Positions 1 through 64,000 of a stretch of DNA of 64,000 nucleotides are shown here, piece after piece; within the stretch, counting starts at the first letter, position 1; each line of letters starts with the position of its first letter. The translations under genes were made by a program, and so were the position numbers. The notes under the pieces are model-generated. The model was not told the DNA's origin. It saw only the letters and a program-made list of their open reading frames with translations, and made no database searches. The stretch spans positions 1,370,501 to 1,434,500 of the forward strand of contig NZ_CP090349.1 of NCBI RefSeq assembly GCF_021398735.1. The letters are read 5' to 3'. This DNA comes from Methylobacterium oryzae. Lineage in GTDB: Bacteria > Pseudomonadota > Alphaproteobacteria > Rhizobiales > Beijerinckiaceae.

Positions 1-531
1 GTCGAGCGCCGGGTCGCCGGCGCGCTCACGGGCGGCCGCGCGGAGGACCATCCGGATCTGCGCCGGCAGGTCGCGCGCCTGCAGGCCGAGAGCGCCGCGC
101 TGGCGCAGGTCCTGATCGAGGACAAGGGCGCCTCGGTGGCGGTCCACTGGCGGCTCGCGAACCCGGACGATGCCCTGCGGGCCGAGACGCTGGTGAAGGG
201 CGCGGCGGAGGCGCTCGGCGCCGAATACCGCCTGCAACTCGGCAAGGCGGTCGGCGAGATTGTCCCGGCGCAGGCCACCAAGGCCCACGCGATCCGCGCC
301 TTCATGGCGCAGGCGCCCTACGCCGGACGAGTCCCCGTCTTCTTCGGCGACGACCGCACCGACGAGATCGCCTTCGCGTCGATCAACGAGGACGGCGGCG
401 TCGCGGTGCGCGTCGGTGACGGCGAGACTGTCGCCCGGCGGCGCCTGCCCGACCCCGCCGCCGTCCGTGCCCTGCTCAGCAACTGGGCTAACGGTGGCGC
501 GATCGACCCGGACGCGCTGCCGCCGGCCTGA
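1..531 (+). CDS. otsB: Trehalose-6-phosphate phosphatase, 5'-truncated by window
   Basis: The reading frame is open from base 1 and gives 176 residues of the C-terminal part; the start lies outside the window. OtsB removes phosphate from trehalose-6-phosphate in the cytoplasm, the last step of trehalose synthesis. Visible HAD-phosphatase landmarks are DKGASVAVHWR (around residues 41-51) and GDDRTDEIAF (around 116-125), which carries the acidic residues that bind magnesium. The protein ends in a short Gly/Pro-rich tail. No otsA is in view. The family call is strong because both motifs are typical of OtsB rather than of other HAD enzymes. Confidence 0.88.
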   Translation, partial: VERRVAGALTGGRAEDHPDLRRQVARLQAESAALAQVLIEDKGASVAVHWRLANPDDALRAETLVKGAAEALGAEYRLQLGKAVGEIVPAQATKAHAIRAFMAQAPYAGRVPVFFGDDRTDEIAFASINEDGGVAVRVGDGETVARRRLPDPAAVRALLSNWANGGAIDPDALPPA

Positions 532-560
532 CTCGCCGCGCTGTCCAAGGGGAGGTCGCG

Positions 561-965
561 ATGTCGGGGCGTTCCGTCACGGGCTGGCCGCGCCTGCTGC
601 TGCGGCTGGAGGGGGGCTGCATCCTGGTCGCCGCCCTGCTCGCCTATGGTTGGCTCGGGCCGTCGTGGTGGCTCTTCGCGGCGCTGCTCTTCGTCCCCGA
701 CCTGAGCATGCTGGGCTACGCGGCCGGTCGCGTGGTCGGCGCCGTGCTCTACAACGCGGCCCACACGCTCGCGCTGCCGCTCGTCGGCCTGTCCCTGGCG
801 ATCGCTTCGGGCCGTCCCGAGGCCGTCGGGCCGGTCCTCATCTGGCTGGCCCATATCGGCCTCGACCGCGCCCTCGGTTACGGTCTCAAATACGGGAGCG
901 GCTTCGGTGATACCCATCTCGGCGTGATCGGCCGGCCGCGTGACAAGACGATCGCGCAATCCTGA
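561..965 (+). CDS. DUF4260 family membrane protein
   Basis: A 134-residue protein with three to four hydrophobic stretches that should place it in the inner membrane. The conserved pattern of DUF4260 is clear: LRLEGG near the N-terminus, PDLSMLGY in the middle, YNAAHT, then HIGLDRALGYGLKY and THLG near the C-terminus. The function of the family is unknown. It starts 29 bp after otsB with an AGGGGAGG ribosome-binding site 7 to 10 bases upstream of the ATG, so it may share the otsB transcript. No catalytic motif is recognisable. Confidence 0.8.
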   Translation: MSGRSVTGWPRLLLRLEGGCILVAALLAYGWLGPSWWLFAALLFVPDLSMLGYAAGRVVGAVLYNAAHTLALPLVGLSLAIASGRPEAVGPVLIWLAHIGLDRALGYGLKYGSGFGDTHLGVIGRPRDKTIAQS

Positions 966-1082
966 GCGGCGGACGCCGCCGATTGGGACTTGCCCGCGCG
1001 GGGTCGCGCGGCCGATGAATCGCCGGAGCCGTGTCGGACGCGAGTCCCGTCGCGGCGGGCCAGAGAGCAGAGGCGAGTTGCG

Positions 1083-2084
1083 ATGTTCGAGTTTCCGGTT
1101 CTGGTCGGCGACATCGGCGGGACGAACGCGCGGTTCGGTCTGATCGAGACGTCCGGCGACCAGCCCCGCCTCCTCGCGCACGAGGCGACCGCCGACCATC
1201 CCGATCCGTCGAGCGCCATCAAGGCATCGCTGGCCAAGGGCGGCGGCCCGGCACCGCGCTCGGCCATCCTGGCGATCGCCGGCCGGGTCGACGGGCCGGA
1301 GATCCAGCTGACGAACGCGCACTGGAAGATCGCCGGCCAGCGCATCGCCGAGGATTTCGGTCTCTCCTCCGCGACGGTGGTCAACGACTACGTGCCGGTG
1401 GCGGCCGGCGCCGCCGATATCGAGCCCCACGACCTCACGCCGGTCGGCCCCTGTCCCCCCGTGCCCGGCGGCGCCCGCGTGGTGCTGGGCCCCGGGACCG
1501 GCTTCGGCGCGGCCGCGCTGGTCCCCTATGCGGCGCATCTCGCCATCGTCTCCACCGAGGTCGGCCACACCGATATCGGTCCGGCCGACGCCTTCGAGGA
1601 GAAGGTCTGGCACGCGCTGGAGCGGGTCGAGGACCGGATCACCGTGGAGACGGTGCTGTCGGGGCCGGGCCTGTCGCGGCTCCACGCGGCCGTCGCCCAT
1701 GTCCGGACCGGGCAGCCGCACGAGAAGATCGAGCCGGCCGCGGTCACCGAGGCCGGTCTCAGCGCCACCGATCCGCACGCCGCGGAGACGCTCGAGCTGT
1801 TCGGCCGGGTGCTCGGACGCGTCTGCGGCGACCTCGCGCTGACCTTCCTGGCGACGAGCGGGGTCTATATCGGCGGCGGGATCGCGCCCCGGATCCTCAA
1901 GGTGCTTGAGGAGAGCGGCTTCCGCGACGCCTTCGAGAAGAAGGCGCCCTTCGCCGCCATGATGCGCCGGATCCCGACCAGCGTGATCACCGTCCACGAC
2001 CCCGCTTTCCGGGGCCTGGCGGCCCTGGCGAACGAGGGCGCCAAGTTCGTCTACCACGGGCAGGTGTGGCGGAAGGGGGCGTGA
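1083..2084 (+). CDS. glk: Glucokinase
   Basis: A 333-residue ROK-independent bacterial glucokinase (Glk family), phosphorylating glucose with ATP in the cytoplasm. The N-terminal phosphate-binding motif GDIGGTNARFGL begins at residue 9; GPGTGFGAAAL (second glycine-rich ATP motif) lies near residue 140 and IYIGGGIAP near 260. An upstream in-frame start at 990 would add 31 residues of low-complexity sequence, so the ATG at 1083, which puts the motif at the usual distance from the N-terminus, is preferred. It precedes a convergent MFS transporter and a hairpin that may end both transcripts. Confidence 0.92.
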   Translation: MFEFPVLVGDIGGTNARFGLIETSGDQPRLLAHEATADHPDPSSAIKASLAKGGGPAPRSAILAIAGRVDGPEIQLTNAHWKIAGQRIAEDFGLSSATVVNDYVPVAAGAADIEPHDLTPVGPCPPVPGGARVVLGPGTGFGAAALVPYAAHLAIVSTEVGHTDIGPADAFEEKVWHALERVEDRITVETVLSGPGLSRLHAAVAHVRTGQPHEKIEPAAVTEAGLSATDPHAAETLELFGRVLGRVCGDLALTFLATSGVYIGGGIAPRILKVLEESGFRDAFEKKAPFAAMMRRIPTSVITVHDPAFRGLAALANEGAKFVYHGQVWRKGA

Positions 2085-2107
2085 GCGCCCGCGGCGGCGT
2101 CGGCCGG

Positions 2108-2141
2108 GCGCGGAGCGAGGCCGGACGGCTCCGCTCCGCGC
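2108..2141. terminator. Hairpin between convergent glk and MFS gene
   Basis: Perfect 10-bp inverted repeat GCGCGGAGCG / CGCTCCGCGC with a 14-base loop, placed between the stops of two converging genes. There is no T-run on either side, so an intrinsic terminator acting in both directions is only an inference from position and stem strength. Confidence 0.45.
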
Positions 2142-2169
2142 GCGTCCCGCTGTCGCGCCGGGCCGGCCC

Positions 2170-3642
2170 TCAGGCCGCCGCGAGCGGCTTCGAGACCTCC
2201 TCCAGGGACTTGCCCTCCGCGGCGGTGCCCCAGATGCCTCCGACGACCGCCGCGATGAGCATCAGCACCGCGCCGAGGCCGTAGCCGAACAGCACCCAGT
2301 CGCGCGAGCCGGTCTCGACCAGCGTGCCGAACAGGAGCGGGCCCGAGACGCCGCCGATGCCGGTGCCGACCGCGTAGAAGGCCGCGATGGCCAAGGCCCG
2401 GATCTCCAGCGGGAACGTCTCGGAGACCGTGAGATAGGCCGAGCTCGCCGCCGCCGAGGCGAAGAAGAACACCACCATCCAGGCCGCGGTCTGGCCGACC
2501 GGCCCGAGCACGTCGAGGCGGAACAGCAGGCCGACGCCGGCGAGGAGCAGCGCCGAGATGCCGTACGTGAAGGCGATCATCTTGCGCCGGCCGATCGTGT
2601 CGAACAGCCGCCCGAGCAGCAGCGGGCCGAGGAACGAGCCGAGCGCGAAGGGCAGCAGGTACCAGCCGACATGGTTGCCGGGCACCTGATAGAAGCGCTC
2701 CAGCACCAGCGCGTAGGTGAAGAACAGCGCGTTGTAGAAGAAGGCCTGCGCGATCATCAGCGCGAGGCCGACCATGGTTTCCTTGCGGCTCGTCACGAAC
2801 AGCGCCTTGAACACCTCCGACAGCGGGGTGTGGTCGCGGGTGCGGACCTTCATGCGCTTGCTCTCGTCCACCGGCGGCAGCGTGACGCCCTCGTCGGTGA
2901 AGCGCTTCTCGATTCCGGTGACGACGCGGTCGGCCTCCGCGGCGTAGCCGTGGGTGGCGAGCCAGCGCGGGCTCTCGGGGATCCAGGTGCGCAGGAGCAG
3001 GATCACGAGGCCGATGGCGCCGCCGGTGAAGAAGGCGACGCGCCAGCCCCAGGCCGGGTCGATCACCTCCGGCTTCAGGAGCACGATCGACATGAACGAG
3101 CCGAGCGCCGCGCCGATCCAGAACGAGCCGTTGATGACGAGGTTGGTCCAGCCGCGGACCCGGGCCGGGACCAGTTCCTGGATGGTCGAGTTGATCGCCG
3201 TGTACTCGCCGCCGATCCCCGCGCCCGTGAGGAAGCGGAAGAAGCAGAAGCTCCAGATGTTCCACGACAGGCCGGTGGCCGCCGTGGCGACGAGGTAGAG
3301 GGCCAGCGTGATGAAGAACAGCTTCTTCCGGCCGATCCGGTCGGTGAGCCAGCCGAAGCCGATCGCGCCGGTCACGGCGCCCACGAGGTAGCAGGAGGCG
3401 GCGAGGCCGACGTCGAACTCCGAGAACGACATCGGCGGCTGGCGCAGCGCGCCCACCAGGGAGCCGGCGAGGGTCACCTCGAGGCCGTCCAGCACCCAGG
3501 TGATGCCGAGCGCCACGATCACGAGGACGTGGAAGCGGCCCCAGGGCAGCCGGTCCAGGCGCGCGGAGATGTCGGTGTCGATCACGCGGCCGATCTCCGC
3601 GCGCTCCGGCGTCCCGGATCCCCCCTCGACCTTGCTCGCCAT
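2170..3642 (-). CDS. MFS transporter, sugar/metabolite-proton symporter type
   Basis: A 490-residue inner-membrane protein with about twelve hydrophobic segments. Each half carries the MFS loop signature: GWLTDRIGRKK in the N-terminal half and GRLFDTIGRRK in the C-terminal half; PESPRWL in the central loop is the hallmark of sugar-porter-like carriers. The ATG at 3642 is chosen because GGGAGGA sits about 8 bases upstream; a TTG six codons earlier would place the Shine-Dalgarno inside the gene. The substrate cannot be read from sequence: sugars or organic acids are both possible. Convergent with glk, which fits sugar uptake, but this is weak context. Confidence 0.82.
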   Translation of the reverse strand: MASKVEGGSGTPERAEIGRVIDTDISARLDRLPWGRFHVLVIVALGITWVLDGLEVTLAGSLVGALRQPPMSFSEFDVGLAASCYLVGAVTGAIGFGWLTDRIGRKKLFFITLALYLVATAATGLSWNIWSFCFFRFLTGAGIGGEYTAINSTIQELVPARVRGWTNLVINGSFWIGAALGSFMSIVLLKPEVIDPAWGWRVAFFTGGAIGLVILLLRTWIPESPRWLATHGYAAEADRVVTGIEKRFTDEGVTLPPVDESKRMKVRTRDHTPLSEVFKALFVTSRKETMVGLALMIAQAFFYNALFFTYALVLERFYQVPGNHVGWYLLPFALGSFLGPLLLGRLFDTIGRRKMIAFTYGISALLLAGVGLLFRLDVLGPVGQTAAWMVVFFFASAAASSAYLTVSETFPLEIRALAIAAFYAVGTGIGGVSGPLLFGTLVETGSRDWVLFGYGLGAVLMLIAAVVGGIWGTAAEGKSLEEVSKPLAAA

Positions 3643-3730
3643 GTCCGCGTGTCCTCCCAAATCGCCCGTTTAACCGTGCCTGGACAGCGGGCATTTACCG
3701 CGACTGTAGGCAGGTGTTGGGAACGGGTTG

Positions 3731-3752
3731 GAAATCGATTCGGTTCGATTTC
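3731..3752. promoter_or_regulatory. Inverted repeat upstream of MFS gene and small exported-protein gene
   Basis: GAAATCG and CGATTTC form perfect 7-bp arms around an 8-base spacer in a comparatively AT-rich patch between divergent genes. It lies about 90 bp upstream of the MFS start and 51 bp before the other start, a suitable place for an operator. No protein can be assigned to it. Confidence 0.35.
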
Positions 3753-3802
3753 GTCTTCACGTGCGCGGCGCAGAACGGGGAGGTCCACGCGGTGCCCCTC
3801 CC

Positions 3803-4090
3803 ATGCCCTCCTGCTCCACCCGGTCTCGCCGATCCTGGCCCCGCTACGCCCTGCTGGCCGCGATGACGCTCGGCGGCCTCGCGACCGCTCCCACCGAGGG
3901 CGCGGACCGGCACCTCGAACGGCCCAAGCCCCGCGTCGCGATCCAGGCGGCCGAGCGCTGGCGCCTGCGGCCGACCGAGCCCGTCGTGGCGGCGACGACC
4001 GGCAGCATCCGCAAGCGGGCGGAGACCGCGATCCCCGAGGATCGGCGCAACGTCCGCCTCGTCTACCCGGCGCTGATCGAGGCGCGCTGA
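3803..4090 (+). CDS. Small exported protein of unknown function
   Basis: A 95-residue protein. With the ATG at 3803 the N-terminus has an Arg-rich stretch followed by YALLAAMTLGGLATA, consistent with a Sec signal peptide cleaved near residue 30; the mature part is short, basic and Pro/Arg-rich with no known domain. A start at 3728 would add 25 residues ahead of the signal region and is less likely. It is divergent from the MFS gene. No function is proposed; it could also be a non-conserved open frame, hence the moderate confidence. Confidence 0.5.
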   Translation: MPSCSTRSRRSWPRYALLAAMTLGGLATAPTEGADRHLERPKPRVAIQAAERWRLRPTEPVVAATTGSIRKRAETAIPEDRRNVRLVYPALIEAR

Positions 4091-4194
4091 CCGCGCCGGC
4101 GCCCGACCCATCTCGACGATCCGGATCCCGTCAGGCACAGCGCCTGCTTCGCCCGCACGTGGACGGGCGGAGCGGTACGGTGCGGAGGATGCGG

Positions 4195-5136
4195 ATGGCG
4201 GAGGCGATCGCCCTGGTCGGGTGCAAGGGGCCGGATCAGGAAGCGGAGTACCTGCGGATCCTCTCGGCGGCCATGCCCGAGGAGCGCCTGATCCCGTTCC
4301 GGTCGATGGACGACGCGGCCCGGGCGGCCGCGCGGGTCGCCGTCGTGGCCAACCCCGATCCGGCCGAGGTCGCGGCGCTGCCGGGCCTCGTCTGGGTGCA
4401 GAGCCTGTGGGCCGGGGTGGAGAAGCTCGTCGGCGCCTTCGACCGGCCGCTGCCGATCGTCCGCCTCGTCGACCGCGAGATGGCCCGCACCATGGCGGAG
4501 GCCGTCCTGGCCTGGACCTACTATCTCCAGCGCGACATGCCGGCCTACGCCCGCCAGCAGCGGGACCGGGTCTGGCGCCCGCACGCCTACCGCAAGCCGT
4601 CCGAGACGACGGTGGGCCTGCTCGGCCTCGGGGCGCTCGGGACCGCGGCGGCGGAGCGGCTCACTGGAGCCGGCTTCCGCGTCGTCGGCTGGAGCCGCAG
4701 CCCCAAGGCGGTGCCGGACCTCGAGACGTTCCACGGCGCTGACGACCTCCCGGCGATGCTCGGCCGGTGCGACATCCTCGTCTGCCTCGTGCCGCTGACG
4801 CCGGAGACGCGGGGCCTCGTGAACGCCGAGCGCCTCGCCGCCCTGAAGCCCGGCGCCGCGCTGATCAACTTCGCCCGCGGACCGATCGTCGTCACCGAGG
4901 ACCTGATCGCCGCCCTGGACAAGTGCCATCTGGCCCACGCCGTGCTCGACGTCTTCGCGGTCGAGCCCCTGCCGGCGGAGTCGCCGCTGTGGTCGCATCC
5001 CGGCGTGACGGTGCTGCCGCACGTCTCGGGGCCGACCGACATGGATTCGGCGGCCGCCACGGTGGCGGCCAACCTGAGGGCCTATCGGCGGACCGGCCAG
5101 GTGCCGGACGGCGTCGACTCGGCGCGCGGATACTAG
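4195..5136 (+). CDS. ghrA: Glyoxylate/hydroxypyruvate reductase A-type 2-hydroxyacid dehydrogenase
   Basis: A 313-residue cytoplasmic NAD(P)H-dependent reductase of the D-isomer 2-hydroxyacid dehydrogenase family, converting glyoxylate or hydroxypyruvate to glycolate or glycerate. The Rossmann motif GLLGLGALGTAAAERL starts near residue 140; the catalytic set is seen as Arg in FARGP, Glu in FAVEPLP and His in PHVSG. Of two in-frame ATGs (4189 and 4195) the second is chosen because GGAGG ends at 4188 and would touch the first. In a methylotroph this activity could handle serine-cycle or glycolate intermediates, which is inference. It converges with the LysR gene with only 10 bp between stops. 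Confidence 0.87.
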   Translation: MAEAIALVGCKGPDQEAEYLRILSAAMPEERLIPFRSMDDAARAAARVAVVANPDPAEVAALPGLVWVQSLWAGVEKLVGAFDRPLPIVRLVDREMARTMAEAVLAWTYYLQRDMPAYARQQRDRVWRPHAYRKPSETTVGLLGLGALGTAAAERLTGAGFRVVGWSRSPKAVPDLETFHGADDLPAMLGRCDILVCLVPLTPETRGLVNAERLAALKPGAALINFARGPIVVTEDLIAALDKCHLAHAVLDVFAVEPLPAESPLWSHPGVTVLPHVSGPTDMDSAAATVAANLRAYRRTGQVPDGVDSARGY

Positions 5137-5146
5137 GGCGCGCGCC

Positions 5147-6040
5147 TCACAGCTTCGGGAATGTCGCCGCGAGGTGGTCGATCAGCACCCGCACGGCCGG
5201 CGGCAGCACGCGCCGGGTCGTGAAGACGATGTGCACGATCCCGGGCTGACCCTGCCAGTCCGGGTAGACGGGCACGAGCCGGCCGGCCGCGACGGCATCG
5301 GTGCAGGCGTGGTCGGGCAGGAACGCGACCCCGAGGCCGTCGGCGGCCGCGTCGCACAGCGCGGCGAAGTCGCCGCAGGTCAGGCGCGGCTCGTGGCGCA
5401 GGGTGAAGATCGTGCCGTCCCGGTGCTCCAGCCGCCACTCCGCCTCGCCGGGATCGTCGCGTGTGCCGAGGGTCGGGACCGCGCCGAGCGCGGCGATGTC
5501 GGGGCCGAGGCCGCGCGCGATCCGCGGCGCGGCGACCAGGATCCACCGCGAGGTTCCGAGCGTGCGCATGGTCAGCGACGCGTCGCTCGTCAGGTCCCGT
5601 CGGACCCGCGGCGCCACGTCGATCCGCTCCTCGATCAGGTCGACGGGCCGGTCGGTCACGACCAGCTGCAGCCGCACCTTCGGGTATCGGACTAGGAATC
5701 CGCGGACGCGCGCCGCGACGATGTCGGTGAGGCCCGTGGGACAGCTCATGCGGATCCGCCCGTGCGGCTCGGTCTGCGCCTCCGCGACCAGCGCCTCGGC
5801 CCGCTCCGCCTCGAGCATCATCGCCCGGCAGCGCTCGTAGAACCCCTGGCCGACCTCGGTCACGCGGAAGCGCCGGCTCGACCGCTCGATCAGGCGGGCG
5901 CCCAGGCGCGCCTCCAGGGCCGCGATGCGGCGGCTCAGCTTCGACTTCGGCTGGTGCAGCGCCCGGCCGGCCGCGGCGAAGCCGCCATGCGCGACGACCT
6001 CGGCGAAGTAGACGTAGTCGTTGAGATCGGCGCGGACCAT
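5147..6040 (-). CDS. LysR-family transcriptional regulator
   Basis: A 297-residue regulator with an N-terminal winged helix-turn-helix (residues about 5-65, including [19 protein letters not shown]) and a C-terminal LysR substrate-binding domain. AGGAGGA lies 3 to 9 bases before the ATG at 6040; the upstream extension of the frame has no family similarity. It is divergent from the SDR gene at 6152 with a 111-bp gap, the classic arrangement in which a LysR protein controls the neighbour in response to its substrate. Sequence of the [10 protein letters not shown] region resembles the PA0477/DsdC-like group only loosely, so no ligand is named. Confidence 0.88.
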
Positions 6041-6097
6041 CGTTCCTCCTGTGGAACGCTGGATGCCACAATCGCCGACTACCCGCACCATCGTTCC
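6036..6097. promoter_or_regulatory. Repeated ACCATCGTTCC motif in LysR/SDR divergent promoter
   Basis: The 11-bp motif ACCATCGTTCC occurs at 6036-6046, overlapping the LysR start codon, and again at 6087-6097, 51 bp away (about five helical turns). The first copy also forms an inverted repeat CGTTCC / GGAACG at 6041-6058 whose loop contains the LysR ribosome-binding site. This would suit autorepression by LysR and activation of the SDR, but binding is inferred only from layout. Confidence 0.35.
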
Positions 6098-6151
6098 GGC
6101 GGCATCTCTCCGACCAGCGGCGCGCGCGGCGCCGAACAGCGGAGAACGACG

Positions 6152-6876
6152 ATGACCGGCAGGTTTCAGGACAAGGTGGTGGTGGTGACCGGCGGCACCA
6201 GCGGCATCGGCCTCGCGACCGCCCAGGCCTTCGTGGACGAGGGGGCCTCGGTGTTCATCACCGGTCGCCGCCAGGAGGCGCTCGACGCGGCGGTGAAGCG
6301 GATCGGCGGCCGGATCACGGGCGTGCGCGGCGACATGGCGAACCTCGCCGACATCGACCGCCTGTACGACGCGGTCCAGCAGAAGCACGCGCAGATCGAC
6401 GTGGTCTTCGCCAATGCCGGCGGCGGCAGCTTCGCGCCGCTCGGCGCGATCACCGAGGCGCATTATCAGAGCATCTTCGACACCAACGTGAAGGGCGTGC
6501 TCTTCACCGTGCAGAAGGCGCTGCCGCTCCTGCGGGACGGAGCCGCGATCGTCCTCACCGGATCGACCACCGGCAGTTCGGGCACGCCGGCCTTCAGCGT
6601 CTACTCGGCCACCAAGGCGGCCGTGCGCAACTTCGCCCGGAACTGGATCCTCGACCTGAAGGACCGGCGCATCCGAGTGAACACGATCAGCCCGGGCGTG
6701 ACCGAGACCGCCGGCCTCGACGAGCTCTTCGGCGGCGGCGATCAGGCGGCGGCCACCAAGGATGTCCTCGCCGGCCCGAGGAGATCGCCCAGGCGGTGCT
6801 GTTCCTCGCCTCGGACGCGGCGAGCTTCGTCAACGGCGTCGAGCTGTTCGCCGACGGCGGGCAGGTCCAGATCTGA
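6152..6876 (+). pseudogene. SDR-family oxidoreductase with frameshift near the C-terminus
   Basis: The first 206 codons encode a typical short-chain dehydrogenase: cofactor motif [12 protein letters not shown] at residues 12-23, NAG near 90, and catalytic YSATK (Tyr and Lys). After KDVLAG (about 6775) the same frame turns into Arg/Ser-rich sequence, while a different frame gives the expected tail [20 protein letters not shown] followed by [11 protein letters not shown] and a stop at 6874-6876. About five to eight codons usual before PEEIA are absent, so a small deletion not divisible by three is the simplest explanation. It could be a real mutation or an assembly error. Likely regulated by the divergent LysR gene. 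Confidence 0.75.
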
Positions 6877-7010
6877 GGGTTCGGGGCGGCCGGGACGCGA
6901 CACCCGGTCCCGGCCGCCCCCGTGAACCCTGGCAATGGCCGGCGGTTAAAGGCCCGGCCCTCCGGTCCCGCTTCCTCGCGGGCGGGCGCCGGGAAGGACA
7001 AACGGTTTCC

Positions 7011-8972
7011 ATGGGCTGGCCGCGCCGCATCCTGATCACCGCCGGTCTGGTGACCGTCGCGGCCGGCGTCGCCCTGGGCGTCGGCCGCTTCAGCTACGCG
7101 CCGATGCCCGACCGGGCGGACCTGCTCAACCCGGACCGCTACCCGATCCAGACCGCCTTCGACATCCTCGGCCGCCGCGTCTCGCGCGCGGAGGCCGACC
7201 GGCTCAGCGGCACCGAGGCCGGACGGAAGGAACTCTCGCCGAAGACCGGTGCGGTCGCGATCGATCCTGCCATGGTCGAGCGCGGCCGGCAGGCCTTCTA
7301 TCAGGAGACGTTCGGCAACGAGGTCTTCCTCACCGACGTCATGGGCATGCTCGACGGCGGCCTGACTCCCACGCAGGTCGCCCTGGCGGTGGCCAAGCTC
7401 GGTGGCCAGGGCACCACCGATCTCAAAGTTGCCATGGCCAGGGACGTGCGCGTCGGCGACCGCGTCTACCGGGCGGGCGAGCTGGTCCCGACCGGGCTCG
7501 ACGTGCCGAAGGGCGGCGCCTTCATCATCGGGATCAAGACCTTCTACGACCGCGGCCACCTGCGCATGGGGATCACCTGCGCCCTGTGCCACGCGGCGGT
7601 CGATCCCGGCACCGGCAGGGTCGTAGAGGGCGCGCCCAACACCGACCTCAATGCCGGCCTGCTGATGGCACTCGCGAAGAACTCCTCGGCCTACTTCATG
7701 CACGCCAGCGTGCCGGAGGCCGATGCCAAGCCCCCCGCTGAACCGCAGCATACCGGCTCGACCGGCACGGGGCCGGCGCTCCCGGACGCCGCTTCCGTCG
7801 AGGCGGCCACGAAGGTGCAGGTGGCGAGCTGGCCGCCGGGCAGCTTCGACTCGTCCGCCGACCGGGTCACCAACCCGACCTCGATCCCGTCAAGCTTCTC
7901 GGCGCACGGCGAGCCCTACAGCTGGAGCGGGCGCGAGGCGATCGGGCCCTTCGCGGGCCTGTCCTCGCTCAACAACAACGTCCACGCGGCTAATTCCGAC
8001 ACGACCCAGCTCGCCGCCGCCGCGCCCTGGCTGTTCGGCATGGATCCCGAGACGTATCTCGGGATCGTGCTGCGCGGCTCGGCCACGGAGGCGTTCCGCT
8101 ACAGGCCCGACGGCGGCCGGAGCCCGTCGGAGGTGCTGCGCAGCGTCGATCCGACCCCGGCCTCGCCGGGGCTGAATAGCTACGCGGTGCTGCCGACCTA
8201 TCCGGCGACCAACTACGTCACCGACAACGGCCTGTTCACGTCCGTGCCCGGGGAGCCGGTCAACCACGCCAACAACGCCATGTCGGCCTTCCAGAACCTG
8301 CTGCACCCGCCGGCCGCCGGGCAGGATCCCGACCGGGTCCGCGCGGGCCGCGCGGTGTTCGAGAAGGCCGGCTGCGGCAGCTGCCATTCCGGCCCGGCGC
8401 TCACCAACCACCGGGTCGTACCGGAGGCCGAGATCGGTACCGAGCCGACCCGGGCGCGGGCGGGCGCCAAGATGGAGGCGCGCCTGTCGGCGCCGGCGAT
8501 GTTCGCCGCCGACACGCCGTTCCCGACCCCGGCCGACCCGGTCATCGTCCCGGTGCCGCTCGCGGGCGACGCCCTCGCCCAGGTGCAGCTCGCCTGGGGG
8601 CAGGGGGGCACGGAGGGCGGCTACAAGGTGCCGAATCTCGTGGGCCTCGCCTGGACGGCGCCGTACCTGCACGATTCCGGCGTCGCGGTCGGTCCCGATG
8701 CCGAGGGCCAGCTCGGCGTCCCGGGCACGCTGTACCGGGGCGTCACCCCCGATCCCGCCAACAGCCTGCGCGCCCTGGTCGACCGGGATCTCCGGGCGAA
8801 GGTGATCGCCGCCAACGCGGCCTCGGACACGGCGCGGATCGCCCGCGTGACCGGCAAGGGGCACGCCTACTGGGTGGATGCCGGCTCGGGCGTCTCGCGC
8901 GAAGAGCAGACGGCGCTGATCGCGTACCTGCTCTCGGTCGATCGCCTGACGGAGCCGGCCGCGACGCCCTGA
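7011..8972 (+). CDS. Membrane-anchored di-heme cytochrome c, CCP/MauG superfamily
   Basis: A 653-residue protein. Residues 5-27 form an uncleaved or Sec signal anchor (ILITAGLVTVAAGVALGVG), placing the rest in the periplasm. Two c-type heme sites are present: CALCH at 190-194 and CGSCH at 455-459. The C-terminal VPNLVGLAWTAPYLHDSG matches the conserved tail of the cytochrome c peroxidase/MauG superfamily. It is about twice the length of ordinary CCPs, closer in size to RoxA-type di-heme oxygenases, so peroxidase, oxygenase or electron carrier are all open. GGGAAGGA precedes the ATG at 7011 by 11 bases. The gene stands alone. Confidence 0.8.
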   Translation: MGWPRRILITAGLVTVAAGVALGVGRFSYAPMPDRADLLNPDRYPIQTAFDILGRRVSRAEADRLSGTEAGRKELSPKTGAVAIDPAMVERGRQAFYQETFGNEVFLTDVMGMLDGGLTPTQVALAVAKLGGQGTTDLKVAMARDVRVGDRVYRAGELVPTGLDVPKGGAFIIGIKTFYDRGHLRMGITCALCHAAVDPGTGRVVEGAPNTDLNAGLLMALAKNSSAYFMHASVPEADAKPPAEPQHTGSTGTGPALPDAASVEAATKVQVASWPPGSFDSSADRVTNPTSIPSSFSAHGEPYSWSGREAIGPFAGLSSLNNNVHAANSDTTQLAAAAPWLFGMDPETYLGIVLRGSATEAFRYRPDGGRSPSEVLRSVDPTPASPGLNSYAVLPTYPATNYVTDNGLFTSVPGEPVNHANNAMSAFQNLLHPPAAGQDPDRVRAGRAVFEKAGCGSCHSGPALTNHRVVPEAEIGTEPTRARAGAKMEARLSAPAMFAADTPFPTPADPVIVPVPLAGDALAQVQLAWGQGGTEGGYKVPNLVGLAWTAPYLHDSGVAVGPDAEGQLGVPGTLYRGVTPDPANSLRALVDRDLRAKVIAANAASDTARIARVTGKGHAYWVDAGSGVSREEQTALIAYLLSVDRLTEPAATP

Positions 8973-9067
8973 CCGCGCCGCCCGCGAGCCGGATCTCCCA
9001 TGTCGCGGACCCTCACCCCGGTCTTGGTCAGCCTCGGGCCCTGTTACCCGGCGCTGTGAAATCTCAT

Positions 9068-9157
9068 CGTCCTCGCGGGCGGGGCGAAGCGATCCAGCAG
9101 CGCCGCGCGCGCCGGTGTCGCGCCGCCCTGGGTTGCTTCACTGCGTTGGCAAAGACG
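9068..9157. repeat. Dispersed palindromic repeat, copy 1 (degenerate)
   Basis: About 90 bp with the layout of the better copies at 12607, 16459 and 46766: left arm ending GCGAAGCGATCCAGC, a GC-rich spacer, and right arm starting CCCTGGGTTGCTTCACTGCG. Several substitutions break the palindrome. It fills the gap between the di-heme cytochrome and the ClpP-like gene, which otherwise (8973-9161) shows nothing. Confidence 0.7.
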
Positions 9158-9161
9158 CGGC

Positions 9162-9731
9162 TCAGATCACCGCCTCGATCAGGCCGCGCCGCTTGGCCTC
9201 CTCGGCCTCGAGGTACCAGTTCGACGGTGCCTTCTCGAGCACCTCGTCGAGGGTGACGTCAGAGCCCTGGATCAGGTTGGCGAAGCCCTCGTTCTGGATC
9301 TCGATCGAGCACAGGATCTCGTTGAGCGTCGCCTTCACGGAGGCGATGCAGGTGGTGAGCGGTCCCTCGACCTGGAGCTGCTTGTTCATCTTGCGCTCGT
9401 GGATCATCAACCGCGTCCCGCAGGTGAGATAGCGGTTGGGCCGGGCGAAGAAGCTCATGAAGGTCGTGCCGGCCGAGTAGATCGCGGCTTTGCCGAGGAA
9501 GACGAACCGCCGGTTCGGATCCATCGCGCTGTTGAAGCGGATGTCCTCGCCCATCATCCGGGCGACCTCCGGGTCGCCGCCGAGCGTCGTCAACTCGACG
9601 ACGACGAGGTCGCGGTCCCCCGCCGCGTCGAGCTGGCGGCGGAAGTCCTTGTACATGTCGTAGTCGACCGGTCCGGAAAGCAGGACGGCCGGGGCCCGGA
9701 AGGCGGTGGGGCCGAGGGGATTCGTGTCCAT
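9162..9731 (-). CDS. ClpP-like serine protease
   Basis: A 189-residue protein of the ClpP/crotonase fold. Candidate nucleophile Ser86 in IYSAGTTF and His111 in MIHERK are 25 residues apart, the same spacing as the catalytic Ser and His of ClpP; TLGGD at 50-53 corresponds to the substrate-strand motif STPGG. Otherwise it is divergent from housekeeping ClpP. The ATG at 9731 follows AGGAGG directly upstream. It is the last gene of the leftward amidase/formamidase run, 58 bp after amiE, with no Clp ATPase beside it. Its substrate is unknown; a role in processing or turning over the amidases is only a guess. Confidence 0.72.
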   Translation of the reverse strand: MDTNPLGPTAFRAPAVLLSGPVDYDMYKDFRRQLDAAGDRDLVVVELTTLGGDPEVARMMGEDIRFNSAMDPNRRFVFLGKAAIYSAGTTFMSFFARPNRYLTCGTRLMIHERKMNKQLQVEGPLTTCIASVKATLNEILCSIEIQNEGFANLIQGSDVTLDEVLEKAPSNWYLEAEEAKRRGLIEAVI

Positions 9732-9789
9732 GGTCCTCCTCATCGATGGAGCGGCCCAGACCCACTCGTCCCGCGGCTCTGGCCCGGCG

Positions 9790-10845
9790 TCAGCGCGCCG
9801 GGTCGGGCGCGCCCGCGCCGTTGCCCACGAACGGGATACCCTCGATCGGGCATTCCTCCGTGCCGACGCTCTGGCGGGTAATGGCCCGGACGGCGTCGCG
9901 GGTCCCGTCGGGATCCTCGATCCAGCGCCGGTAGAAGTCGTAGGGGCATTCCGACATCCCGTGCCGGTTCTCCTTCGAGTTGATCATGCCCGTGTAGCCG
10001 CGGTGCAGGAGCTTGAAGAGGTGGTTCTCCGACTGGCCGTGGGCGCGGAAGTCCCGGATCAGGAACTTCGACAGGGCCGCGTACTGGATGCCCATCTCCT
10101 CCTCGCCGCACTCGCCGAGCGTGCGGCCGTCGAAGCCGATGATCGCCGAGTGGCCGAAATACGTGTAGACGCCGTCGAAGCCCGCCGCGTTGGCCACCGC
10201 CACGTAGGTGTTGTTGGCGAAGGCCATCGCCTTCGAGATGACGACCTGCTGCTCTTTCGCCGGGTACATGTAGCCCTGGCAGCGGATGATCAGCTCAGCG
10301 CCCCGCATGGCGCAGTCGCGCCAGATCTCGGGATAGTTGCCGTCGTCGCAGATGATCAGGCTGATCTTCAGACCCTTCGGCCCGTCCGACACGTAGGTTC
10401 GGTCGCCCGGGTACCAGCCCTCGATCGGGGTCCAGGGCATGATCTTGCGGTACTTCTGGACGATCTCGCCCTGGTCGTTCATCAGGATCAGGGTGTTGTA
10501 GGGCGCCTTGTGCGGGTGCTCCTCGTGGCGCTCGCCGGTGAGCGAGAACACGCCCCAGACCTTGGCCTCCCGGCAGGCGGCGGCGAAGACCTCGGTCTCG
10601 GCGCCCGGGACCGTCGAGGCGGTCTCGTACATCTCCGCGGCGTCGTACATGATGCCGTGGGTCGAGTATTCGGGGAAGATCACGAGGTCGAGGCCAGGCA
10701 GGCCGGTCTTCATGCCGACGATCATCTTGCCGATCGCCTTGGCGTTCTCCAGCACCTCGGCGCGGGTGTGCAGGCGCGGCATCTTGTAGTTCACGACGGC
10801 GACGCCGACGCTGTCCTGGCTGGACGAGATGTCTCCGTGCATCAT
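9790..10845 (-). CDS. amiE: Aliphatic amidase
   Basis: A 351-residue nitrilase-superfamily enzyme hydrolysing short aliphatic amides (acetamide, propionamide, acrylamide) to the acid and ammonia in the cytoplasm. It is nearly collinear with Pseudomonas AmiE: HGDISSS at the N-terminus, Glu59 in FPEYS, Lys134 in KYRKIMPW and Cys166 in [10 protein letters not shown] form the catalytic triad. The ATG at 10845 has AGGAGG about 8 bases upstream. Lying 46 bp after fmdB and downstream of fmdA and the urt-type transporter, it probably supplies ammonia from imported amides. Identification is very firm; substrate range is inferred from the family. Confidence 0.95.
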
Positions 10846-10891
10846 GGCGTGATGTCCTCCTGACCTTGATCGTCCCCCGGTTGAGGGCGGC

Positions 10892-11209
10892 TCAGTGGCT
10901 GATCATCCAGGGCCGCGCCTTCGGGAAGCTCTTGGCGGCCGCCGGGGCGGCAGCGGCCTTCTTGGGTGAGCAGCAGCCGCAGCCGGCCCCGTGACTGGCG
11001 GAGCGCCTGGGCGCGTGGCGGCTGCGCTCGTTGGTGGCGTGGGCGGTCCTGAGGCCCGCATCCATGCCGGCGATGCGCGGCGCGGTGAGGAAGGCCCGCG
11101 GGCTCGCGCCGCCGCAATCCGGGCAGGCATGCGGCTCGCGGAACTCCGCCATCGGCCGCATCACCGTGAAGGGCCCGCAGGCCTCGCAGGCGTAGTCGTA
11201 GACGGGCAT
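10892..11209 (-). CDS. fmdB: FmdB-family zinc-ribbon regulatory protein
   Basis: A 105-residue protein starting [12 protein letters not shown], the typical FmdB N-terminus, with a CxxC pair at Cys8/Cys11 and a second at Cys29/Cys32 that should bind one zinc. The rest is a low-complexity basic tail containing a GCGCCS cluster. FmdB was first noticed beside formamidase in Methylophilus and was proposed to regulate it; the molecular role is not settled. Here it sits between fmdA and amiE on the same strand, which supports the name. Confidence 0.85.
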
Positions 11210-11255
11210 GGGGTGCTCTCAGGAAGGCTGCCGGTTCAGAAAGCGGTCGGGTCCA

Positions 11256-11296
11256 GCGCGGGTCCCCTCTCCCGTGCGGGAGAGGGGGCAGGTCGC
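11256..11296. repeat. Stem-loop of a second repeat family (CCCCTCTCC type)
   Basis: CCCCTCTCCCG (11264-11274) and CGGGAGAGGGG (11277-11287) form a perfect 11-bp inverted repeat in the gap between fmdA and fmdB. The flanking GCGCGGGT and CAGGTCGCG are matched, in reverse orientation, by the element at 44850-44952. In the RNA it would be a strong hairpin that could stabilise or attenuate the fmdA-fmdB message. Confidence 0.5.
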
Positions 11297-11328
11297 GTTC
11301 GGTCAGGCCGGACGTGCCGAACGATCCA

Positions 11329-12558
11329 TCATAGATCCGGCGAGAGCGGCATCTGGATCGAGCCGTCGAGGAACTTGGTCGGTCCGTCGGCGCCCGGGTT
11401 GATGTCGAACTCGAAGATCTTGGTCGGTATCCAGAGCGTCGCGCAGGCGTTCGGGATGTCGACGACGCCCGAGATGTGGCCCTGGACCGGCGCGGTGCCG
11501 AGGATCGAGTAGGCCTGCGCGCCCGAGTAACCGAACTTCTTCAGATACTCGATCGCGTTCAGGCAGGCCTGCCGGTAGGCGATGTGCACGTCGAGGTAGT
11601 GCTGGCCGCCGCTCTCGTCGACCGAGATGCCCTCGAAGATCAGGTGATCGTCGTATTTCGGCGTGATCGGCGACGGCTTGAAGATCGGGTTCTTGATCCC
11701 GTACTTGGCCATGCCGTCCTTGATCAGCTCGACCTTGAGATGCACCCAACCGGCCATCTCGATGGCGCCGCAGAAGGTGATCTCGCCGTCGCCCTGGCTG
11801 AAGTGGAGATCGCCCATCGAGAGGCCGGCGCCGGGGACGTAGACCGGGAAGTAGATCTTCGAGCCGCGCGACAGGTCCTTGATGTCGCAATTGCCGCCGT
11901 GCTCGCGGGGCGGGACGGTGCGGGCGCCGGTGGCGGCGGCCGCGTCCTTCGCGTCGCCCTTCAGGCGGCCCATGTGGGCGGTCGGCCCGAAGGGCAGGGT
12001 GGCGAGCGCCGGCACGCGCTCCGGGTCGGTGTCGTAGAGCGCCTTCTCGCGGGTGTTCCAGGTCTCCAGCATCTTCGGGTCGGGCAGGCAGCCGATCAGG
12101 CCGGGATGGATCAGGCCGGGGAAGCGCACGCCCGGGACGTGGCGCGACTTTGTGAACATGCCCTCGAAGTCCCAGATCGACTTCTGGGCCTGCGGGAAGT
12201 GCTCGGTGAGAAAGCCGCCGCCGTTCTTCTTCGAGAAGAAGCCGTTGAAGCCCCACTGGCTCTCGGGCTTGGCGCCGATGTCGAGGAGGTCGACCACCAG
12301 CAGGTCGCCGGGCTCGGCGCCCTCGACGCCGATGGGGCCTGAGAGGAAGTGCACGATCGACAGGTCGATGTCGCGCACGTCGTCGGCGGAATCGTTGTTC
12401 TTGATGAAGCCGCCGGTCCAGTCGTAGGTCTCGACGATGAAGTCCGCGCCCGGCTTCACGTAGGCGACCATGGGGATGTCGGGGTGCCAGCGGTTGTGCA
12501 CCATGTCGTTGTCATAGGCCGACTGCGTCAGATCGACCTTGATCAGCGTCTCGGGCAT
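11329..12558 (-). CDS. fmdA: Formamidase (acetamidase/formamidase family)
   Basis: A 409-residue cytoplasmic enzyme of the FmdA_AmdA family, hydrolysing formamide (and possibly acetamide) to ammonia and the acid. Length and features match the methylotroph formamidase: N-terminal NRWHPDIP, the GNCDIKDLSRGSKIYFPV segment near residues 220-237 and LSMGDLHFSQGDGE near 244-257, which hold the metal-binding Asp/His/Glu residues. It is unrelated in fold to AmiE, so the cluster has two independent amidases. Start at 12558 is preceded by GGAG. Formic acid released here can feed methylotrophic C1 metabolism, which is inference. Confidence 0.93.
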   Translation of the reverse strand: MPETLIKVDLTQSAYDNDMVHNRWHPDIPMVAYVKPGADFIVETYDWTGGFIKNNDSADDVRDIDLSIVHFLSGPIGVEGAEPGDLLVVDLLDIGAKPESQWGFNGFFSKKNGGGFLTEHFPQAQKSIWDFEGMFTKSRHVPGVRFPGLIHPGLIGCLPDPKMLETWNTREKALYDTDPERVPALATLPFGPTAHMGRLKGDAKDAAAATGARTVPPREHGGNCDIKDLSRGSKIYFPVYVPGAGLSMGDLHFSQGDGEITFCGAIEMAGWVHLKVELIKDGMAKYGIKNPIFKPSPITPKYDDHLIFEGISVDESGGQHYLDVHIAYRQACLNAIEYLKKFGYSGAQAYSILGTAPVQGHISGVVDIPNACATLWIPTKIFEFDINPGADGPTKFLDGSIQMPLSPDL

Positions 12559-12606
12559 TTTTTACGACTCCCTGCTGCGATTATGTTGGTCAAATCTTTG
12601 GCGCTG

Positions 12607-12698
12607 CCGTCATCGCGAGCGCAGCGAAGCGATCCAGCGGCGCTCCGTCTTGACGCCTCGCGCTGCCCTGGGTCGCTTCGCTGCGCTCGCGATGACGG
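12607..12698. repeat. Dispersed palindromic repeat, copy 2 (best copy)
   Basis: Perfect 26-bp inverted arms, 12607-12632 and 12673-12698, around a 40-bp spacer; the right arm begins TCGCTTCGCTGCGCTCGCG. It lies in the 161-bp gap between urtE and fmdA. Spurious translation gives ERSEAIQ and ARDD-like peptides well known as false proteins in Rhizobiales genomes. It may fold into a long hairpin in the urt-fmd transcript. Confidence 0.9.
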
Positions 12699-12719
12699 CC
12701 CGCACGAAGCGTTCGGCGG

Positions 12720-13484
12720 CTAGACCGAGAGGAACCGGGCGACGGCGGCCTCGTCGATCCCGTCGCGCGGCGCCTCGTGGACGATGGCGCCGTTCTCCAG
12801 CACGATCACCCGGTCGGCGACGTCGAGGGCGAAGCTCAGGACCTGCTCGGACACGACGATGGAGAGGCCGCGCGCGTCGCGGATCTTTTTGAGAGTCCGA
12901 CCCATCTCGCGGATGATCGAGGGCTGGATGCCCTCGGTGGGCTCGTCGAGGAGCAGGACCTTCGGTCGGCTCGCCAGCGCCCGGGCGATGGCGAGCTGCT
13001 GCTGCTGCCCGCCCGAGAGGTTGCCGCCCCGCCGGCCCTTCATCTCCAGCAGGACCGGAAACATGTCGTAGAGGTCCTGGGGCACCTTGCGGGTGCCGGT
13101 GACCGTCAGGCCGGTCTCGATGTTCTCCTGGACCGTCATGGTCGAGAAGATCATCCGGCCCTGCGGCACGTAGGCGAGGCCCTTGGCGACCCGGGCGTGG
13201 CTCTTCAGCCCGGCGACGTCCGCGCCCTCGACCTGGATCGACCCGGCCTTGACGGGCACGAGGCCCATCAGGGTCTTCATGAGCGTGGTCTTGCCCATGC
13301 CGTTGCGGCCCATCACGGCGACGATCTCGCCCGGTGCCACCGAGAAGGTCAGCCCGTGCAGGACCTCGCTCTGGCCGTAGGCGGCGTGCAGGTCCTCGAC
13401 GGCGAGGGCCGGCGTCGCGGACGGGGCCGCGGTCGGCGGGGGCGCCTGGACGCCGGGGATGTGCGCAGTCTGGAGCGACGCCAT
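12720..13484 (-). CDS. urtE: Urea/amide ABC transporter ATPase UrtE-type
   Basis: A 254-residue ATP-binding subunit of a branched-chain-amino-acid-type importer. Walker A is GRNGMGKTT, the signature is LSGGQQQQLAIARAL and Walker B is LLLDEPTEGIQPS; the last two are typical of UrtE rather than LivF. About 25 extra N-terminal residues precede the domain. The ATG at 13484 lies two bases after the urtD stop; a TTG at 13490 is an overlapping alternative. Together with UrtD it should power import through UrtB/UrtC. Because fmdA follows, the cargo may be formamide or other short amides as well as urea. Confidence 0.9.
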   Translation of the reverse strand: MASLQTAHIPGVQAPPPTAAPSATPALAVEDLHAAYGQSEVLHGLTFSVAPGEIVAVMGRNGMGKTTLMKTLMGLVPVKAGSIQVEGADVAGLKSHARVAKGLAYVPQGRMIFSTMTVQENIETGLTVTGTRKVPQDLYDMFPVLLEMKGRRGGNLSGGQQQQLAIARALASRPKVLLLDEPTEGIQPSIIREMGRTLKKIRDARGLSIVVSEQVLSFALDVADRVIVLENGAIVHEAPRDGIDEAAVARFLSV

Positions 13485-13486
13485 CG

Positions 13487-14284
13487 TCAATGTCCCAGAT
13501 ACACTTCGATGACCTTCGGGTCGTTCTTGACCCGCTCCATCGAACCTTCGGAGAGCACCTTACCCTGGTGCAGGACGGTCACCCGGTGGGCGATGTCCTC
13601 GACGAACTTCATGTCGTGCTCGATCACCAGCACCGAGCGGCCCTTGATGATCTGGTTGAGCAGCTCGGCGGTCTTGATCCGCTCGCCGACGCTCATCCCG
13701 GCCACCGGCTCGTCGAGCATCAGCAATTCCGGGTCCTGGATCAGCAGCATCCCGATCTCCAGCCACTGCTTCTGGCCGTGGCTCAGGAACTCGGCCCGCT
13801 CCCTGAGCTGGTCCTTCAGGAAGATCGTCTCGGCGATGGCGTGGATGCGGTCGCGGACCTCAGCGTCCCGCTTGAACGTGAGGGCGCCGAAGACCGAGCG
13901 GCCGCGGGGGAACGAGATCTCCAGGTTCTCGAACACCGTCAGGTCGTCGTAGATCGACGGCGTCTGGAACTTGCGGCCGACGCCGGCCTGCACGATCGCG
14001 CTCTCGGAGAGCTTGGTCAGTTCCTGGCCCTTGTACTTGATCGAGCCGGCGCTGGCCCGGGTGCGCCCGCAGATCAGGTCGAGGACCGTGGTCTTGCCGG
14101 CGCCGTTCGGGCCGATGATCACCCGGATCTCGTCCGGATCGACGTAGAACGACACGTCGTTCACCGCCTTGAACCCGTCGAACGAGACCGTGAGCGCCTC
14201 GACGGCGAGGAGGTAGTCGGGCGGGGCCGCCTCGGCGCCGACCACGGGGGAGGAGAGGATCGCGGCATTCATGGAGGGACTCAC
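13487..14284 (-). CDS. urtD: Urea/amide ABC transporter ATPase UrtD-type
   Basis: A 265-residue ATP-binding subunit. Walker A is GPNGAGKTT, Walker B is LLMLDEPVAG, and the signature region LSHGQKQWLEIGM is diagnostic of UrtD. The GTG at 14284 overlaps the urtC stop as GTGA, indicating translational coupling; an ATG at 14272 is the alternative. It partners UrtE on the cytoplasmic face of the UrtBC permease. Confidence 0.92.
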   Translation of the reverse strand: MSPSMNAAILSSPVVGAEAAPPDYLLAVEALTVSFDGFKAVNDVSFYVDPDEIRVIIGPNGAGKTTVLDLICGRTRASAGSIKYKGQELTKLSESAIVQAGVGRKFQTPSIYDDLTVFENLEISFPRGRSVFGALTFKRDAEVRDRIHAIAETIFLKDQLRERAEFLSHGQKQWLEIGMLLIQDPELLMLDEPVAGMSVGERIKTAELLNQIIKGRSVLVIEHDMKFVEDIAHRVTVLHQGKVLSEGSMERVKNDPKVIEVYLGH

Positions 14285-15453
14285 TCAGCCGGAGTGCCGT
14301 GGGGCGGGACGATAGCGGGCGGCGGGGCGCGCAACGCCTTCACCCGGCGGGTGAGGCGGGGCTCGATGTGCTCGCGCCAGATCCCGGCGAGACCGTTCGG
14401 GAAGGCCAGCACCACCGCGATGAACAGGGCGCCGAGGCCGAACAGCCAGAGATCCGGAAAACTCTCGGAGAAGCTGGTCTTGGCCCAGTTGACGAGCAGC
14501 GTGCCCCAGACCGCGCCGAACAGCGACAGGCGCCCGCCGACCGCGGCGTAGATCACCATCTCGATCGACGGGACGATGCCCACGAAGGAGGGCGACATGA
14601 ACCCGACCTGCAGGGTGAACATCGCGCCGCCGATCGCCGCCAGTCCGGCGGCGAAGCAGAAGGCGAAGACCTTGAAGCCCGCCACCGAGTAGCCGGAGAA
14701 CCGGACCCGGTCCTCCTTGTCGCGCATGGCGACGAGGATGCGGCCGAGCTTCGACTTTTTCACGTACTGCGCCGCCAGGATGCAGGCGATCAGCAGGCCG
14801 CCGTTGACGAAGTACAGGATGAACTTCGCCGAGTCGGAGCGGATGTCCCAGCCGTGGAGGGTGCGCAGGTCGGTGATGCCGTTGATGCCGCCGGTGTAGC
14901 CCTGCTGGCCGACGATCAGGATGGTCAGGATCGCCGCGATCGCCTGGGTGATGATGGCGAAGTAGGTGCCCCCGACCCGGCGCTTGAACATCGCGAAGGA
15001 GATCAGCATTGCGAACAGGACCGGGACGGCCACCGCCAGGATCAGTGTCAGCGGCAGGCTCTTGAACGGCTGCCAGAACCAGGGGAGCGCGGTGATCTGG
15101 TTCCAGTCCATGAAGTCCGGGATCCCGGGCGTGGACTGGATCTTTGTATTCTCGATGCTCGAAGCTTCCAGCTTCAAGTACATCGCCATGCAGTAGCCGC
15201 CGAGGCCGAAGAACACCCCCTGGCCGAGGGAGAGGATGCCCGCGTAGCCCCAGCAGATCACCAGACCGAGGGCGACGAACGCGTAGGTGAGGTACTTGCC
15301 GACGAGGTTGAGGCGGAAGCTGTCGAGCACTAGCGGCAGGACGACCAGGATCACGCCGGCCAGGAGGCAGAGGCTCAGCCACTCCACCGGCTTCATGAAC
15401 GGGTTGTCGTTGACGGTGACGGATTTGGTGAGGGTCTGGACCGGGTTCGTCAT
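14281..15453 (-). CDS. urtC: Urea/amide ABC transporter permease UrtC-type
   Basis: A 390-residue inner-membrane permease of the LivM/UrtC type with eight to ten hydrophobic segments. The GYAGILSLGQGVFFGLGGY stretch near residue 70 and the GQQGYTGGINGITDL loop near 190 are typical of UrtC. A long insert between the first and second halves is usual for this family. It begins 12 bp after urtB and its stop overlaps the urtD start, so the five genes behave as one operon. Confidence 0.92.
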   Translation of the reverse strand: MTNPVQTLTKSVTVNDNPFMKPVEWLSLCLLAGVILVVLPLVLDSFRLNLVGKYLTYAFVALGLVICWGYAGILSLGQGVFFGLGGYCMAMYLKLEASSIENTKIQSTPGIPDFMDWNQITALPWFWQPFKSLPLTLILAVAVPVLFAMLISFAMFKRRVGGTYFAIITQAIAAILTILIVGQQGYTGGINGITDLRTLHGWDIRSDSAKFILYFVNGGLLIACILAAQYVKKSKLGRILVAMRDKEDRVRFSGYSVAGFKVFAFCFAAGLAAIGGAMFTLQVGFMSPSFVGIVPSIEMVIYAAVGGRLSLFGAVWGTLLVNWAKTSFSESFPDLWLFGLGALFIAVVLAFPNGLAGIWREHIEPRLTRRVKALRAPPPAIVPPHGTPAE

Positions 15454-15465
15454 GGTCGAAAATCC

Positions 15466-16392
15466 TCAGCGCCGGACCTTGAGGGTGAAGAGGCCCTGCG
15501 GCCTCAGCATCAGGATGCCGACCACCGCGAGCAGGGTGATGACCTTGGCCATCGAGCCGGAGAGGAAGAACTCCAGGGTCGACTGCGTCTGGGAGATCGA
15601 GAAGGCCGACGCGATGGTGCCGAGCAGGCTCGCGGCGCCGCCGAACACCACGATCAGAAAGGTGTCGACGATGTAGAGCTGGCCGGAGGTCGGCCCGGTC
15701 GAGCCGATCATCGTGAAGGCGGAGCCGGCGATGCCGGCGATGCCGCAGCCGAGGCCGAACGTGTAGCGGTCGACCTTCTCGGTATCGATGCCCACCGCCC
15801 CCGCCATGGCGCGGTTCGACATGACGGCGCGGACCTGCTGGCCGAAGCGCGAGCGGAAGATCAGCAGCGCGACGCTGACGGTGATCAGGATGGTGACGGC
15901 CATGACGAACAGGCCGTTGATCGGGATCTCGATCGTGTCGGTGACCTGCACCGAGCCGATCAGCCAGGACGGCAGCTCGACGCCGACCTCGCGGGCGCCG
16001 AAGATCGACCGGTAGGCCTGCTGGAGGATCAGCGAGAGGCCCCAGGTGGCGAGCAGCGTGTCGAGCGGGCGCTTGTAGAGGAACCGGATCAGGCCCCATT
16101 CCACCAGCATGCCCAGAGCCCCGGAGGCGAGGAATGCCAGCCCCATCGCGATGAAGAAATAGATCGGGAAGAGCGCCGGCAGGTAGGTCTGGAAGAAGGT
16201 CGAGCAGAGATAGGTGACGTAGGCGCCGAGGATCATGAACTCCCCGTGGGCCATGTTGATCACGCCCATCTGGCCGAAGATGATCGCGAGCCCCAGCGCC
16301 ATCAGCAGGTAGACGGAGAACAGGATCAGGCCTGCGAAGCCCTGCATGGCGAAGATCGCGCCGAGGTCGCCGAGGGAGTAGTCGCCGAGCAT
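15466..16392 (-). CDS. urtB: Urea/amide ABC transporter permease UrtB-type
   Basis: A 308-residue inner-membrane permease of the LivH/UrtB type. The motif GVINMAHGEFMILGAY near residue 45 and the C-terminal EFFLSGSMAKVITLL and RPQGLF are family hallmarks. Unlike many UrtB proteins it lacks the long periplasmic N-terminal extension. The ATG at 16392 is chosen; a TTG six codons upstream has no better ribosome-binding site. It is separated from urtA by 196 bp that hold a palindromic repeat. Confidence 0.9.
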   Translation of the reverse strand: MLGDYSLGDLGAIFAMQGFAGLILFSVYLLMALGLAIIFGQMGVINMAHGEFMILGAYVTYLCSTFFQTYLPALFPIYFFIAMGLAFLASGALGMLVEWGLIRFLYKRPLDTLLATWGLSLILQQAYRSIFGAREVGVELPSWLIGSVQVTDTIEIPINGLFVMAVTILITVSVALLIFRSRFGQQVRAVMSNRAMAGAVGIDTEKVDRYTFGLGCGIAGIAGSAFTMIGSTGPTSGQLYIVDTFLIVVFGGAASLLGTIASAFSISQTQSTLEFFLSGSMAKVITLLAVVGILMLRPQGLFTLKVRR

Positions 16393-16458
16393 GGTTTCGG
16401 TCTTCCGCAAAAGGAGTGCGTCTTCTGCCGACTCGTCACGGCCTCCGGGCGAACCGGG

Positions 16459-16550
16459 CCGTCTTTGCGAGCGGAGCGAAGCAATCCAGGGACGCGCTTC
16501 GTGCCGGAAAGTCTCGCTGCCCTGGGTCGCTTCGCTGCGCTCGCGATGAC
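16459..16550. repeat. Dispersed palindromic repeat, copy 3
   Basis: Right arm CCCTGGGTCGCTTCGCTGCG through GATGACG is identical to copy 2; the left arm is diverged (TTTGCGAGCGGAGCGAAGCAA). It lies between urtA and urtB. In such operons a hairpin after the binding-protein gene often raises the amount of binding protein relative to the permease; that role here is inference. Confidence 0.88.
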
Positions 16551-16588
16551 GCTGGGGAGGGGCTAATTTGCCCCTCCGAACGAGGTGA

Positions 16589-17857
16589 CTACTGGTAGCC
16601 CTTCGGGAAGGGATCGGGCTTGATCAGCTCGGGGCTGGTGTAGACGATCTCGAACTGGCCGTCGGGCTTCGCCCGGCCGACCCGGGTCTTCGACCAGAGA
16701 TGGTGGTTCTCGTCGATCTTCACGTAGCCTTCCGGCGCGCCCTTGAACTCGATCCCGGGCGAGGCCGCCACCACCTTGTCGACGTCGAACGAGCCGGCCT
16801 TCTCGCAGGCCATCTTCCACAGGAACGGGCCGAGATAGGCCGCCTGCGTCACGTCGCCGATGACCGTCTTCTCGCCCCACATCTTCTTGAACGCGGCCAC
16901 GAATGCCTTGTTGTTCTCGTTCTGGATCGACTCGAAGTACTTCATGCAGGCGTAGGCCCCGGCGATGTTCTCGCCGCCGATGCCGTCGATCTCGTCCTCG
17001 GTCACCGAGATCGTCATCAGCACCTGCTTCGACAGGTCGATGCCCGCCGCCTTGAGCTGCTTGTAGAACGCCACGTTCGAGCCGCCGACCACGTCGGCGA
17101 AGATCACCTTGGGCTTGGTGAGCTTGATCTTGTTGATGACCGAGTTGAACTGCGTGTGGCCGAGGGGGAAGTACTCCTCGCCGACGACCTTGCCCTTGAG
17201 CACGTTCTCCACGTGCTTGCGGGCGATCTTGTTGGAGGTGCGCGGCCAGATGTAGTCGGAGCCGATGAAGTAGAAGCTGTCGCCGCCCTTCTCCTTGTGG
17301 ACCCAGTCCAGGCCGGCGAGGATCTGCTGCGTGGCCTCCTGGCCGGTGTAGAAGACGTTCTTCGACTGCTCCAGGCCCTCGTAGAAGGTCGGGTAGTACA
17401 GCAGGCCGTTGTACTGCTCGAAGACCGGCAGCACCGCCTTGCGCGAGGCCGAGGTCCAGCAGCCCATCACGGCGGCGCAGTGGTCGTTGACGAGGAGCTT
17501 CTTGGCCTTCTCGGCGAAGGTCGGCCAGTCGGAGGCGCCGTCCTCCTGGATGATCTTGATCTTGCGGCCGAGCACGCCGCCGGCGTCGTTGATCTGCTGG
17601 ATCGCGAGCTTCTCCGCTTCCTGCGCGCCCGTCTCCGAGATCGCCATCGTGCCGGTGACCGAGTGCAGAATGCCGACCGTCACCTCGCTGTCGGTCACCG
17701 CGAGGCCCGTGGTGTTGACCGCCGCGGTCGGCGGCGCCGCCCAGGCGGTGCGCGGCAACAGCGCCAGCGCCGGGGCGCCGGCCAATCCCATGAGCAGCCT
17801 GCGCCGCAGCGGGGAGCGCAAGCCGTGATCGGCGCCGGTCTCGGTGTCGTCTGCCAT
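16589..17857 (-). CDS. urtA: Urea/short-chain amide ABC transporter substrate-binding protein
   Basis: A 422-residue periplasmic binding protein of the UrtA/FmdD/AmiC group. The N-terminus has LRRRLLMGL followed by a hydrophobic stretch ending PRTAWAAP, which reads as a twin-arginine signal peptide. The mature protein has the family features TVGILHSVTGTMAISE and YYPTFYEGLEQSKNVFYTG. The ATG at 17857 is the start that gives this signal; the longer upstream frame is low-complexity. First gene of the leftward urt-fmd-ami run; it faces the transporter-kinase gene across a 283-bp gap with NtrC-like and sigma54-like sites. Urea or amide as ligand cannot be told apart from sequence. Confidence 0.92.
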   Translation of the reverse strand: MADDTETGADHGLRSPLRRRLLMGLAGAPALALLPRTAWAAPPTAAVNTTGLAVTDSEVTVGILHSVTGTMAISETGAQEAEKLAIQQINDAGGVLGRKIKIIQEDGASDWPTFAEKAKKLLVNDHCAAVMGCWTSASRKAVLPVFEQYNGLLYYPTFYEGLEQSKNVFYTGQEATQQILAGLDWVHKEKGGDSFYFIGSDYIWPRTSNKIARKHVENVLKGKVVGEEYFPLGHTQFNSVINKIKLTKPKVIFADVVGGSNVAFYKQLKAAGIDLSKQVLMTISVTEDEIDGIGGENIAGAYACMKYFESIQNENNKAFVAAFKKMWGEKTVIGDVTQAAYLGPFLWKMACEKAGSFDVDKVVAASPGIEFKGAPEGYVKIDENHHLWSKTRVGRAKPDGQFEIVYTSPELIKPDPFPKGYQ

Positions 17858-17936
17858 GTGCCTGACCCTGTTCGCGTCCGGGCCTTGAGAGGCGGCCCGG
17901 ATCGACGAGCGCAGGCTAGGTCCTGGGTTGCAGTGC

Positions 17937-17963
17937 GGCCTATACGCGATTTTGCGTATGGCC
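17937..17963. promoter_or_regulatory. Dyad near the urtA promoter
   Basis: GGCC-T-ATACGC, a 6-base loop GATTTT, then GCGTAT-GGCC: ten paired bases interrupted by one unpaired T. It overlaps the predicted urtA transcription start and could be an operator, for instance for the LuxR-type regulator encoded divergently, or a hairpin at the 5' end of the mRNA. Confidence 0.4.
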
Positions 17964-17970
17964 GTGGTCT

Positions 17971-17986
17971 TGCATGCGCCGCACCA
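17971..17986 (-). promoter_or_regulatory. Possible sigma54 promoter of urtA
   Basis: Read on the minus strand the site is TGGTGCGGCGCATGCA: GG and GC are separated by exactly 10 bases as required for -24/-12 elements, and -12 reads ATGC instead of TTGC. Weak on its own, but an NtrC-like dyad lies about 60 bp further upstream. Confidence 0.4.
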
Positions 17987-18037
17987 TCGCGGCGGAATAC
18001 TTTGAGGTCGGGGTGGCTGAGAGCGCGAATAGTGGGA

Positions 18038-18052
18038 GCACCGCTCCGGTGC
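18038..18052. promoter_or_regulatory. NtrC-like binding dyad
   Basis: GCACC-N5-GGTGC matches the core of the NtrC consensus (TGCACC-N5-GGTGCA) on both arms. It sits between urtA and the transporter-kinase gene, about 85 bp upstream of the predicted urtA start of transcription, suggesting nitrogen-limitation control of the cluster. Confidence 0.5.
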
Positions 18053-18140
18053 CCGGTCTTTCGCGCGCGCGCGCGTCGCGCGGCCGCCCGTGCGCGACGC
18101 TGCCCGGGCACGACGGGCTGATCGTCCCGGCCGGGGCCCG

Positions 18141-21100
18141 ATGAGCGGTCCGCAGCGCATCATCCCCATCCGCCGGGACTACAACCGCTTCGTCGCCGAC
18201 GAGACGCTGGAGGATTACGCCCTCCGCTTCACCGCCAAGAAGGCGCGGCGCTGGTCGAGCCTCGAGGTGGCGCAGACGGCCCTCGGCTCGATCTCGTTCC
18301 TCGCGCTGGAGGCGATCGGCGGGACGCTGGCGCTCACAGCGGGATTTCCCAACACGGTGGCGGCCGTGCTGGTCGTCGGCCTGATCATCTTCGCCACGGC
18401 GGCGCCGATCACGGTCTACGCCGCCCGCTACGGCGTCGACATGGACCTGCTCACCCGGGGCGCCGGCTTCGGCTATCTAGGCTCGACCGTCACCTCGCTG
18501 ATCTACGCGAGCTTCACCTTCCTGTTCTTCGCCATCGAGGCGGCGATCATGGCTCTGGCTCTGCAGCTCTGCTTCGGGCTGCCGCTCGGCGTCGGCTACC
18601 TGCTCTGCGCCGGAGCGGTGATTCCCCTGGTCGTCTACGGGATCCGGCTGATCAGCCGGTTCCAGATCTGGACGCAGCCGATCTGGATCGCCTTGAGCCT
18701 GCTGCCGCTGATCTTCGTGGCGGCGCAGGGCACGGGGCCGCTGCGGGCGCTCGCCGGCTACCCGGGCCTCGACGGCGGCGGGGGCGGCTTCGACCTCGCG
18801 CGCTTCGGTCTCGCCACCGGCGTCCTGCTGGCGCTGCTCGCCCAGGTCGGCGAGCAGGTCGACTTCCTGCGCTTCGTGCCGGAGCCGCGGGGCCCGCGCG
18901 ACCGCCGCTGGTGGCTCGCCGTCCTCTCGGGCGGCGCTGGCTGGATCCTGCCCGGGATGCTGAAGATCCTGCTCGGCGCCGCGCTGGCGGTCCTTGCGCT
19001 GGGGCACGGCGTCCCGGCCGAGCACGCCGCCGAGCCGACCCGCATGTACGCGGTGGCCTTCGGCTACCTGACGGGGGAGGGGAGCCGGGCGGCGCTGCTG
19101 CTCACCGGGCTGTTCGTCCTCGTGTCGCAGCTCAAGATCAACCTGACCAACGCCTATGCCGGCTCGATCGCGTGGTCGAACTTCTTCTCGCGCCTGACCC
19201 ACAGCCATCCGGGACGGGTGGTCTGGCTCGTGTTCAACGTCGCCATCGCGGTGCTCCTGATGGAGCTCGGCATCGACAAGACCATCGAGAGCACCCTGCC
19301 ATTCTACGCCTCCGTGGTCTCGGCCTGGGTCGGCGCGCTCGCCGCCGACCTCGCGGTCAACAAGCCGCTCGGCCTCTCGCCCCCGGGCATCGAGTTCAAG
19401 CGCGCCCACCTTTACGCGGTGAATCCCGTGGGGACCGGCGCCATGGCGCTATCCCTCGCGGCCGGGGGCGCGGCCTATGTCGGCTGGCTCGGCGCGACCC
19501 TGCAGCCCTTCGCGCCATTGCTGACCCTGGCGATCGCGTTCTGCGCCGCGCCGGCGATCGCCTGGGCGACGGCGGGGCGCTGGTACATGGCGCGGGTCCC
19601 GAAGCGGGATTGGGGCGCGGCCGAGGTGGTCTGCCGGGTCTGCGAATTGCCCTTCGAGGGCGAGGACATGGCCCATTGCCCGGCCTACGACGCCCCGATC
19701 TGCTCCCTCTGCTGCTCGCTCGACGCCCGCTGCGGCGACCTGTGCAAGCCCCACGGGCGCCTGGAGGTGCAGGCGCAGGCCGCCGTCGCGCGGATCCTGC
19801 CGGGCCGCACCGCTGCCTGGATCGGCGCGCCACTGGGCCGCTACCTCGCGGTGATGCTGACGCTCTGCGCGGTGATCGGCCTGATCCTCGGCATCGTGCA
19901 CGCGGGCGCGACGATCGCCCACCCGGAGAATCGCGAGTTCCTGCGCACGGCGCTGACCAGCGTGTTCTTCACCCTGGTGGTGATCCTCGGCGTCGTGGCG
20001 TGGCTGTTCGTGCTCGCCCAGGAGAGCCGGCGCGTCGCCCAGGCCGAGACGATGCGCCAGACCGCGCTCTACCAGGCCGAGATCGCCGCCCATAAGATCA
20101 CCGACGCCAAGCTGCAGGAGGCCAAGGAGCGGGCCGAGGCCGCCAATCAGGCCAAGAGCCGCTACGTGGTCGGGATCAGCCACGAGCTGCGAACGCCGCT
20201 CTCCACGGTGCTCGGCTACGCCCAGCTCCTCGAATCCGACCCCGCGATCCCGGCCCACCGGGTCAACGGCCTGCGGGTGATCCGGCGCAGCGCCCAGCAC
20301 CTGTCGGGCCTGATCGACGGCCTCCTCGACATCTCGCGCATGGAGGCCGGGCGCCTCCAGATCCACCGCGACGAGGTCCGGCTGACCGACTTCCTCGACC
20401 AGCTGGTCGACATGGTCCGCCTCCAGGCGCGGGAGGCCGGGCTCGAGTTCCGCTTCGCGCGGCCCGAGATCCTGCCCGCGGTGGTCGCCACCGACGAGAA
20501 GCGCCTGCGGCAGGTGCTGCTCAATCTCCTGTCGAACGCCATCAAGTTCACGGAAGCCGGCACCGTCTCGCTGGACCTCAGCTACCGGAGCCAGATCGCG
20601 GTGTTCACTATCCGCGATACCGGGCCGGGCATCCCGGAGGCGGACCTCGCGCGGATCTTCGAGCCGTTCGAGCGCGGCTCGACCCCGGCCGCCCGCAGCA
20701 CGCCGGGGACCGGGCTCGGGCTCACCATCGCCAACCTGCTGGCGCAGCTCCTGGGCGGCGAGATCACCGTGACCGCCGCCCCCGGCGGCGGCACGCAGGC
20801 GCGGCTGCGCCTGATGCTGGCCTCCGTGGCCCAGCCCGCGCCGATCGTCGCGCCCGCGCCGGCCGCACCCCCGGAGCGGGCCTACGCGGGCGCGCGCCGC
20901 ACCGTCCTGGTCGCCGACGACGACAGCGCTCACCGCGCGCTGATGCGGGCGATCCTGGAGCCGCAGGGCATCTCCGTGCGGGAGGCCGGCTCCGGATCCG
21001 AGTGCCTCGCGACGGTCGCACAAGGCGGCGTCGACCTCGTCCTCCTCGACATCGCGATGCCCGGGATGAGCGGCTGGGCGGCGGCGGCGGCCCTGCGGCA

Positions 21101-21521
21101 GGCCGGGCATACCGGCCCGATCGCCATGATGTCCGCCAACGTCCACGAGATCAGCCCGACCCGGGGCGACGACGCCCCGCACGACGCGATCTTCGCCAAG
21201 CCCTTCGACCTGCGCGACGTGATGGAGCGGATCGGCAAGCTCCTGCACCTCGAATGGACCGAGGGCGCCGCGCCGGGGCGGTCCGGGGCGGCCGCGGCCG
21301 CGGCCGCGGCGGACGTCCCGGGGCCGGGGCCCGAGCATGTCGGCGAGCTCCTGCGCCTCGGCCGGATCGGGCATATCCGCGCCATCGAGGCCAAGCTGAC
21401 CCAGATGGAGCAGGACCCGACCGTGCCGCCCGCTTTCGTCACCCGGATGCGCGGGCTCGTCGAGGGATACGACCTTCGCCGCTACCTCGCGGTCCTGCAG
21501 GAACTCGCCCGCCATGACTGA
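18141..21521 (+). CDS. NCS1-type transporter fused to hybrid histidine kinase and receiver
   Basis: A 1126-residue inner-membrane sensor. Residues about 30-480 resemble an NCS1 purine/cytosine-permease-type transporter with roughly twelve membrane segments, starting DYALRFTAKKARRWSSLEVA. Residues 498-535 hold eight cysteines (CRVC, HC, ICSLCC, RC, LC) like a zinc-binding knuckle. Two further membrane segments (about 570-590 and 605-628) and a coiled coil lead to a HisKA domain with His681 in GISHELRTPLS, a HATPase domain (NAIKF, DTGPGIP, GTGLGLTIA) and a receiver with Asp970 in LLDIAMPGMSG. Domain order parallels CbrA, where an SLC5 transporter is fused to a kinase. It is divergent from urtA and overlaps the next regulator gene by 8 bp. 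It probably senses a nitrogenous solute such as urea, an amide or a purine. Confidence 0.88.
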   Translation: MSGPQRIIPIRRDYNRFVADETLEDYALRFTAKKARRWSSLEVAQTALGSISFLALEAIGGTLALTAGFPNTVAAVLVVGLIIFATAAPITVYAARYGVDMDLLTRGAGFGYLGSTVTSLIYASFTFLFFAIEAAIMALALQLCFGLPLGVGYLLCAGAVIPLVVYGIRLISRFQIWTQPIWIALSLLPLIFVAAQGTGPLRALAGYPGLDGGGGGFDLARFGLATGVLLALLAQVGEQVDFLRFVPEPRGPRDRRWWLAVLSGGAGWILPGMLKILLGAALAVLALGHGVPAEHAAEPTRMYAVAFGYLTGEGSRAALLLTGLFVLVSQLKINLTNAYAGSIAWSNFFSRLTHSHPGRVVWLVFNVAIAVLLMELGIDKTIESTLPFYASVVSAWVGALAADLAVNKPLGLSPPGIEFKRAHLYAVNPVGTGAMALSLAAGGAAYVGWLGATLQPFAPLLTLAIAFCAAPAIAWATAGRWYMARVPKRDWGAAEVVCRVCELPFEGEDMAHCPAYDAPICSLCCSLDARCGDLCKPHGRLEVQAQAAVARILPGRTAAWIGAPLGRYLAVMLTLCAVIGLILGIVHAGATIAHPENREFLRTALTSVFFTLVVILGVVAWLFVLAQESRRVAQAETMRQTALYQAEIAAHKITDAKLQEAKERAEAANQAKSRYVVGISHELRTPLSTVLGYAQLLESDPAIPAHRVNGLRVIRRSAQHLSGLIDGLLDISRMEAGRLQIHRDEVRLTDFLDQLVDMVRLQAREAGLEFRFARPEILPAVVATDEKRLRQVLLNLLSNAIKFTEAGTVSLDLSYRSQIAVFTIRDTGPGIPEADLARIFEPFERGSTPAARSTPGTGLGLTIANLLAQLLGGEITVTAAPGGGTQARLRLMLASVAQPAPIVAPAPAAPPERAYAGARRTVLVADDDSAHRALMRAILEPQGISVREAGSGSECLATVAQGGVDLVLLDIAMPGMSGWAAAAALRQAGHTGPIAMMSANVHEISPTRGDDAPHDAIFAKPFDLRDVMERIGKLLHLEWTEGAAPGRSGAAAAAAAADVPGPGPEHVGELLRLGRIGHIRAIEAKLTQMEQDPTVPPAFVTRMRGLVEGYDLRRYLAVLQELARHD

Positions 21522-22431
21522 GGCGCCGAAGGTCCAGCCGCACCGGGACATCGTCCTGGTGATCGACGATTCGCCCGACACGCTGAGCTTCCTCACCGAG
21601 GCGATCGAGCGGTCCGGCGCCACCGTGCTGGTCGCCGTCGGCGGCGACCTCGCCCTGACCCTGGTGGACGAGATCACCCCCGACGTGATCCTCCTCGACG
21701 CGGTGATGCCGGGCCTCGACGGGTTCGAGACCTGCCGGCGGCTCAAGGCCAAGCCGCAGCTCGCCGGCGTGCCGGTGATCTTCATGACCGGGCTGAGCGA
21801 GACCGAGCACATCGTGAAGGGGCTCTCCGCCGGCGGGATCGACTACGTCACGAAGCCCATCGCCCCCGACGAGATCCTGGCCCGGATCCGCGTGCATCTC
21901 GCGAGCGCCCGCGCCGCGCAGAGCGCCCGGACCGCCCTCGACACGGCCGGGCGGACCCTGTTCGCGGTCGCCGAGGATGGCACGATCCTGTGGTCGACCC
22001 CGCAGGCCGGACGCCTGCTCGCCGGGCTCGGCGCGGTACCCTCCGGCACCCCCGCGCTGCCCGCCGGCGCCCGCGAGTGGCTGCGCGGTTGCCTCGCCGG
22101 CGCCGCCCAGCCCCTCGCGCTGACCGATCGCGACGGCGTCGCCTACGCCCTGACCTTCATCGGCCGCACCCCAGACGAGATCCTGCTCCGCCTGTCGCGC
22201 GACGCGCTGTCGGCGGGGGTCGAGCGGCTGCGGGTGCGCCTGCCGGTCACCGGGCGCGAGGCGGAGGTCCTCCTCTGGCTGTCCCGGGGCAAGTCGAGCC
22301 GCGACATCGGCGAGATCCTCGGGCTGAGCCACCGGACCGTGACGAAGCACCTCGAGAGCATCTACGCGAAGCTCGGCGTGGAGAACCGCACGGCCGCCTC
22401 GATCATCGCGGCGCGGCACCTGCAGGATTGA
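21514..22431 (+). CDS. Response regulator with LuxR-type DNA-binding domain
   Basis: A 305-residue protein: receiver domain (residues 12-130) with phospho-acceptor Asp62 in VILLDAVMPGLDG and Lys in TKP, a PAS-like linker (about 140-230) beginning GRTLFAVAEDG, and a C-terminal LuxR/GerE helix-turn-helix (240-300) with GLSHRTVTKHLESIYAKLG. The ATG at 21514 overlaps the kinase stop by 8 bp, so the two are co-translated and almost certainly partners. Target promoters are likely in the adjacent urt-fmd-ami cluster. Confidence 0.92.
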   Translation: MTEAPKVQPHRDIVLVIDDSPDTLSFLTEAIERSGATVLVAVGGDLALTLVDEITPDVILLDAVMPGLDGFETCRRLKAKPQLAGVPVIFMTGLSETEHIVKGLSAGGIDYVTKPIAPDEILARIRVHLASARAAQSARTALDTAGRTLFAVAEDGTILWSTPQAGRLLAGLGAVPSGTPALPAGAREWLRGCLAGAAQPLALTDRDGVAYALTFIGRTPDEILLRLSRDALSAGVERLRVRLPVTGREAEVLLWLSRGKSSRDIGEILGLSHRTVTKHLESIYAKLGVENRTAASIIAARHLQD

Positions 22432-22574
22432 GCCCGCGCGGAAGCCGGTCGGCAGGGTTGCGCCGGCCGCGGATCCCCAAGCTTGTCCACAGGCGTCGAT
22501 CCCCGGCGAAACGCCTTGGTAAGCCCCGCCGCCCCACGGTCCCGGCTCAGCCCGACAAGCCGAGTCCGGATGCG

Positions 22575-22811
22575 ATGATGACCAGCCAGCAGCTCGCCGA
22601 CGAACTGAAGCGGATCGCCACCACCCAGGTCAGCGACATCACGCGGGCAGTGAAGGAAGGCCAGAAGTCGATCGCCCTCAATGAGGTGCGGGACATGGCG
22701 CGGCGCCTCGGCCTGCTCGCGGACGCCTTCGATCCGAAATCCGCGGCCGAGAGATCCGAGGCCGACGGTGCGAGCGTCGCCGAAGCGGTCGACGACGCCC
22801 AGGCCGCCTGA
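22575..22811 (+). CDS. Small hypothetical protein
   Basis: A 78-residue acidic, mostly helical protein (TSQQLADELKRIATTQ near the start) without a recognised domain, signal or membrane segment. The doublet ATG at 22575/22578 leaves the exact start open. The frame has ordinary high-GC codon bias and stands 143 bp after the LuxR-type regulator, a gap in which no other feature was seen. No function is proposed. Confidence 0.5.
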   Translation: MMTSQQLADELKRIATTQVSDITRAVKEGQKSIALNEVRDMARRLGLLADAFDPKSAAERSEADGASVAEAVDDAQAA

Positions 22812-22858
22812 CACCCGTTGCCGGCGGCGTCCCGCCGGTCCCCTCCCAGGAGCGCTCC

Positions 22859-23245
22859 ATGGTCCGCGCGCACTTCACCATCCGCCTCGGCAACGCCTCG
22901 CTCCCGGCCTCGGCGGCCCAGTGGGTCGAGGATGTCGAGGCCGCCCGGTCGACCGCGCGCACGATCGTGCAGGGGCTGATGCGTCAGCACGGCGGCGACC
23001 CACGCCTCATCGAGGCCGCGATGGTGATCACCGGCGACGACGGCGCCGTGCTGCTCGAGATGTCCTTCTTCGACACGCTGTACCTGCCGGTCGAGCCGGT
23101 GCCCGACGCCGACCGGCGCCGGCCGCGCGCGCCCCGCGGGGCCGCGCCGCGGGGACTGACGGCCGCCCTCGGCCCGGTCCGGCGCCTCGCCGGCGCGCTG
23201 GGCATGCGCGCGCAGCCGCAGCCGCGACCGCTGCCCGGGCGCTGA
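22859..23245 (+). CDS. DUF6894-like small protein
   Basis: A 128-residue protein. Residues 1-75 (HFTIRLGNASLP, then VEDVEAARSTARTIVQGLMR and ITGDDGAVLLEMSF) have the strand-helix-strand layout of the small DUF6894-type proteins that occur in many copies in Methylobacterium; the last 50 residues are Arg/Pro-rich and probably disordered. It follows the previous small gene by 47 bp with CCCAGGAG as ribosome-binding site. The family has no established function. Confidence 0.5.
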   Translation: MVRAHFTIRLGNASLPASAAQWVEDVEAARSTARTIVQGLMRQHGGDPRLIEAAMVITGDDGAVLLEMSFFDTLYLPVEPVPDADRRRPRAPRGAAPRGLTAALGPVRRLAGALGMRAQPQPRPLPGR

Positions 23246-23251
23246 GACGCT

Positions 23252-23695
23252 TCAGCCGTAGAGATCGCTGACCACGAAGCCCCGCGGCGCGAGGCGCTCG
23301 GCCAGTACGCGCCGGTGGCAGCCGGCCGGATCGCGCTCGAAGCAGAGCAGGCAGATCGGCGACGCCTCGGCGAGCGCGGCGAGTTCGTCGAGCGCCGCGA
23401 TCCCGGCAGCGGTGTCCAGCACTTCCTCGCAGTAGATCCGGCGCATCAGCGCCGCGTCCCCGGCCCGCGCCGCCTGCCGGCCGGATTTCGGGGTGCCGAG
23501 GCTGCGCAGATGCGCGTAGCCGAGCCCGGCTTCGCGCAGGGAGGTGCCGAGCGCGCCCTTCGAGAAGCCGCGCTTGCGCGAGTTCGCCACCGCCCGGACA
23601 TCCGCCAGCACCGCGACCCCGGCCGAGCGCAGGACGCCGACGAGGCGCTCCGAGTCGAGGCCTTCGTAGCCTATGGTAAAGAGTTGCTTACTCAC
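23252..23695 (-). CDS. DUF488 domain protein
   Basis: A 147-residue cytoplasmic protein with the DUF488 signature: TIGYEGLDSERLVGVL at the N-terminus, LADVRAVANSRKRGFSK, and CLLCFERDPAGCHRRVLAE with the conserved Cys and His residues near the C-terminus. The Cys/His arrangement recalls a metal or nucleic-acid interaction but no reaction has been established for the family. The stop lies 6 bp from that of the preceding convergent gene. Confidence 0.85.
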   Translation of the reverse strand: MSKQLFTIGYEGLDSERLVGVLRSAGVAVLADVRAVANSRKRGFSKGALGTSLREAGLGYAHLRSLGTPKSGRQAARAGDAALMRRIYCEEVLDTAAGIAALDELAALAEASPICLLCFERDPAGCHRRVLAERLAPRGFVVSDLYG

Positions 23696-23897
23696 GGTGC
23701 CCCGTCCGGACTCGCGTTGCGGGACCGCGACTTAGCCGTATGCGGCCCTGTGAACCAGCCGGGGATCGACGCCGTATGTCGCGGGGATGCAACGCGTCCC
23801 GGAATTCCGCCGCAATGATCGCAAAGCTCCGTTAACCGCGCCAGGGCCATCGAATACGCCTGTCTGTGGCGCATCTTCGGTGGCGGGCTAAACACTG

Positions 23898-24782
23898 ATG
23901 TCGCGGATCTACACGCCTTCGCGGTCACCGATCGAAGATCTCGCTCGGGGCCTGATCAGTCGCCTCAAGCCGGCCCGGCGTCTCGCCGGGCGCTTCGCCG
24001 CCGCCGCGATCCTGGCCGGCCTCGCCGCCTGCGCGTCGAACAACGACTTCTATCCGACGAAGGGCGACGCCAAGCCCCATCCGGGCGTGGCCAAGGCCAA
24101 GCTTCACCCGATCCAGGGCATCGATATCTCGAAGTGGCAGGGCAACGTCGACTGGGCCTCGGTCCGCGCCGCCGGCACCCAGTTCGCCTTCATCAAGGCC
24201 ACCGAGGGCGGCGACCACGTCGACGAGCGCTTCCGGACCAACTGGGACGGCGCGGCCCGGGCCGGCGTGCCGCGCGGGGCCTACCACTTCGTGTTCTGGT
24301 GCCGCTCCGCCCGGGAGCAGATGGACTGGTTCAAGAAGAACGTCCCCAACGACCCCACCGCCCTGCCGCCTGTCCTCGACGTCGAGTGGAACGGCCACTC
24401 GCAGACCTGCCCGAAGAAGCTGCCCAAGGCCCAGGCCCTGGCGATGGTCACCGAGATGCTGGAGGAGATGGAGCGCTACACCGGCAAGCGCCCGATCATC
24501 TACACCGACATCACGTTCCACAAGGACGTCCTGGAGGGCGAGCTCCCCGATTACCCGCACTGGCTGCGCTCCACCGCGGCCGAGCCGGAGCAGCGCTTCG
24601 TCAACCGCAAGTGGATGCTGTGGCAGTTCACGTCCACGGGCCGGGTTCCGGGCGTGCGCGGCGACGTCGACCGCAACGCCTTCTACGGCACCCCGTCCGA
24701 ATGGGCCTCGTTCCTGACGACCGACTGCGACCCGCGCGAGCACAAGCGGCTCTCCGAGCAGGGGCTCTGCACGGACAAGTAG
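23898..24782 (+). CDS. GH25-family lysozyme-like lipoprotein
   Basis: A 294-residue secreted muramidase. The N-terminus has a basic region then AAAAILAGLAAC, a lipobox with Cys45 as lipid-attached residue, so the mature enzyme is probably anchored in the outer membrane. The GH25 fold is marked by GIDISKWQGNVDW (about residue 74), AFIKATEGGD, GAYHFV and LDVEWNG, the acidic residues of which form the active site. It would cut the glycan strands of peptidoglycan. The gene stands alone; the 202 bp upstream of its start hold no clear regulatory element. Confidence 0.88.
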   Translation: MSRIYTPSRSPIEDLARGLISRLKPARRLAGRFAAAAILAGLAACASNNDFYPTKGDAKPHPGVAKAKLHPIQGIDISKWQGNVDWASVRAAGTQFAFIKATEGGDHVDERFRTNWDGAARAGVPRGAYHFVFWCRSAREQMDWFKKNVPNDPTALPPVLDVEWNGHSQTCPKKLPKAQALAMVTEMLEEMERYTGKRPIIYTDITFHKDVLEGELPDYPHWLRSTAAEPEQRFVNRKWMLWQFTSTGRVPGVRGDVDRNAFYGTPSEWASFLTTDCDPREHKRLSEQGLCTDK

Positions 24783-24882
24783 ATGAAAGGCGTCGGCGAA
24801 ACCTAGGTTAGTTCAAGGACGTAGAGCGCGGGGTATGGCTGACGGGCCCGCGCACCGGCGGGCGAGCCCGAGAGGATCCTGA

Positions 24883-24900
24883 CGGGAGACTCTCCTCCCG
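24883..24900. promoter_or_regulatory. Short hairpin upstream of the Crp/Fnr-type gene
   Basis: CGGGAG / CTCCCG arms with a 6-base loop 17 bp before the start codon at 24917. In the leader RNA it would sit next to the translation start; a role in expression is a guess. Confidence 0.25.
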
Positions 24901-24916
24901 CACCTCTCCGTCCCCT

Positions 24917-25690
24917 ATGCCGATCGACTCTGCCGCCTCCACCGGCAACCTGCTCCTCGACGCGCTGCCGGGTTCGGATCGCGCCCTGATCGCCCCCCAC
25001 TTGGAGCCGGTGACCTTCGCCAAGGGGGATACGGCGCTGGCGGCGGGCGCCGCGGCGAGCCACGTCATCTTCCCCCGCGACCAGACCGTCGTGGCGCTGA
25101 TCGTCGCCACGCGGGACGGCCGGACGGCCGAGATCGCGAGCGTCGGGCACGAGGGCGCGATCGGCGGGATCATCGGCGAGGGGCGGCTGCCGCCCGCGGT
25201 CAGCGGGCTGGCGCAGATCGGCGGCGCGGCTTTGCGCCTCGACGCGGCGCGGCTCCGGCAGGCCGAGCTCGAGTCATCGACGCTCCGCGACCTGTTCGCG
25301 CGCTACGCCGACTGCTTCCTGGCTCAGCTGTTCCAGATCGCGGCCTGCAACGCCCTGCACCCGATCGAGCAGCGCTGCCTGCGCTGGCTGCTGTCGCTGC
25401 AGGACCGGACGGGCGGCGACACCCTCCCGATCACGCACGAGGTCCTGGCCTCCATGCTGGGGGTCCAGCGGACCTACCTCACGCGGATCCTGCGGGTGCT
25501 GCAGGAGCAGGGCCTCATCCGGGTCGGCCGCGGGCGCATCACGATCCTCGACCGCCGGGCGGTCTCGAACGCCGCCTGCGAGTGCCACGCCCGCGTGCGG
25601 ATGCAGTGCGAGGCGGTGCTCGGCGCGGTTTTCCGGGCCGAGGAGCCCCGCCGGACCGAGCCGGTCGAGACGCTGTCGCGCGCCGGGTGA
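24917..25690 (+). CDS. Crp/Fnr-family transcriptional regulator
   Basis: A 257-residue regulator with an N-terminal cyclic-nucleotide-binding-type beta barrel (residues 10-140) and a C-terminal winged helix-turn-helix (about 165-220) containing ITHEVLASMLGVQRTYLTRI. The four-cysteine iron-sulfur motif of FNR is absent, and the conserved Arg of true cAMP-binding sites is not evident, so the signal is unknown. Many alphaproteobacterial homologues of this type respond to stress or have no ligand. No adjacent target gene is obvious; it converges with the ABC operon. Confidence 0.88.
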   Translation: MPIDSAASTGNLLLDALPGSDRALIAPHLEPVTFAKGDTALAAGAAASHVIFPRDQTVVALIVATRDGRTAEIASVGHEGAIGGIIGEGRLPPAVSGLAQIGGAALRLDAARLRQAELESSTLRDLFARYADCFLAQLFQIAACNALHPIEQRCLRWLLSLQDRTGGDTLPITHEVLASMLGVQRTYLTRILRVLQEQGLIRVGRGRITILDRRAVSNAACECHARVRMQCEAVLGAVFRAEEPRRTEPVETLSRAG

Positions 25691-25718
25691 GGGACCGGCC
25701 CGCGATCCGTCGACCACG

Positions 25719-26492
25719 TCAGGCAACGACCGGCACGCAGACCGGCGCCGCGAGGCCCGGCACCGGCGCCACCACCACGTCGATCCCGTAGATCAGGCGC
25801 AGCAGCTCCGGCGTGACCGTCGCGGCGGCGGGTCCGTCGGCGACGAGGCGGCCCGCGTGCAGGGCGATGAGGCGGTCGGCGCAGAGCAGGGCGTGCCCGG
25901 GATCGTGCGTCGAGAACAGCACGGCGATGCCGGCCTCGGCGAGGCGGCGGACCTGCCCGAGGACGCGGGCCTGGTTGCCGAAATCGAGGCTCGCGGTCGG
26001 CTCGTCCATGACGAGGAGCCGCGGCTCGCCGCTGAGCGCCCGCGCGATCAGCGCGAGCTGGCGCTCGCCGCCGCTGATCTCGGTGTAGACCTGATCGGCG
26101 AGATGGCCGATCCCGAGCGCCGCCAGCGCCCGCTCGGCGGCCGCGACGTCCGACGGCCCGGGGGCGGCGAACGGGCCGAGCCGGCTCGCCCGGCCCATCA
26201 CGACGACCTCGCGCACCGTGAACGGGAAGTACGCCGCGTGCGCCTGCGGCACGGCGGCGATGGTGCGGGCGACGGCTTTCCGCGACAGGCGCGACAGGTC
26301 GGTGCCGTCGAGGATCACCCGCCCGGCGCGGGCGGACAGCAGGCCGAGCAGCGTCTGGAACAGCGTGGTCTTGCCGCCGCCGTTCGGCCCGACGAGGCAC
26401 AGCACCTCGCCGGCGGCGAGGTCGAACGACACGTCGTGGCCGACGATCCGGCTGCTGTAGCCGAAGGCGAGGTCCCGGACCCGGAGCAGCAT
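25719..26492 (-). CDS. Iron/B12-type ABC transporter ATP-binding protein
   Basis: A 257-residue ATPase of the FecE/BtuD/FepC family. Walker A GPNGGGKTT (residues 35-43), signature ISGGERQLALIARAL and Walker B LLVMDEPTASLD are intact, as is the switch His in STHD. The start overlaps the permease stop as TGATG, so it is translationally coupled. Last gene of a four-gene operon (VOC, binding protein, permease, ATPase). Confidence 0.92.
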   Translation of the reverse strand: MLLRVRDLAFGYSSRIVGHDVSFDLAAGEVLCLVGPNGGGKTTLFQTLLGLLSARAGRVILDGTDLSRLSRKAVARTIAAVPQAHAAYFPFTVREVVVMGRASRLGPFAAPGPSDVAAAERALAALGIGHLADQVYTEISGGERQLALIARALSGEPRLLVMDEPTASLDFGNQARVLGQVRRLAEAGIAVLFSTHDPGHALLCADRLIALHAGRLVADGPAAATVTPELLRLIYGIDVVVAPVPGLAAPVCVPVVA

Positions 26493-27544
26493 CAGCTGAA
26501 GCCCCGGCGCCCGGACGCCAGCAGCCAGAGGAAGAACGGCGCCCCGACCAGGGCCGTCAGGATGCCGAGGGGCACCTCGACGGTGCCGAGATTGCGGGCG
26601 ATCAGGTCGACCAGCACGAGGTAGCCCGCCCCGAGGACGAGCGAGGCGGGCAGCAGGCGGCGGTAATCCGGCCCGACCAGCAGCCGGGCGACGTGCGGCA
26701 CGATCAGCCCGATCCAGCCGATGACCCCGGTCATCGCCACGGCCGCCGCCGTGATCAGGGTCGCGCCGGCGATCAGGACGGGGCGCAGCACCCGCGTCTC
26801 CACGCCGAGGGCCCGCGCCTCCGCGTCGCCGAGGCTCATCAGGTTCATGCGCCAGCGCAGCAGCACCAGCGGCACGAGGCCGAGCAGCAGCATCGGCAGG
26901 GTGGCGGCGACGTCGCCGAGGGTGACCGAGGACAGGCTCCCGAGGAGCCAGAAGGTGATCGCCGGCAGCTGGTTGTAGGGATCGGCCAGCACCTTGAGGA
27001 GCGAGATGCCCGCCCCGAGGACCGCCCCCACCGCGACGCCGGCGAGGACCAGCGTCAGGACCGGGTCGTGCCGCCGCACGGCGAGGCCGACGCCGTACAC
27101 CGCCGCGACGGCGCCGAGCCCGCCCAGGAAGGCCAGGGCCTGGATCGGCGCCACCGGCAGGCCGAGATAGATCCCCAGGACGGCGCCGAGCCCGGCGCCG
27201 GCCGAGACGCCGAGGATGTCGGGCGAGACCAGCGGGTTGCGGAACAGGCCCTGGTAGGTCGCCCCCGCGGCCGACAGGGCCGCGCCGACGACCAGCGCGG
27301 CGATCACCCGGGGCAGGCGCACCTGCATCACGACCGTCTCCGCCGTCGCCGGAACCCGGAGGGGCAGCCCGAGCAGGCGGTGGCCGAGGATCGCGGCGAG
27401 GTCGGCGGGCGCGACCGGGTACTTGCCGACCGCCAGCGCCACGGCGGTCAGCGCCAGCAGGGCGAGACCGGTCAGCAGCGCCGCGGGCAGGCGGAGGCGG
27501 CTGCGCGCCCGGATCGTCTCGGCGGCGGCCGGGACGCGACTCAC
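26492..27544 (-). CDS. Iron/B12-type ABC transporter permease (FecCD family)
   Basis: A 350-residue inner-membrane permease with nine to ten membrane segments. Hallmarks are RLPRVIAALVVGAALSAAG, YQGLFRNPLVSPDILGVSAG and GWIGLIVPHVARLLVG, which bind the ATPase or line the path. The GTG at 27544 overlaps the stop of the binding-protein gene as GTGA; a longer upstream frame is antisense noise. Substrate could be a ferric siderophore, cobalamin, haem or another metal chelate. Confidence 0.92.
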   Translation of the reverse strand: MSRVPAAAETIRARSRLRLPAALLTGLALLALTAVALAVGKYPVAPADLAAILGHRLLGLPLRVPATAETVVMQVRLPRVIAALVVGAALSAAGATYQGLFRNPLVSPDILGVSAGAGLGAVLGIYLGLPVAPIQALAFLGGLGAVAAVYGVGLAVRRHDPVLTLVLAGVAVGAVLGAGISLLKVLADPYNQLPAITFWLLGSLSSVTLGDVAATLPMLLLGLVPLVLLRWRMNLMSLGDAEARALGVETRVLRPVLIAGATLITAAAVAMTGVIGWIGLIVPHVARLLVGPDYRRLLPASLVLGAGYLVLVDLIARNLGTVEVPLGILTALVGAPFFLWLLASGRRGFS

Positions 27545-28605
27545 CGCGCCGGGCCCGGGGGGCCGCCAGGCGGCGTCGGGCCGACGAGGGCGTCGGCCTG
27601 ACCGAAATCGAGGTCGACATGGTAGAAGCGGCCGTAGAAGGCGCGCACCACCTCGGGCATCGGCTGCGGGAACAGGTCCGGATGAAGCCGGGCCGCCAGC
27701 CAGCGCAGGCCGATCAGCCGGTTGACCCCCGGCGGGGCGTCGAACCACGGGAAGGGCTGGAGCGGCGCCACGTAGACCCGCCCGGTCCGCACGGCCCGGA
27801 CGTCCCGCCACAGCGGGTCGGCGCGCAGCCCGGCCGCGAAGGCCGGGTCGAGGGTGACGATCACGTCGGGGTTCCAGGCGAGCACCTGCTCGGGCGAGAC
27901 GTTGCCGAGGCGGCCGCCCCCGTCCTGCGCGACGTTGCGGCCGCCGGCGGCCTCGACCAGCTCGGTGTTGATCGAGCCGGCGAACCCCGTCTCCAGCCCG
28001 CGCGGCCCGCGCGCGTAGTAGACCCGGGGCCGCTTGTCCTCCGGGACCGTCGCGACGGCGCGGTCCACCGTGTCGGCGAGGCTCTGGGCCTCCGCCGCCA
28101 GGGCGTCCGCGTCGGACTGACGGCCCAGGGCCGCGCCGAGCTGCCGATACGCCTCCGGGGTCTTCGCGAAGCTGCCGTCGAGCAGGATGTAGGGGATCCC
28201 GGTCTGCGCCTGGACCCGGTCGGCGAGCGACGCGTAGGTCGGCCCGAGGCTGCCCGAATCCACGATCAGGTCCGGTTTGGCGGTCAGCACCGCCTCGACG
28301 TTCGCCGTGCCGCCGCGCCCGGTCAGGCGGCCGTAGGCGGGGAGGGCCCGGGTCCGGGGCGCGAGGAAGGGCAGCGCCTCGGGATGCGGGGCGCTCACCC
28401 AGCCGGCCATGAGGTCGGGCGCCAGCGTGTAGAGGAGCACCGCGGCCGGCGGTCCCGCGGCGAGCACCCGCCCAACCCGTTCGGAGAGTTCGACCGTGCG
28501 GCCGGCCGCGTCCGTGAACGGGCGTGCCGCCGCCCCGCCGGACGCCGCCAGCAGCAGGATCAGCGCCGCGGTGAGGGCGCGGCGGCGCGCGGGTCGCGGC
28601 GCCAT
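27541..28605 (-). CDS. Iron/B12-type ABC transporter substrate-binding protein
   Basis: A 354-residue periplasmic binding protein with a signal peptide ending LLLAASGGAAA-RPF (residues 12-27). The mature part has the class III binding-protein layout: FTDAAGRTVEL at its start, VEAVLTAKPDLIVDSG, and VLAWNPDVIVTLD. The C-terminal 20 residues are Pro/Gly-rich. It shares overlapping stop/start codons with both neighbours. Ligand unknown. Confidence 0.9.
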   Translation of the reverse strand: MAPRPARRRALTAALILLLAASGGAAARPFTDAAGRTVELSERVGRVLAAGPPAAVLLYTLAPDLMAGWVSAPHPEALPFLAPRTRALPAYGRLTGRGGTANVEAVLTAKPDLIVDSGSLGPTYASLADRVQAQTGIPYILLDGSFAKTPEAYRQLGAALGRQSDADALAAEAQSLADTVDRAVATVPEDKRPRVYYARGPRGLETGFAGSINTELVEAAGGRNVAQDGGGRLGNVSPEQVLAWNPDVIVTLDPAFAAGLRADPLWRDVRAVRTGRVYVAPLQPFPWFDAPPGVNRLIGLRWLAARLHPDLFPQPMPEVVRAFYGRFYHVDLDFGQADALVGPTPPGGPPGPAR

Positions 28606-28988
28606 CAGGCGGATTTCCGCTCCAGGATCTCGATCAGCGCCCCGTCGGGGCCCTCCACGAAGGCGATCCGGAGGCCGGGGCCGCGCTCCGTGATGCCGGT
28701 CCGCACGGGCACGCCCCGGGCGGTGAGATCGGCCATCGCGGCCTCGATGTCGGCGACGCGCAGCCCGAAATGCTCGATCCCGAGGCAGGGCGTGGCGGTC
28801 GCCGGCGCGATCTCGTCCGGGGCCTGCTCGATGAAGACGGCGAGGCCGCCGAGGTCGAGCACGACGCGCTGCACCGGGTCCGCGCCGACGCGCTTCACCT
28901 CCCGGGCCCCGAAGGTCTCGACGTAGAAGGAGGCGGCCGCGACGGCGTCGCGGCTGCGCAGGTGGAGGTGGTCGCAGGCGTAGTGCAT
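28605..28988 (-). CDS. VOC-family (glyoxalase/bleomycin-resistance fold) protein
   Basis: A 127-residue protein of two beta-alpha-beta-beta-beta units. Candidate metal ligands are His in CDHLHLR (residues 6-10), His in GIEHFGL and the terminal Glu in IEILE, the pattern of metal-dependent VOC enzymes. It is first in an operon with an iron/B12-type ABC transporter and its stop overlaps the next start (TGATG), so its role is probably tied to the imported ligand, perhaps metal release or chelate breakdown; that is inference. The 231 bp upstream hold no recognised riboswitch. Confidence 0.85.
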   Translation of the reverse strand: MHYACDHLHLRSRDAVAAASFYVETFGAREVKRVGADPVQRVVLDLGGLAVFIEQAPDEIAPATATPCLGIEHFGLRVADIEAAMADLTARGVPVRTGITERGPGLRIAFVEGPDGALIEILERKSA

Positions 28989-29141
28989 CGGCTCTCCGGT
29001 TTCAGGTGATCCAGACGGGCGCGGCCCCCGGCCCGGAGGCGCCGTTCCGCGCCGTGTCCGACGATAGGGCCGGCGCGGAGCCGCGGCGAGATCGGCCGCT
29101 TGACGTTCGGCCCGAACCCGCAGACTTTCGCCGCCAGAACC

Positions 29142-29212
29142 GTTGCAGGGATGCAACATCCATCCCACATCCCGGTTGCGTACCCACATCGCACAGCCAA
29201 CCGCACAGCCAA
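29142..29212. promoter_or_regulatory. Leader of dnaJ-type gene with hairpin and direct repeats
   Basis: GTTGCA-GGGA-TGCAAC (29142-29157) is a perfect 6-bp inverted repeat, and CGCACAGCCAA occurs twice in tandem at 29190-29200 and 29202-29212, directly before the start codon. They may influence translation or be bound by a regulator; nothing identifies a CIRCE element. Confidence 0.3.
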
Positions 29213-29219
29213 GAGATCC

Positions 29220-30140
29220 ATGCGCAATCCCTACGACGTGCTGGGCGTGGCCAAGGGGGCGAGCGAGGCCGAGATCAAGAAGGCCTATCGCAAGCTCGCC
29301 AAGGACTTCCACCCCGATCGCAACAAGAACGACGCCAAGGCCAAGGACCGGTTCGCCGAGGCGAATTCGGCCTACGAGATCCTGGGCGATTCCGAGAAGC
29401 GCAAGCAGTTCGACCGCGGCGAGATCGACGCCGAGGGCAAGCCGCGCGCGACCGGCTTCGAGGGGTTCGGCGGCTTCGGCGGCGGGCGCGGGGGCAATTT
29501 CGATTTCGAGAACATGGCGCGCGCGCAGCGCGGCGGCGGCGGCGGGATGGGCGAGGACATCTTCTCGCACATCTTCGGGGAGGCTTTCCGCGCCGGCGGC
29601 GCCGGTCCGGGCGGCCAGCGCCAGGCGGCCAGGGGCGAGGACGTCGCCGCGGAACTGCTGGTGACGCTGGAGCAGGTCGCCAGCGAGGAGAAGCTGCGCC
29701 TCGCCCTGCCCACGGGCCGCGAGGTCGACGTCGTGATTCCCCGCGGCGTGGTCGACGGCCAGACCATCCGACTGCGCGGCCTCGGCCAGAGCGGCGGCCT
29801 CCGGGCCGAGCCGGGCGACGCCCTCCTCACCATCCGGATCCGGCAGCACCCGCGCTTCACCGTCGAGGGGGCCGACCTGCGCACCAGCGTCGACGTCCCG
29901 CTGGAGGATGCCGTGCTCGGCGGCACGATCCGCGTGCCGACGCTCACCGGCGCCGTCGAGATGAAGATCCCGGCGATGACGAGTTCCGGCCGCACATTCC
30001 GCCTGCGCGGCAAGGGGCTTCCGAAGAAGGACGGCACCCGCGGCGACCTGTTCGCCACGACGGCGATCGTCCTGCCGGAGGGCGAGGACGCGGCACTGAC
30101 CGAATTCGCCCGCGGCCGCCGGGCGGCCAACGCGGCCTGA
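29220..30140 (+). CDS. DnaJ/CbpA-type co-chaperone
   Basis: A 306-residue Hsp40 protein. The J domain (residues 1-68) carries the HPD tripeptide at 31-33, which triggers Hsp70 ATPase activity; a Gly/Phe-rich linker (75-120) and two C-terminal beta-sandwich substrate-binding domains (about 130-300, with RGLGQSGG and LRLRGKGLP-like motifs) follow. The four CxxCxGxG zinc repeats of DnaJ are absent, so it is a CbpA-like class II protein. The ATG at 29220 places the J domain at the N-terminus; AAGAGA is a weak ribosome-binding site. Confidence 0.88.
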   Translation: MRNPYDVLGVAKGASEAEIKKAYRKLAKDFHPDRNKNDAKAKDRFAEANSAYEILGDSEKRKQFDRGEIDAEGKPRATGFEGFGGFGGGRGGNFDFENMARAQRGGGGGMGEDIFSHIFGEAFRAGGAGPGGQRQAARGEDVAAELLVTLEQVASEEKLRLALPTGREVDVVIPRGVVDGQTIRLRGLGQSGGLRAEPGDALLTIRIRQHPRFTVEGADLRTSVDVPLEDAVLGGTIRVPTLTGAVEMKIPAMTSSGRTFRLRGKGLPKKDGTRGDLFATTAIVLPEGEDAALTEFARGRRAANAA

Positions 30141-30267
30141 CGCGCCGGCGTAGCCACCGGGGCGCGCATGAAGGCGCTCGGCGGCGTCCCGGACTTCCGT
30201 CGCCGGGCCGCCTCCGCTAAGGAGGCCCCCCGGCCCCGAGAGGGGTCGCGCGGCTTCGGGATCGATC

Positions 30268-31092
30268 ATGGCGGAACACGGGCAGGGCCTTCTGGCGGGC
30301 AAGCGGGGCATCGTCCTCGGGGTCGCCAACAACCGCTCGATCGCCTGGGGCATCGCCCGCAGCGCCCGCGCCCACGGGGCCGAACTGGCCTTCACCTACC
30401 AGGGCGACGCCCTGCGCAAGCGTGTCGAGCCCCTGGCCAAGGAACTCGACGCCCACGTGATCGGGCACTGCGACGTCACCGAGGCGGCCACGATCGACGC
30501 GGTCTTCGCGGAGGCCGCCAGGGTCTTCCCGGACGGCATCGACTTCGTCGTCCACTGCGTCGCCTTCTCCGACAAGGACGAGCTGACCGGCCGCTACATC
30601 GAGACCTCCGAGGACAATTTCACCAAGTCGCTCCTGGTCTCCTGCTACTCGTTCACCGCCGTGGCCCAGCGCGCCGAGAAGATCATGCGCCCGGGCGGCT
30701 CGCTGGTGACGCTGACCTATTACGGCGCCGAGAAGTGGATGCCCCACTACAACGTGATGGGCGTCGCCAAGGCGGCCCTGGAGGCGTCGGTGCGCTACCT
30801 CGCGGCCGATCTCGGCCCGAAGAACATCCGGGTCAACGCCATCTCGGCCGGCCCGATCAAGACCCTCGCGGCCTCCGGGATCGGCGATTTCCGCTACATC
30901 CTGAAGTGGAATGAGTACAACGCGCCCCTGCGCCGGACCGTGACGATCGGGGAGGTGGGGGAGACCGCGTCCTACCTCGTCTCCGACATGGCGGCCGGCA
31001 TGACCGGTGAGATCCTCCACGTGGATGCCGGCTACCACGTCGTCGGCATGAAAAATCCCGAGGCGCCGGATCTCACCCTCGACAAGGACTGA
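30268..31092 (+). CDS. fabI: Enoyl-ACP reductase (NADH)
   Basis: A 274-residue cytoplasmic enzyme that reduces trans-2-enoyl-ACP in the last step of each fatty-acid elongation round. It has the FabI cofactor motif GVANNRSIAWGIA (residues 18-30) and catalytic Tyr151, Tyr161 and Lys168, equivalent to Tyr146/Tyr156/Lys163 of E. coli FabI. The C-terminus HVDAGYHVVGM is characteristic. It follows the DnaJ-like gene by 127 bp and may have its own promoter. Many Methylobacterium have more than one FabI; which paralogue this is cannot be told. Confidence 0.94.
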   Translation: MAEHGQGLLAGKRGIVLGVANNRSIAWGIARSARAHGAELAFTYQGDALRKRVEPLAKELDAHVIGHCDVTEAATIDAVFAEAARVFPDGIDFVVHCVAFSDKDELTGRYIETSEDNFTKSLLVSCYSFTAVAQRAEKIMRPGGSLVTLTYYGAEKWMPHYNVMGVAKAALEASVRYLAADLGPKNIRVNAISAGPIKTLAASGIGDFRYILKWNEYNAPLRRTVTIGEVGETASYLVSDMAAGMTGEILHVDAGYHVVGMKNPEAPDLTLDKD

Positions 31093-31126
31093 GGCGGGTC
31101 GGTCGTCGCGGCCGCCCGGACCTGAG

Positions 31127-31153
31127 GCGTGAGCGGCCCGGCATGGCTCACGC
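31127..31153. terminator. Hairpin between convergent fabI and AAA ATPase gene
   Basis: GCGTGAGC / GCTCACGC form a perfect 8-bp stem with an 11-base loop; the right arm overlaps the ATPase stop codon. Placed between converging genes it probably terminates one or both, though no T-run is present. Confidence 0.45.
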
Positions 31154-32302
31154 GTCCTCCGCCTCGTCGAACTCCCCCGAGAGCGTGAGCCCGTCGATCC
31201 AGGTCTCGCCGTCGCGCTTGATGACGGTGCGCGGCCGGACCTTCCCGTGCTCCGCGATGCCGGCCGCCAGCCGCTCCGAGTGCGTGACGAGCCAGACCTG
31301 CGTGCGCTCCGCGGCCCGCGCGATCAGCCGAGCCAGCGGATCCATGAGATCGGGATGCAGGCTGGTTTCGGGCTCGTTCAGCGCGATGAACGGCGGCAGC
31401 CGGTAGCCGAGCAGCGCGCCGGCCAGGTCGAGGTAGCGCAGGGTGCCGTCCGACAGTTCCGGAGGATCGAAGGTCCGGCCCGGGAAGTCGGGGAAGCGCA
31501 GGCCGAAGCGCGCGTGACGGCCCGGCTCCGGCAGCACGAGCGCCGCGCCCGGGAAGGCGCCGTCGACGGCCTCGTCGATCTCGGTCGTGTCCTCCCGGAT
31601 ATGCGCCAGGGTGGCGAAGACGGCGGCGAGGTCCGCGCCGTCGGACGCGAGGGTCGGCGTCGTCACCGCGAGGCAGGGCCGGCGCAGGGGCGACTCGGCA
31701 TCCGTCCGGAAATCGTGGTGGAAGCGCCACCCCGCCAGGGCGAGGCGGACCACGGCGATCTCGGGATGGCCGGTGGCGTCGAGGAGGCTGCCGAGGGCGG
31801 TCTCGGTCGGCAGCAGGTCACCGCCGAGGGTGCGCTTGCGGCCCTCCGCGTCCCGGACGAAGCCGCTCCGCCCGTCGCGATCGAGGATCACGGCCGCGCG
31901 GCCGCGGGTGCGGACCGTCAGGCGCTCGGCCTTGACCTGCGGCTCCTTCCGGAAGGCGGCGCCGAAGGTCGTCCCGCCGACCTGCTGCACCAGCCCGATC
32001 TCGACGGCGTAGACGAATTCCTGCCCGATCGTGTCGTGGCGCAGGGTGGCCGACAGGCGGATCCGCGCCGCCTCGCCCTGCCGCCGGCGGCCGGCCCAGA
32101 GGGCGGAGTCCATGCCGCCCTCGGCGGCGAGGTCGCGGGTGAGGGTGCCCCGGGCGGCGGCCTGCAGCAACTCCAAAGACCGGTAGAGGTTGGTCTTGCC
32201 GGTGCCGTTGCCGCCGACGAAGACCGACAGCGCGTCGACCGGGAAGCCGATCCGCCGCAGCGAGCGGTAGCCCGAGATCGCGACCTCTCGAACCACCAGC
32301 AT
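31148..32302 (-). CDS. AAA_21-type RecF/OLD-like ATPase
   Basis: A 384-residue ATPase with Walker A GGNGTGKTNLYRSL near residue 30, an ABC-like signature LSDGTLRYLDLAGALL, Walker B IALNEPETSLHPD and the sensor THSERLA. The fold is that of SMC/RecF-like ATPases annotated as predicted ATPase; it has no TOPRIM nuclease domain as in OLD and no nuclease gene beside it. It starts 16 bp after the PPK2 stop, so the two may share a transcript. Role unknown; DNA repair or stress defence are possible. Confidence 0.8.
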   Translation of the reverse strand: MLVVREVAISGYRSLRRIGFPVDALSVFVGGNGTGKTNLYRSLELLQAAARGTLTRDLAAEGGMDSALWAGRRRQGEAARIRLSATLRHDTIGQEFVYAVEIGLVQQVGGTTFGAAFRKEPQVKAERLTVRTRGRAAVILDRDGRSGFVRDAEGRKRTLGGDLLPTETALGSLLDATGHPEIAVVRLALAGWRFHHDFRTDAESPLRRPCLAVTTPTLASDGADLAAVFATLAHIREDTTEIDEAVDGAFPGAALVLPEPGRHARFGLRFPDFPGRTFDPPELSDGTLRYLDLAGALLGYRLPPFIALNEPETSLHPDLMDPLARLIARAAERTQVWLVTHSERLAAGIAEHGKVRPRTVIKRDGETWIDGLTLSGEFDEAEDA

Positions 32303-32318
32303 CCCGGATTCTCCCGCG

Positions 32319-33311
32319 TCAGTCGGGGACCGTCAGATCCGCGATGCCTTTGGCGGCCTCGGGGAATCGCGGGTCCATGGCCTCCAGCGTATCCGCCACG
32401 GTCCGGGCAATCACGTAGTTGCGGAACCACTTGTGGTTGGCCGGCACTACCAGCCAGGGCGCCTCGGGCGTCGAGCAGCGGCCGAGGGCGTCCGCGAAGG
32501 CCTGCTGGTAGGCGTCCCAGGATTTCCGCTCGACCAGGTCGGCCGGGTCGAACTTCCAGTGCTTCTCGGGGTCGGCGATCCGGGCCTCCAGGCGCCGCTT
32601 CTGCTCCGCCTTGGAGATGTGCAGGAAGAACTTCACGACCGTCGTGCCCGACTCGGTGAGCAGGCGCTCGAAATCGTTGATCCGGCCGTAGCGGCTCTGC
32701 CAGACCGCATCCGGCACGAGGCCTTTCACCCGCACGACGAGCACGTCCTCGTAGTGGCTGCGGTTGAACACACCGATCATGCCGCGCCCCGGCACCCGGG
32801 CGTGGTAGCGCCACAGGAAGTCGTGATCGAGCTCCTCGCTCGAGGGCACCTTGAACGAGGCCACCGCGCAGCCCTGGGGGTTCACCCCCTTGAGCACCGA
32901 CCGGATCGTGCCGTCCTTGCCGCCCGTGTCGATCGCCTGGAACACCAGCAGGAGGCTCCTGGCGCGCTCCGCGTAGAGGCGCTCCTGGAGGGCGACGATG
33001 CGCGCCCGCTCCTGGGCGAGGGCGTCCTTCGCCCAGTCCTTGTCGAGACCGCCGACGTCGTCGGGATCGACCGTGCCGAGATCGAAGGGCGCCCCCGGTT
33101 CGACCGCCACGATGCCGGGCGCCGGGCGGATCGGTACCGGCCCGTGCCGGCCGAGCGCCGCCGGGACGGATTCGGCCACGCTGTCGACGCTGCCGGCCCA
33201 GCGGGCCGTCGACGGGCGGTGATCCACGGTGGCGCCATGCAGATCGGCCTCACCTGTCATGCCGTCACCGCGTTTGTGGCCGCGATGATGCTTGCCGTGC
33301 TTCTTGGACAT
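32319..33311 (-). CDS. ppk2: Polyphosphate kinase 2 family nucleotide kinase
   Basis: A 330-residue cytoplasmic enzyme transferring phosphate between polyphosphate and nucleoside phosphates. Walker A QAIDTGGKDGTIRSVLKG, the NPQG turn, DFLWRYHARVPGRG lid-like segment and FNRSHYEDVLVVRV match PPK2, with wording closest to class III enzymes that act on AMP and ADP. About 80 N-terminal residues, starting with a His/Lys-rich stretch MSKKHGKHHRGHKRG, precede the domain and may bind polyphosphate. The ATG at 33311 is chosen because the family domain and this basic tail directly follow; further upstream the frame is antisense to another gene. Confidence 0.9.
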   Translation of the reverse strand: MSKKHGKHHRGHKRGDGMTGEADLHGATVDHRPSTARWAGSVDSVAESVPAALGRHGPVPIRPAPGIVAVEPGAPFDLGTVDPDDVGGLDKDWAKDALAQERARIVALQERLYAERARSLLLVFQAIDTGGKDGTIRSVLKGVNPQGCAVASFKVPSSEELDHDFLWRYHARVPGRGMIGVFNRSHYEDVLVVRVKGLVPDAVWQSRYGRINDFERLLTESGTTVVKFFLHISKAEQKRRLEARIADPEKHWKFDPADLVERKSWDAYQQAFADALGRCSTPEAPWLVVPANHKWFRNYVIARTVADTLEAMDPRFPEAAKGIADLTVPD

Positions 33312-33407
33312 GGGGCAGGACCTAGTTCCGGATATTGCCGACCGCCGGCGAGAACGGCCGGTAGTCCAGGCTGTTCCGGACGCCTGTGCAGGACGGGGTT
33401 GAGACGG

Positions 33408-33995
33408 TTGGGTACGATCTACTTCATCCGGCACGGCCAGACCGCCTGGAACGCCGAGGGGCGCCTCCAGGGCGGGCGCGACACCGACCTCAATGCCCAG
33501 GGGGAGGCACAGGCCGCGGCCGTGGCGGAGCGCCTCGCCGCCGCGGCGGGGCCGGCCCTGGCAGAGGCCGATTTCGTCGCGAGCCCGCTCAAGCGCACCC
33601 GGCGCACCATGGAGATCCTGCGGGGCGCACTCGGCCTGCCGCCCGAGGCGTACCGCGTCGACCCGCGCCTGCGGGAGATCGGTTTCGGCAGCTGGGAAGG
33701 CTCCACCTGGGCGGAGATCCGCCGCCGCGACCCGGCCGGGGCCGCCGGCCGCGACCGAGACCGCTGGCACTACCGCCCGCCCGGTCTCGGCGCGGAGAGC
33801 TATGCCGGCCTCGTCGAGCGCGTCGGGCCGATGATCGCGGGGCTGGAGCGGGACACGGTCATCGTCGCCCATGGCGGCGTCGCGCGGGCCGCGCTGGTCG
33901 CCCTCGGCCACCTCGACGTCTACGCGGCGCCCCGCCTGGGCATCCGCCAGGGCGAGGTCCTGATCCTCGAGCCCGGTGGCTGGCGCTGGGCTTGA
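33408..33995 (+). CDS. Histidine phosphatase superfamily protein
   Basis: A 195-residue phosphatase of the phosphoglycerate-mutase-like fold. The catalytic RHGQTAWN motif lies at residues 8-15 after a TTG start at 33408 (MGTIYFIRHG); a second TTG at 33399 is the alternative. The second active-site His is in IVAHGGVARA. Family members dephosphorylate sugars, nucleotides or cobalamin precursors; no specific substrate is indicated. It is divergent from PPK2 and 111 bp ahead of the Pls-type gene. Confidence 0.85.
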   Translation: MGTIYFIRHGQTAWNAEGRLQGGRDTDLNAQGEAQAAAVAERLAAAAGPALAEADFVASPLKRTRRTMEILRGALGLPPEAYRVDPRLREIGFGSWEGSTWAEIRRRDPAGAAGRDRDRWHYRPPGLGAESYAGLVERVGPMIAGLERDTVIVAHGGVARAALVALGHLDVYAAPRLGIRQGEVLILEPGGWRWA

Positions 33996-34106
33996 TCCCG
34001 TGCGCCGGCGCAGTGCAAAGCCGCCTCGATAACGGCATGATCGGCAGGCTATAGGGCGGCGGCCAGGACAGGCGCCGGCCCGAGCGGGCGGCCAGCGGAG
34101 CAGCGG

Positions 34107-37100
34107 ATGAGCGACGTCGCCGAGAAGACCCGGCCCGGACCGACGGCCGGGGAGCCCGCGCCTCTCGGAGCCGCGGCGGCGATCCTGCGCGGCGACCACC
34201 GGCCCGACCTCATCCGCGACGAGGTCCTGGCCGAGATCTTCCTGCACGCGGCCGAGACCCGGCCCGATCATCCCTGCCTGGTCGACGGCGCCGGCGTCGG
34301 CGCCGGGGGCGTTCACCCGCACCTGACCTACGCGGAGGTCGCCGCCCGGGCCGGCCGGATCGCCGCCGGCCTCGCCCATCGCGGCATCGGGCCGGGTGAC
34401 ATCGTCGGCCTCTGGATGGCCCGTGGCCCGGACCTCCTCGTGGCGCAGATCGGCATCACGATGGCGGGCGCGGCCTGGCTGCCCTTCGACGCCGAGGCGC
34501 CGGCGGACCGGGTGGGCGTGTGCCTCGCCGACGCGGGCGCGAAGGCGCTGCTGGTCTCCCCGGCGCTCGCCGCGGCGGCGCCCGACGTCGCCCCGGCCCT
34601 GACGCCCGCCGATCTCGACTCCGGGACGCCCGCCGGTGCGCCGCTGCCCGATCCGCGCGCGGCCGGGCTGACGCCCGAGCACCCCGCCTACCTGATCTAC
34701 ACCTCGGGCTCGACCGGCGTGCCCAAGGGCATCGTCATCAGCCACGCCAACATCTGCCACTTCCTGCGGTCCGGGAACGCCCTCTACGGGATGCGCGCCG
34801 ACGACGTGGTCTTCCAGGGCGCCTCGGTGGCCTTCGATCTCTCGATGGAGGAGATCTGGGTGCCGTATCTCGTGGGCGCGACCCTGTTCGTGGCGAGCCC
34901 CGCCATGATGGGCGACCTGGAATCGCTCCCCGGCATCCTGGAGGCCGAGGGGATCACGGTGCTCGACACCGTCCCGACGCTCCTGGCGATGATCTCCGGC
35001 GACCTGCCGCGAGTGCGCCTCGTCCTGCTCGGCGGCGAGGCGCTGCCCGAGCCGCTGATCGCCCGCTGGGCGACCGGCGGCCGCCAGCTGTTCAACACCT
35101 ACGGCCCGACGGAGGCCACCGTGGTGGCCACCGCGGCCGAGATGCGGCCCGGCGAGCCGGTGACCATCGGCGGCCCGATCCCGAACTACTCCGTCTACGT
35201 CGCCGGCGAGGATCTGACCCTGCTCGGCCGAGACCAGCAGGGCGAGCTGCTGATCGGCGGTCCCGGCGTGGCGCGCGGCTACCTCGCCCGTCCCGAGCTG
35301 ACGGCGGAGAAGTTCATCGCCAACCCGTTCGCGTCGGACGGGACCGACCCGGTGCTCTACCGCTCGGGCGACGCGGTCTCCCTCGACGCCGCCGGCCGGA
35401 TCGTGTTCCACGGCCGGATCGACGACCAGGTGAAGATCCGCGGCTTCCGCGTGGAACTCGGCGAGATCGAGTCCCGGATCCGGGCGGCGCCCGACGTCAA
35501 CCAGGCCGCCGTCGTGCTGCGGAACGACGACGGCGTCGACCGCCTCGTCGCCTTCCTGATCCCGGAGCGCGGCCGGTCCATCGACGCCGCCGCCCTCCGC
35601 CGGACCCTCGCCGGGCAGATGCCGCCCTACATGGTGCCCGGCCATTTCGAGGTGGCCGAGACTTTGCCTCGGCTCACGTCCGGCAAGGTCGACCGCAAGG
35701 CGCTCAAGGTCGCCCCGCTCACGGTGGTCGCCGCCGACGGCGAGCAGGAGACGCCCGCCAACGAGACCGAGGCGGCCCTGGTCGCCGCCGCCAAGCAGAT
35801 CTTCGGCAACCAGCCGATCGCCCTCGAGGGCGACTTCTTCGCCGATCTCGGCGGCCATTCGCTGCTCGCCGCGCGCTTCGTCTCGGCGGTGCGCGAGAAC
35901 CCGCCGCTGGCCGGGATCACGCTGCCGGACGTCTACGCCCTGCGCACCGTGCGGGCGATGGCCGACGCGCTCATCGCCCGGACGGGCGGCATGGGCGCCG
36001 GGGCCGCGACCCGCGACCTGAGCTTCGCGCCGCCGCCGCTGCTGCGCCGGGCGCTGTGCGGCCTCGGGCAGCTGGTCGCGCTGCCCTTCGTGATCGCGCT
36101 GGCCACCGCGCAGTGGCTCGGCATGTTCGTGACCTACCTGCTGCTCACCGGCGGAGGCCTGAGCTTCTTCGCCGAACTCGGCGTACTGCTCCTCGTCTAC
36201 GTGGCGATCAACGGCGTGACCGCGGTCGCGGCGGTCGCCGGCAAGTGGCTGATCCTCGGCCGGACCAAGCCGGGCCGGTACCCGCTCTGGGGCACCTACT
36301 ATTATCGCTGGTGGCTCGCGCAGCGGCTGGCGCCCCTCGTCCACGTGAAGTGGCTCCAGGGCTCGCCCGCGATCGCCGTCTACCTCCGGCTGATGGGTGC
36401 GAAGGTCGGACGCGACACGCTCATCTCCGACATCGAGATCGGCGCGGCCGACCTCCTGACCATCGGGGACGGCGCGTCCCTGGGCGGCCGCCTCGTCATC
36501 GCCAACGCGGAGATCGTCGGCAACGAGCTGGTCATCGGCAGGGTCGAGATCGGCGCGGACGCGGCGGTGGGCACCTCCTGCGTGATCAGCCACGACGCGG
36601 TGATCGGGCCGCAGGCGGAGATCGCCGACCTCACCACGATCCCCACGGGCTCGCGGGTGGGCGCGGCCGAGCGGTGGGACGGCTCGCCCGGCCGCAAGGT
36701 CGGGATGGCCGACCCCACGGAGCTGCCCGCCCCCGCCGAGGCCTCCTTCGCGCGCCGCGCGGCGTTCATGGCGGCCTACGTGGTGCTGCTCGGCGCGATC
36801 CCCGCGGTGGGTCTGCTGCCGATCTTCCCGGCCTTCTTCATCTTCGACCAGATCTCGGACTCGCTCTCCGACATCACCGACATCGACTACCACTGGTACC
36901 TGCCGATCCTCACCTGGCCGACCGCCATGCTGATGACCGCCGGCACGGTGCTGCTGATCGCCGGCATCCGCTGGGTGGTGCTGCCGCGGACCCGCTCCGG
37001 CACCTACTCGGTCCACTCGCTGTTCTACCTGCGGAAATGGTCGCTGGCGCTCGCCGTCGAGGTCACCCTGGAGACGCTCTCGTCGCTGTTCGCGACCGTC

Positions 37101-38177
37101 TACATGCGGGCCTGGTACCGGCTGATGGGCGCCAATATGGGCCACGGCGCCGAGATCTCGACCAACCTCGCGGGCCGCTACGACCTCGCCGAGGTCGGCG
37201 CGAAGAACTTCATCGCCGACGAGGTGGTGTACGGCGAGGAGGAGATCCGGCGCGGCTGGATGCACCTGGAGCCGGTGCGCACCGGCGCCCGGGTCTTCGT
37301 CGGCAACGACGCCGTTGTGCCGCCCGGCGCCGTCATCCCCGACGACGTTCTCATCGGCATCAAGTCGAAGCCGCCCGAGAACGCCGCGATGAGCCCCGGC
37401 GAGACGTGGTTCGGCTCGCCGCCGATCCGGCTGCCGGCCCGCCAGAAGGTCGATCTCGGCTCGACCGCCCAGACCTACGAGCCCGGCGCGTGGCCGAAGA
37501 TCCGGCGCGGCGTCTTCGAGGCCTTCGCGACCTCGTTCTCGCCGATGCTCTACATTACCCTCGCGATCACGGCGATCGACTGGTACTTCTACCCGGCCAT
37601 CCTGGAGCAGGACTGGTGGGGTCTGGCTTACAGCTTCGTCGGTGCGAGCGTCGCCATCGCGCTGATCCAGTCCTCGGCGGTCATCGCGATGAAGTGGCTG
37701 CTGATGGGCGTCTACAAGCCCGGCATGCAGCCGATGTGGTCGTGGTGGGCGATGCGCACCGAGGCGATCGCGGTGGCCTACTGGGGGCTCGCCGGCAAGG
37801 TGCTGCTCGAGCACCTCCAGGGCACGCCCTTCCTGCCCTGGGTGCTCCGGCTGTTCGGCGTGAAGGTCGGCAAGGGCGTCTGCATGCTCACCACCGACAT
37901 CACCGAGTTCGACTGCGTCACCATCGGCGACTACGCCACGATCAACCGCGTCTCGGCACTGCAGACGCACCTCTACGAGGACCGGATCATGAAGATCGGC
38001 CGCGTCGTCGTCGGGCGCGGCGTCTCGGTGGGTGCGTTCTCGACCGTGCTCTACGACACCAAGGTGGGCGATTTCGCCCGGCTGCGCCCGCTCACCATCG
38101 TCATGAAGGGCGAGTCGATCCCCGCCAACACCGAGTGGGAGGGCGCGCCCGCGGTCCCGGTGATCCACCGCGCCTGA
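34107..38177 (+). CDS. Pls/PosA-family non-ribosomal peptide synthetase-like protein
   Basis: A 1356-residue membrane enzyme. Residues 30-540 are an adenylation domain with YTSGSTGVPKG (near 198), NTYGPTEATV (near 330), YRSGD, KIRGFRVELGEIE (near 443) and KVDRKALK (near 528). A carrier domain follows with LGGHSLLAARF, the Ser near 584 bearing phosphopantetheine. The remainder is three repeats of membrane segments followed by a left-handed beta-helix acyltransferase-like domain (about 758-867, 1002-1110, 1247-1352), each closing with W-G-S/A-P. This is the plan of epsilon-poly-lysine synthetase Pls and of PosA, which polymerise a basic amino acid through side-chain amide bonds without a condensation domain. 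Amino-acid specificity cannot be read reliably here. Confidence 0.9.
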   Translation: MSDVAEKTRPGPTAGEPAPLGAAAAILRGDHRPDLIRDEVLAEIFLHAAETRPDHPCLVDGAGVGAGGVHPHLTYAEVAARAGRIAAGLAHRGIGPGDIVGLWMARGPDLLVAQIGITMAGAAWLPFDAEAPADRVGVCLADAGAKALLVSPALAAAAPDVAPALTPADLDSGTPAGAPLPDPRAAGLTPEHPAYLIYTSGSTGVPKGIVISHANICHFLRSGNALYGMRADDVVFQGASVAFDLSMEEIWVPYLVGATLFVASPAMMGDLESLPGILEAEGITVLDTVPTLLAMISGDLPRVRLVLLGGEALPEPLIARWATGGRQLFNTYGPTEATVVATAAEMRPGEPVTIGGPIPNYSVYVAGEDLTLLGRDQQGELLIGGPGVARGYLARPELTAEKFIANPFASDGTDPVLYRSGDAVSLDAAGRIVFHGRIDDQVKIRGFRVELGEIESRIRAAPDVNQAAVVLRNDDGVDRLVAFLIPERGRSIDAAALRRTLAGQMPPYMVPGHFEVAETLPRLTSGKVDRKALKVAPLTVVAADGEQETPANETEAALVAAAKQIFGNQPIALEGDFFADLGGHSLLAARFVSAVRENPPLAGITLPDVYALRTVRAMADALIARTGGMGAGAATRDLSFAPPPLLRRALCGLGQLVALPFVIALATAQWLGMFVTYLLLTGGGLSFFAELGVLLLVYVAINGVTAVAAVAGKWLILGRTKPGRYPLWGTYYYRWWLAQRLAPLVHVKWLQGSPAIAVYLRLMGAKVGRDTLISDIEIGAADLLTIGDGASLGGRLVIANAEIVGNELVIGRVEIGADAAVGTSCVISHDAVIGPQAEIADLTTIPTGSRVGAAERWDGSPGRKVGMADPTELPAPAEASFARRAAFMAAYVVLLGAIPAVGLLPIFPAFFIFDQISDSLSDITDIDYHWYLPILTWPTAMLMTAGTVLLIAGIRWVVLPRTRSGTYSVHSLFYLRKWSLALAVEVTLETLSSLFATVYMRAWYRLMGANMGHGAEISTNLAGRYDLAEVGAKNFIADEVVYGEEEIRRGWMHLEPVRTGARVFVGNDAVVPPGAVIPDDVLIGIKSKPPENAAMSPGETWFGSPPIRLPARQKVDLGSTAQTYEPGAWPKIRRGVFEAFATSFSPMLYITLAITAIDWYFYPAILEQDWWGLAYSFVGASVAIALIQSSAVIAMKWLLMGVYKPGMQPMWSWWAMRTEAIAVAYWGLAGKVLLEHLQGTPFLPWVLRLFGVKVGKGVCMLTTDITEFDCVTIGDYATINRVSALQTHLYEDRIMKIGRVVVGRGVSVGAFSTVLYDTKVGDFARLRPLTIVMKGESIPANTEWEGAPAVPVIHRA

Positions 38178-38200
38178 CGGGCGGGCCGCACCGCGCGTTC

Positions 38201-38222
38201 CGGCCCCGGCGTTCCGGGGCCG
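38201..38222 (+). terminator. Hairpin after the Pls-type gene
   Basis: CGGCCCCGG / CCGGGGCCG, a 9-bp perfect stem with loop CGTT, 24 bp after the stop codon. No T-run follows. The rest of the 295-bp gap up to 38472 holds a locally AT-richer stretch (about 38321-38420) that may carry the promoter of the cyclase gene. Confidence 0.5.
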
Positions 38223-38472
38223 TGCGGGGGCGGGCCCGCGCCGAGGTCAGAGTCGGCGACCCTGCGGCACTCAGCACGGGAGACCCGGCAAGCTCCGGGA
38301 CGAATATGCCGGTGTACTAGCACCCTCGTCCCGGTTGGCCGTTCTAATCTAGCTTACAGTGGCTTCCGGCAAGATAGAGCGATATACTCTGCCGGCGCGT
38401 ATCGTTGCTCGGCCATAGTGCGACACGGGGGCGGGGGCGGCTAACGTCCGGGTCGAGGATAGACAGGCGTCC

Positions 38473-39627
38473 GTGCAACTCGATCCCGCCACCCTGCTGG
38501 TCGTCAGCGCGGCGACGACCTTCCTGGTCGGCACGCTCTTCATGGCCTCGTGGCGGCAGGCGCCCGAATCCCGGGTGCTCGCCTACTGGGGCGCGGCGCA
38601 TCTCGTGGGCGCGGCCGGATCGGCCGGCCTCGCGCTGCGCAACCAGATCCCCGACCTGATCTCGGTGGGCTTGGCCAACGCCGTGGTGCTCGCCGCCTAC
38701 GGCCTCATCTGGAGCGGCGTCCGCTCCTTCGAGCTTCGGGAGCCGCGGGTGGGCATCGCCATGGCCGGCGCCCTCGGCTGGTGCGTCCTGTGCCTGATCC
38801 CGACCTTCTACGCGTCGATCGAGGCCCGCATCATCTACGCTTCGGGGACCGCGGCGCTCTATTGCTGCGCCGCGGCCGCGGAGATCTGGCGCGGTCGCGC
38901 CGAGCGGCTCGCCTCCCGGATCGCCGCCGCCACCATCCTGGGACTGCACGGCAGCTTCTACATCGTGCGGATCCCCGCGACGCTGGTGGCGCCCCCGCAG
39001 CCGGGTCTCAGCCCGCTCGCGTCGCACTGGGTGGCGATCCTGTGCTTCGTCACCCTGATGTTCTCGATCGCCTCGGCCTTCACCTTCATGGCGCTGGTCA
39101 AGGAGCGGGCGGAGCGGGAGCAGCGCATCGCCGCCTCCACCGACGCGCTGACGGGCGTGCGCAACCGCCGGGCCTTCGCCGGGGCCGCCGCGGACGCGAT
39201 GGCGCGGCACGGCGACGCCGCCCTGCTGCTGTTCGACCTCGACCGGTTCAAGGCCGTCAACGACCGCTTCGGCCACGGGGTCGGCGACGCGGTGCTCATC
39301 GGCTTCTGCACCATGGCGTCGACCCTGCTGCCGCGGGAGGCCCTGCTGGGCCGCCTCGGCGGTGAGGAGTTCGCGTGCCTCCTGCCGGACGTCTCGCCCG
39401 CCGAGGCTCTGGCCCGAGCCGAGGAGCTCCGCCAGACCTTCGCGCAACTCGCGGTTCCCGAGCTTCCGGCCCTGCGCGTCAGCGTCAGTATCGGGATCGC
39501 GCAGGCGCGCCCCGGCATCGCGTTCGACCTGCTGATGCAGCGGGCCGACGCCGCGCTCTACGCCGCCAAGAATGGCGGACGGGACCGGATCTCCGTGGCC
39601 GATCCGGTCGCCACTCGCGCGGCCTGA
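38473..39627 (+). CDS. Membrane-bound diguanylate cyclase (GGDEF)
   Basis: A 384-residue protein. Six to seven hydrophobic segments occupy residues 5-215 and form a MHYT/MASE-like membrane sensor that is not assigned to a known family. A GGDEF domain (220-375) follows, with the active-site motif present as LGGEEFACL and DLDRFKAVNDRFGH upstream, so synthesis of cyclic di-GMP is likely. A fully conserved RxxD inhibitory site is not evident before GGEEF. The start is GTG at 38473. Together with the neighbouring chemoreceptor it may tune motility versus attachment. Confidence 0.87.
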   Translation: MQLDPATLLVVSAATTFLVGTLFMASWRQAPESRVLAYWGAAHLVGAAGSAGLALRNQIPDLISVGLANAVVLAAYGLIWSGVRSFELREPRVGIAMAGALGWCVLCLIPTFYASIEARIIYASGTAALYCCAAAAEIWRGRAERLASRIAAATILGLHGSFYIVRIPATLVAPPQPGLSPLASHWVAILCFVTLMFSIASAFTFMALVKERAEREQRIAASTDALTGVRNRRAFAGAAADAMARHGDAALLLFDLDRFKAVNDRFGHGVGDAVLIGFCTMASTLLPREALLGRLGGEEFACLLPDVSPAEALARAEELRQTFAQLAVPELPALRVSVSIGIAQARPGIAFDLLMQRADAALYAAKNGGRDRISVADPVATRAA

Positions 39628-39644
39628 GGCCCTGCCGGGCCGGC

Positions 39645-41120
39645 TCACGCGAGGGCGCGCGCCGCCTCCGAGACCTTGCGCACCGAGGCGTCCACGACGC
39701 TCGCCGAGGAGGCGATCTCCGCCATGGCGGTATGGATCGCCGCGACGCCCTGCGCCGCCGACTGCATGTTCTCCGTCATGTCGCGGGTCACCGCGGCCTG
39801 CTCGGTCACGGCCGACGAGACGCTGAGCGAGATCGCGCTGAGCTGCTCGATCGTGGCGCCGATCCCGTCGATCGCCGAGACGGCTCGGGAGGTCTCGGCC
39901 TGCACGGCGGCGATCTGGGTTCCGATCTCGCCGGTGGCCTTGGCGGTCTGCTCGGCGAGCGCCTTCACCTCGGCGGCGACGACCGCGAAACCCTTGCCGG
40001 CCGCTCCGGCCCGGGCGGCCTCGATCGTGGCGTTCAGCGCCAGCAGGTTCGTCTGGTCGGCGATGGACCGGATCAGGCTCACCGCCGCCCCGATCCGGTC
40101 CGCGGCGCCGGTCAGCCCCACGACGATCGCCCCCGCCTCCTCGGCGCGGGAAACGACCAGATCGACGGAGGATTTCGCCTGCATCGCGTGACGGCTGAGT
40201 TCCTCGATCGAGGCGGCGAACTCCTCCGAACCCGCAGCGACCGCATCGACGTTGCGGCTTGTCCGGCTCGAGGCCTCCGCGGTCTCGTCCGCCTGCCGGA
40301 CCACCCGGCTCATCGAATCGCGGATCGCCGCGATGTCGGCGTCGATCGCGCGCTGCCCCTCGGCCCGGCGCTGGCGGTCTTCGACCTGCCGGGTCACGTC
40401 GGTAGCGAACTTCACCACCGCGCAGGGCTTGCCGTCGGCGTCGAGGATCGGGTTGTAGGCGCCGAAGATCCAGACGGTGCGGCCGTCCTTCCCGATCCGC
40501 CGGAACTCGCCCGCCTGGTACTGGCCGTTGCCGAGCGCGGCCCAGAACGCCGTGTAGTCCGGGCTGGCCGCCTCCGCCGGCGCCATGAACATGCGGTGAT
40601 GCCGCCCGCGGATCTCCTCCAGCGTGTAGCCCATCGTGGACAGGAAGTTGCTGTTCGCGTCCGTGATCGTCCCGTCGAGGGCGAAGCAGATCACCGCCTG
40701 CGAACGGTTGAGCGCTTCGACCTGACCGGCGTGGAGCGCGTTGCGGGCGCGTTCCGCGGTGATGTCGGTGGCGAGCTTGACCACCTTGGTGGGCTTGCCG
40801 CGGCGGTCGAGGATCGGGTTGTAGGAGCCCTGGATCCACACGGTGTGGCCGGCTTTCGTCACCCGCGGAAAGGCACGCGCCTCGTGCTGACCGGCGCGCA
40901 ACCGGTCCCAGAAGGCGCTGTAGTTCGGACCGGACCTGTCGGCCTCAGGCACGAACATTCTGTGATGCTGGCCCCGGACTTCGTCGAGCGTGTAGCCGAC
41001 GAGGTCGAGGAACACGGCGTTCGCGTCGGTGACGGTGCCGTCGAGGTCGAATTCCACCCGCGCCATCGTCCGGTCGATCGCCGCGAGGAGGGCATCGTCG
41101 CGTGAACCAAACATCGCCAT
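39645..41120 (-). CDS. Soluble methyl-accepting chemotaxis protein with two PAS domains
   Basis: A 491-residue chemoreceptor with no membrane segment. Two tandem PAS domains (about 10-130 and 135-255) are close repeats of each other, each with [21 protein letters not shown] and the [16 protein letters not shown] strand; such PAS pairs often hold FAD or haem and sense redox or oxygen. The signalling domain (290-485) has the conserved tip [16 protein letters not shown]. The ATG at 41120 is preferred, with one at 41114 as alternative. It would act in the cytoplasm through CheA/CheW. Confidence 0.9.
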
Positions 41121-41162
41121 CGGAGCCCGTGCCCGCCTGATCTGTAAAGTGCGGACGATCAT

Positions 41163-41340
41163 GAGGAGACGCGCTTAAAAATCCGTCAATGGCGTACTCT
41201 CGTCATGAAACGGGCTCAATGAGAGTTCGAGAAAGTTGTAGGAGCGCAGTCGATCGTCGCAAAATGCATTTATACAAACGACAAAGATAACCGAGATATA
41301 AATCACTTTTGCGCCATTATCGGTCTTCGAGCCTATGCAT
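41163..41340. other. AT-rich intergenic patch upstream of the chemoreceptor
   Basis: Within the 372-bp gap between the chemoreceptor start (41120) and slyX (41493), this stretch is clearly richer in A and T than anything around it (for example AAATGCATTTATACAAACGA near 41262). No intact gene, repeat or RNA is recognised. It may contain the chemoreceptor promoter; it could also be a remnant of transferred DNA. Confidence 0.5.
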
Positions 41341-41492
41341 CGACTGATGGACGTTCTCGACTGGTCATGGCTGGAGGCGGTCCGTCGGGTTGTTCGGCGC
41401 GCGGCCTGCGTTAGGAGGAGCGTCGAGCGCCGGCGGTCCGAGACGATCGGGGCGGGGACAGCTCGCGACACGGCACTGCCTGGAGACCCGAC

Positions 41493-41699
41493 ATGGACGA
41501 GGCGACACGGATCGATCGCCTGGAGATGCGCCTGACCGAGCAGGATGCGACGATCGAGGATCTGAACCGGACCGTGACCGAGCAGTGGCGGGTGATCGAC
41601 CGGCTCGTCCGGCAGCTCGACGCGCTGCGGGAGCAGGTGGAGGAGGCGGCCGCCCGCGCGGCGCCGCGCGGGCCGGAACCGCCGCCGCCGCATTACTGA
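41493..41699 (+). CDS. slyX: SlyX family protein
   Basis: A 68-residue coiled-coil protein matching SlyX over its length: RIDRLEMRLTEQDATIEDLN, then heptads through RQLDALREQVEE, and the conserved C-terminal PPHY. The function of SlyX is unknown. The ATG at 41493 gives the usual N-terminus. Stands alone, convergent with the succinate-semialdehyde dehydrogenase gene. Confidence 0.9.
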   Translation: MDEATRIDRLEMRLTEQDATIEDLNRTVTEQWRVIDRLVRQLDALREQVEEAAARAAPRGPEPPPPHY

Positions 41700-41706
41700 G
41701 GGGAGG

Positions 41707-41732
41707 GGCCGGCGCGCCGCGGCGCGCCGGCC
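41707..41732. terminator. Strong palindrome between convergent slyX and gabD
   Basis: GGCCGGCGCGCC and GGCGCGCCGGCC are perfect 12-bp complements separated by two bases, starting 8 bp after the slyX stop and ending 7 bp before the gabD stop. Position and stem suggest a bidirectional terminator, without T-runs. Confidence 0.55.
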
Positions 41733-41738
41733 GGTGCG

Positions 41739-43172
41739 TCAGAAATTCGCCTGCGTGACGAACTTGGTGACCAGGTAGGCGTCGAGGGCCTCCGGGCCGC
41801 CCTCGCTGCCGTAGCCCGAATCCTTGACGCCGCCGAACGGCGTCTCGGGCAGGGCGAGGCCATGGTGGTTGATCGAGATCATGCCGCTCTCGACCGCATT
41901 CGACACCCGCGCCGCGCGCTCGGCGGAGCGGGTGTAGGCGTAGGCCGCGAGCCCGTAGGGCAGGCGGTTGGCCTCGGTGAGCGCCTCCTCGTCGTCGGAG
42001 AACCGGTTGATCATCGCCAGGGGGCCGAAGGGCTCCTCGTTCATGATCCGGGCGGTCAGCGGCACCTCGGTGAAGACCGTCGGCTCGAAGAAGTTGCCCT
42101 GGTTGCCGATGCGCTTGCCGCCAGCCCGCAGCGTCGCGCCGCTCGACTCGGCGTCCGCCGCCAGCGCCGTGACGGCGTCGAGGCGCCGCCCGTGGACCAG
42201 CGGTCCCATCTTGGTCTCGGGATCGAGCCCGTCGCCGACCTTCACCGACTTGGCGAAGGTCGTGAAGCCCTCGACGAAGCGATCGAAGACCGAATCGTGC
42301 ACGAGGAAGCGGGTCGGCGAGACGCAGACCTGGCCGGCATTGCGGAACTTCGAGGGGGCCAGGACGGCCACCGCCTTCTCCACGTCGGCGTCGCCGAACA
42401 CGATCGCGGGGGCGTGGCCGCCGAGTTCCATCGTGGCGCGCTTCATGTGCTCGCCCGCGAGCGCCGCGAGCTTCTTGCCGACCACGGTCGAGCCGGTGAA
42501 CGAGATCTTCCGGATGACCGGGTGCGGGATCAGGTAGGCCGAGATGGCTTCGGGATCGCCGTAGACCAGCGAGAGCGCGTCGCCCGGGATGCCCGCATCC
42601 AGGAAGGCGCGGACCAGGGCGGCGCAACTCGCCGGCGTGTCCTCCGGGCCCTTCAGGATCACCGTGCAGCCGGTGCAGAGCGCCGCCGAGATCTTGCGGA
42701 CCGCCTGATTGATCGGGAAGTTCCAGGGCGTGAAGCAGGCCACCGGCCCGACCGCCTCGCGGACCACCGCCTGCAGCACGCCGTCGGCGCGGCCCGGGAT
42801 GACGCGGCCGTAGGCGCGCTTACCCTCCTCGGCGAACCAGTCGATGATGTCGGCCGCCGCCAGGGTCTCGACACGCGACTCGGCGAGCGGCTTGCCCTGC
42901 TCCAGCGTCATGATCCGGGCGATCTCGTCGACCCGGGCGCGCAGCAGGTCGGCCGCCTTGCGCATCATCTTGGCGCGCTCGAAGGGCGCGACTTTGCGCC
43001 AGGTCGGGAAGGCGCGGGCGGCAGCCGCCAGGGCCTCGTCGAGATCCGCCGTGGTGGCGACCGCGCACTGGCCGATCGTCTCGCCCGTGGCGGGGTTCAG
43101 GACCCCCAGGGTGTCCCGGTCGGCACCCGCGCGCCAGCGCCCGGCGATGTGAAGCTCGGTATCCGGATACAT
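41739..43172 (-). CDS. gabD: NAD(P)-dependent succinate-semialdehyde dehydrogenase
   Basis: A 477-residue aldehyde dehydrogenase oxidising succinate semialdehyde to succinate, linking GABA or related breakdown to the TCA cycle. Family landmarks are [15 protein letters not shown] (substrate/cofactor region), FTGSTVVGK, catalytic Glu in MELGGHAP and catalytic Cys in [14 protein letters not shown]. The ATG at 43172 (MYPDTELHI) is typical; the nine-codon upstream extension is not. Within the ALDH superfamily the assignment to GabD is good but related semialdehydes cannot be excluded. Confidence 0.85.
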
Positions 43173-43273
43173 CGGTCGATTCCCGCTCGGCCGCACCATC
43201 GGCCGCAGGCGGAATGTGGCGATGTGGCGCGCCCCGGCAATCCCCGCGGCGGCATGGCTGGGGCCGTCTGTAT

Positions 43274-44059
43274 TCAGGCGGCGGCGCGGGCGGGCTCCGG
43301 CGCCTCGACGAGCGTCGCGGTCCCGTGGCGGGCGCGCAGGGTCGCGCCCTTCGGGACCACCCGCCAGCCCTCGCGGCAGCCGTCGATCGGCTCCGACACC
43401 ACCACGATGCCGCCCGGCCCCTCGCGGTAGTACAGGCTCGGCGGCCGGCCGTCGCAGGCCCAGCGATAGGCGGTCAGCGTCTCGCCGTCCGTGAGCAGCG
43501 CGGTGAAGCGCAGCGGCTCGCAGACATTCGCCGACTCCATCAACTCGCGGACGGTCTTCAGCGTCCGCGCCATCGCGCCGACGGGGTCCGCCTCAAGGCC
43601 GTTGGCGAGCGCCAGGAGGAAGATCGCCTCCGAGTCGGTGCTGCCGCGGCGATGGTCGTAGTAGGAATCCGGGATCAGCGCCTCGAGGCGCCGCTTGATC
43701 CGGTGGTAGCCGCCGATCTGGCCGTTGTGCATGAACAGGTGGCGGCCGAACACGAAGGGGTGGCAGTTGGCCCGGGCGGTGGCCGTCCCGGTCGAGGCGC
43801 GCACGTGCGCGAAGAACGTCCGCGCCCGCACCTGCCCGCAGAGGTTCACGAGGTTCTCGTCCGACCACGCCGGGGAGATGTCGCGGTAGACACCCGGCTC
43901 GGGCCGCTCGGCGTACCAGCCGATGCCGAAACCGTCGCCGTTGGTCTCGGTCTTCCCCTCGTCGGCGTGCAGCGACTGGTGCACCAGCGAGTGGGTCGGC
44001 GCGCAGACGAGGTCGGAGAGGAAGACCGGCTCACCGCTGTAGGCGAGGAAACGGCACAT
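43274..44059 (-). CDS. Class II glutamine amidotransferase (EgtC/YafJ-like)
   Basis: A 261-residue protein beginning MCRFLAYSG, so that Cys2 becomes the N-terminal nucleophile after Met removal. [21 protein letters not shown], and [16 protein letters not shown] are typical of the Ntn-hydrolase GATase domain. No synthetase domain is attached. The family includes EgtC (ergothioneine synthesis) and YafJ, but no egt genes are near, so substrate is open. A longer upstream frame would bury the catalytic Cys and is rejected. Confidence 0.88.
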
Positions 44060-44379
44060 GTCGGACGATGATCCTTCAGCTCTGGGCCGCGTTCGATCCG
44101 GCGAAACGCCCCGCGCGGGTGGAGACGTTCCGCCGCAGGACGTTAACAGTCGGTCCACTCCAGTGAACAGTTTCTTAACCGCCCGGAAACTGCGCCATTT
44201 TCGTGCGTTCCGCATGAAAATGGTGCCGCCTGTCCGCAGGGCAGGCATTCGCCTCCGGAGCGACGCGACTCTTGTGAGCCGCCTCATGAAGGATCAGCAT
44301 GGCCGAATCGGGGAATCAGAAGCTCGCCGTACAGGCGGCCACCCGACGCGGGGCAAGGCACCGGCAGCAGGAGACTTTG
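44060..44379. promoter_or_regulatory. Divergent intergenic region with imperfect palindrome
   Basis: 320 bp between two divergent starts. At 44192-44207 and 44211-44226 there are 16-bp inverted arms with two mismatches (core CCATTTTC / GAAAATGG) and a 3-base loop, in an AT-richer patch. TTAAC half-sites of the CtrA type occur at about 44143 and 44175 but not at the 7-bp spacing of full sites. Otherwise nothing is recognised. Confidence 0.4.
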
Positions 44380-44772
44380 ATGGATCGCGCAACGCCCGAT
44401 AGTTCCGCCCCCGTGGCGCTCGTCGTGGAGGACGATGCGGCTGTGCGCGATCTCGCGACGGCGGTGCTCGAGGAGACCGATCTCGGCGTGATCGCCTGCG
44501 AGAGCGCCGAGGCGGCCCTCTCGGTGCTGGAGCGGTCCGACGTGACCGTGGCGCTGCTCTTCGCGGACGTGCGCCTTCCGGGCGCCATGGACGGCGTGTC
44601 GCTGGCGCAGGCGGTCAAGCGGCGGTGGCCGGACGTGCGCGTGGTCGTCACCTCGGGCGCGAGCCGGGATGCGCGGCTCCCCGATCAGGCGGTCTACATG
44701 CAGAAGCCCTGGCGGGCCCTCGACGTGCTGGTCCAGGCCGAGCACGCCACCATGGCCGCCAAGGCGGCCTGA
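44380..44772 (+). CDS. Single-domain response regulator
   Basis: A 130-residue receiver protein without output domain. LVVEDDAAVRDL gives the acidic pocket, phospho-acceptor Asp is in LLFADVRLPG, Thr/Ser in VVTSGAS and Lys in MQKPW. The ATG at 44380 follows AGGAG by six bases; an ATG at 44299 would add 27 residues of no known domain. With no kinase nearby its partner is unknown; FWR-type or phosphorelay shuttling is possible. Confidence 0.87.
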   Translation: MDRATPDSSAPVALVVEDDAAVRDLATAVLEETDLGVIACESAEAALSVLERSDVTVALLFADVRLPGAMDGVSLAQAVKRRWPDVRVVVTSGASRDARLPDQAVYMQKPWRALDVLVQAEHATMAAKAA

Positions 44773-44810
44773 GCTGGCGGCCTGAGCGCTTAGCGCTCGA
44801 AGCTCTTCAC

Positions 44811-44952
44811 GTCATCGCGAGCGCAGGGCCCCGGCTCGGCGCTACAGGCGCGACCTTCCCCCTCTCCAGACGGATCTCGGGCCTGCCCGAGATCCGTCCC
44901 GAGAAGCCCGACTCGGGGCAAGCTCGACTCGGGTGGAGAGGGGACCCGCGCC
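44811..44952. repeat. Half copy of palindromic repeat plus second repeat-family element
   Basis: GTCATCGCGAGCGCAG (44811-44826) is the left arm of the dispersed repeat without a partner. It is followed at 44850-44952 by an element bounded by CGACCTTCCCCCTCTCC and GGAGAGGGGACCCGCG, the same ends as at 11256-11296. Inside, CGGATCTCGGGC / GCCCGAGATCCG (44871-44896) is a perfect 12-bp hairpin that could end the upstream regulator gene. Confidence 0.6.
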
Positions 44953-45000
44953 ACGTGCGGCTCGCGTGCCCGGGCGCCTTCATCCGGACGCGACGCAAAG

Positions 45001-45033
45001 AAAAAGCCCGGCCCTGCGCGCGCAGGCCGGGCT
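45001..45033 (-). terminator. Rho-independent terminator of rpsU
   Basis: AGCCCGGCC / GGCCGGGCT stem (45005-45013 with 45025-45033). On the minus strand it is followed by a run of T (complement of AAAAA at 45001-45005 and AAAG before it). It lies 25 bp after the rpsU stop and is the clearest intrinsic terminator in the window. Confidence 0.8.
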
Positions 45034-45057
45034 CTCTCATGACTGACGTGGTGTCGC

Positions 45058-45393
45058 TCAGGCGGCGGGAGCCGGGCTGACCGGGGTCTGACCGGCGGCG
45101 TTGCCGCCCTGGCCCTGCGCGGCGGACGGCGACGGGAAGCCGGGACGACGGCCGCCGGCGGGGAAGCGGGGCTTCGGCTTCGGCGCGGCGATCAGGCCCT
45201 CGCGGATCGCGGTCTTGCGGGCCTGCTTGCGGGCGCGGCGGACGGCCTCGGCCTTCTCGCGAGCCTTGCGCACGGACGGCTTCTCATAAGCCTTGCGCTG
45301 CTTCATCTCGCGGAAGATGCCCTCGCGCTGCATCTTCTTCTTGAGGACGCGGAGCGCTTGATCGACGTTGTTGTCGCGAACGAGTACCTGCAA
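45058..45393 (-). CDS. rpsU: 30S ribosomal protein S21, long C-terminal form
   Basis: A 111-residue ribosomal protein. Residues 1-65 are canonical S21 ([20 protein letters not shown], then [18 protein letters not shown]). The last 40 residues ([14 protein letters not shown] and a Gln/Ala/Pro-rich end) are an extension beyond the usual 60-75 residues. S21 helps the 30S subunit select mRNAs. The gene has its own terminator just downstream. Confidence 0.94.
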
Positions 45394-45615
45394 CGGACTT
45401 GATCCTCTGGACCTGAAGTTCTGGGTTCACGCGGCCCGCCGCCGATCTGGAAACCGGCAACGTCCCTCGCCCGGTTTGAACCCGGGAGGGACGGGAACGT
45501 CGGTTTCCGAATCGGCGTGGAGCTCACGCCTTGACGGGGCTATTACACCAAGCGCGCACCAGTTCCAACCTGTCCGCGCGATCCATCCGCGCCTGCGCCG
45601 TGCTAGGTTGCGCGG

Positions 45616-46662
45616 ATGAGACACGACGACTCGCAGCAATTCGCCAGCGACAACTATTCCGGCATCTGCCCGGAGGCCTGGGCTGCGATGGAGGCGGCCA
45701 ATCGCGGCCACGCCCCGGCCTACGGCGAGGACGCTTGGACCGCCCGGGCGGCCGACGCCTTCCGGGACCTGTTCGAGACCCCGTGCGAGGTGTTCTTCGC
45801 CTTCAACGGCACGGCCGCCAACGCGCTGGCGCTGGCCGCGCTGTGCCAGTCCTACCACAGCGTGATCTGCGCCGACTCGGCCCATGTCGAGACCGACGAG
45901 TGCGGCGCGCCGGAATTCTTCTCGAACGGCTCGAAGCTGCTGACCGTCCGGACCGAGGGCGGCAAGCTCACGCCGGAGGCGATCCGCGGGCTGGCGCAGA
46001 ACCGCAGCGACATCCACTTCCCGCGGCCGCGCGTGGTGACGATCACGCAGCCCACCGAGACCGGGCAGGTCTACAGCCTCGCCGAGCTGCGGGCCCTGTC
46101 GGCGACTTGCCGCGAGCTGGGCCTCGCCCTGCACATGGACGGGTCGCGCTTCGCCAACGCCTGCGCGAGCCTCGGGTGCAGCCCCGCCGACATGACGTGG
46201 CGCTCGGGCATCGACGTCCTGTGCTTCGGCGGCACCAAGAACGGCATGCATGCCGGCGAGGCGGTGGTGTTCTTCGACGCCACGCTCGCGGAGGATTTCG
46301 GCTACCGCTGCAAGCAGGCCGGCCAGCTCGCCTCGAAGATGCGCTTCCTCGCGGCCCCCTGGGTCGGCATGCTGGAGAGCGGCGCGTGGCTGCGGAACGC
46401 GGCCCACGGCAACGCCTGCGCCCGCCGCTTCGCCGAGGCGGTCGGCGGGCTGCCGGGGGTGCGAGCGCTGTTTCCCGTCGAGGCGAACGCGGTCTTCTTG
46501 ACGATGCCGGCGGCCACGATGGAGGGCCTGCGCGCCCGGGGCTGGCGGTTCTACACTTTCATCGGCGGCGGGGCGCGCTTCATGTTCGCCTGGGATGCCC
46601 GGACGGAGCGGGTCGACGAGCTGGTCGGCGACCTGCGCGCCCTGGCGGCCGCCGCGGCCTGA
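45616..46662 (+). CDS. ltaE: Low-specificity L-threonine aldolase
   Basis: A 348-residue PLP enzyme splitting threonine (and allo-threonine) into glycine and acetaldehyde. The PLP-binding Lys208 lies in FGGTKNGMHAGE; FASDNYSG at the N-terminus, GTAANALAL and HMDGSRFANA are family motifs. The glycine produced could enter the serine cycle of a methylotroph, which is inference. It stands alone, 222 bp from the divergent rpsU start. Confidence 0.93.
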   Translation: MRHDDSQQFASDNYSGICPEAWAAMEAANRGHAPAYGEDAWTARAADAFRDLFETPCEVFFAFNGTAANALALAALCQSYHSVICADSAHVETDECGAPEFFSNGSKLLTVRTEGGKLTPEAIRGLAQNRSDIHFPRPRVVTITQPTETGQVYSLAELRALSATCRELGLALHMDGSRFANACASLGCSPADMTWRSGIDVLCFGGTKNGMHAGEAVVFFDATLAEDFGYRCKQAGQLASKMRFLAAPWVGMLESGAWLRNAAHGNACARRFAEAVGGLPGVRALFPVEANAVFLTMPAATMEGLRARGWRFYTFIGGGARFMFAWDARTERVDELVGDLRALAAAAA

Positions 46663-46765
46663 GCGCGCGGACAGAGGGGCGCGGAGCCAACCCGTTGAAG
46701 GTGTTTCGCGCGCTGATGTCGAGATCCGCTGAGGAGCATCGATACGTCGGCACGACATGCGCTTG

Positions 46766-46860
46766 GTCGTCCTTGCGAGCGCAGCGAAGCGACCCAGCGT
46801 CGCGCGACGCCTGCCGAACTCGTGCGGCCCTGGGTCGCTTCGCTGCGCTCGCGATGACGG
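46766..46860. repeat. Dispersed palindromic repeat, copy 4
   Basis: Arms CTTGCGAGCGCAGCGAAGCG (from 46772) and CGCTTCGCTGCGCTCGCGAT (near 46836-46855) around a spacer of about 43 bp. It lies in the 259-bp gap between ltaE and the convergent DUF1501 gene, where it may act as a terminator hairpin. Confidence 0.9.
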
Positions 46861-46921
46861 AGGGGCTGAGAGCCCGGGCTCGCGAGTGCTGGGACGGCGC
46901 GACGCTGCGACGGCTCGCTCC

Positions 46922-48109
46922 CTACAGCAGCGCGAGATCCGCCGGGTCCGCGCTGGGGAAGATCCGCCGCAGGCTCGCCTGGTCGAGCCCGTAGAGCCGC
47001 CGGAACAGGCCGCCCAGCAGGCCGCGATAGTCGGTGAGCACCGGATAGTCCCGGTTCTGGAACAGGTGCGCCTCGTCGGCCCGCACCTGCGGTCCCGCGA
47101 TCCGGCCGCCCCGGACGCCGCCGCCGAGGATCCAGTAGACGCTGCCGTGGCCGTGATCGGTGCCGCGGCTCCCGTTCTCCCGGAAGGTGCGTCCGAACTC
47201 CGACAGCACCACCACCACCGTGTCGGACCAGCCCGGCCCGATCTCCTCGACGAAGCCCGAGAGTCCGCGCCCCAGCTCGCCGAGTCGGTCGGCGAGGTAG
47301 CCGGTGCCCGCGCCCTGGTTCACGTGCGTGTCCCAGCCGCCGACATCGACGAAGCCGAGGTTGAAGTTCTCGCGCATCAGGCGGCCGATGCGCCGGGCCG
47401 ACAGCTCGAAGCCCTTGGGCGAGACCGCCCCGCGGTCGGCCTGCCCGGCATGATCGGAGATCGTGTGGTAGACCGCGTCGCGCACCCGGAACCCCTCGGT
47501 CACGGCGGCGGCCAGCTTGGTGTCGCTGTACATCGCCGCGATGAGGCGGGCCTGCCGGTCGTCGATGCCGGGCTTGCCGACCCCGTTGATGGCGATGTTG
47601 GGCACCGTCTCGCCGCCCCGGAAGATGAGCGGCATCTGGTCGGTGAAGGCGATCGGCCGGACCCGGGTCAGCTCCGCGGCGAGCCGGGCCATGAAGCCGG
47701 AATTGTAGTCGCGGGCCGCGCCGACCGTCTGGCCCATCTCGATCGTGTCCTGGGTCTCGAAATGGCTCCGGGTCAGGTCGTCGGTGCCGGCGAACGGCAC
47801 GAAGGCGGCCTGACCCTTGGCGTAGAGCGGCAGGAGCGTGTCGCGCAGAGCCGGGTGCAGGCTCCAGTCGGCGTCGAGCGCCAGCGCCGCCTTCGGGTCC
47901 GACGCGTCGGGCTTCGGGATCGCGAGGTTTGGCCGCGACCGGTAATAGAAGTCGCTGCCGGTCGGGATCACCACGTTGGCGGCGTCGTAGGCGCCGCGTA
48001 GGAACACCACGAGGAGGCGCGCGTCGGCCTTCGGGGCGGCCCAGACGCGGCCGGCCACCGTGGACAGGCCGAGCGCCGCCGAGGCGCGGATCAGGTCGCG
48101 ACGGTTCAT
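46922..48109 (-). CDS. DUF1501 family secreted protein
   Basis: A 395-residue protein. The N-terminus MNRRDLIRASAALGLSTVAG is a twin-arginine signal peptide ending near VWAAP. The body matches DUF1501, an alkaline-phosphatase-fold family: LLVVFLRGAYDAANVVIP, GGWDTHVNQG and SEFGRTFRENG, with the Asp/His residues of a sulfatase-like metal site. The ATG at 48109 overlaps the DUF1800 stop as ATGA, so the pair is co-translated. Function unknown. Confidence 0.88.
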   Translation of the reverse strand: MNRRDLIRASAALGLSTVAGRVWAAPKADARLLVVFLRGAYDAANVVIPTGSDFYYRSRPNLAIPKPDASDPKAALALDADWSLHPALRDTLLPLYAKGQAAFVPFAGTDDLTRSHFETQDTIEMGQTVGAARDYNSGFMARLAAELTRVRPIAFTDQMPLIFRGGETVPNIAINGVGKPGIDDRQARLIAAMYSDTKLAAAVTEGFRVRDAVYHTISDHAGQADRGAVSPKGFELSARRIGRLMRENFNLGFVDVGGWDTHVNQGAGTGYLADRLGELGRGLSGFVEEIGPGWSDTVVVVLSEFGRTFRENGSRGTDHGHGSVYWILGGGVRGGRIAGPQVRADEAHLFQNRDYPVLTDYRGLLGGLFRRLYGLDQASLRRIFPSADPADLALL

Positions 48110-49635
48110 CGCATGAACTCCGGCGAGGCGAGGTAGAGGGTGTTCCAGTCCTGCGGCGAGACCGCCTGGGCGAGGGCCGCGCGCGTCGCCGCCGACAGGG
48201 TGCCGGACAGCGCCGAGAAATAGAGCCCGTTGGCGAGCACCGGAAAGGCCGGCTCCTCGGCCTGATCGGGCAGCGCCGGCTTGAACAGGCCGGCCGAGCC
48301 GGACCCGATCTGCCGGGCGATCTCGAACCGCGTCGCGAGCTGCCCGGGCCCGCTCCAGGCGGCCGCGTCGAGGGGGTAGCCGTCGGGCGTCGAGCGGTTG
48401 AACAGGCCCTCGCCGAGGCGGTTCAGCCAGCCGAGCACCGGGCCGGCGTTGCGGATCACGCGCCCGTCGTAGGCCATGCGCAGGGCCGAGAACACGTAGC
48501 GCACCGGGTCCTTGAAGGTGCCGCCGCGCTCGGCCGTGAAGGCCGGCTCGCGCACCAGCGCCTCCATCACCGCGGCGATGTCGCCGTCGGTCCGCGTGAA
48601 GACGGCGGCGAGTCGGGCGATGAGGGCGTCGTCGGATGCCTGCCCGAGGAAATAGGTCGCCAGCGCCCGGGAGACGTTGGTCGCGGTGGCGGGGTTGCGG
48701 GCGATCAGGTCCACCGCCTCCTCGACCTCGGGCCAGCCGCGCCCCCGGATGCGCGTGCCGAGGAAGACCTTGTCGCCGTAATCGTGCCGGTTCGGGTTGA
48801 ACGCGAACAGGCCGTCCCGGCGGAAGTCGGCGGCGCGCTCGGGGCGGAGCTTCGGGTTCTCGGGCTTCAGGTCGATGCCGACCCCGCTCAGGATCCGGGC
48901 CAGCGCCTCGACGTCGCCCTGCGTGTAGCCGGAGCCGACACCCATCGTGTGCAGCTCCATGATCTCCCGGGCGTAGTTCTCGTTCGGGCGGCCGGCGGCG
49001 TTGGCGTCGTTGTCGAGGTAGCGCAGCATCGCCGGGTGGCGCAGGCTCGCCATCAGCAGGTCGCGGAAGCGCCCGAGCACGTGCGGGCGGATCGCCGTCT
49101 CGACGTAGTCGCCCACGGCGGCGCGCAGCGTCGACTTTCCCTGGTGGACGTTGAGCCGGTTGAACCAGAACCACGTCAGCCGCTCGCGCAGCTGGTCGGG
49201 GCTGTAGAGCGCCCGCAGTACCCAGACGGAGGCGGCGTTCCGCGCGGCCGTGTTGAGCGTCGCCTGGAAAGCCTGCTGCGCAACCTTCCTGGCCTCGGGA
49301 TCGGCGATGTCCTTCGCCGCCTTGGCCTGCGCGTCCAGGGCCTGGGCTCGCTCGAACAGGCTGCCCGGCGGGGTCAGCGCGTCGACCTGCGCCTGGGCGT
49401 CGGGGGGCAGGCGCATTTCGGCGGGCGGGTGAAGCTGATCGTGTAGCCAGCGCGTCCGCCCCTCCGCGGTGAGCTGCGCGAAGGCCGAGGGCGTGGCGCC
49501 CCAGGTCAGGGCATCGAGGAAGGCGGCGTCGGCCGCTGCGGCGCGCTGCGGCGCCTCGGCCGCGCGGGGCCCGGGGCCCGCGGAGGCGAACAGCAGAGCG
49601 GTGACCAGACAGCAGCGTGCTGCGGCGCGCGACAT
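48106..49635 (-). CDS. DUF1800 family secreted protein
   Basis: A 509-residue protein with a Sec signal peptide (residues 1-25, CCLVTALLFASAGPGPRA). DUF1800 motifs include LTWGATPSAFAQL near the start, LRERLTWFWFNRLNVHQG, and DNDANAAGRPNENYAREIME near the middle. It is always found beside DUF1501 in many bacteria; neither has an established activity, though export and a shared extracellular role are assumed. First gene of the pair, divergent from prfC. Confidence 0.88.
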   Translation of the reverse strand: MSRAAARCCLVTALLFASAGPGPRAAEAPQRAAAADAAFLDALTWGATPSAFAQLTAEGRTRWLHDQLHPPAEMRLPPDAQAQVDALTPPGSLFERAQALDAQAKAAKDIADPEARKVAQQAFQATLNTAARNAASVWVLRALYSPDQLRERLTWFWFNRLNVHQGKSTLRAAVGDYVETAIRPHVLGRFRDLLMASLRHPAMLRYLDNDANAAGRPNENYAREIMELHTMGVGSGYTQGDVEALARILSGVGIDLKPENPKLRPERAADFRRDGLFAFNPNRHDYGDKVFLGTRIRGRGWPEVEEAVDLIARNPATATNVSRALATYFLGQASDDALIARLAAVFTRTDGDIAAVMEALVREPAFTAERGGTFKDPVRYVFSALRMAYDGRVIRNAGPVLGWLNRLGEGLFNRSTPDGYPLDAAAWSGPGQLATRFEIARQIGSGSAGLFKPALPDQAEEPAFPVLANGLYFSALSGTLSAATRAALAQAVSPQDWNTLYLASPEFMR

Positions 49636-49820
49636 CGGGGCCTCGCGAAGCGTGGATCGACCGGGGAAGCGTGGTGTCGCGCCCCTGTACGGTGCCTGAA
49701 AGGAGGCCCCATTCTGCCGCCGTCTTTGCCAATATCGGGGCTTGCCGCTACACGATCCCGAGACCGCGCGAGTGCCGCGCCGCGCACCACCACGTTCCGC
49801 CGACCCAGAGCGTTCGCTCC

Positions 49821-51434
<1,614 letters not shown>

Positions 51435-51485
51435 CGCGCTTCGGCGGCGCCTCCGCGTCGCCGGGCCCGCGAGGGGTGCGCGGCG

Positions 51486-51944
51486 TCAGAACTTGCCGAG
51501 CATCGGGAATTCGACGCTCAGGGTCGATTCGGACGCGATCGGCGCCTCGCGCTTGCGCGGCTTGCGGTTGAGGACCTGCTTCAGCTTGGTCTTCAGCACC
51601 GCCATGTCGAACGGCTTGAGGATGAAGGCGTCCGCGCCCGCCTGGTGGGCGAGGTTGATGTCCTCGAAGTCGAAGGACGACTCGGTGAGCATGAAGGGCG
51701 TGTTCATCAGCGCGTCGTCGGCGCGGATCTCGCGCAGCAGGGTGAGCCCGTCCATGGGCTCCATGTCGAGATCGGAGATCACCAGGGCGTAGCGGCGCTG
51801 CCGCATCCGCTCCAGCGCCTCGGGCGCGTTGGTGACGCCCTCGACGTCCGGGAAGCCGATGCGGGTCATCAGCATCACGATCAGCCGCAGGAGCTTCTCC
51901 TGATCGTCGACGATGAGAATCGGGGGCGTATCGCTCTCGGACAT
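51486..51944 (-). CDS. Receiver-only response regulator paired with BLUF protein
   Basis: A 152-residue protein with a CheY-like receiver domain: acidic pair Asp13/Asp14 in ILIVDDQE, phospho-acceptor Asp58 in VISDLDMEPMDG, Thr/Ser in MLTESS and Lys in FILKPFD. About 30 C-terminal residues (KQVLNRKPRKREAPIASE) form a basic tail. The start lies 7 bp after the BLUF stop, so both are on one transcript; it is the probable output partner of the photoreceptor. No DNA-binding domain is present. Confidence 0.88.
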   Translation of the reverse strand: MSESDTPPILIVDDQEKLLRLIVMLMTRIGFPDVEGVTNAPEALERMRQRRYALVISDLDMEPMDGLTLLREIRADDALMNTPFMLTESSFDFEDINLAHQAGADAFILKPFDMAVLKTKLKQVLNRKPRKREAPIASESTLSVEFPMLGKF

Positions 51945-51951
51945 CGGCGGC

Positions 51952-52419
51952 TCAGATGAAGAGGTGGTCGATGCCCTGACGGGACATCGCGTCGGACTGC
52001 AGCGACAGGCACAGCCCGTGTATCGCGGACGCCTTCGGCGTTCCGCGCTGGAGCATCGGGAGCAGGTTGGCCTTGGCGAACAGCGTGTCGTTCCCGGCCG
52101 TGCGCTGCGCGCTCTTGAACGAGTGGACGAACTCGCGCTTGGTGATCTCCCGCCACTCGCTGATCTGGACCTCGCGGTGCCGGCTGTCGGCACTCACCCG
52201 GTCGAAGGTCTCGTGCACGGATGTGCGCTCGCCCTCGATGACCTGGCAGGCGAAGTTCCCCTCGATGACCAGAAAGCTCGTGATCACCGCGAACTCGTTC
52301 TTCTTCTGAGCGATGCGACCGATATCGCTGATCTGCTCGGACCTCTTCGCCGCGTCCGACGACAGGTTGAGACGCGAGAAGTAGATGATGTGGACGAGGC
52401 TTGTCCGTTTCGCCCGCAT
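51952..52419 (-). CDS. BLUF-domain blue-light receptor
   Basis: A 155-residue protein. Residues 6-105 fit the BLUF FAD-binding domain: Tyr13 in HIIYFSR, Asn41 in KKNEFAVIT and Gln59 in FACQVIEGE correspond to Tyr21, Asn45 and Gln63 of AppA (the Asn-Gln spacing of 18 is identical), and DSRHREVQI is the usual beta strand. The Trp and Met of the terminal RxFxxWxM motif are replaced (REFVHSFK). The ATG at 52419 is chosen; upstream codons are Arg/Pro-rich. A 45-residue C-terminal part is unassigned. In operon with a CheY-like gene and beside flgE. Confidence 0.78.
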   Translation of the reverse strand: MRAKRTSLVHIIYFSRLNLSSDAAKRSEQISDIGRIAQKKNEFAVITSFLVIEGNFACQVIEGERTSVHETFDRVSADSRHREVQISEWREITKREFVHSFKSAQRTAGNDTLFAKANLLPMLQRGTPKASAIHGLCLSLQSDAMSRQGIDHLFI

Positions 52420-52575
52420 GATCCCGAGATCCGCAATCCGTACCCGTTCAGCGCTTCCGGACAGGACGCACCGCGCGTGGCCCCGGCCCGGCGGCATCTT
52501 CGCGCGTGTCGAATAACACCGCGTAAACGCGGCGGACGGGACTTCCGGTCCGGATCTCCGCGCCCGCGGGACCGA

Positions 52576-52594
52576 CCCGGCAGGATCTGCCGGG
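52576..52594. promoter_or_regulatory. Palindromic enhancer-like site upstream of flgE
   Basis: CCCGGCAG-GAT-CTGCCGGG, a perfect 8-bp dyad about 80 bp upstream of the sigma54-like -24 element. The same core occurs at 60512-60528 between flgI and fliX. A further half-site CTGCCGGG lies at 52618-52625. Likely bound by a flagellar sigma54 activator of the FlbD type. The rest of the 310-bp gap 52420-52729 shows nothing else. Confidence 0.55.
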
Positions 52595-52665
52595 CGCGCG
52601 GCCATGACCGGTCAACCCTGCCGGGTCGTCGACAATCCGGTCCAGGATTATCAAGGACTTAGCCC

Positions 52666-52680
52666 TGGCATGCCGGTTGC
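52666..52680 (+). promoter_or_regulatory. Sigma54-like promoter of flgE
   Basis: TGGCATGCCGGTTGC: TGGCA at -24 and TTGC at -12 with GG and GC 10 bases apart. It lies 50 bp before the flgE start codon, in line with sigma54 control of hook genes in Caulobacter. Confidence 0.6.
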
Positions 52681-52729
52681 GGCCGGACCGGCCTGCGGGC
52701 CAGTGCGGCGCGCATCGGGATCGTTCGCC

Positions 52730-54115
52730 ATGGATCTTTTCACCGCCCTGCAGACCTCGGTCTCCGGACTCCAGGCGCAGTCCTACGCCATCAGCAACAT
52801 CTCCGGGAACATCGCGAACTCGCAGACGACCGGCTACAAGCGCATCGACACCAGCTTCGTCGACCTGATGTCCGAGAAGACGCCGGGCCGCGAGGTCGCG
52901 GGTTCGGTGCTGCCCCAGTCGCAGCTCACCAACACCCTGGCCGGCAACGTGGTCTCGTCGAGCGTGCCCACCAACATGGCCATCAACGGCCAGGGCTTCT
53001 TCACCGTCGTGCAGAAGACCGGCGACGCGAACGGCGCCACATCCTTCGGCGGCACGAGCCTGTACACGCGCCGGGGCGATTTCGCCCAGGACAAGGACGG
53101 CTATCTCGTCAACGGCGCCGGCGGATACCTGACCGGATCGAACCTCGATCCGATCACCGGTCAGACGACCAGCATCGGTCCGATCAAGATCGGCAACTCG
53201 GCGCTGCCGGCGCAGGCCACCACGACGATCACCTACGCCGCCAACCTGCCCTCGACGCCGAGCACGTCGGCCTCGGCGACGTCGGGATCCGATCTCTACA
53301 ATCAGAATACCGCGGCCGTCGTGACCTCCGGATCGGGGCAGACCGGCGTCAAGGTCGATTCGACCCAGACCGGTGCCGTCTCGACCTTCATGAGCAACAG
53401 CATCGCCGGCCCGTCGCTGCCGGTCTACACGTCGACCGGCGCGCCGCTCACACTGACGACCCGCTGGGCCAAGGTCCAGGACGCGACGACCACGCCGGCT
53501 CAGCCGGCCGTGTGGAACTTGTACTACTCCACCAACCCGAGCGCGCTCACGACGTCCGACTGGAACAACGTGGGCACGGCCTTCACCTTCGATTCCACCG
53601 GGAAGCTCACCTCGCCCTCGACGAACCCGATCCCGCTGGGGCCGATCACCATGGGTGACTACACATTCCCCAGCCTCAACATGAATCTCAGCGCCTCAGG
53701 CCTGACGCAGTATGCCGACACGACCGGTGCGGCGACGACCAACGCGCTGACGCAGAACGGCAACAGCTCCGGGACGCTCACAAGCGTGGCCGTCGGTCCG
53801 GACGGCAAGGTCAACGGCACCTTCTCCAACGGTTCGGTCGTGGCTCTCGCCTCGGTCGGCGTCGTCCAGTTCGCCAATGCCGACGGCCTGAAGGCCGATA
53901 CGAACGGGAACTATCTCCAGACGGTCGATTCGGGGCCTCCGCTCGCGGGCCTCAACGGCAGCACGATCTCGGGCGCGAGCAACGAGCAATCGAACACCGA
54001 CATTGCGACCGAATTCTCTAAGATGATCGTAACCCAGCAGGCTTACTCTGCGAACACGCGCGTCATGTCGACGGCCCAGACGATGATGTCTGATCTGCTC
54101 AACGTGATCCGCTGA
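52730..54115 (+). CDS. flgE: Flagellar hook protein
   Basis: A 461-residue structural protein of the flagellar hook. The N-terminus FTALQTSVSGLQAQSYAISN and the C-terminus QAYSANTRVMSTAQTMMSD are the paired helices of the FlgE/FlgK axial family; NMAINGQGFFTVV and LYTRRGDF are FlgE landmarks. The centre is Thr/Ser/Gly-rich, as usual. It is exported by the flagellar type III apparatus. First of flgE-flgK-flgL, with sigma54-like promoter and dyad upstream. Confidence 0.92.
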   Translation: MDLFTALQTSVSGLQAQSYAISNISGNIANSQTTGYKRIDTSFVDLMSEKTPGREVAGSVLPQSQLTNTLAGNVVSSSVPTNMAINGQGFFTVVQKTGDANGATSFGGTSLYTRRGDFAQDKDGYLVNGAGGYLTGSNLDPITGQTTSIGPIKIGNSALPAQATTTITYAANLPSTPSTSASATSGSDLYNQNTAAVVTSGSGQTGVKVDSTQTGAVSTFMSNSIAGPSLPVYTSTGAPLTLTTRWAKVQDATTTPAQPAVWNLYYSTNPSALTTSDWNNVGTAFTFDSTGKLTSPSTNPIPLGPITMGDYTFPSLNMNLSASGLTQYADTTGAATTNALTQNGNSSGTLTSVAVGPDGKVNGTFSNGSVVALASVGVVQFANADGLKADTNGNYLQTVDSGPPLAGLNGSTISGASNEQSNTDIATEFSKMIVTQQAYSANTRVMSTAQTMMSDLLNVIR

Positions 54116-54149
54116 GTGAGGGTGCGATTCGAGCCGCGGAGGCCGTGAC

Positions 54150-56033
54150 ATGTCGCTGAATGCGATCTCCACCTCGAGCGCAGGCCTCGCCGCCACCCAG
54201 GCGGCGATCAACATCGTCTCGCAGAACGTCGCCAATGCCGGGACGGCGGGCTACGTCAAGCGCACGCTCTCGACGGTCGCCACCGGGACGAACAATTCCG
54301 GCGTGGCCGCCGGCACGATCACCCGCAGCTTCGATGCCGCGGCGCTGAACCAGCTCCGGCTGGAGACCTCGGGGGCCGCCTACACGGGCACCAAGTCCGG
54401 CATCGCCGCCCAGCTCGACGCCCTCTACGGCGTGCCCGGCAGCGCTACCTCCCTCGACGGGACGCTGAACACCTTCACCCAATCGCTCCAGGAACTCGCC
54501 GCGAACCCGACCTCGGCGGCCGCCCGCACGACGGTGCTGGGCAATGCCGCGGCCGTCGCGAGCCTCATCAACAGCGCCGCCGGAACGGTGCAGAACCTGC
54601 GCACCGGCCTCGAGTCGCAGCTCGGCACCGACACGAGCGCGGCGAGCACGATCCTGTCCAACATCGCGACGCTCAACGGCAAGATCCAGAACACCACTGA
54701 CAGCACCTCGCTGACCGATCTTCAGGACCAGCGCGACCAGGCGATCAACAGCCTGTCGAGCTACATGGACGTGCAGACGGTCCAGCAGCGCGACGGCACG
54801 GTCTCGGTCATGACCCAGTCGGGCGTGACGCTGGTCGACCGCGGGAACGCCGCGACCCTGACCTTCGACGGACGCGGCGTGCTCAGCCCCACCGCGAGCT
54901 ACGCGACCGACCCCGCCCAGCGGACGGTCGGAACCATCACGGCGACGCTGCCGGGCGGCGGCAAGATCGACCTCGGCGCCCCCGGCGTGCTGCGGTCCGG
55001 CAGCCTGGCCGCCGAGATCGAGATGCGCGACCAGACCCTGCCGCAGGCGCAGCGGCAGCTCGACGATCTCGCGGCCGGCCTCTCGAAGGCGCTCACGAAT
55101 ACCGCGACCACCGGGACGTACAGCGGGACCGACACGCAGATCAGCGTCTCGACGATGCAGCCCGGGAACACGATCACCTTCCCGGTCACCGACAACACCG
55201 GGGCCGTGCGCAACGTGACGCTGGTGGCGTCCGCGACCTCCAGCGGCGCGGTCGTGCCCGCCGCGCAGACCACGGATGCCAGCGGCCTCACGCTGACCTT
55301 CAATGCCAGCGGCGGGCCCGGCACCTACGCGGCGGCGATCCAGTCCGCCTTCGCCACGTTCAACGCCTCCGGCAGCACCTACAAGCTGCCGACACTGTCG
55401 GCGAGTCCGGTCTCCTCGACCGCCACCAGCGCGACGCTGACGCTGGGGGCGGCCGGCAAGGTCGCCGGCGCGGCGAGCGCCAGCGTCACGGCCGTCTCGG
55501 CGTCGGACCTGAACACCGGCAACCCGTCGCTCGCGATGTTCGTCGACGGTACGGGCAACAAGCTCTACACCGGCACGTTCGACGGCGGCTCGCAGCTCAC
55601 TGGTTTCGCCCAGCGCATCACGGTCAACGGCGCGCTGGCGGGCAACACCGCCGCGCTGACGGCGACGAGCGCCACGGACACGAGCACGTCGGGCGCCCGC
55701 GCCCAGAAGCTGTTCACGGCGCTCACCGCGAACCAGCAGACCTTCTCGTCGTCGAGCGGCATCGGCGGCGTCTCGGCCCCCTACAGCGCCACCGTGATCG
55801 GTTTCGCGCAGGACATCGTGTCCACGCAGGGGGCCAACGCGTCGAACGCCGCCGCTCTCGACGCCACCCAGCAGACGGCGCTCTCCACCGCGCAGAGCCG
55901 GTTCTCCGCCGGGGCGGGCGTCAACATCGACCAAGAGATGTCGAACCTGATCGCCCTGCAGACCGCGTACGGCGCCAACGCCCGGGTGCTCACCGCGGCC
56001 CGCGACATGCTCAACCAGCTGCTGCAGATCTGA
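54150..56033 (+). CDS. flgK: Flagellar hook-associated protein 1
   Basis: A 627-residue hook-filament junction protein. N-terminal LAATQAAINIVSQNVANAGT and C-terminal NIDQEMSNLIALQTAYGANA are diagnostic of FlgK. The variable middle is low-complexity Ala/Ser/Thr. It begins 34 bp after flgE and ends 2 bp before flgL, so the three are one operon. Confidence 0.92.
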   Translation: MSLNAISTSSAGLAATQAAINIVSQNVANAGTAGYVKRTLSTVATGTNNSGVAAGTITRSFDAAALNQLRLETSGAAYTGTKSGIAAQLDALYGVPGSATSLDGTLNTFTQSLQELAANPTSAAARTTVLGNAAAVASLINSAAGTVQNLRTGLESQLGTDTSAASTILSNIATLNGKIQNTTDSTSLTDLQDQRDQAINSLSSYMDVQTVQQRDGTVSVMTQSGVTLVDRGNAATLTFDGRGVLSPTASYATDPAQRTVGTITATLPGGGKIDLGAPGVLRSGSLAAEIEMRDQTLPQAQRQLDDLAAGLSKALTNTATTGTYSGTDTQISVSTMQPGNTITFPVTDNTGAVRNVTLVASATSSGAVVPAAQTTDASGLTLTFNASGGPGTYAAAIQSAFATFNASGSTYKLPTLSASPVSSTATSATLTLGAAGKVAGAASASVTAVSASDLNTGNPSLAMFVDGTGNKLYTGTFDGGSQLTGFAQRITVNGALAGNTAALTATSATDTSTSGARAQKLFTALTANQQTFSSSSGIGGVSAPYSATVIGFAQDIVSTQGANASNAAALDATQQTALSTAQSRFSAGAGVNIDQEMSNLIALQTAYGANARVLTAARDMLNQLLQI

Positions 56034-56035
56034 TC

Positions 56036-57643
56036 ATGACGACGATCACGCCCTTCGCGGCCGGCTCCTACATCACCAACCGCAACGCCTCTCAGCTCCA
56101 GGCGCTGAAGAGCCAGCTCAACGACCTGACCAACCAGCTCTCGAGCGGTCAGGTCTCGCAGACCTATGGCGGCCTCGGCTCCGGGCGGTCGACGGCTCTG
56201 TCCGCGCAGGCCACCCTGAGCGCGCTCTCCGGCTACGCCGCCGGAATCACCGCCGCGCAGACCCGGACCGACCTCGCGGTCACGAGCCTGACGCAGGTTG
56301 CGACCCTCGGCACCTCCACCGGGACGATGCTCCAGAACGGCCTGCAGAGCGTGGCGGCGAACTCGGTCTCCGGCCGGTCGACGGCGCTGGCCAACCTGCA
56401 GACGGCGCTCGACACGCTCAACGAATCGGCGGCGGGCAACTACCTGTTCGGCGGCACCGACACCACGACCCAGCCGGTGGTCGATTCGAGCAAGATCCTC
56501 AACGGCACGACCGACGCGAGCGGCAACACGCTCGACGGCCTCTCGACCCTGATCTCGCAGCGGGTCACCGCCGAGCTCGGCGCGGGGGGCAACGGCCGCC
56601 TGACGCAGACTCTGGCCAGCCCGGCCACGAGCGTGCGGGTCACCGAAGAGTCGAACAACCTGACCCGAGGGCAATTCGGCTTCACCCTGGCGGGCGCGCC
56701 GACCACGACCGGCTCGGCGATCGGCGCGACCTACACGGCGGGCACGGCCACGAGCCCGGGCAGCTTCAGCCTCAGCATGACGACGCAGCCGAGCGCCGGC
56801 GACACCGTGTCGTTCGCGCTGAAGATGGCCGACGGCACCTCCACGACGATCACGCTCACGGCCGCGACGAGCGCGGACCCGAAATCGATCACCAACTTCG
56901 CCATCGGCTCGACGCCCGCCCAGACGATGGCCAACCTGTCGGCGACACTGAGCAACGCGCTGACCGGTGCGGCCAACAGCACGCTGGCGGTGAACGCCAC
57001 CGCGGCGACCGCGTCGAACTTCTTCTCCGGCGCGGCGGAAGGCGGCCCGTCGGGGTCGGGCGTGATGCCGCAGCGCATCCTGTACGATGGCACCACCCCG
57101 GTCGGCTACAGGGCGGCCACGCCTCAGGACACGGTGCTGTGGTACCAGGGCGAGAACACCTACACGCAGCCCGCGCCGCCGGCAGTCCCGCAGCCGACCT
57201 CGGCGATCGACACGCAGTCGGTCCAGGTGAGCGCGACCGGGAGCGTCGGGACAGGCGCCCGCGCCAACGATCCCGCGGTCCAGAACGTGCTCGCCGGCCT
57301 GGCGACCATGGCCTTCGGCCTGCCCACCACGAACGACGCCAACACCTACAACACCTACCAGACGGTGGCGACGAAGGCCGGCAGCCTGCTCTCGTCCGCC
57401 AACCAGACCCCGAGCGTCCAGGACACGGTCACGCAGCTCACCGTCGCGTCGACGCGGCTCTCGAATGCCGGCACGACCAACAAGGCGCTCCAGAACACCG
57501 TCCAGAATACCCTGGACGGGATCGAGCAGATCTCCCCCGAGGAGGTCATCACCAAGCTGCTCGACGTGCAGAACCGGCTCCAGGCCAGCTATCAGGTGAC
57601 CGCGACGCTCTCGAAGCTCTCCCTCGTGAACTACATCAGCTGA
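56036..57643 (+). CDS. flgL: Flagellar hook-associated protein 3 / flagellin-like
   Basis: A 535-residue protein of the FlgL/flagellin type. The N-terminal helix LKSQLNDLTNQLSSGQVSQT and the region with AAGNYLFGGTDT are typical for FlgL; the C-terminus LLDVQNRLQASYQVTATLSK is the second D0 helix. Position right after flgK supports FlgL rather than flagellin. The 147 bp downstream contain no clear terminator. Confidence 0.9.
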   Translation: MTTITPFAAGSYITNRNASQLQALKSQLNDLTNQLSSGQVSQTYGGLGSGRSTALSAQATLSALSGYAAGITAAQTRTDLAVTSLTQVATLGTSTGTMLQNGLQSVAANSVSGRSTALANLQTALDTLNESAAGNYLFGGTDTTTQPVVDSSKILNGTTDASGNTLDGLSTLISQRVTAELGAGGNGRLTQTLASPATSVRVTEESNNLTRGQFGFTLAGAPTTTGSAIGATYTAGTATSPGSFSLSMTTQPSAGDTVSFALKMADGTSTTITLTAATSADPKSITNFAIGSTPAQTMANLSATLSNALTGAANSTLAVNATAATASNFFSGAAEGGPSGSGVMPQRILYDGTTPVGYRAATPQDTVLWYQGENTYTQPAPPAVPQPTSAIDTQSVQVSATGSVGTGARANDPAVQNVLAGLATMAFGLPTTNDANTYNTYQTVATKAGSLLSSANQTPSVQDTVTQLTVASTRLSNAGTTNKALQNTVQNTLDGIEQISPEEVITKLLDVQNRLQASYQVTATLSKLSLVNYIS

Positions 57644-57790
57644 GCTGATCGCCGAGACCGGTCAACGCGCGCCTGACGCTCGAAAAATCTCGCGACGTGT
57701 CGGGTTCACCATAGTCTTGCCGCTTTCCGGGAATGAAGCGCAGCGTGCGGTCGCGCCCACGCGCCGTCATTCGATTGAGGAGAGGTCGGC

Positions 57791-58051
57791 ATGGCGCTGT
57801 CCGGACCCATCGAACTCGTCCTCCGCCTGGGAGCCGTCCCGCGTAGCGGCGCGATCGTCCTGGTCGAGCAGGCCGTCGACACCTACCTCGCGGGCTACGT
57901 GCATCCCGAAGAGCGCGCCATCGCCCTCGACATCCTGCTGCGGGACCTCGCCCGCCTGCGCATCCACGAGCCCGACCTCGACGGGTTCGTCGGCGAGGTC
58001 GAGCACTACATCGACCTGCTTCACCGGGATCTCGCCCGCCAGGCCGCCTGA
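57791..58051 (+). CDS. Small hypothetical protein in flagellar region
   Basis: An 86-residue, predicted helical, acidic protein (VEQAVDTYLAGYVHPEERA in the middle). No family is recognised; it is not FlaF or FlbT by sequence. GAGGAGAG about 7 bases upstream is a strong ribosome-binding site, and the stop is followed one base later by the next ATG, so both small genes are co-expressed after flgL. Confidence 0.65.
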   Translation: MALSGPIELVLRLGAVPRSGAIVLVEQAVDTYLAGYVHPEERAIALDILLRDLARLRIHEPDLDGFVGEVEHYIDLLHRDLARQAA

Positions 58052-58052
58052 G

Positions 58053-58388
58053 ATGCGCGGCCGGATCCCGGTCTGCGCTGCCCTCGCGGCGATCGTGGCC
58101 GGCGCTGGCCCGGCCGAGGCCCTCGACCTGCGGGATCTGCCCGTGATCCCGGGGCCGGTGCCGTGCCCGTCCAAGGGCCAGGGCTTCGTGCGGCTGCCGG
58201 GGAGCGGCAGCTGCCTCCGCGTCTCGGGCCGCGTCGTCGCGGGGGCGGATCTGGCCGCGGGGAGCGGCGTCGCGGCAGCGCCAGTTGTCGCCGGCCGCAT
58301 CGCGGTCGACAACCGCGTCGACACCGATCTCGGCGAGGTGCGGACCTACGTCCGGATCGGCGCCGGCCGCCGTCCGGGCGGGCCCTAG
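58053..58388 (+). CDS. Short porin-like secreted protein
   Basis: A 111-residue protein with a signal peptide (residues 1-23, CAALAAIVAGAGPAEA). The mature N-terminus contains CPSKGQGFVRLPGSGSCLRV, the segment that opens Rhizobiales outer-membrane porins (two Cys flanking GxGFxxxPG), followed by VSGRV; then, instead of a full beta barrel, it ends after about 60 more residues. It may be a porin remnant or an independent small envelope protein. Its end overlaps the convergent gene by 4 bp. Confidence 0.6.
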   Translation: MRGRIPVCAALAAIVAGAGPAEALDLRDLPVIPGPVPCPSKGQGFVRLPGSGSCLRVSGRVVAGADLAAGSGVAAAPVVAGRIAVDNRVDTDLGEVRTYVRIGAGRRPGGP

Positions 58389-58858
58389 AGGTTGCGCGAG
58401 AGGACCAGCGGCCCGCTGCGCACGCCGCGGCCGTACGGGGACGGCGCTGGCGTCTGCCGCCCGTAGCCGGAGGGGAGCTGTGCCCGGCCGATCTCCTCCG
58501 CCAAGGTCTTGATCAGCCCTTCCGAGACGGTCTTGGCGCTGGCGAGCACCGTCTGGTTCGCCTCCACGGCCGCGGTGAACCGCCGGTGGGCGGTGCGCAG
58601 GGCCTCGACCCCGTCGGGATGGAAGCGCTTCAGTGCGACGGCGTTCGCCTTCGCGACCTCGAGACCCTGCATGTAGGCGGCGGCCAGCGCGGCCTTCGGC
58701 TCGGCCGCGGCGACGCCCTCCTGCAGTCGCCCTTCCCGGACGTAGGCCGCCTCTTCGGCGAGCACGGCTTCCAGCGCGGCCATGTTGCCGAGCACGCCCG
58801 CCACCAGGGCCTCGGCGGTGATCCGGTCCCCGACGCGCAGCGGTTCAGCCCTTTGCAT
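58385..58858 (-). CDS. FlgN-like flagellar export chaperone candidate
   Basis: A 157-residue mainly helical protein, third in the leftward flgI operon and overlapping the rod-binding gene by 14 bp. An N-terminal helix pattern LEAVLAEEAAYVREGRL and a long second helix resemble FlgN-type chaperones, which guard FlgK and FlgL before export; FlgK/FlgL are encoded 1 kb away. Similarity is by eye and position, so the name is tentative. Confidence 0.55.
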   Translation of the reverse strand: MQRAEPLRVGDRITAEALVAGVLGNMAALEAVLAEEAAYVREGRLQEGVAAAEPKAALAAAYMQGLEVAKANAVALKRFHPDGVEALRTAHRRFTAAVEANQTVLASAKTVSEGLIKTLAEEIGRAQLPSGYGRQTPAPSPYGRGVRSGPLVLSRNL

Positions 58859-59204
58859 GGATCGCTCCCTCGCTCGCCGCGCCCTGCATCTTCATGATCT
58901 CACGGAAAACCGAATCGGCGATGCCGACTCCGCCGCTCTTCACGATCTGCTTCGCGTATTCCTTGGTCAGCATCGAGCGGTAGACACCGCCGCCGGTCCC
59001 GTTCTCGCCGAGCGGCCCGTCGGTGCCCTCCGACTGGGTCAGCCGGTCGAGGCTGTTCTCCAGGAACATCGATTCGAACTCGGTCGCCGTCTTCAAGGCC
59101 TTGGCCTTGTTGGCGGTCTTGATGATCCCGTCGACGGCGCTCCCGGCCACCGAGGTTCCGACGCTGGCGGCGGCGCTGGCCGCGAGACTGGCGAGTTGCA
59201 GCAT
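58845..59204 (-). CDS. flgJ: Rod-binding protein, FlgJ N-terminal type
   Basis: A 119-residue protein with the rod-binding (Rod-cap) domain: TATEFESMFLENSLDRLTQ, then GGGVYRSMLTKEYAKQIVKS and GIADSV. The C-terminal peptidoglycan hydrolase domain found in enteric FlgJ is absent, as is usual in alphaproteobacteria, where a separate lytic enzyme opens the wall. It lies 25 bp downstream of flgI. Confidence 0.88.
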   Translation of the reverse strand: MLQLASLAASAAASVGTSVAGSAVDGIIKTANKAKALKTATEFESMFLENSLDRLTQSEGTDGPLGENGTGGGVYRSMLTKEYAKQIVKSGGVGIADSVFREIMKMQGAASEGAIHAKG

Positions 59205-59229
59205 GGATCGTCCCTTCGCGTCCGTTCGG

Positions 59230-60366
59230 TCACATCAGCTCGATATCGGCCTGGAGCGCGCCCGCGGCCTTGATCGCCTGGAGGATCGAGATGAGATCCC
59301 GCGGGCCGACGCCCAGGGCGTTGAGACCGTCGACCAGCTCGCGCAGGCTAACACCCTCCTTCACCAGGGCGAGCTTGTTTCCGTCCCCGGTATCGACCTT
59401 CACCCCCGTGCGCGGCACCACGACGGTGCGTCCGTCGGAGAACGGCGCCGGCTGGCTGACCTGCGGCTGCTCGGTGATGGTGACGGTGAGGTTGCCCTGG
59501 GCGATGGCCACCGTCGACACGCGCACGTCCCGGCCCATGACGATGATGCCGGAACGCTCGTCGACCACGACCCGGGCGGTCTGGTCAGGCTCGACCTTCA
59601 GCTGCTCCACCTCGGTGATGAGGCGGATCATGTTGCCGTTGTAGCGGGACGGGATCTGGATCGTGACGGTGGCCGGGTCGGTGGGCTCGGCGGTGTCGGC
59701 GCCCATGAAGTCGTTGATCGCCGCGGCGATCCGCTTCGAGGTGGTGAAATCCGGGTTGCGCAGCGACAGACGCAGCGAGCGGGCGTCGTTCAGCTTGAAG
59801 GCGATCTCGCGCTCGATATTGGCGCCGTTGGAAATCCGGCCGTTGGTCGGCACGCCCCGGGTGATCTTCGCGGCATCGCCCTCGGCGGCGAAGCCGGCGA
59901 TCGCCACCGAGCCCTGCGCCAGGGCGTAGACCTCGCCGTCGGCGCCGAGCAGCGGCGTCACCAGCAGGGTGCCGCCCTGGAGGGACTTGGCGTCGCCCAG
60001 CGACGAGACCGTCACGTCGATCCGGGTGCCCTGCGCGGCGAAGGGCGGCAGGCTCGCGGTCACCATCACGGCGGCGAGGTTCTGCGTGCGCATCGTGGCG
60101 CCGCGGGTGTTGACGCCGAGGCGCTCCAGCATGGCCTGAAGCGACTGCTTGGTGAACGGGATGTTGTTCAGCGTGTCGCCGGTTCCGTTGAGGCCGACCA
60201 CGATGCCGTAGCCGACGAGCTGGTTCTGGCGAACGCCCTCGATGGAGGCGAGATCCTTGACGCGCGACAGGGCGAGCGCCGGCACGGACAGCGCGGCGAG
60301 AAGCAGGGCGCCCGCGAGGGCGACCGAGAGAGACCGGAGAGGACTGAACGCGTGACGCGGGCGCAT
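59230..60366 (-). CDS. flgI: Flagellar P-ring protein
   Basis: A 378-residue periplasmic protein forming the P ring around the rod. A signal peptide (residues 10-30, LSVALAGALLLAALSVPALA) precedes SRVKDLASIEGVRQNQLVGY. Further landmarks: LNGTGDTLNNIPFTKQSLQA and ERSGIIVMGRDVRVSTVA, and a C-terminus LISILQAIKAAGALQADIE. The ATG at 60366 gives a normal signal; an ATG 11 codons upstream is an alternative. A sigma54-like promoter and a dyad lie upstream. Confidence 0.94.
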   Translation of the reverse strand: MRPRHAFSPLRSLSVALAGALLLAALSVPALALSRVKDLASIEGVRQNQLVGYGIVVGLNGTGDTLNNIPFTKQSLQAMLERLGVNTRGATMRTQNLAAVMVTASLPPFAAQGTRIDVTVSSLGDAKSLQGGTLLVTPLLGADGEVYALAQGSVAIAGFAAEGDAAKITRGVPTNGRISNGANIEREIAFKLNDARSLRLSLRNPDFTTSKRIAAAINDFMGADTAEPTDPATVTIQIPSRYNGNMIRLITEVEQLKVEPDQTARVVVDERSGIIVMGRDVRVSTVAIAQGNLTVTITEQPQVSQPAPFSDGRTVVVPRTGVKVDTGDGNKLALVKEGVSLRELVDGLNALGVGPRDLISILQAIKAAGALQADIELM

Positions 60367-60401
60367 GCCGTGTTTCGACCGTGACGGACCTGCCCCCATC
60401 C

Positions 60402-60417
60402 TGCCAGGGTCGTGCCA
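60402..60417 (-). promoter_or_regulatory. Sigma54-like promoter of flgI
   Basis: On the minus strand the site reads TGGCACGACCCTGGCA: a perfect -24 element TGGCACG, then -12 TGGCA (one mismatch to TTGCA) with the required 10 bases between GG and GC. It lies about 36 bp upstream of the flgI start codon. Confidence 0.6.
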
Positions 60418-60511
60418 GCCGCCAGATCTGTGCAAGCCATTGAAGAAAACAAAGTTTTTCCGGGCCAGGTCTGGCCTCGCGCCTCGCGGTGCCGGCACCG
60501 AACCTGCCGAC

Positions 60512-60528
60512 CCGGCAGCTTCTGCCGG
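60512..60528. promoter_or_regulatory. Palindrome shared by flagellar promoters (flgI/fliX)
   Basis: CCGGCAG-CTT-CTGCCGG, the same core dyad as at 52576-52594 and preceded by the same CCGAC. It is about 100 bp upstream of the flgI -24 element and 78 bp upstream of the fliX start, so it could serve both directions. Confidence 0.55.
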
Positions 60529-60606
60529 CTTGTTTACCCGCGCTTAACCCTGGCGGCCGAATTTCCGGTTCTGCGCGGGGGCGCTTGGAGCAACGCGAAC
60601 CGGATC

Positions 60607-61035
60607 ATGCGTGTCGAGACTCGCCAGCCGATCCAGAGCGCCGGCGGTGTCGCGTCCGCCCGGAAGCCCGAGGGCGGCGCAGCCTTCAGCCTCGGCGCGG
60701 CCCCGTCGTCGACGACGTCTGCCGGCGCGCCGGCCGCCGCCGCGACGCTCGCCGGGCTCGACGCGGTCCTGCTTCTCCAGGCCGAGGCCGACACGCCCCA
60801 GGAGCGGCGGCGGCGCTCCGCCCAGCGCGGCCAGGACCTCCTCGACGGCCTCGACCGGCTGAAGGCGGCACTGCTCGGCGGCCGCGTCGCGCCGCAGGAT
60901 CTGCGCGCCATCGCCGGCCGCCTGAACGAGCGTGCCGGCCTCTCGGGGGATCCCCGGCTCGACGGCCTGATGGCCGAGATCGAACTGCGCGCCGCGGTGG
61001 AACTCGCCAAGTTGGAGATGGCCCGGCGCGTCTGA
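60607..61035 (+). CDS. fliX: FliX-type flagellar assembly regulator
   Basis: A 142-residue protein. The conserved half of FliX is at residues 45-142: LDAVLLLQAEADTPQERRRR, GQDLLDGLDRLKAALLGG and LMAEIELRAAVELAKLEMAR. In Caulobacter FliX couples early flagellar assembly to the sigma54 activator FlbD. The N-terminal 45 residues are low-complexity. It is divergent from flgI; the shared region holds a dyad. No flbD gene is in the window. Confidence 0.8.
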   Translation: MRVETRQPIQSAGGVASARKPEGGAAFSLGAAPSSTTSAGAPAAAATLAGLDAVLLLQAEADTPQERRRRSAQRGQDLLDGLDRLKAALLGGRVAPQDLRAIAGRLNERAGLSGDPRLDGLMAEIELRAAVELAKLEMARRV

Positions 61036-61098
61036 CCGGGCTTCCGCCCCTGACCCTGGGCGCATCCCGGTACCGCGCCCGGCGAGCGCCCGATCCCG

Positions 61099-62595
61099 CT
61101 ACCCCGCCCGCCGCTTCGGGCCCGTCGGCAGCATCTGCGGCTCGCCCGGTCCGGTCTCGACGCCGAGATCCGGCACCGCGATGATCGGTGCGCCGCGCAG
61201 GTCCTTGCGGGTGACGATGGCGCCGCGCTCCTCGAGATAGGCCAGCATCCGCCGCGCCCGGCCGCCCGAGCTGGTGCCGTAGGCCTCGGCCAGCACGGTG
61301 TCGGTGGGGCAGGGGGCGCCCTCGATGGCGGCCCGCGCGACCACGAGGAACAGGCCGGCGAGGTCGTCCGGCAGGCCGGCCGCGATCGCCTGGGCCTGCT
61401 CCCAGCCGGAATTGTCCGCGACCGCGCCGCCGGCCTCGGCCCGCGCGACCGCGAGGCGCCGCTTGAACTCGGGCAGACCCATCGTGTCGCCGCGCAGGCG
61501 CCGGATCCGGCAGCGGACCGTGAAGTCCTGGTAGAGCGTGGCGGGAGTGCAGGCGGCGGCGTCGGCATCCGCCAGCACGGAGGCCAGCACCTCGGCGAGC
61601 GCCGCCTCGCGGGCCTCCGGGTCCATGGGTTCCTCCTCCGGCTCCTCCGCCGGAGCCGGCGGACGGTAATTGGCGAGCTGGACGAGCACGTCTGGCGCCG
61701 GCGCGGGGCGCGGCTTCGGCCGCGGCGCCAGCGGCGCGACGGTCTCGGCGGGGCTCGCTGTGAGGATCAGCGCGCGGGCATCCTCCAGGGCGTCGGGCAG
61801 CGGCACGAGGACCGGCGAGGAACTCCGGCTCACGGTCTGGGTCGGCCCGACCGCGATGGTGAGCGGGCGCCGGGACAGGGCCGGTCCCAGGGCCACGAAA
61901 TGCCCGCGCGGTAGGTCACGGAACGTCTCGGCCTGCCGGCGCTCCAGCCCGAGGAGGTCGGCGGCGCGTGCCATGTCGATGTCGAGGAAGGTCCGGCCCA
62001 TCAGGAAGTTCGAGGCCTCGGCCGCGACGTTCTTGGCGAGCTTGGCGAGGCGCTGCGTGGCGATGATGCCGGCGAGCCCGCGCTTGCGGCCGCGGCACAT
62101 GAGGTTGGTCATCGCGCCGAGCGACAGGCGCCTGGCCTCGTCTGAGACCTCGCCGGCGGCCGCGGGCGCGAAGAGCTGCGCCTCGTCCACGGCCACCAGC
62201 ATCGGGTACCAATGGTCGCGGTCGGCGTCGAACAGGCCGCCCAGGAAGGCGGCGGCGGCCCGCATCTGGCCGTCGGCGTCGAGATTCTCCAGCGACAGCA
62301 CCACCGAGACCCGGTGGGTCCGCACCCGGGCGGCGATCCGCTGCAGGGCGACGTCGTCGCCGTCGGCCTCCACCACGACGTGGCCGTAGCGGTCGGCGAG
62401 GCTGGCGAAGTCGCCCTCCGGATCGATGATCGCCTGCTGCACGAGGCCGGCGCTCTGCTCGAGCAGCCGCCGCAGCAGGTGCGATTTGCCGGACCCGGAA
62501 TTGCCCTGAACCAGGAGCCGCGTGGCGAGCAGTTCGGTGAGGTCGAGGAGCGCGGGGCGCTCGCCGGTCAGGCCGAGATCGATGTCGGAACGCAT
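61099..62595 (-). CDS. HerA/DUF87-type ATPase
   Basis: A 498-residue protein. The N-terminal ATPase domain (residues 15-270) has Walker A QGNSGSGKSHLLRRL, Walker B MLVAVDEAQLFAP and the ATQRLAKLAKNV segment of the HerA/VirB4/FtsK class. A Pro/Ala-rich linker (270-330) leads to a helical C-terminal part (340-480) with LEERGAIVTRKDLRG, which may be a winged helix. No NurA nuclease is adjacent. HerA-like proteins pump or unwind DNA, but the role of this one is unknown. Confidence 0.8.
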   Translation of the reverse strand: MRSDIDLGLTGERPALLDLTELLATRLLVQGNSGSGKSHLLRRLLEQSAGLVQQAIIDPEGDFASLADRYGHVVVEADGDDVALQRIAARVRTHRVSVVLSLENLDADGQMRAAAAFLGGLFDADRDHWYPMLVAVDEAQLFAPAAAGEVSDEARRLSLGAMTNLMCRGRKRGLAGIIATQRLAKLAKNVAAEASNFLMGRTFLDIDMARAADLLGLERRQAETFRDLPRGHFVALGPALSRRPLTIAVGPTQTVSRSSSPVLVPLPDALEDARALILTASPAETVAPLAPRPKPRPAPAPDVLVQLANYRPPAPAEEPEEEPMDPEAREAALAEVLASVLADADAAACTPATLYQDFTVRCRIRRLRGDTMGLPEFKRRLAVARAEAGGAVADNSGWEQAQAIAAGLPDDLAGLFLVVARAAIEGAPCPTDTVLAEAYGTSSGGRARRMLAYLEERGAIVTRKDLRGAPIIAVPDLGVETGPGEPQMLPTGPKRRAG

Positions 62596-62654
62596 GGGGC
62601 CTCATAGCACGGCCCGGCGGGTCCGGGTGTGCCGCCGCGGCACTGTCCACGCTT

Positions 62655-62688
62655 CCCGCATGTGGGCCGCGTGTGGGCCGCATGCGGG
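62655..62688. promoter_or_regulatory. Inverted repeat in divergent region of HerA-like and Hsp70 genes
   Basis: CCCGCATG / CATGCGGG, perfect 8-bp arms with an 18-base spacer that itself contains the direct repeat TGTGGGCCGC (CGTGTGGGCCG). It lies 60 bp upstream of the HerA-like start. A regulatory role is inferred from position only. Confidence 0.35.
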
Positions 62689-62839
62689 CGTCGGTCCGCG
62701 GCGTGGCTCCGCCGCCGGTGCGCGATCGGGCCGTCAACCCCCTTGCGGGAGCCCCAGGCTCCGCTCTTCCGCCCTGGACCCCGACATGGCGGCCCTGTAG
62801 GCCCACGGCCCTTCTCTCCAGTCCCGGATCCACAACACG

Positions 62840-64000
62840 ATGGCGGCCTGCGGCCTCGATTTCGGCACGTCGAACACCACGCTCGGGCATCTTGGCCCGG
62901 ACGGCCCGACGCTGCTGCCCTTGGAGGGCGCGCACCGGACAATCCCGAGCGCGATCTTCTTCGAGCTCGGACGGGAGCCGATCATCGGCCGGGCCGCCAC
63001 GGCGGCCTATGTCGAGGGCCGGTCCGGCCGGCTGATGCGCGGGCTGAAATCCGTGCTCGGCACGCCGCTCATGGATGAGGCGACCCCGGTCGGCCGCCAG
63101 CGGTTGCGCCTGCGCGACGTCATCGCCCGCTACCTCACCGCCGTGAAGGCGCGGGCGGAGGCCGCCAGCGGCCAGAGCCTCGACACGGTGGTCCACGGCC
63201 GCCCGGTCCACTTCGTCGACGGCGACCCGGAGGCGGATCGCCGCGCGGAGGACACGCTGCGCGACATCGCCCGCGACGTCGGCTTCCGGGAGGTCTCGTT
63301 CCAGTACGAGCCAATCGCCGCGGCACTCGACTACGAGCGCCAGGTCCGCGCGGAGGAGATCGCCCTCGTCGCCGACATCGGCGGCGGCACCTCGGACTTC
63401 TCCATCGTGCGCCTCGCGCCGGAGCGGCGGGGGCGGCCGGACCGGGCCGGCGACATCCTGGCCAACGACGGGGTGCGGATCGGCGGCACCGATTTCGACC
63501 GACAGCTCAGCCTCGGAACGGTGATGCCGCTCCTGGGCCTCGGAAGCCCGATGCGCCGCGGCGACCTCGCGGTGCCGAACGCCTACTACCACGACCTCGC
63601 CACGTGGTCGGCGATCAACCGCCTCTACAATCAGAAGACCCTGCGCGAGATCGACGAGGTCATCCGCGACGGCGCCCGGCCCGACCTGCTCGCGCGGCTG
63701 CGCGAGGCGGTGGAGGGCGAGCGCGGTCACGCCCTGGCCGGGGCAGTGGAGAGCGCCAAGATCGCGGCGTCCGAACAGGACGCGACCCTGCTCGACCTCG
63801 GCCTCCTGGAGCCCGGGCTCGCGGTCCCGGTGGATCGCGCGACCCTGTCCGCCCAGACGGGGGACCTCGCCCGCGCCGTCGCGGCCCGGATCGCGCGCTG
63901 CCTCGCGCAGGCGGAGCTGACGGCCGACCGGGTCGACGCCCTGTTCCTCACCGGCGGCTCCACCGGCCTGCCGCACCTGCGCGCCGCGCTGAGGGCCGCG
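62840..64000 (+). CDS. Hsp70-family (YegD-like) protein, 3'-truncated by window
   Basis: The frame is open for 387 codons to the window edge. CGLDFGTSNTTLG (residues 4-16) is the phosphate-1 motif of Hsp70/actin ATPases, VADIGGGTSDFSIVRL (about 174) the phosphate-2 motif, and LFLTGGSTGLPHLR (about 370) the adenosine motif. HGRPVHFVDGDPEADRRAE is typical of YegD-type proteins, which lack the substrate-binding domain of DnaK. Role unknown, chaperone-like activity assumed. ATG at 62840 chosen because the motif is at the N-terminus. Confidence 0.85.
   Translation, partial: MAACGLDFGTSNTTLGHLGPDGPTLLPLEGAHRTIPSAIFFELGREPIIGRAATAAYVEGRSGRLMRGLKSVLGTPLMDEATPVGRQRLRLRDVIARYLTAVKARAEAASGQSLDTVVHGRPVHFVDGDPEADRRAEDTLRDIARDVGFREVSFQYEPIAAALDYERQVRAEEIALVADIGGGTSDFSIVRLAPERRGRPDRAGDILANDGVRIGGTDFDRQLSLGTVMPLLGLGSPMRRGDLAVPNAYYHDLATWSAINRLYNQKTLREIDEVIRDGARPDLLARLREAVEGERGHALAGAVESAKIAASEQDATLLDLGLLEPGLAVPVDRATLSAQTGDLARAVAARIARCLAQAELTADRVDALFLTGGSTGLPHLRAALRAA

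Follow-up and report, generated by a model that had tools for sequence, protein, structure and literature searches.

Carrier-fused kinases and their described relatives

Carrier-fused kinases are an established kind of protein (PMC13022988, PMC5715377, PMC5764959), of which few have been studied so far. One of them, CrbS, is reported to be a hybrid kinase that works with a LuxR-family partner, activation requiring an inverted repeat (PMC5715377). Our literature search, with subscription papers mostly outside its reach, found no kinase fused to an NCS1 carrier, and likewise no eight-cysteine linker, urea/amide linkage or operator of an NCS1-type kinase. Two genome papers list a gene pair beside urt genes, in Table 4 of the Dechloromonas paper (PMC2907700) and in PMC13296017, and these listings pass over its carrier part without remark; judged by size and neighbours, both pairs appear to belong to the family described here. 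Among the matches listed, some source names read 'histidine kinase/purine-cytosine permease-like protein', so annotation pipelines already recognize a composite of kinase and permease-like protein.

A hybrid histidine kinase with a predicted NCS1-type carrier domain

The window, by which we mean the whole stretch of 64,000 nucleotides of Methylobacterium oryzae DNA that was analyzed, contains a kinase gene and a regulator gene with the following features:

18141..21521, + strand: carrier-fused hybrid histidine kinase gene, 1126 aa (ORF and Pfam)
18141..19595, + strand: NCS1-fold carrier domain, residues 1-485 (profile comparison and predicted fold)
19632..19745, + strand: eight-cysteine module, residues 498-535, beta-rich in the model (sequence and model)
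19830..20015, + strand: membrane hairpin, residues 564-625, its second helix continuous to residue 698 (sequence and model)
20154..20351, + strand: HisKA (DHp), residues 672-737, with His681 (Pfam)
20490..20819, + strand: HATPase_c, residues 784-893 (Pfam)
20904..21233, + strand: receiver (Response_reg), residues 922-1031, with Asp970 (Pfam)
21330..21512, + strand: C-terminal helical domain, residues 1064-1124, without an invariant His (conservation and model)
21514..22431, + strand: LuxR/NarL-type response regulator, 305 aa, with Asp62 (ORF and Pfam)

When the 1126-aa protein was scanned against Pfam as a single sequence, HisKA, HATPase_c and Response_reg were the sole recognized domains. These make it a hybrid histidine kinase, and His681 and Asp970 are present in 57 of 57 kinases. 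An HPt domain with a conserved histidine, optional in hybrid kinases, is absent, the helical C-terminal part having no invariant histidine. The full-length model, based on 57 sequences, reached a pLDDT of 84.8 and a pTM of 0.63. The regulator combines a receiver (Response_reg, residues 14-126) with a GerE domain (residues 246-298), as in the LuxR/NarL-FixJ family, and its gene overlaps the end of the kinase gene by 8 bp. An initial annotation, made from the sequence alone, had described a single 1126-residue polypeptide with His681 and Asp970 as phospho-acceptors, overlapping a LuxR-type gene by 8 bp, and the reading frames and domains agree with it on each point.

For the N-terminal part, the single-sequence scan returned no match to NCS1 or any other carrier family of Pfam or NCBIfam over residues 1-500 at E values up to 10. 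We use the wording 'NCS1-type' or 'NCS1-fold' because the curated Pfam profile misses this region in such a scan. The SLC5 carrier domain that defines SLC5/STAC histidine kinases was not found in the window kinase. Comparison by hhalign of the carrier with 18 stand-alone relatives, several of them labelled PF02133, gave a probability of 100 (E 5e-42, 440 columns), and the predicted structure contains a full carrier fold, nearest to CodB and Mhp1. Profile comparison and predicted fold thus support an NCS1-type carrier, as the initial annotation had proposed, though single-sequence Pfam and NCBIfam scans are blind to it. The single clear PF02133 permease of the same genome (locus L001, G000:C2:258774-260084; 299.8 bits) lies on another contig and shows no tie to the kinase locus.

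Between carrier and kinase lie eight cysteines (residues 498, 501, 513, 521, 524, 525, 531 and 535), spaced C-x2-C-x11-C-x7-C-x2-CC-x5-C-x3-C. A pattern tolerating small spacing changes found the motif in 88 of 88 full-length homologues, a set that omitted L060 (in-frame stop) and L076 (686-codon frame) and excluded L130, L131, L133 and L134 by length; L145 and others were omitted from set A5 by choice. Extra hydrophobic segments follow at residues 569-586 and 607-621. In the full-length model, the linker is predicted to form a beta-rich cysteine module, two short helices and then a membrane hairpin, whose second helix is one unbroken helix (residues 595-698) extending into DHp; the model contains no STAC-like four-helix bundle between carrier and kinase. 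The eight-cysteine knuckle and the two extra membrane segments noticed initially are both recovered.

The carrier might be a mere membrane anchor in a system that senses nitrogen, metal or redox state. One conceivable sensor is the eight-cysteine module, whose invariance in all 88 homologues and beta-rich model would fit such a role. We regard this anchor reading as quite unlikely: many carrier positions are invariant within helices, more than an anchor needs, and the genomic linkage described below points to urea/amide genes.

The carrier pocket and the Na2 site

The Na2 side-chain ligands of CodB are reported to be Thr278 and Thr279 (PMC9379551). In an alignment with E. coli CodB these correspond to Lys332 and Ile333. 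All 57 kinases carry this pair, so that both Na2 side-chain ligands of the Na+-coupled CodB and Mhp1 are missing from every one; five stand-alone relatives have Arg followed by Ile or Val at 332/333. Because these ligands have given way to invariant residues, the carrier, if it transports at all, probably does so without Na+ coupling, and their loss speaks against a mechanism of the Na+-coupled CodB/Mhp1 type. In CodB, the Thr278Ala change is reported to affect transport little, leaving the protein active, and Thr279Ala to reduce it (PMC9379551), which is why Ile333 in place of Thr279 counts for more than Lys332. Lys332 by itself would not settle Na+ dependence, given that CodB Thr278Ala still transports.

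Elsewhere in the pocket, all 57 kinases have Asn334 and Tyr339 at the positions of CodB Asn280 and Tyr285. At the Gln105 position all 57 have Thr126, the place of Trp108 is taken by Phe (49 kinases) or Leu (8), and aliphatic residues occupy the Phe204 region, with the alignment uncertain by one residue at the TM6 gap. Glu133 in TM3 occurs in all 57 kinases and all five stand-alone relatives, and together with Lys332, Asn334 and Asn337 it forms a group of polar residues within the membrane that is invariant in the 57. These replacements suggest a Na+-independent carrier whose pocket is without an aromatic sandwich, which would suit a small non-aromatic ligand.

It is possible, if doubtful, that the carrier transports urea or an amide, with protons or alone, and that the kinase reads this transport cycle, not mere binding. 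The full carrier fold of the model and the four invariant polar residues speak for such a flux transceptor, as do Glu133 and a basic residue at 332 in the stand-alone relatives and reports that the CbrA carrier imports histidine (PMC13022988) and that the NCS1 carrier MetT is probably proton-coupled (PMC13390362). However, an ABC urea/amide transporter is encoded next door in most loci, so a second uptake route would be unneeded.

Linkage of the kinase to urea and amide genes

On the other side of the divergent gap, the window carries a cluster of seven genes:

16589..17857, - strand: urtA, urea-type ABC substrate-binding protein, start codon chosen by us (NCBIfam)
15466..16410, - strand: urtB (NCBIfam)
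14281..15453, - strand: urtC (NCBIfam)
13487..14284, - strand: urtD (NCBIfam)
12720..13490, - strand: urtE (NCBIfam)
11329..12558, - strand: fmdA, formamidase (NF045496, 763.5 bits, cut-off 500)
9790..10845, - strand: aliphatic amidase, amiE (NF009802, 714.2 bits, cut-off 427)

All five urt genes scored above NCBIfam cut-offs and are divergent from the kinase gene. Two further frames lie close by: a small protein beside the amidase gene (9162-9743, - strand) with a weak Clp protease subunit match (25.1 bits, cut-off 228), and, upstream of the cluster at its amidase end, a 736-aa frame (6762-8972, + strand) that matches cytochrome c weakly.

The fusion is far beyond chance, as a homologue search with residues 1-650 returned at least 8000 matches, making this a very large family; the closest protein among the matches listed, 99% identical, is from Methylobacterium sp. 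13MFTsu3.1M2, and a Methylorubrum extorquens homologue (P0061) shows 78% identity across 93% of residues 1-650. The N-terminal part occurs once in the 6.65 Mb genome of the window, and matches are present in 20 of 289 Alphaproteobacteria, the own genome counted, and in 55 of 398 Pseudomonadota, including G462, G503 and G560 with weak or short matches only.

Neighborhoods were surveyed in the best 80 of 570 confirmed candidates, a set enriched in Methylobacterium and Bradyrhizobium. A LuxR-type gene follows the kinase in 78 of its 78 sufficiently long loci, and the 68 loci with at least 8.4 kb upstream contain all five urt genes in 67 cases, fmdA in 60 and an amidase in 36. A less biased set comprised 56 copies from Pseudomonadota, counted without the own genome, second pieces of split matches and weak matches, and its linkage was scored with 67 urtA rows above the cut-off (others omitted) and 19 of 54 ureC rows. 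Here urtA lies within 2.5 kb of the kinase in 41 copies, divergent in all 41, and ureC within 8 kb in nine more. The remaining six consist of two with a divergent urtA at 2.8 and 6.6 kb, the fmdA-linked L133 and L134, which lack the receiver, and finally G384, whose locus ends at a contig end, and G491. Counted in kinase-bearing genomes only, UrtA matches at E 1e-40 occur in 50 of 51 and ureC matches in 48.

Two urt types were distinguished in 83 urtA-kinase gaps, 74 with a UrtA near that of the window and nine with a UrtA-like protein at 36-43% identity; in L047, an example of the second type, UrtB is longer and has weak HEAT matches below the Pfam cut-off. Urease-linked kinase copies have ureC, ureG or ureF close by. 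On the kinase tree, the first neighbor type was gained or lost at least six times as judged by starred branches, some long branches being unsurely placed.

Several loci depart from the common layout. In L133 (5499-8156), the carrier kinase has no receiver; next come a separate gene for receiver, HisKA and HATPase and one for an OmpR-type regulator, and fmdA is close by. L134 (5663-8347) has the same layout as judged by frame positions; this variant looks like the same relay split across more genes. In L130 (5949-10328), a stand-alone carrier of the PF02133 family, possibly an amide transporter related to the sensor, has as neighbors a UrtA-like binding protein and a gene that encodes two CN_hydrolase domains. 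In the Bradyrhizobium locus L057 (8653-13363), the kinase is divergent to an amidase gene alone, without urt genes or palindrome.

The theme shared by urt, formamidase, amidase and urease genes is urea and short-chain amides. The initial annotation had placed a divergent amide/urea uptake cluster here, which the profile scores confirm down to fmdA and the amidase, and had guessed at a ligand among urea, amide or purine. The neighbors favor its urea and amide part, with urt, fmdA and amiE or urease; the purine part found no counterpart, no purine genes being seen among those neighbors of kinase loci that were annotated. Hydantoin genes were likewise absent from these annotated neighbors. Hydantoin, allantoin, a nucleobase or another classical NCS1 substrate, of which urea and amides would be merely downstream products, is hence a highly unlikely ligand, even though the fold is nearest to CodB and Mhp1 and source names among the matches listed include 'purine-cytosine permease-like protein'; the replacement of CodB Trp108 by Phe or Leu and of the Phe204 region by aliphatic residues also tells against it.

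A conserved palindrome before urtA

The divergent gap (17858-18140) contains a candidate regulatory site:

17943..17958, no strand assigned: predicted operator TACGCGATTTTGCGTA (pattern comparison)

This palindrome was spotted in the window and then broadened on relatives to the Y/R form TACGY-N6-RCGTA, so the first gap set is no independent test of it. The sole exact match in the window is that at 17943-17958, with one more at one mismatch, as chance predicts. Counting the window, the Y/R form occurs in 62 of the 83 urtA-kinase gaps (54 of 74 of the first urt type, 8 of 9 of the second) and a form relaxed at one position in 74, compared with a mean of 0.095 gaps with a site, and a maximum of 2, in shuffles that preserved single-base make-up only. 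In a second set of 46 upstream regions, the Y/R form was found in 33 and the relaxed form in 37, or in 31 and 35 of 44 once two repeated loci were removed (L022 and L128, the same as L143 and L141 of the first set; other overlap is possible). As controls for this set, the opening 600 bp of the kinase gene had a site in 0 of 46 cases, and shuffling gave 0.06. Across the own genome the pattern does not exceed its reversed control in frequency (4 versus 9), and the site is therefore meaningful solely in its place.

NarL-type regulators recognize an inverted repeat of 7-2-7 layout, with two 7-bp halves 2 bp apart. Nine Y/R sites outside the gap, in loci of the first gap set, all lie 73-160 bp before fmdA, and in L089 and L140 a site precedes a urtA-like gene located elsewhere in the locus. 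At L140:12074, a urtA-like gene that lies downstream of the regulator is preceded by the palindrome at a distance of about 170 bp; in that genome (G513) the second kinase copy is urease-linked. Three Pseudomonadaceae loci have two palindromes in the gap, 22 bp or about two helical turns apart (L083:8280/8302, L087:9793/9815 and L098:9795/9817).

This common DNA site suggests that the kinase-regulator pair may switch on the neighboring urea/amide genes. The palindrome could instead serve another regulator of the urt/fmd genes, the pair working elsewhere, which we consider distinctly improbable. Binding of the palindrome by the regulator is a prediction, and some kinase loci have no site: the Y/R form is absent from the urease-linked L136, L137, L139 and L145 despite homologous kinases and regulators (L145 contains relaxed matches at three places, one of them 0.3 kb ahead of the kinase) and from the amidase-linked L057, and in 9 of the 83 gaps even the relaxed site is missing, two of these nine being Methylobacterium gaps that have one mismatch. 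In contrast, the site was missing before all 20 hand-picked second urtA genes located away from the kinase in kinase-bearing genomes (one relaxed match), and it is present in eight of the nine gaps of the second urt type. Together with the neighborhood survey, the conserved predicted operator supports the initial suggestion of a dedicated signalling unit for urea/amide scavenging.

A proposed sensing pathway for urea and short-chain amides

The fold, the genomic linkage and the conserved site come directly from computation. From them we infer a ligand, a sign of regulation, a phosphotransfer route and a role for the cysteine module, and we think it fairly likely that kinase and regulator form a two-component system devoted to urea and short-chain amides, acting through a carrier-type receptor and the palindrome. 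Urea, formamide or a similar small amide would bind the central carrier pocket and alter the conformation of the carrier. This shift may be passed through the cysteine module and the membrane hairpin to the long DHp helix of the predicted architecture, where it would change autophosphorylation at His681. The phosphate would then reach Asp62 of the regulator, directly or via Asp970, and the regulator would bind TACGY-N6-RCGTA, a site recognized by comparison, before urtA and also before fmdA where fmdA has its own promoter. Once bound, it would presumably turn on the uptake and hydrolysis genes.

A bolder version, which we hold to be unlikely, combines two ideas: that an NCS1 carrier with Lys in the Na+ site and a TM3 Glu is a Na+-independent, possibly proton-gated urea/amide transceptor, and that the eight-cysteine module is a second, metal- or redox-gated input. 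If so, the kinase would fire only when substrate and metal state agree, and the NCS1 transceptor would add a further fold class of transporter-kinase.

The proposed two-component system would provide a candidate for a sensor devoted to urea and short-chain amides, which are important in soil and plant-surface nitrogen cycling. The family is large and conserved, has solved carrier relatives (CodB and Mhp1) and homologues in methylobacteria used in the laboratory, and comes with a predicted ligand class and operator, so that receptor, relay and output can each be tested.

Comparison with known systems

Several described systems share parts of this design. Ks-Amt5 likewise uses a transporter fold as the sensor of a histidine kinase (PMC5764959), but with an Amt fold and ammonium. 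The window carrier shares its predicted fold with the NCS1 carriers CodB, Mhp1 and MetT, and its Asn334 and Tyr339 match CodB Asn280 and Tyr285; it differs from them in the Lys/Ile that replaces the Na2 threonines, in the changed Gln105 and Trp108 positions and in the fused kinase. MetT is reported to take guanidine-like compounds independently of Na+ (PMC13390362), and Na2 ligands are thus, by that report, not common to all NCS1 members. For the fmd cluster of Methylophilus methylotrophus, the available description mentions a putative positive regulator but not a two-component pair, unlike the window. The SLC5/STAC histidine kinases CbrA, CrbS and RpuS resemble the window kinase in joining a carrier domain to a histidine kinase (PMC13022988, PMC5715377, PMC9100948), whereas the window carrier is NCS1-like, an eight-cysteine module and a predicted membrane hairpin take the place of STAC, and the neighbors are urea/amide genes. 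As described, CrbS/CrbR is the nearest worked-out parallel to the window pair (PMC5715377).
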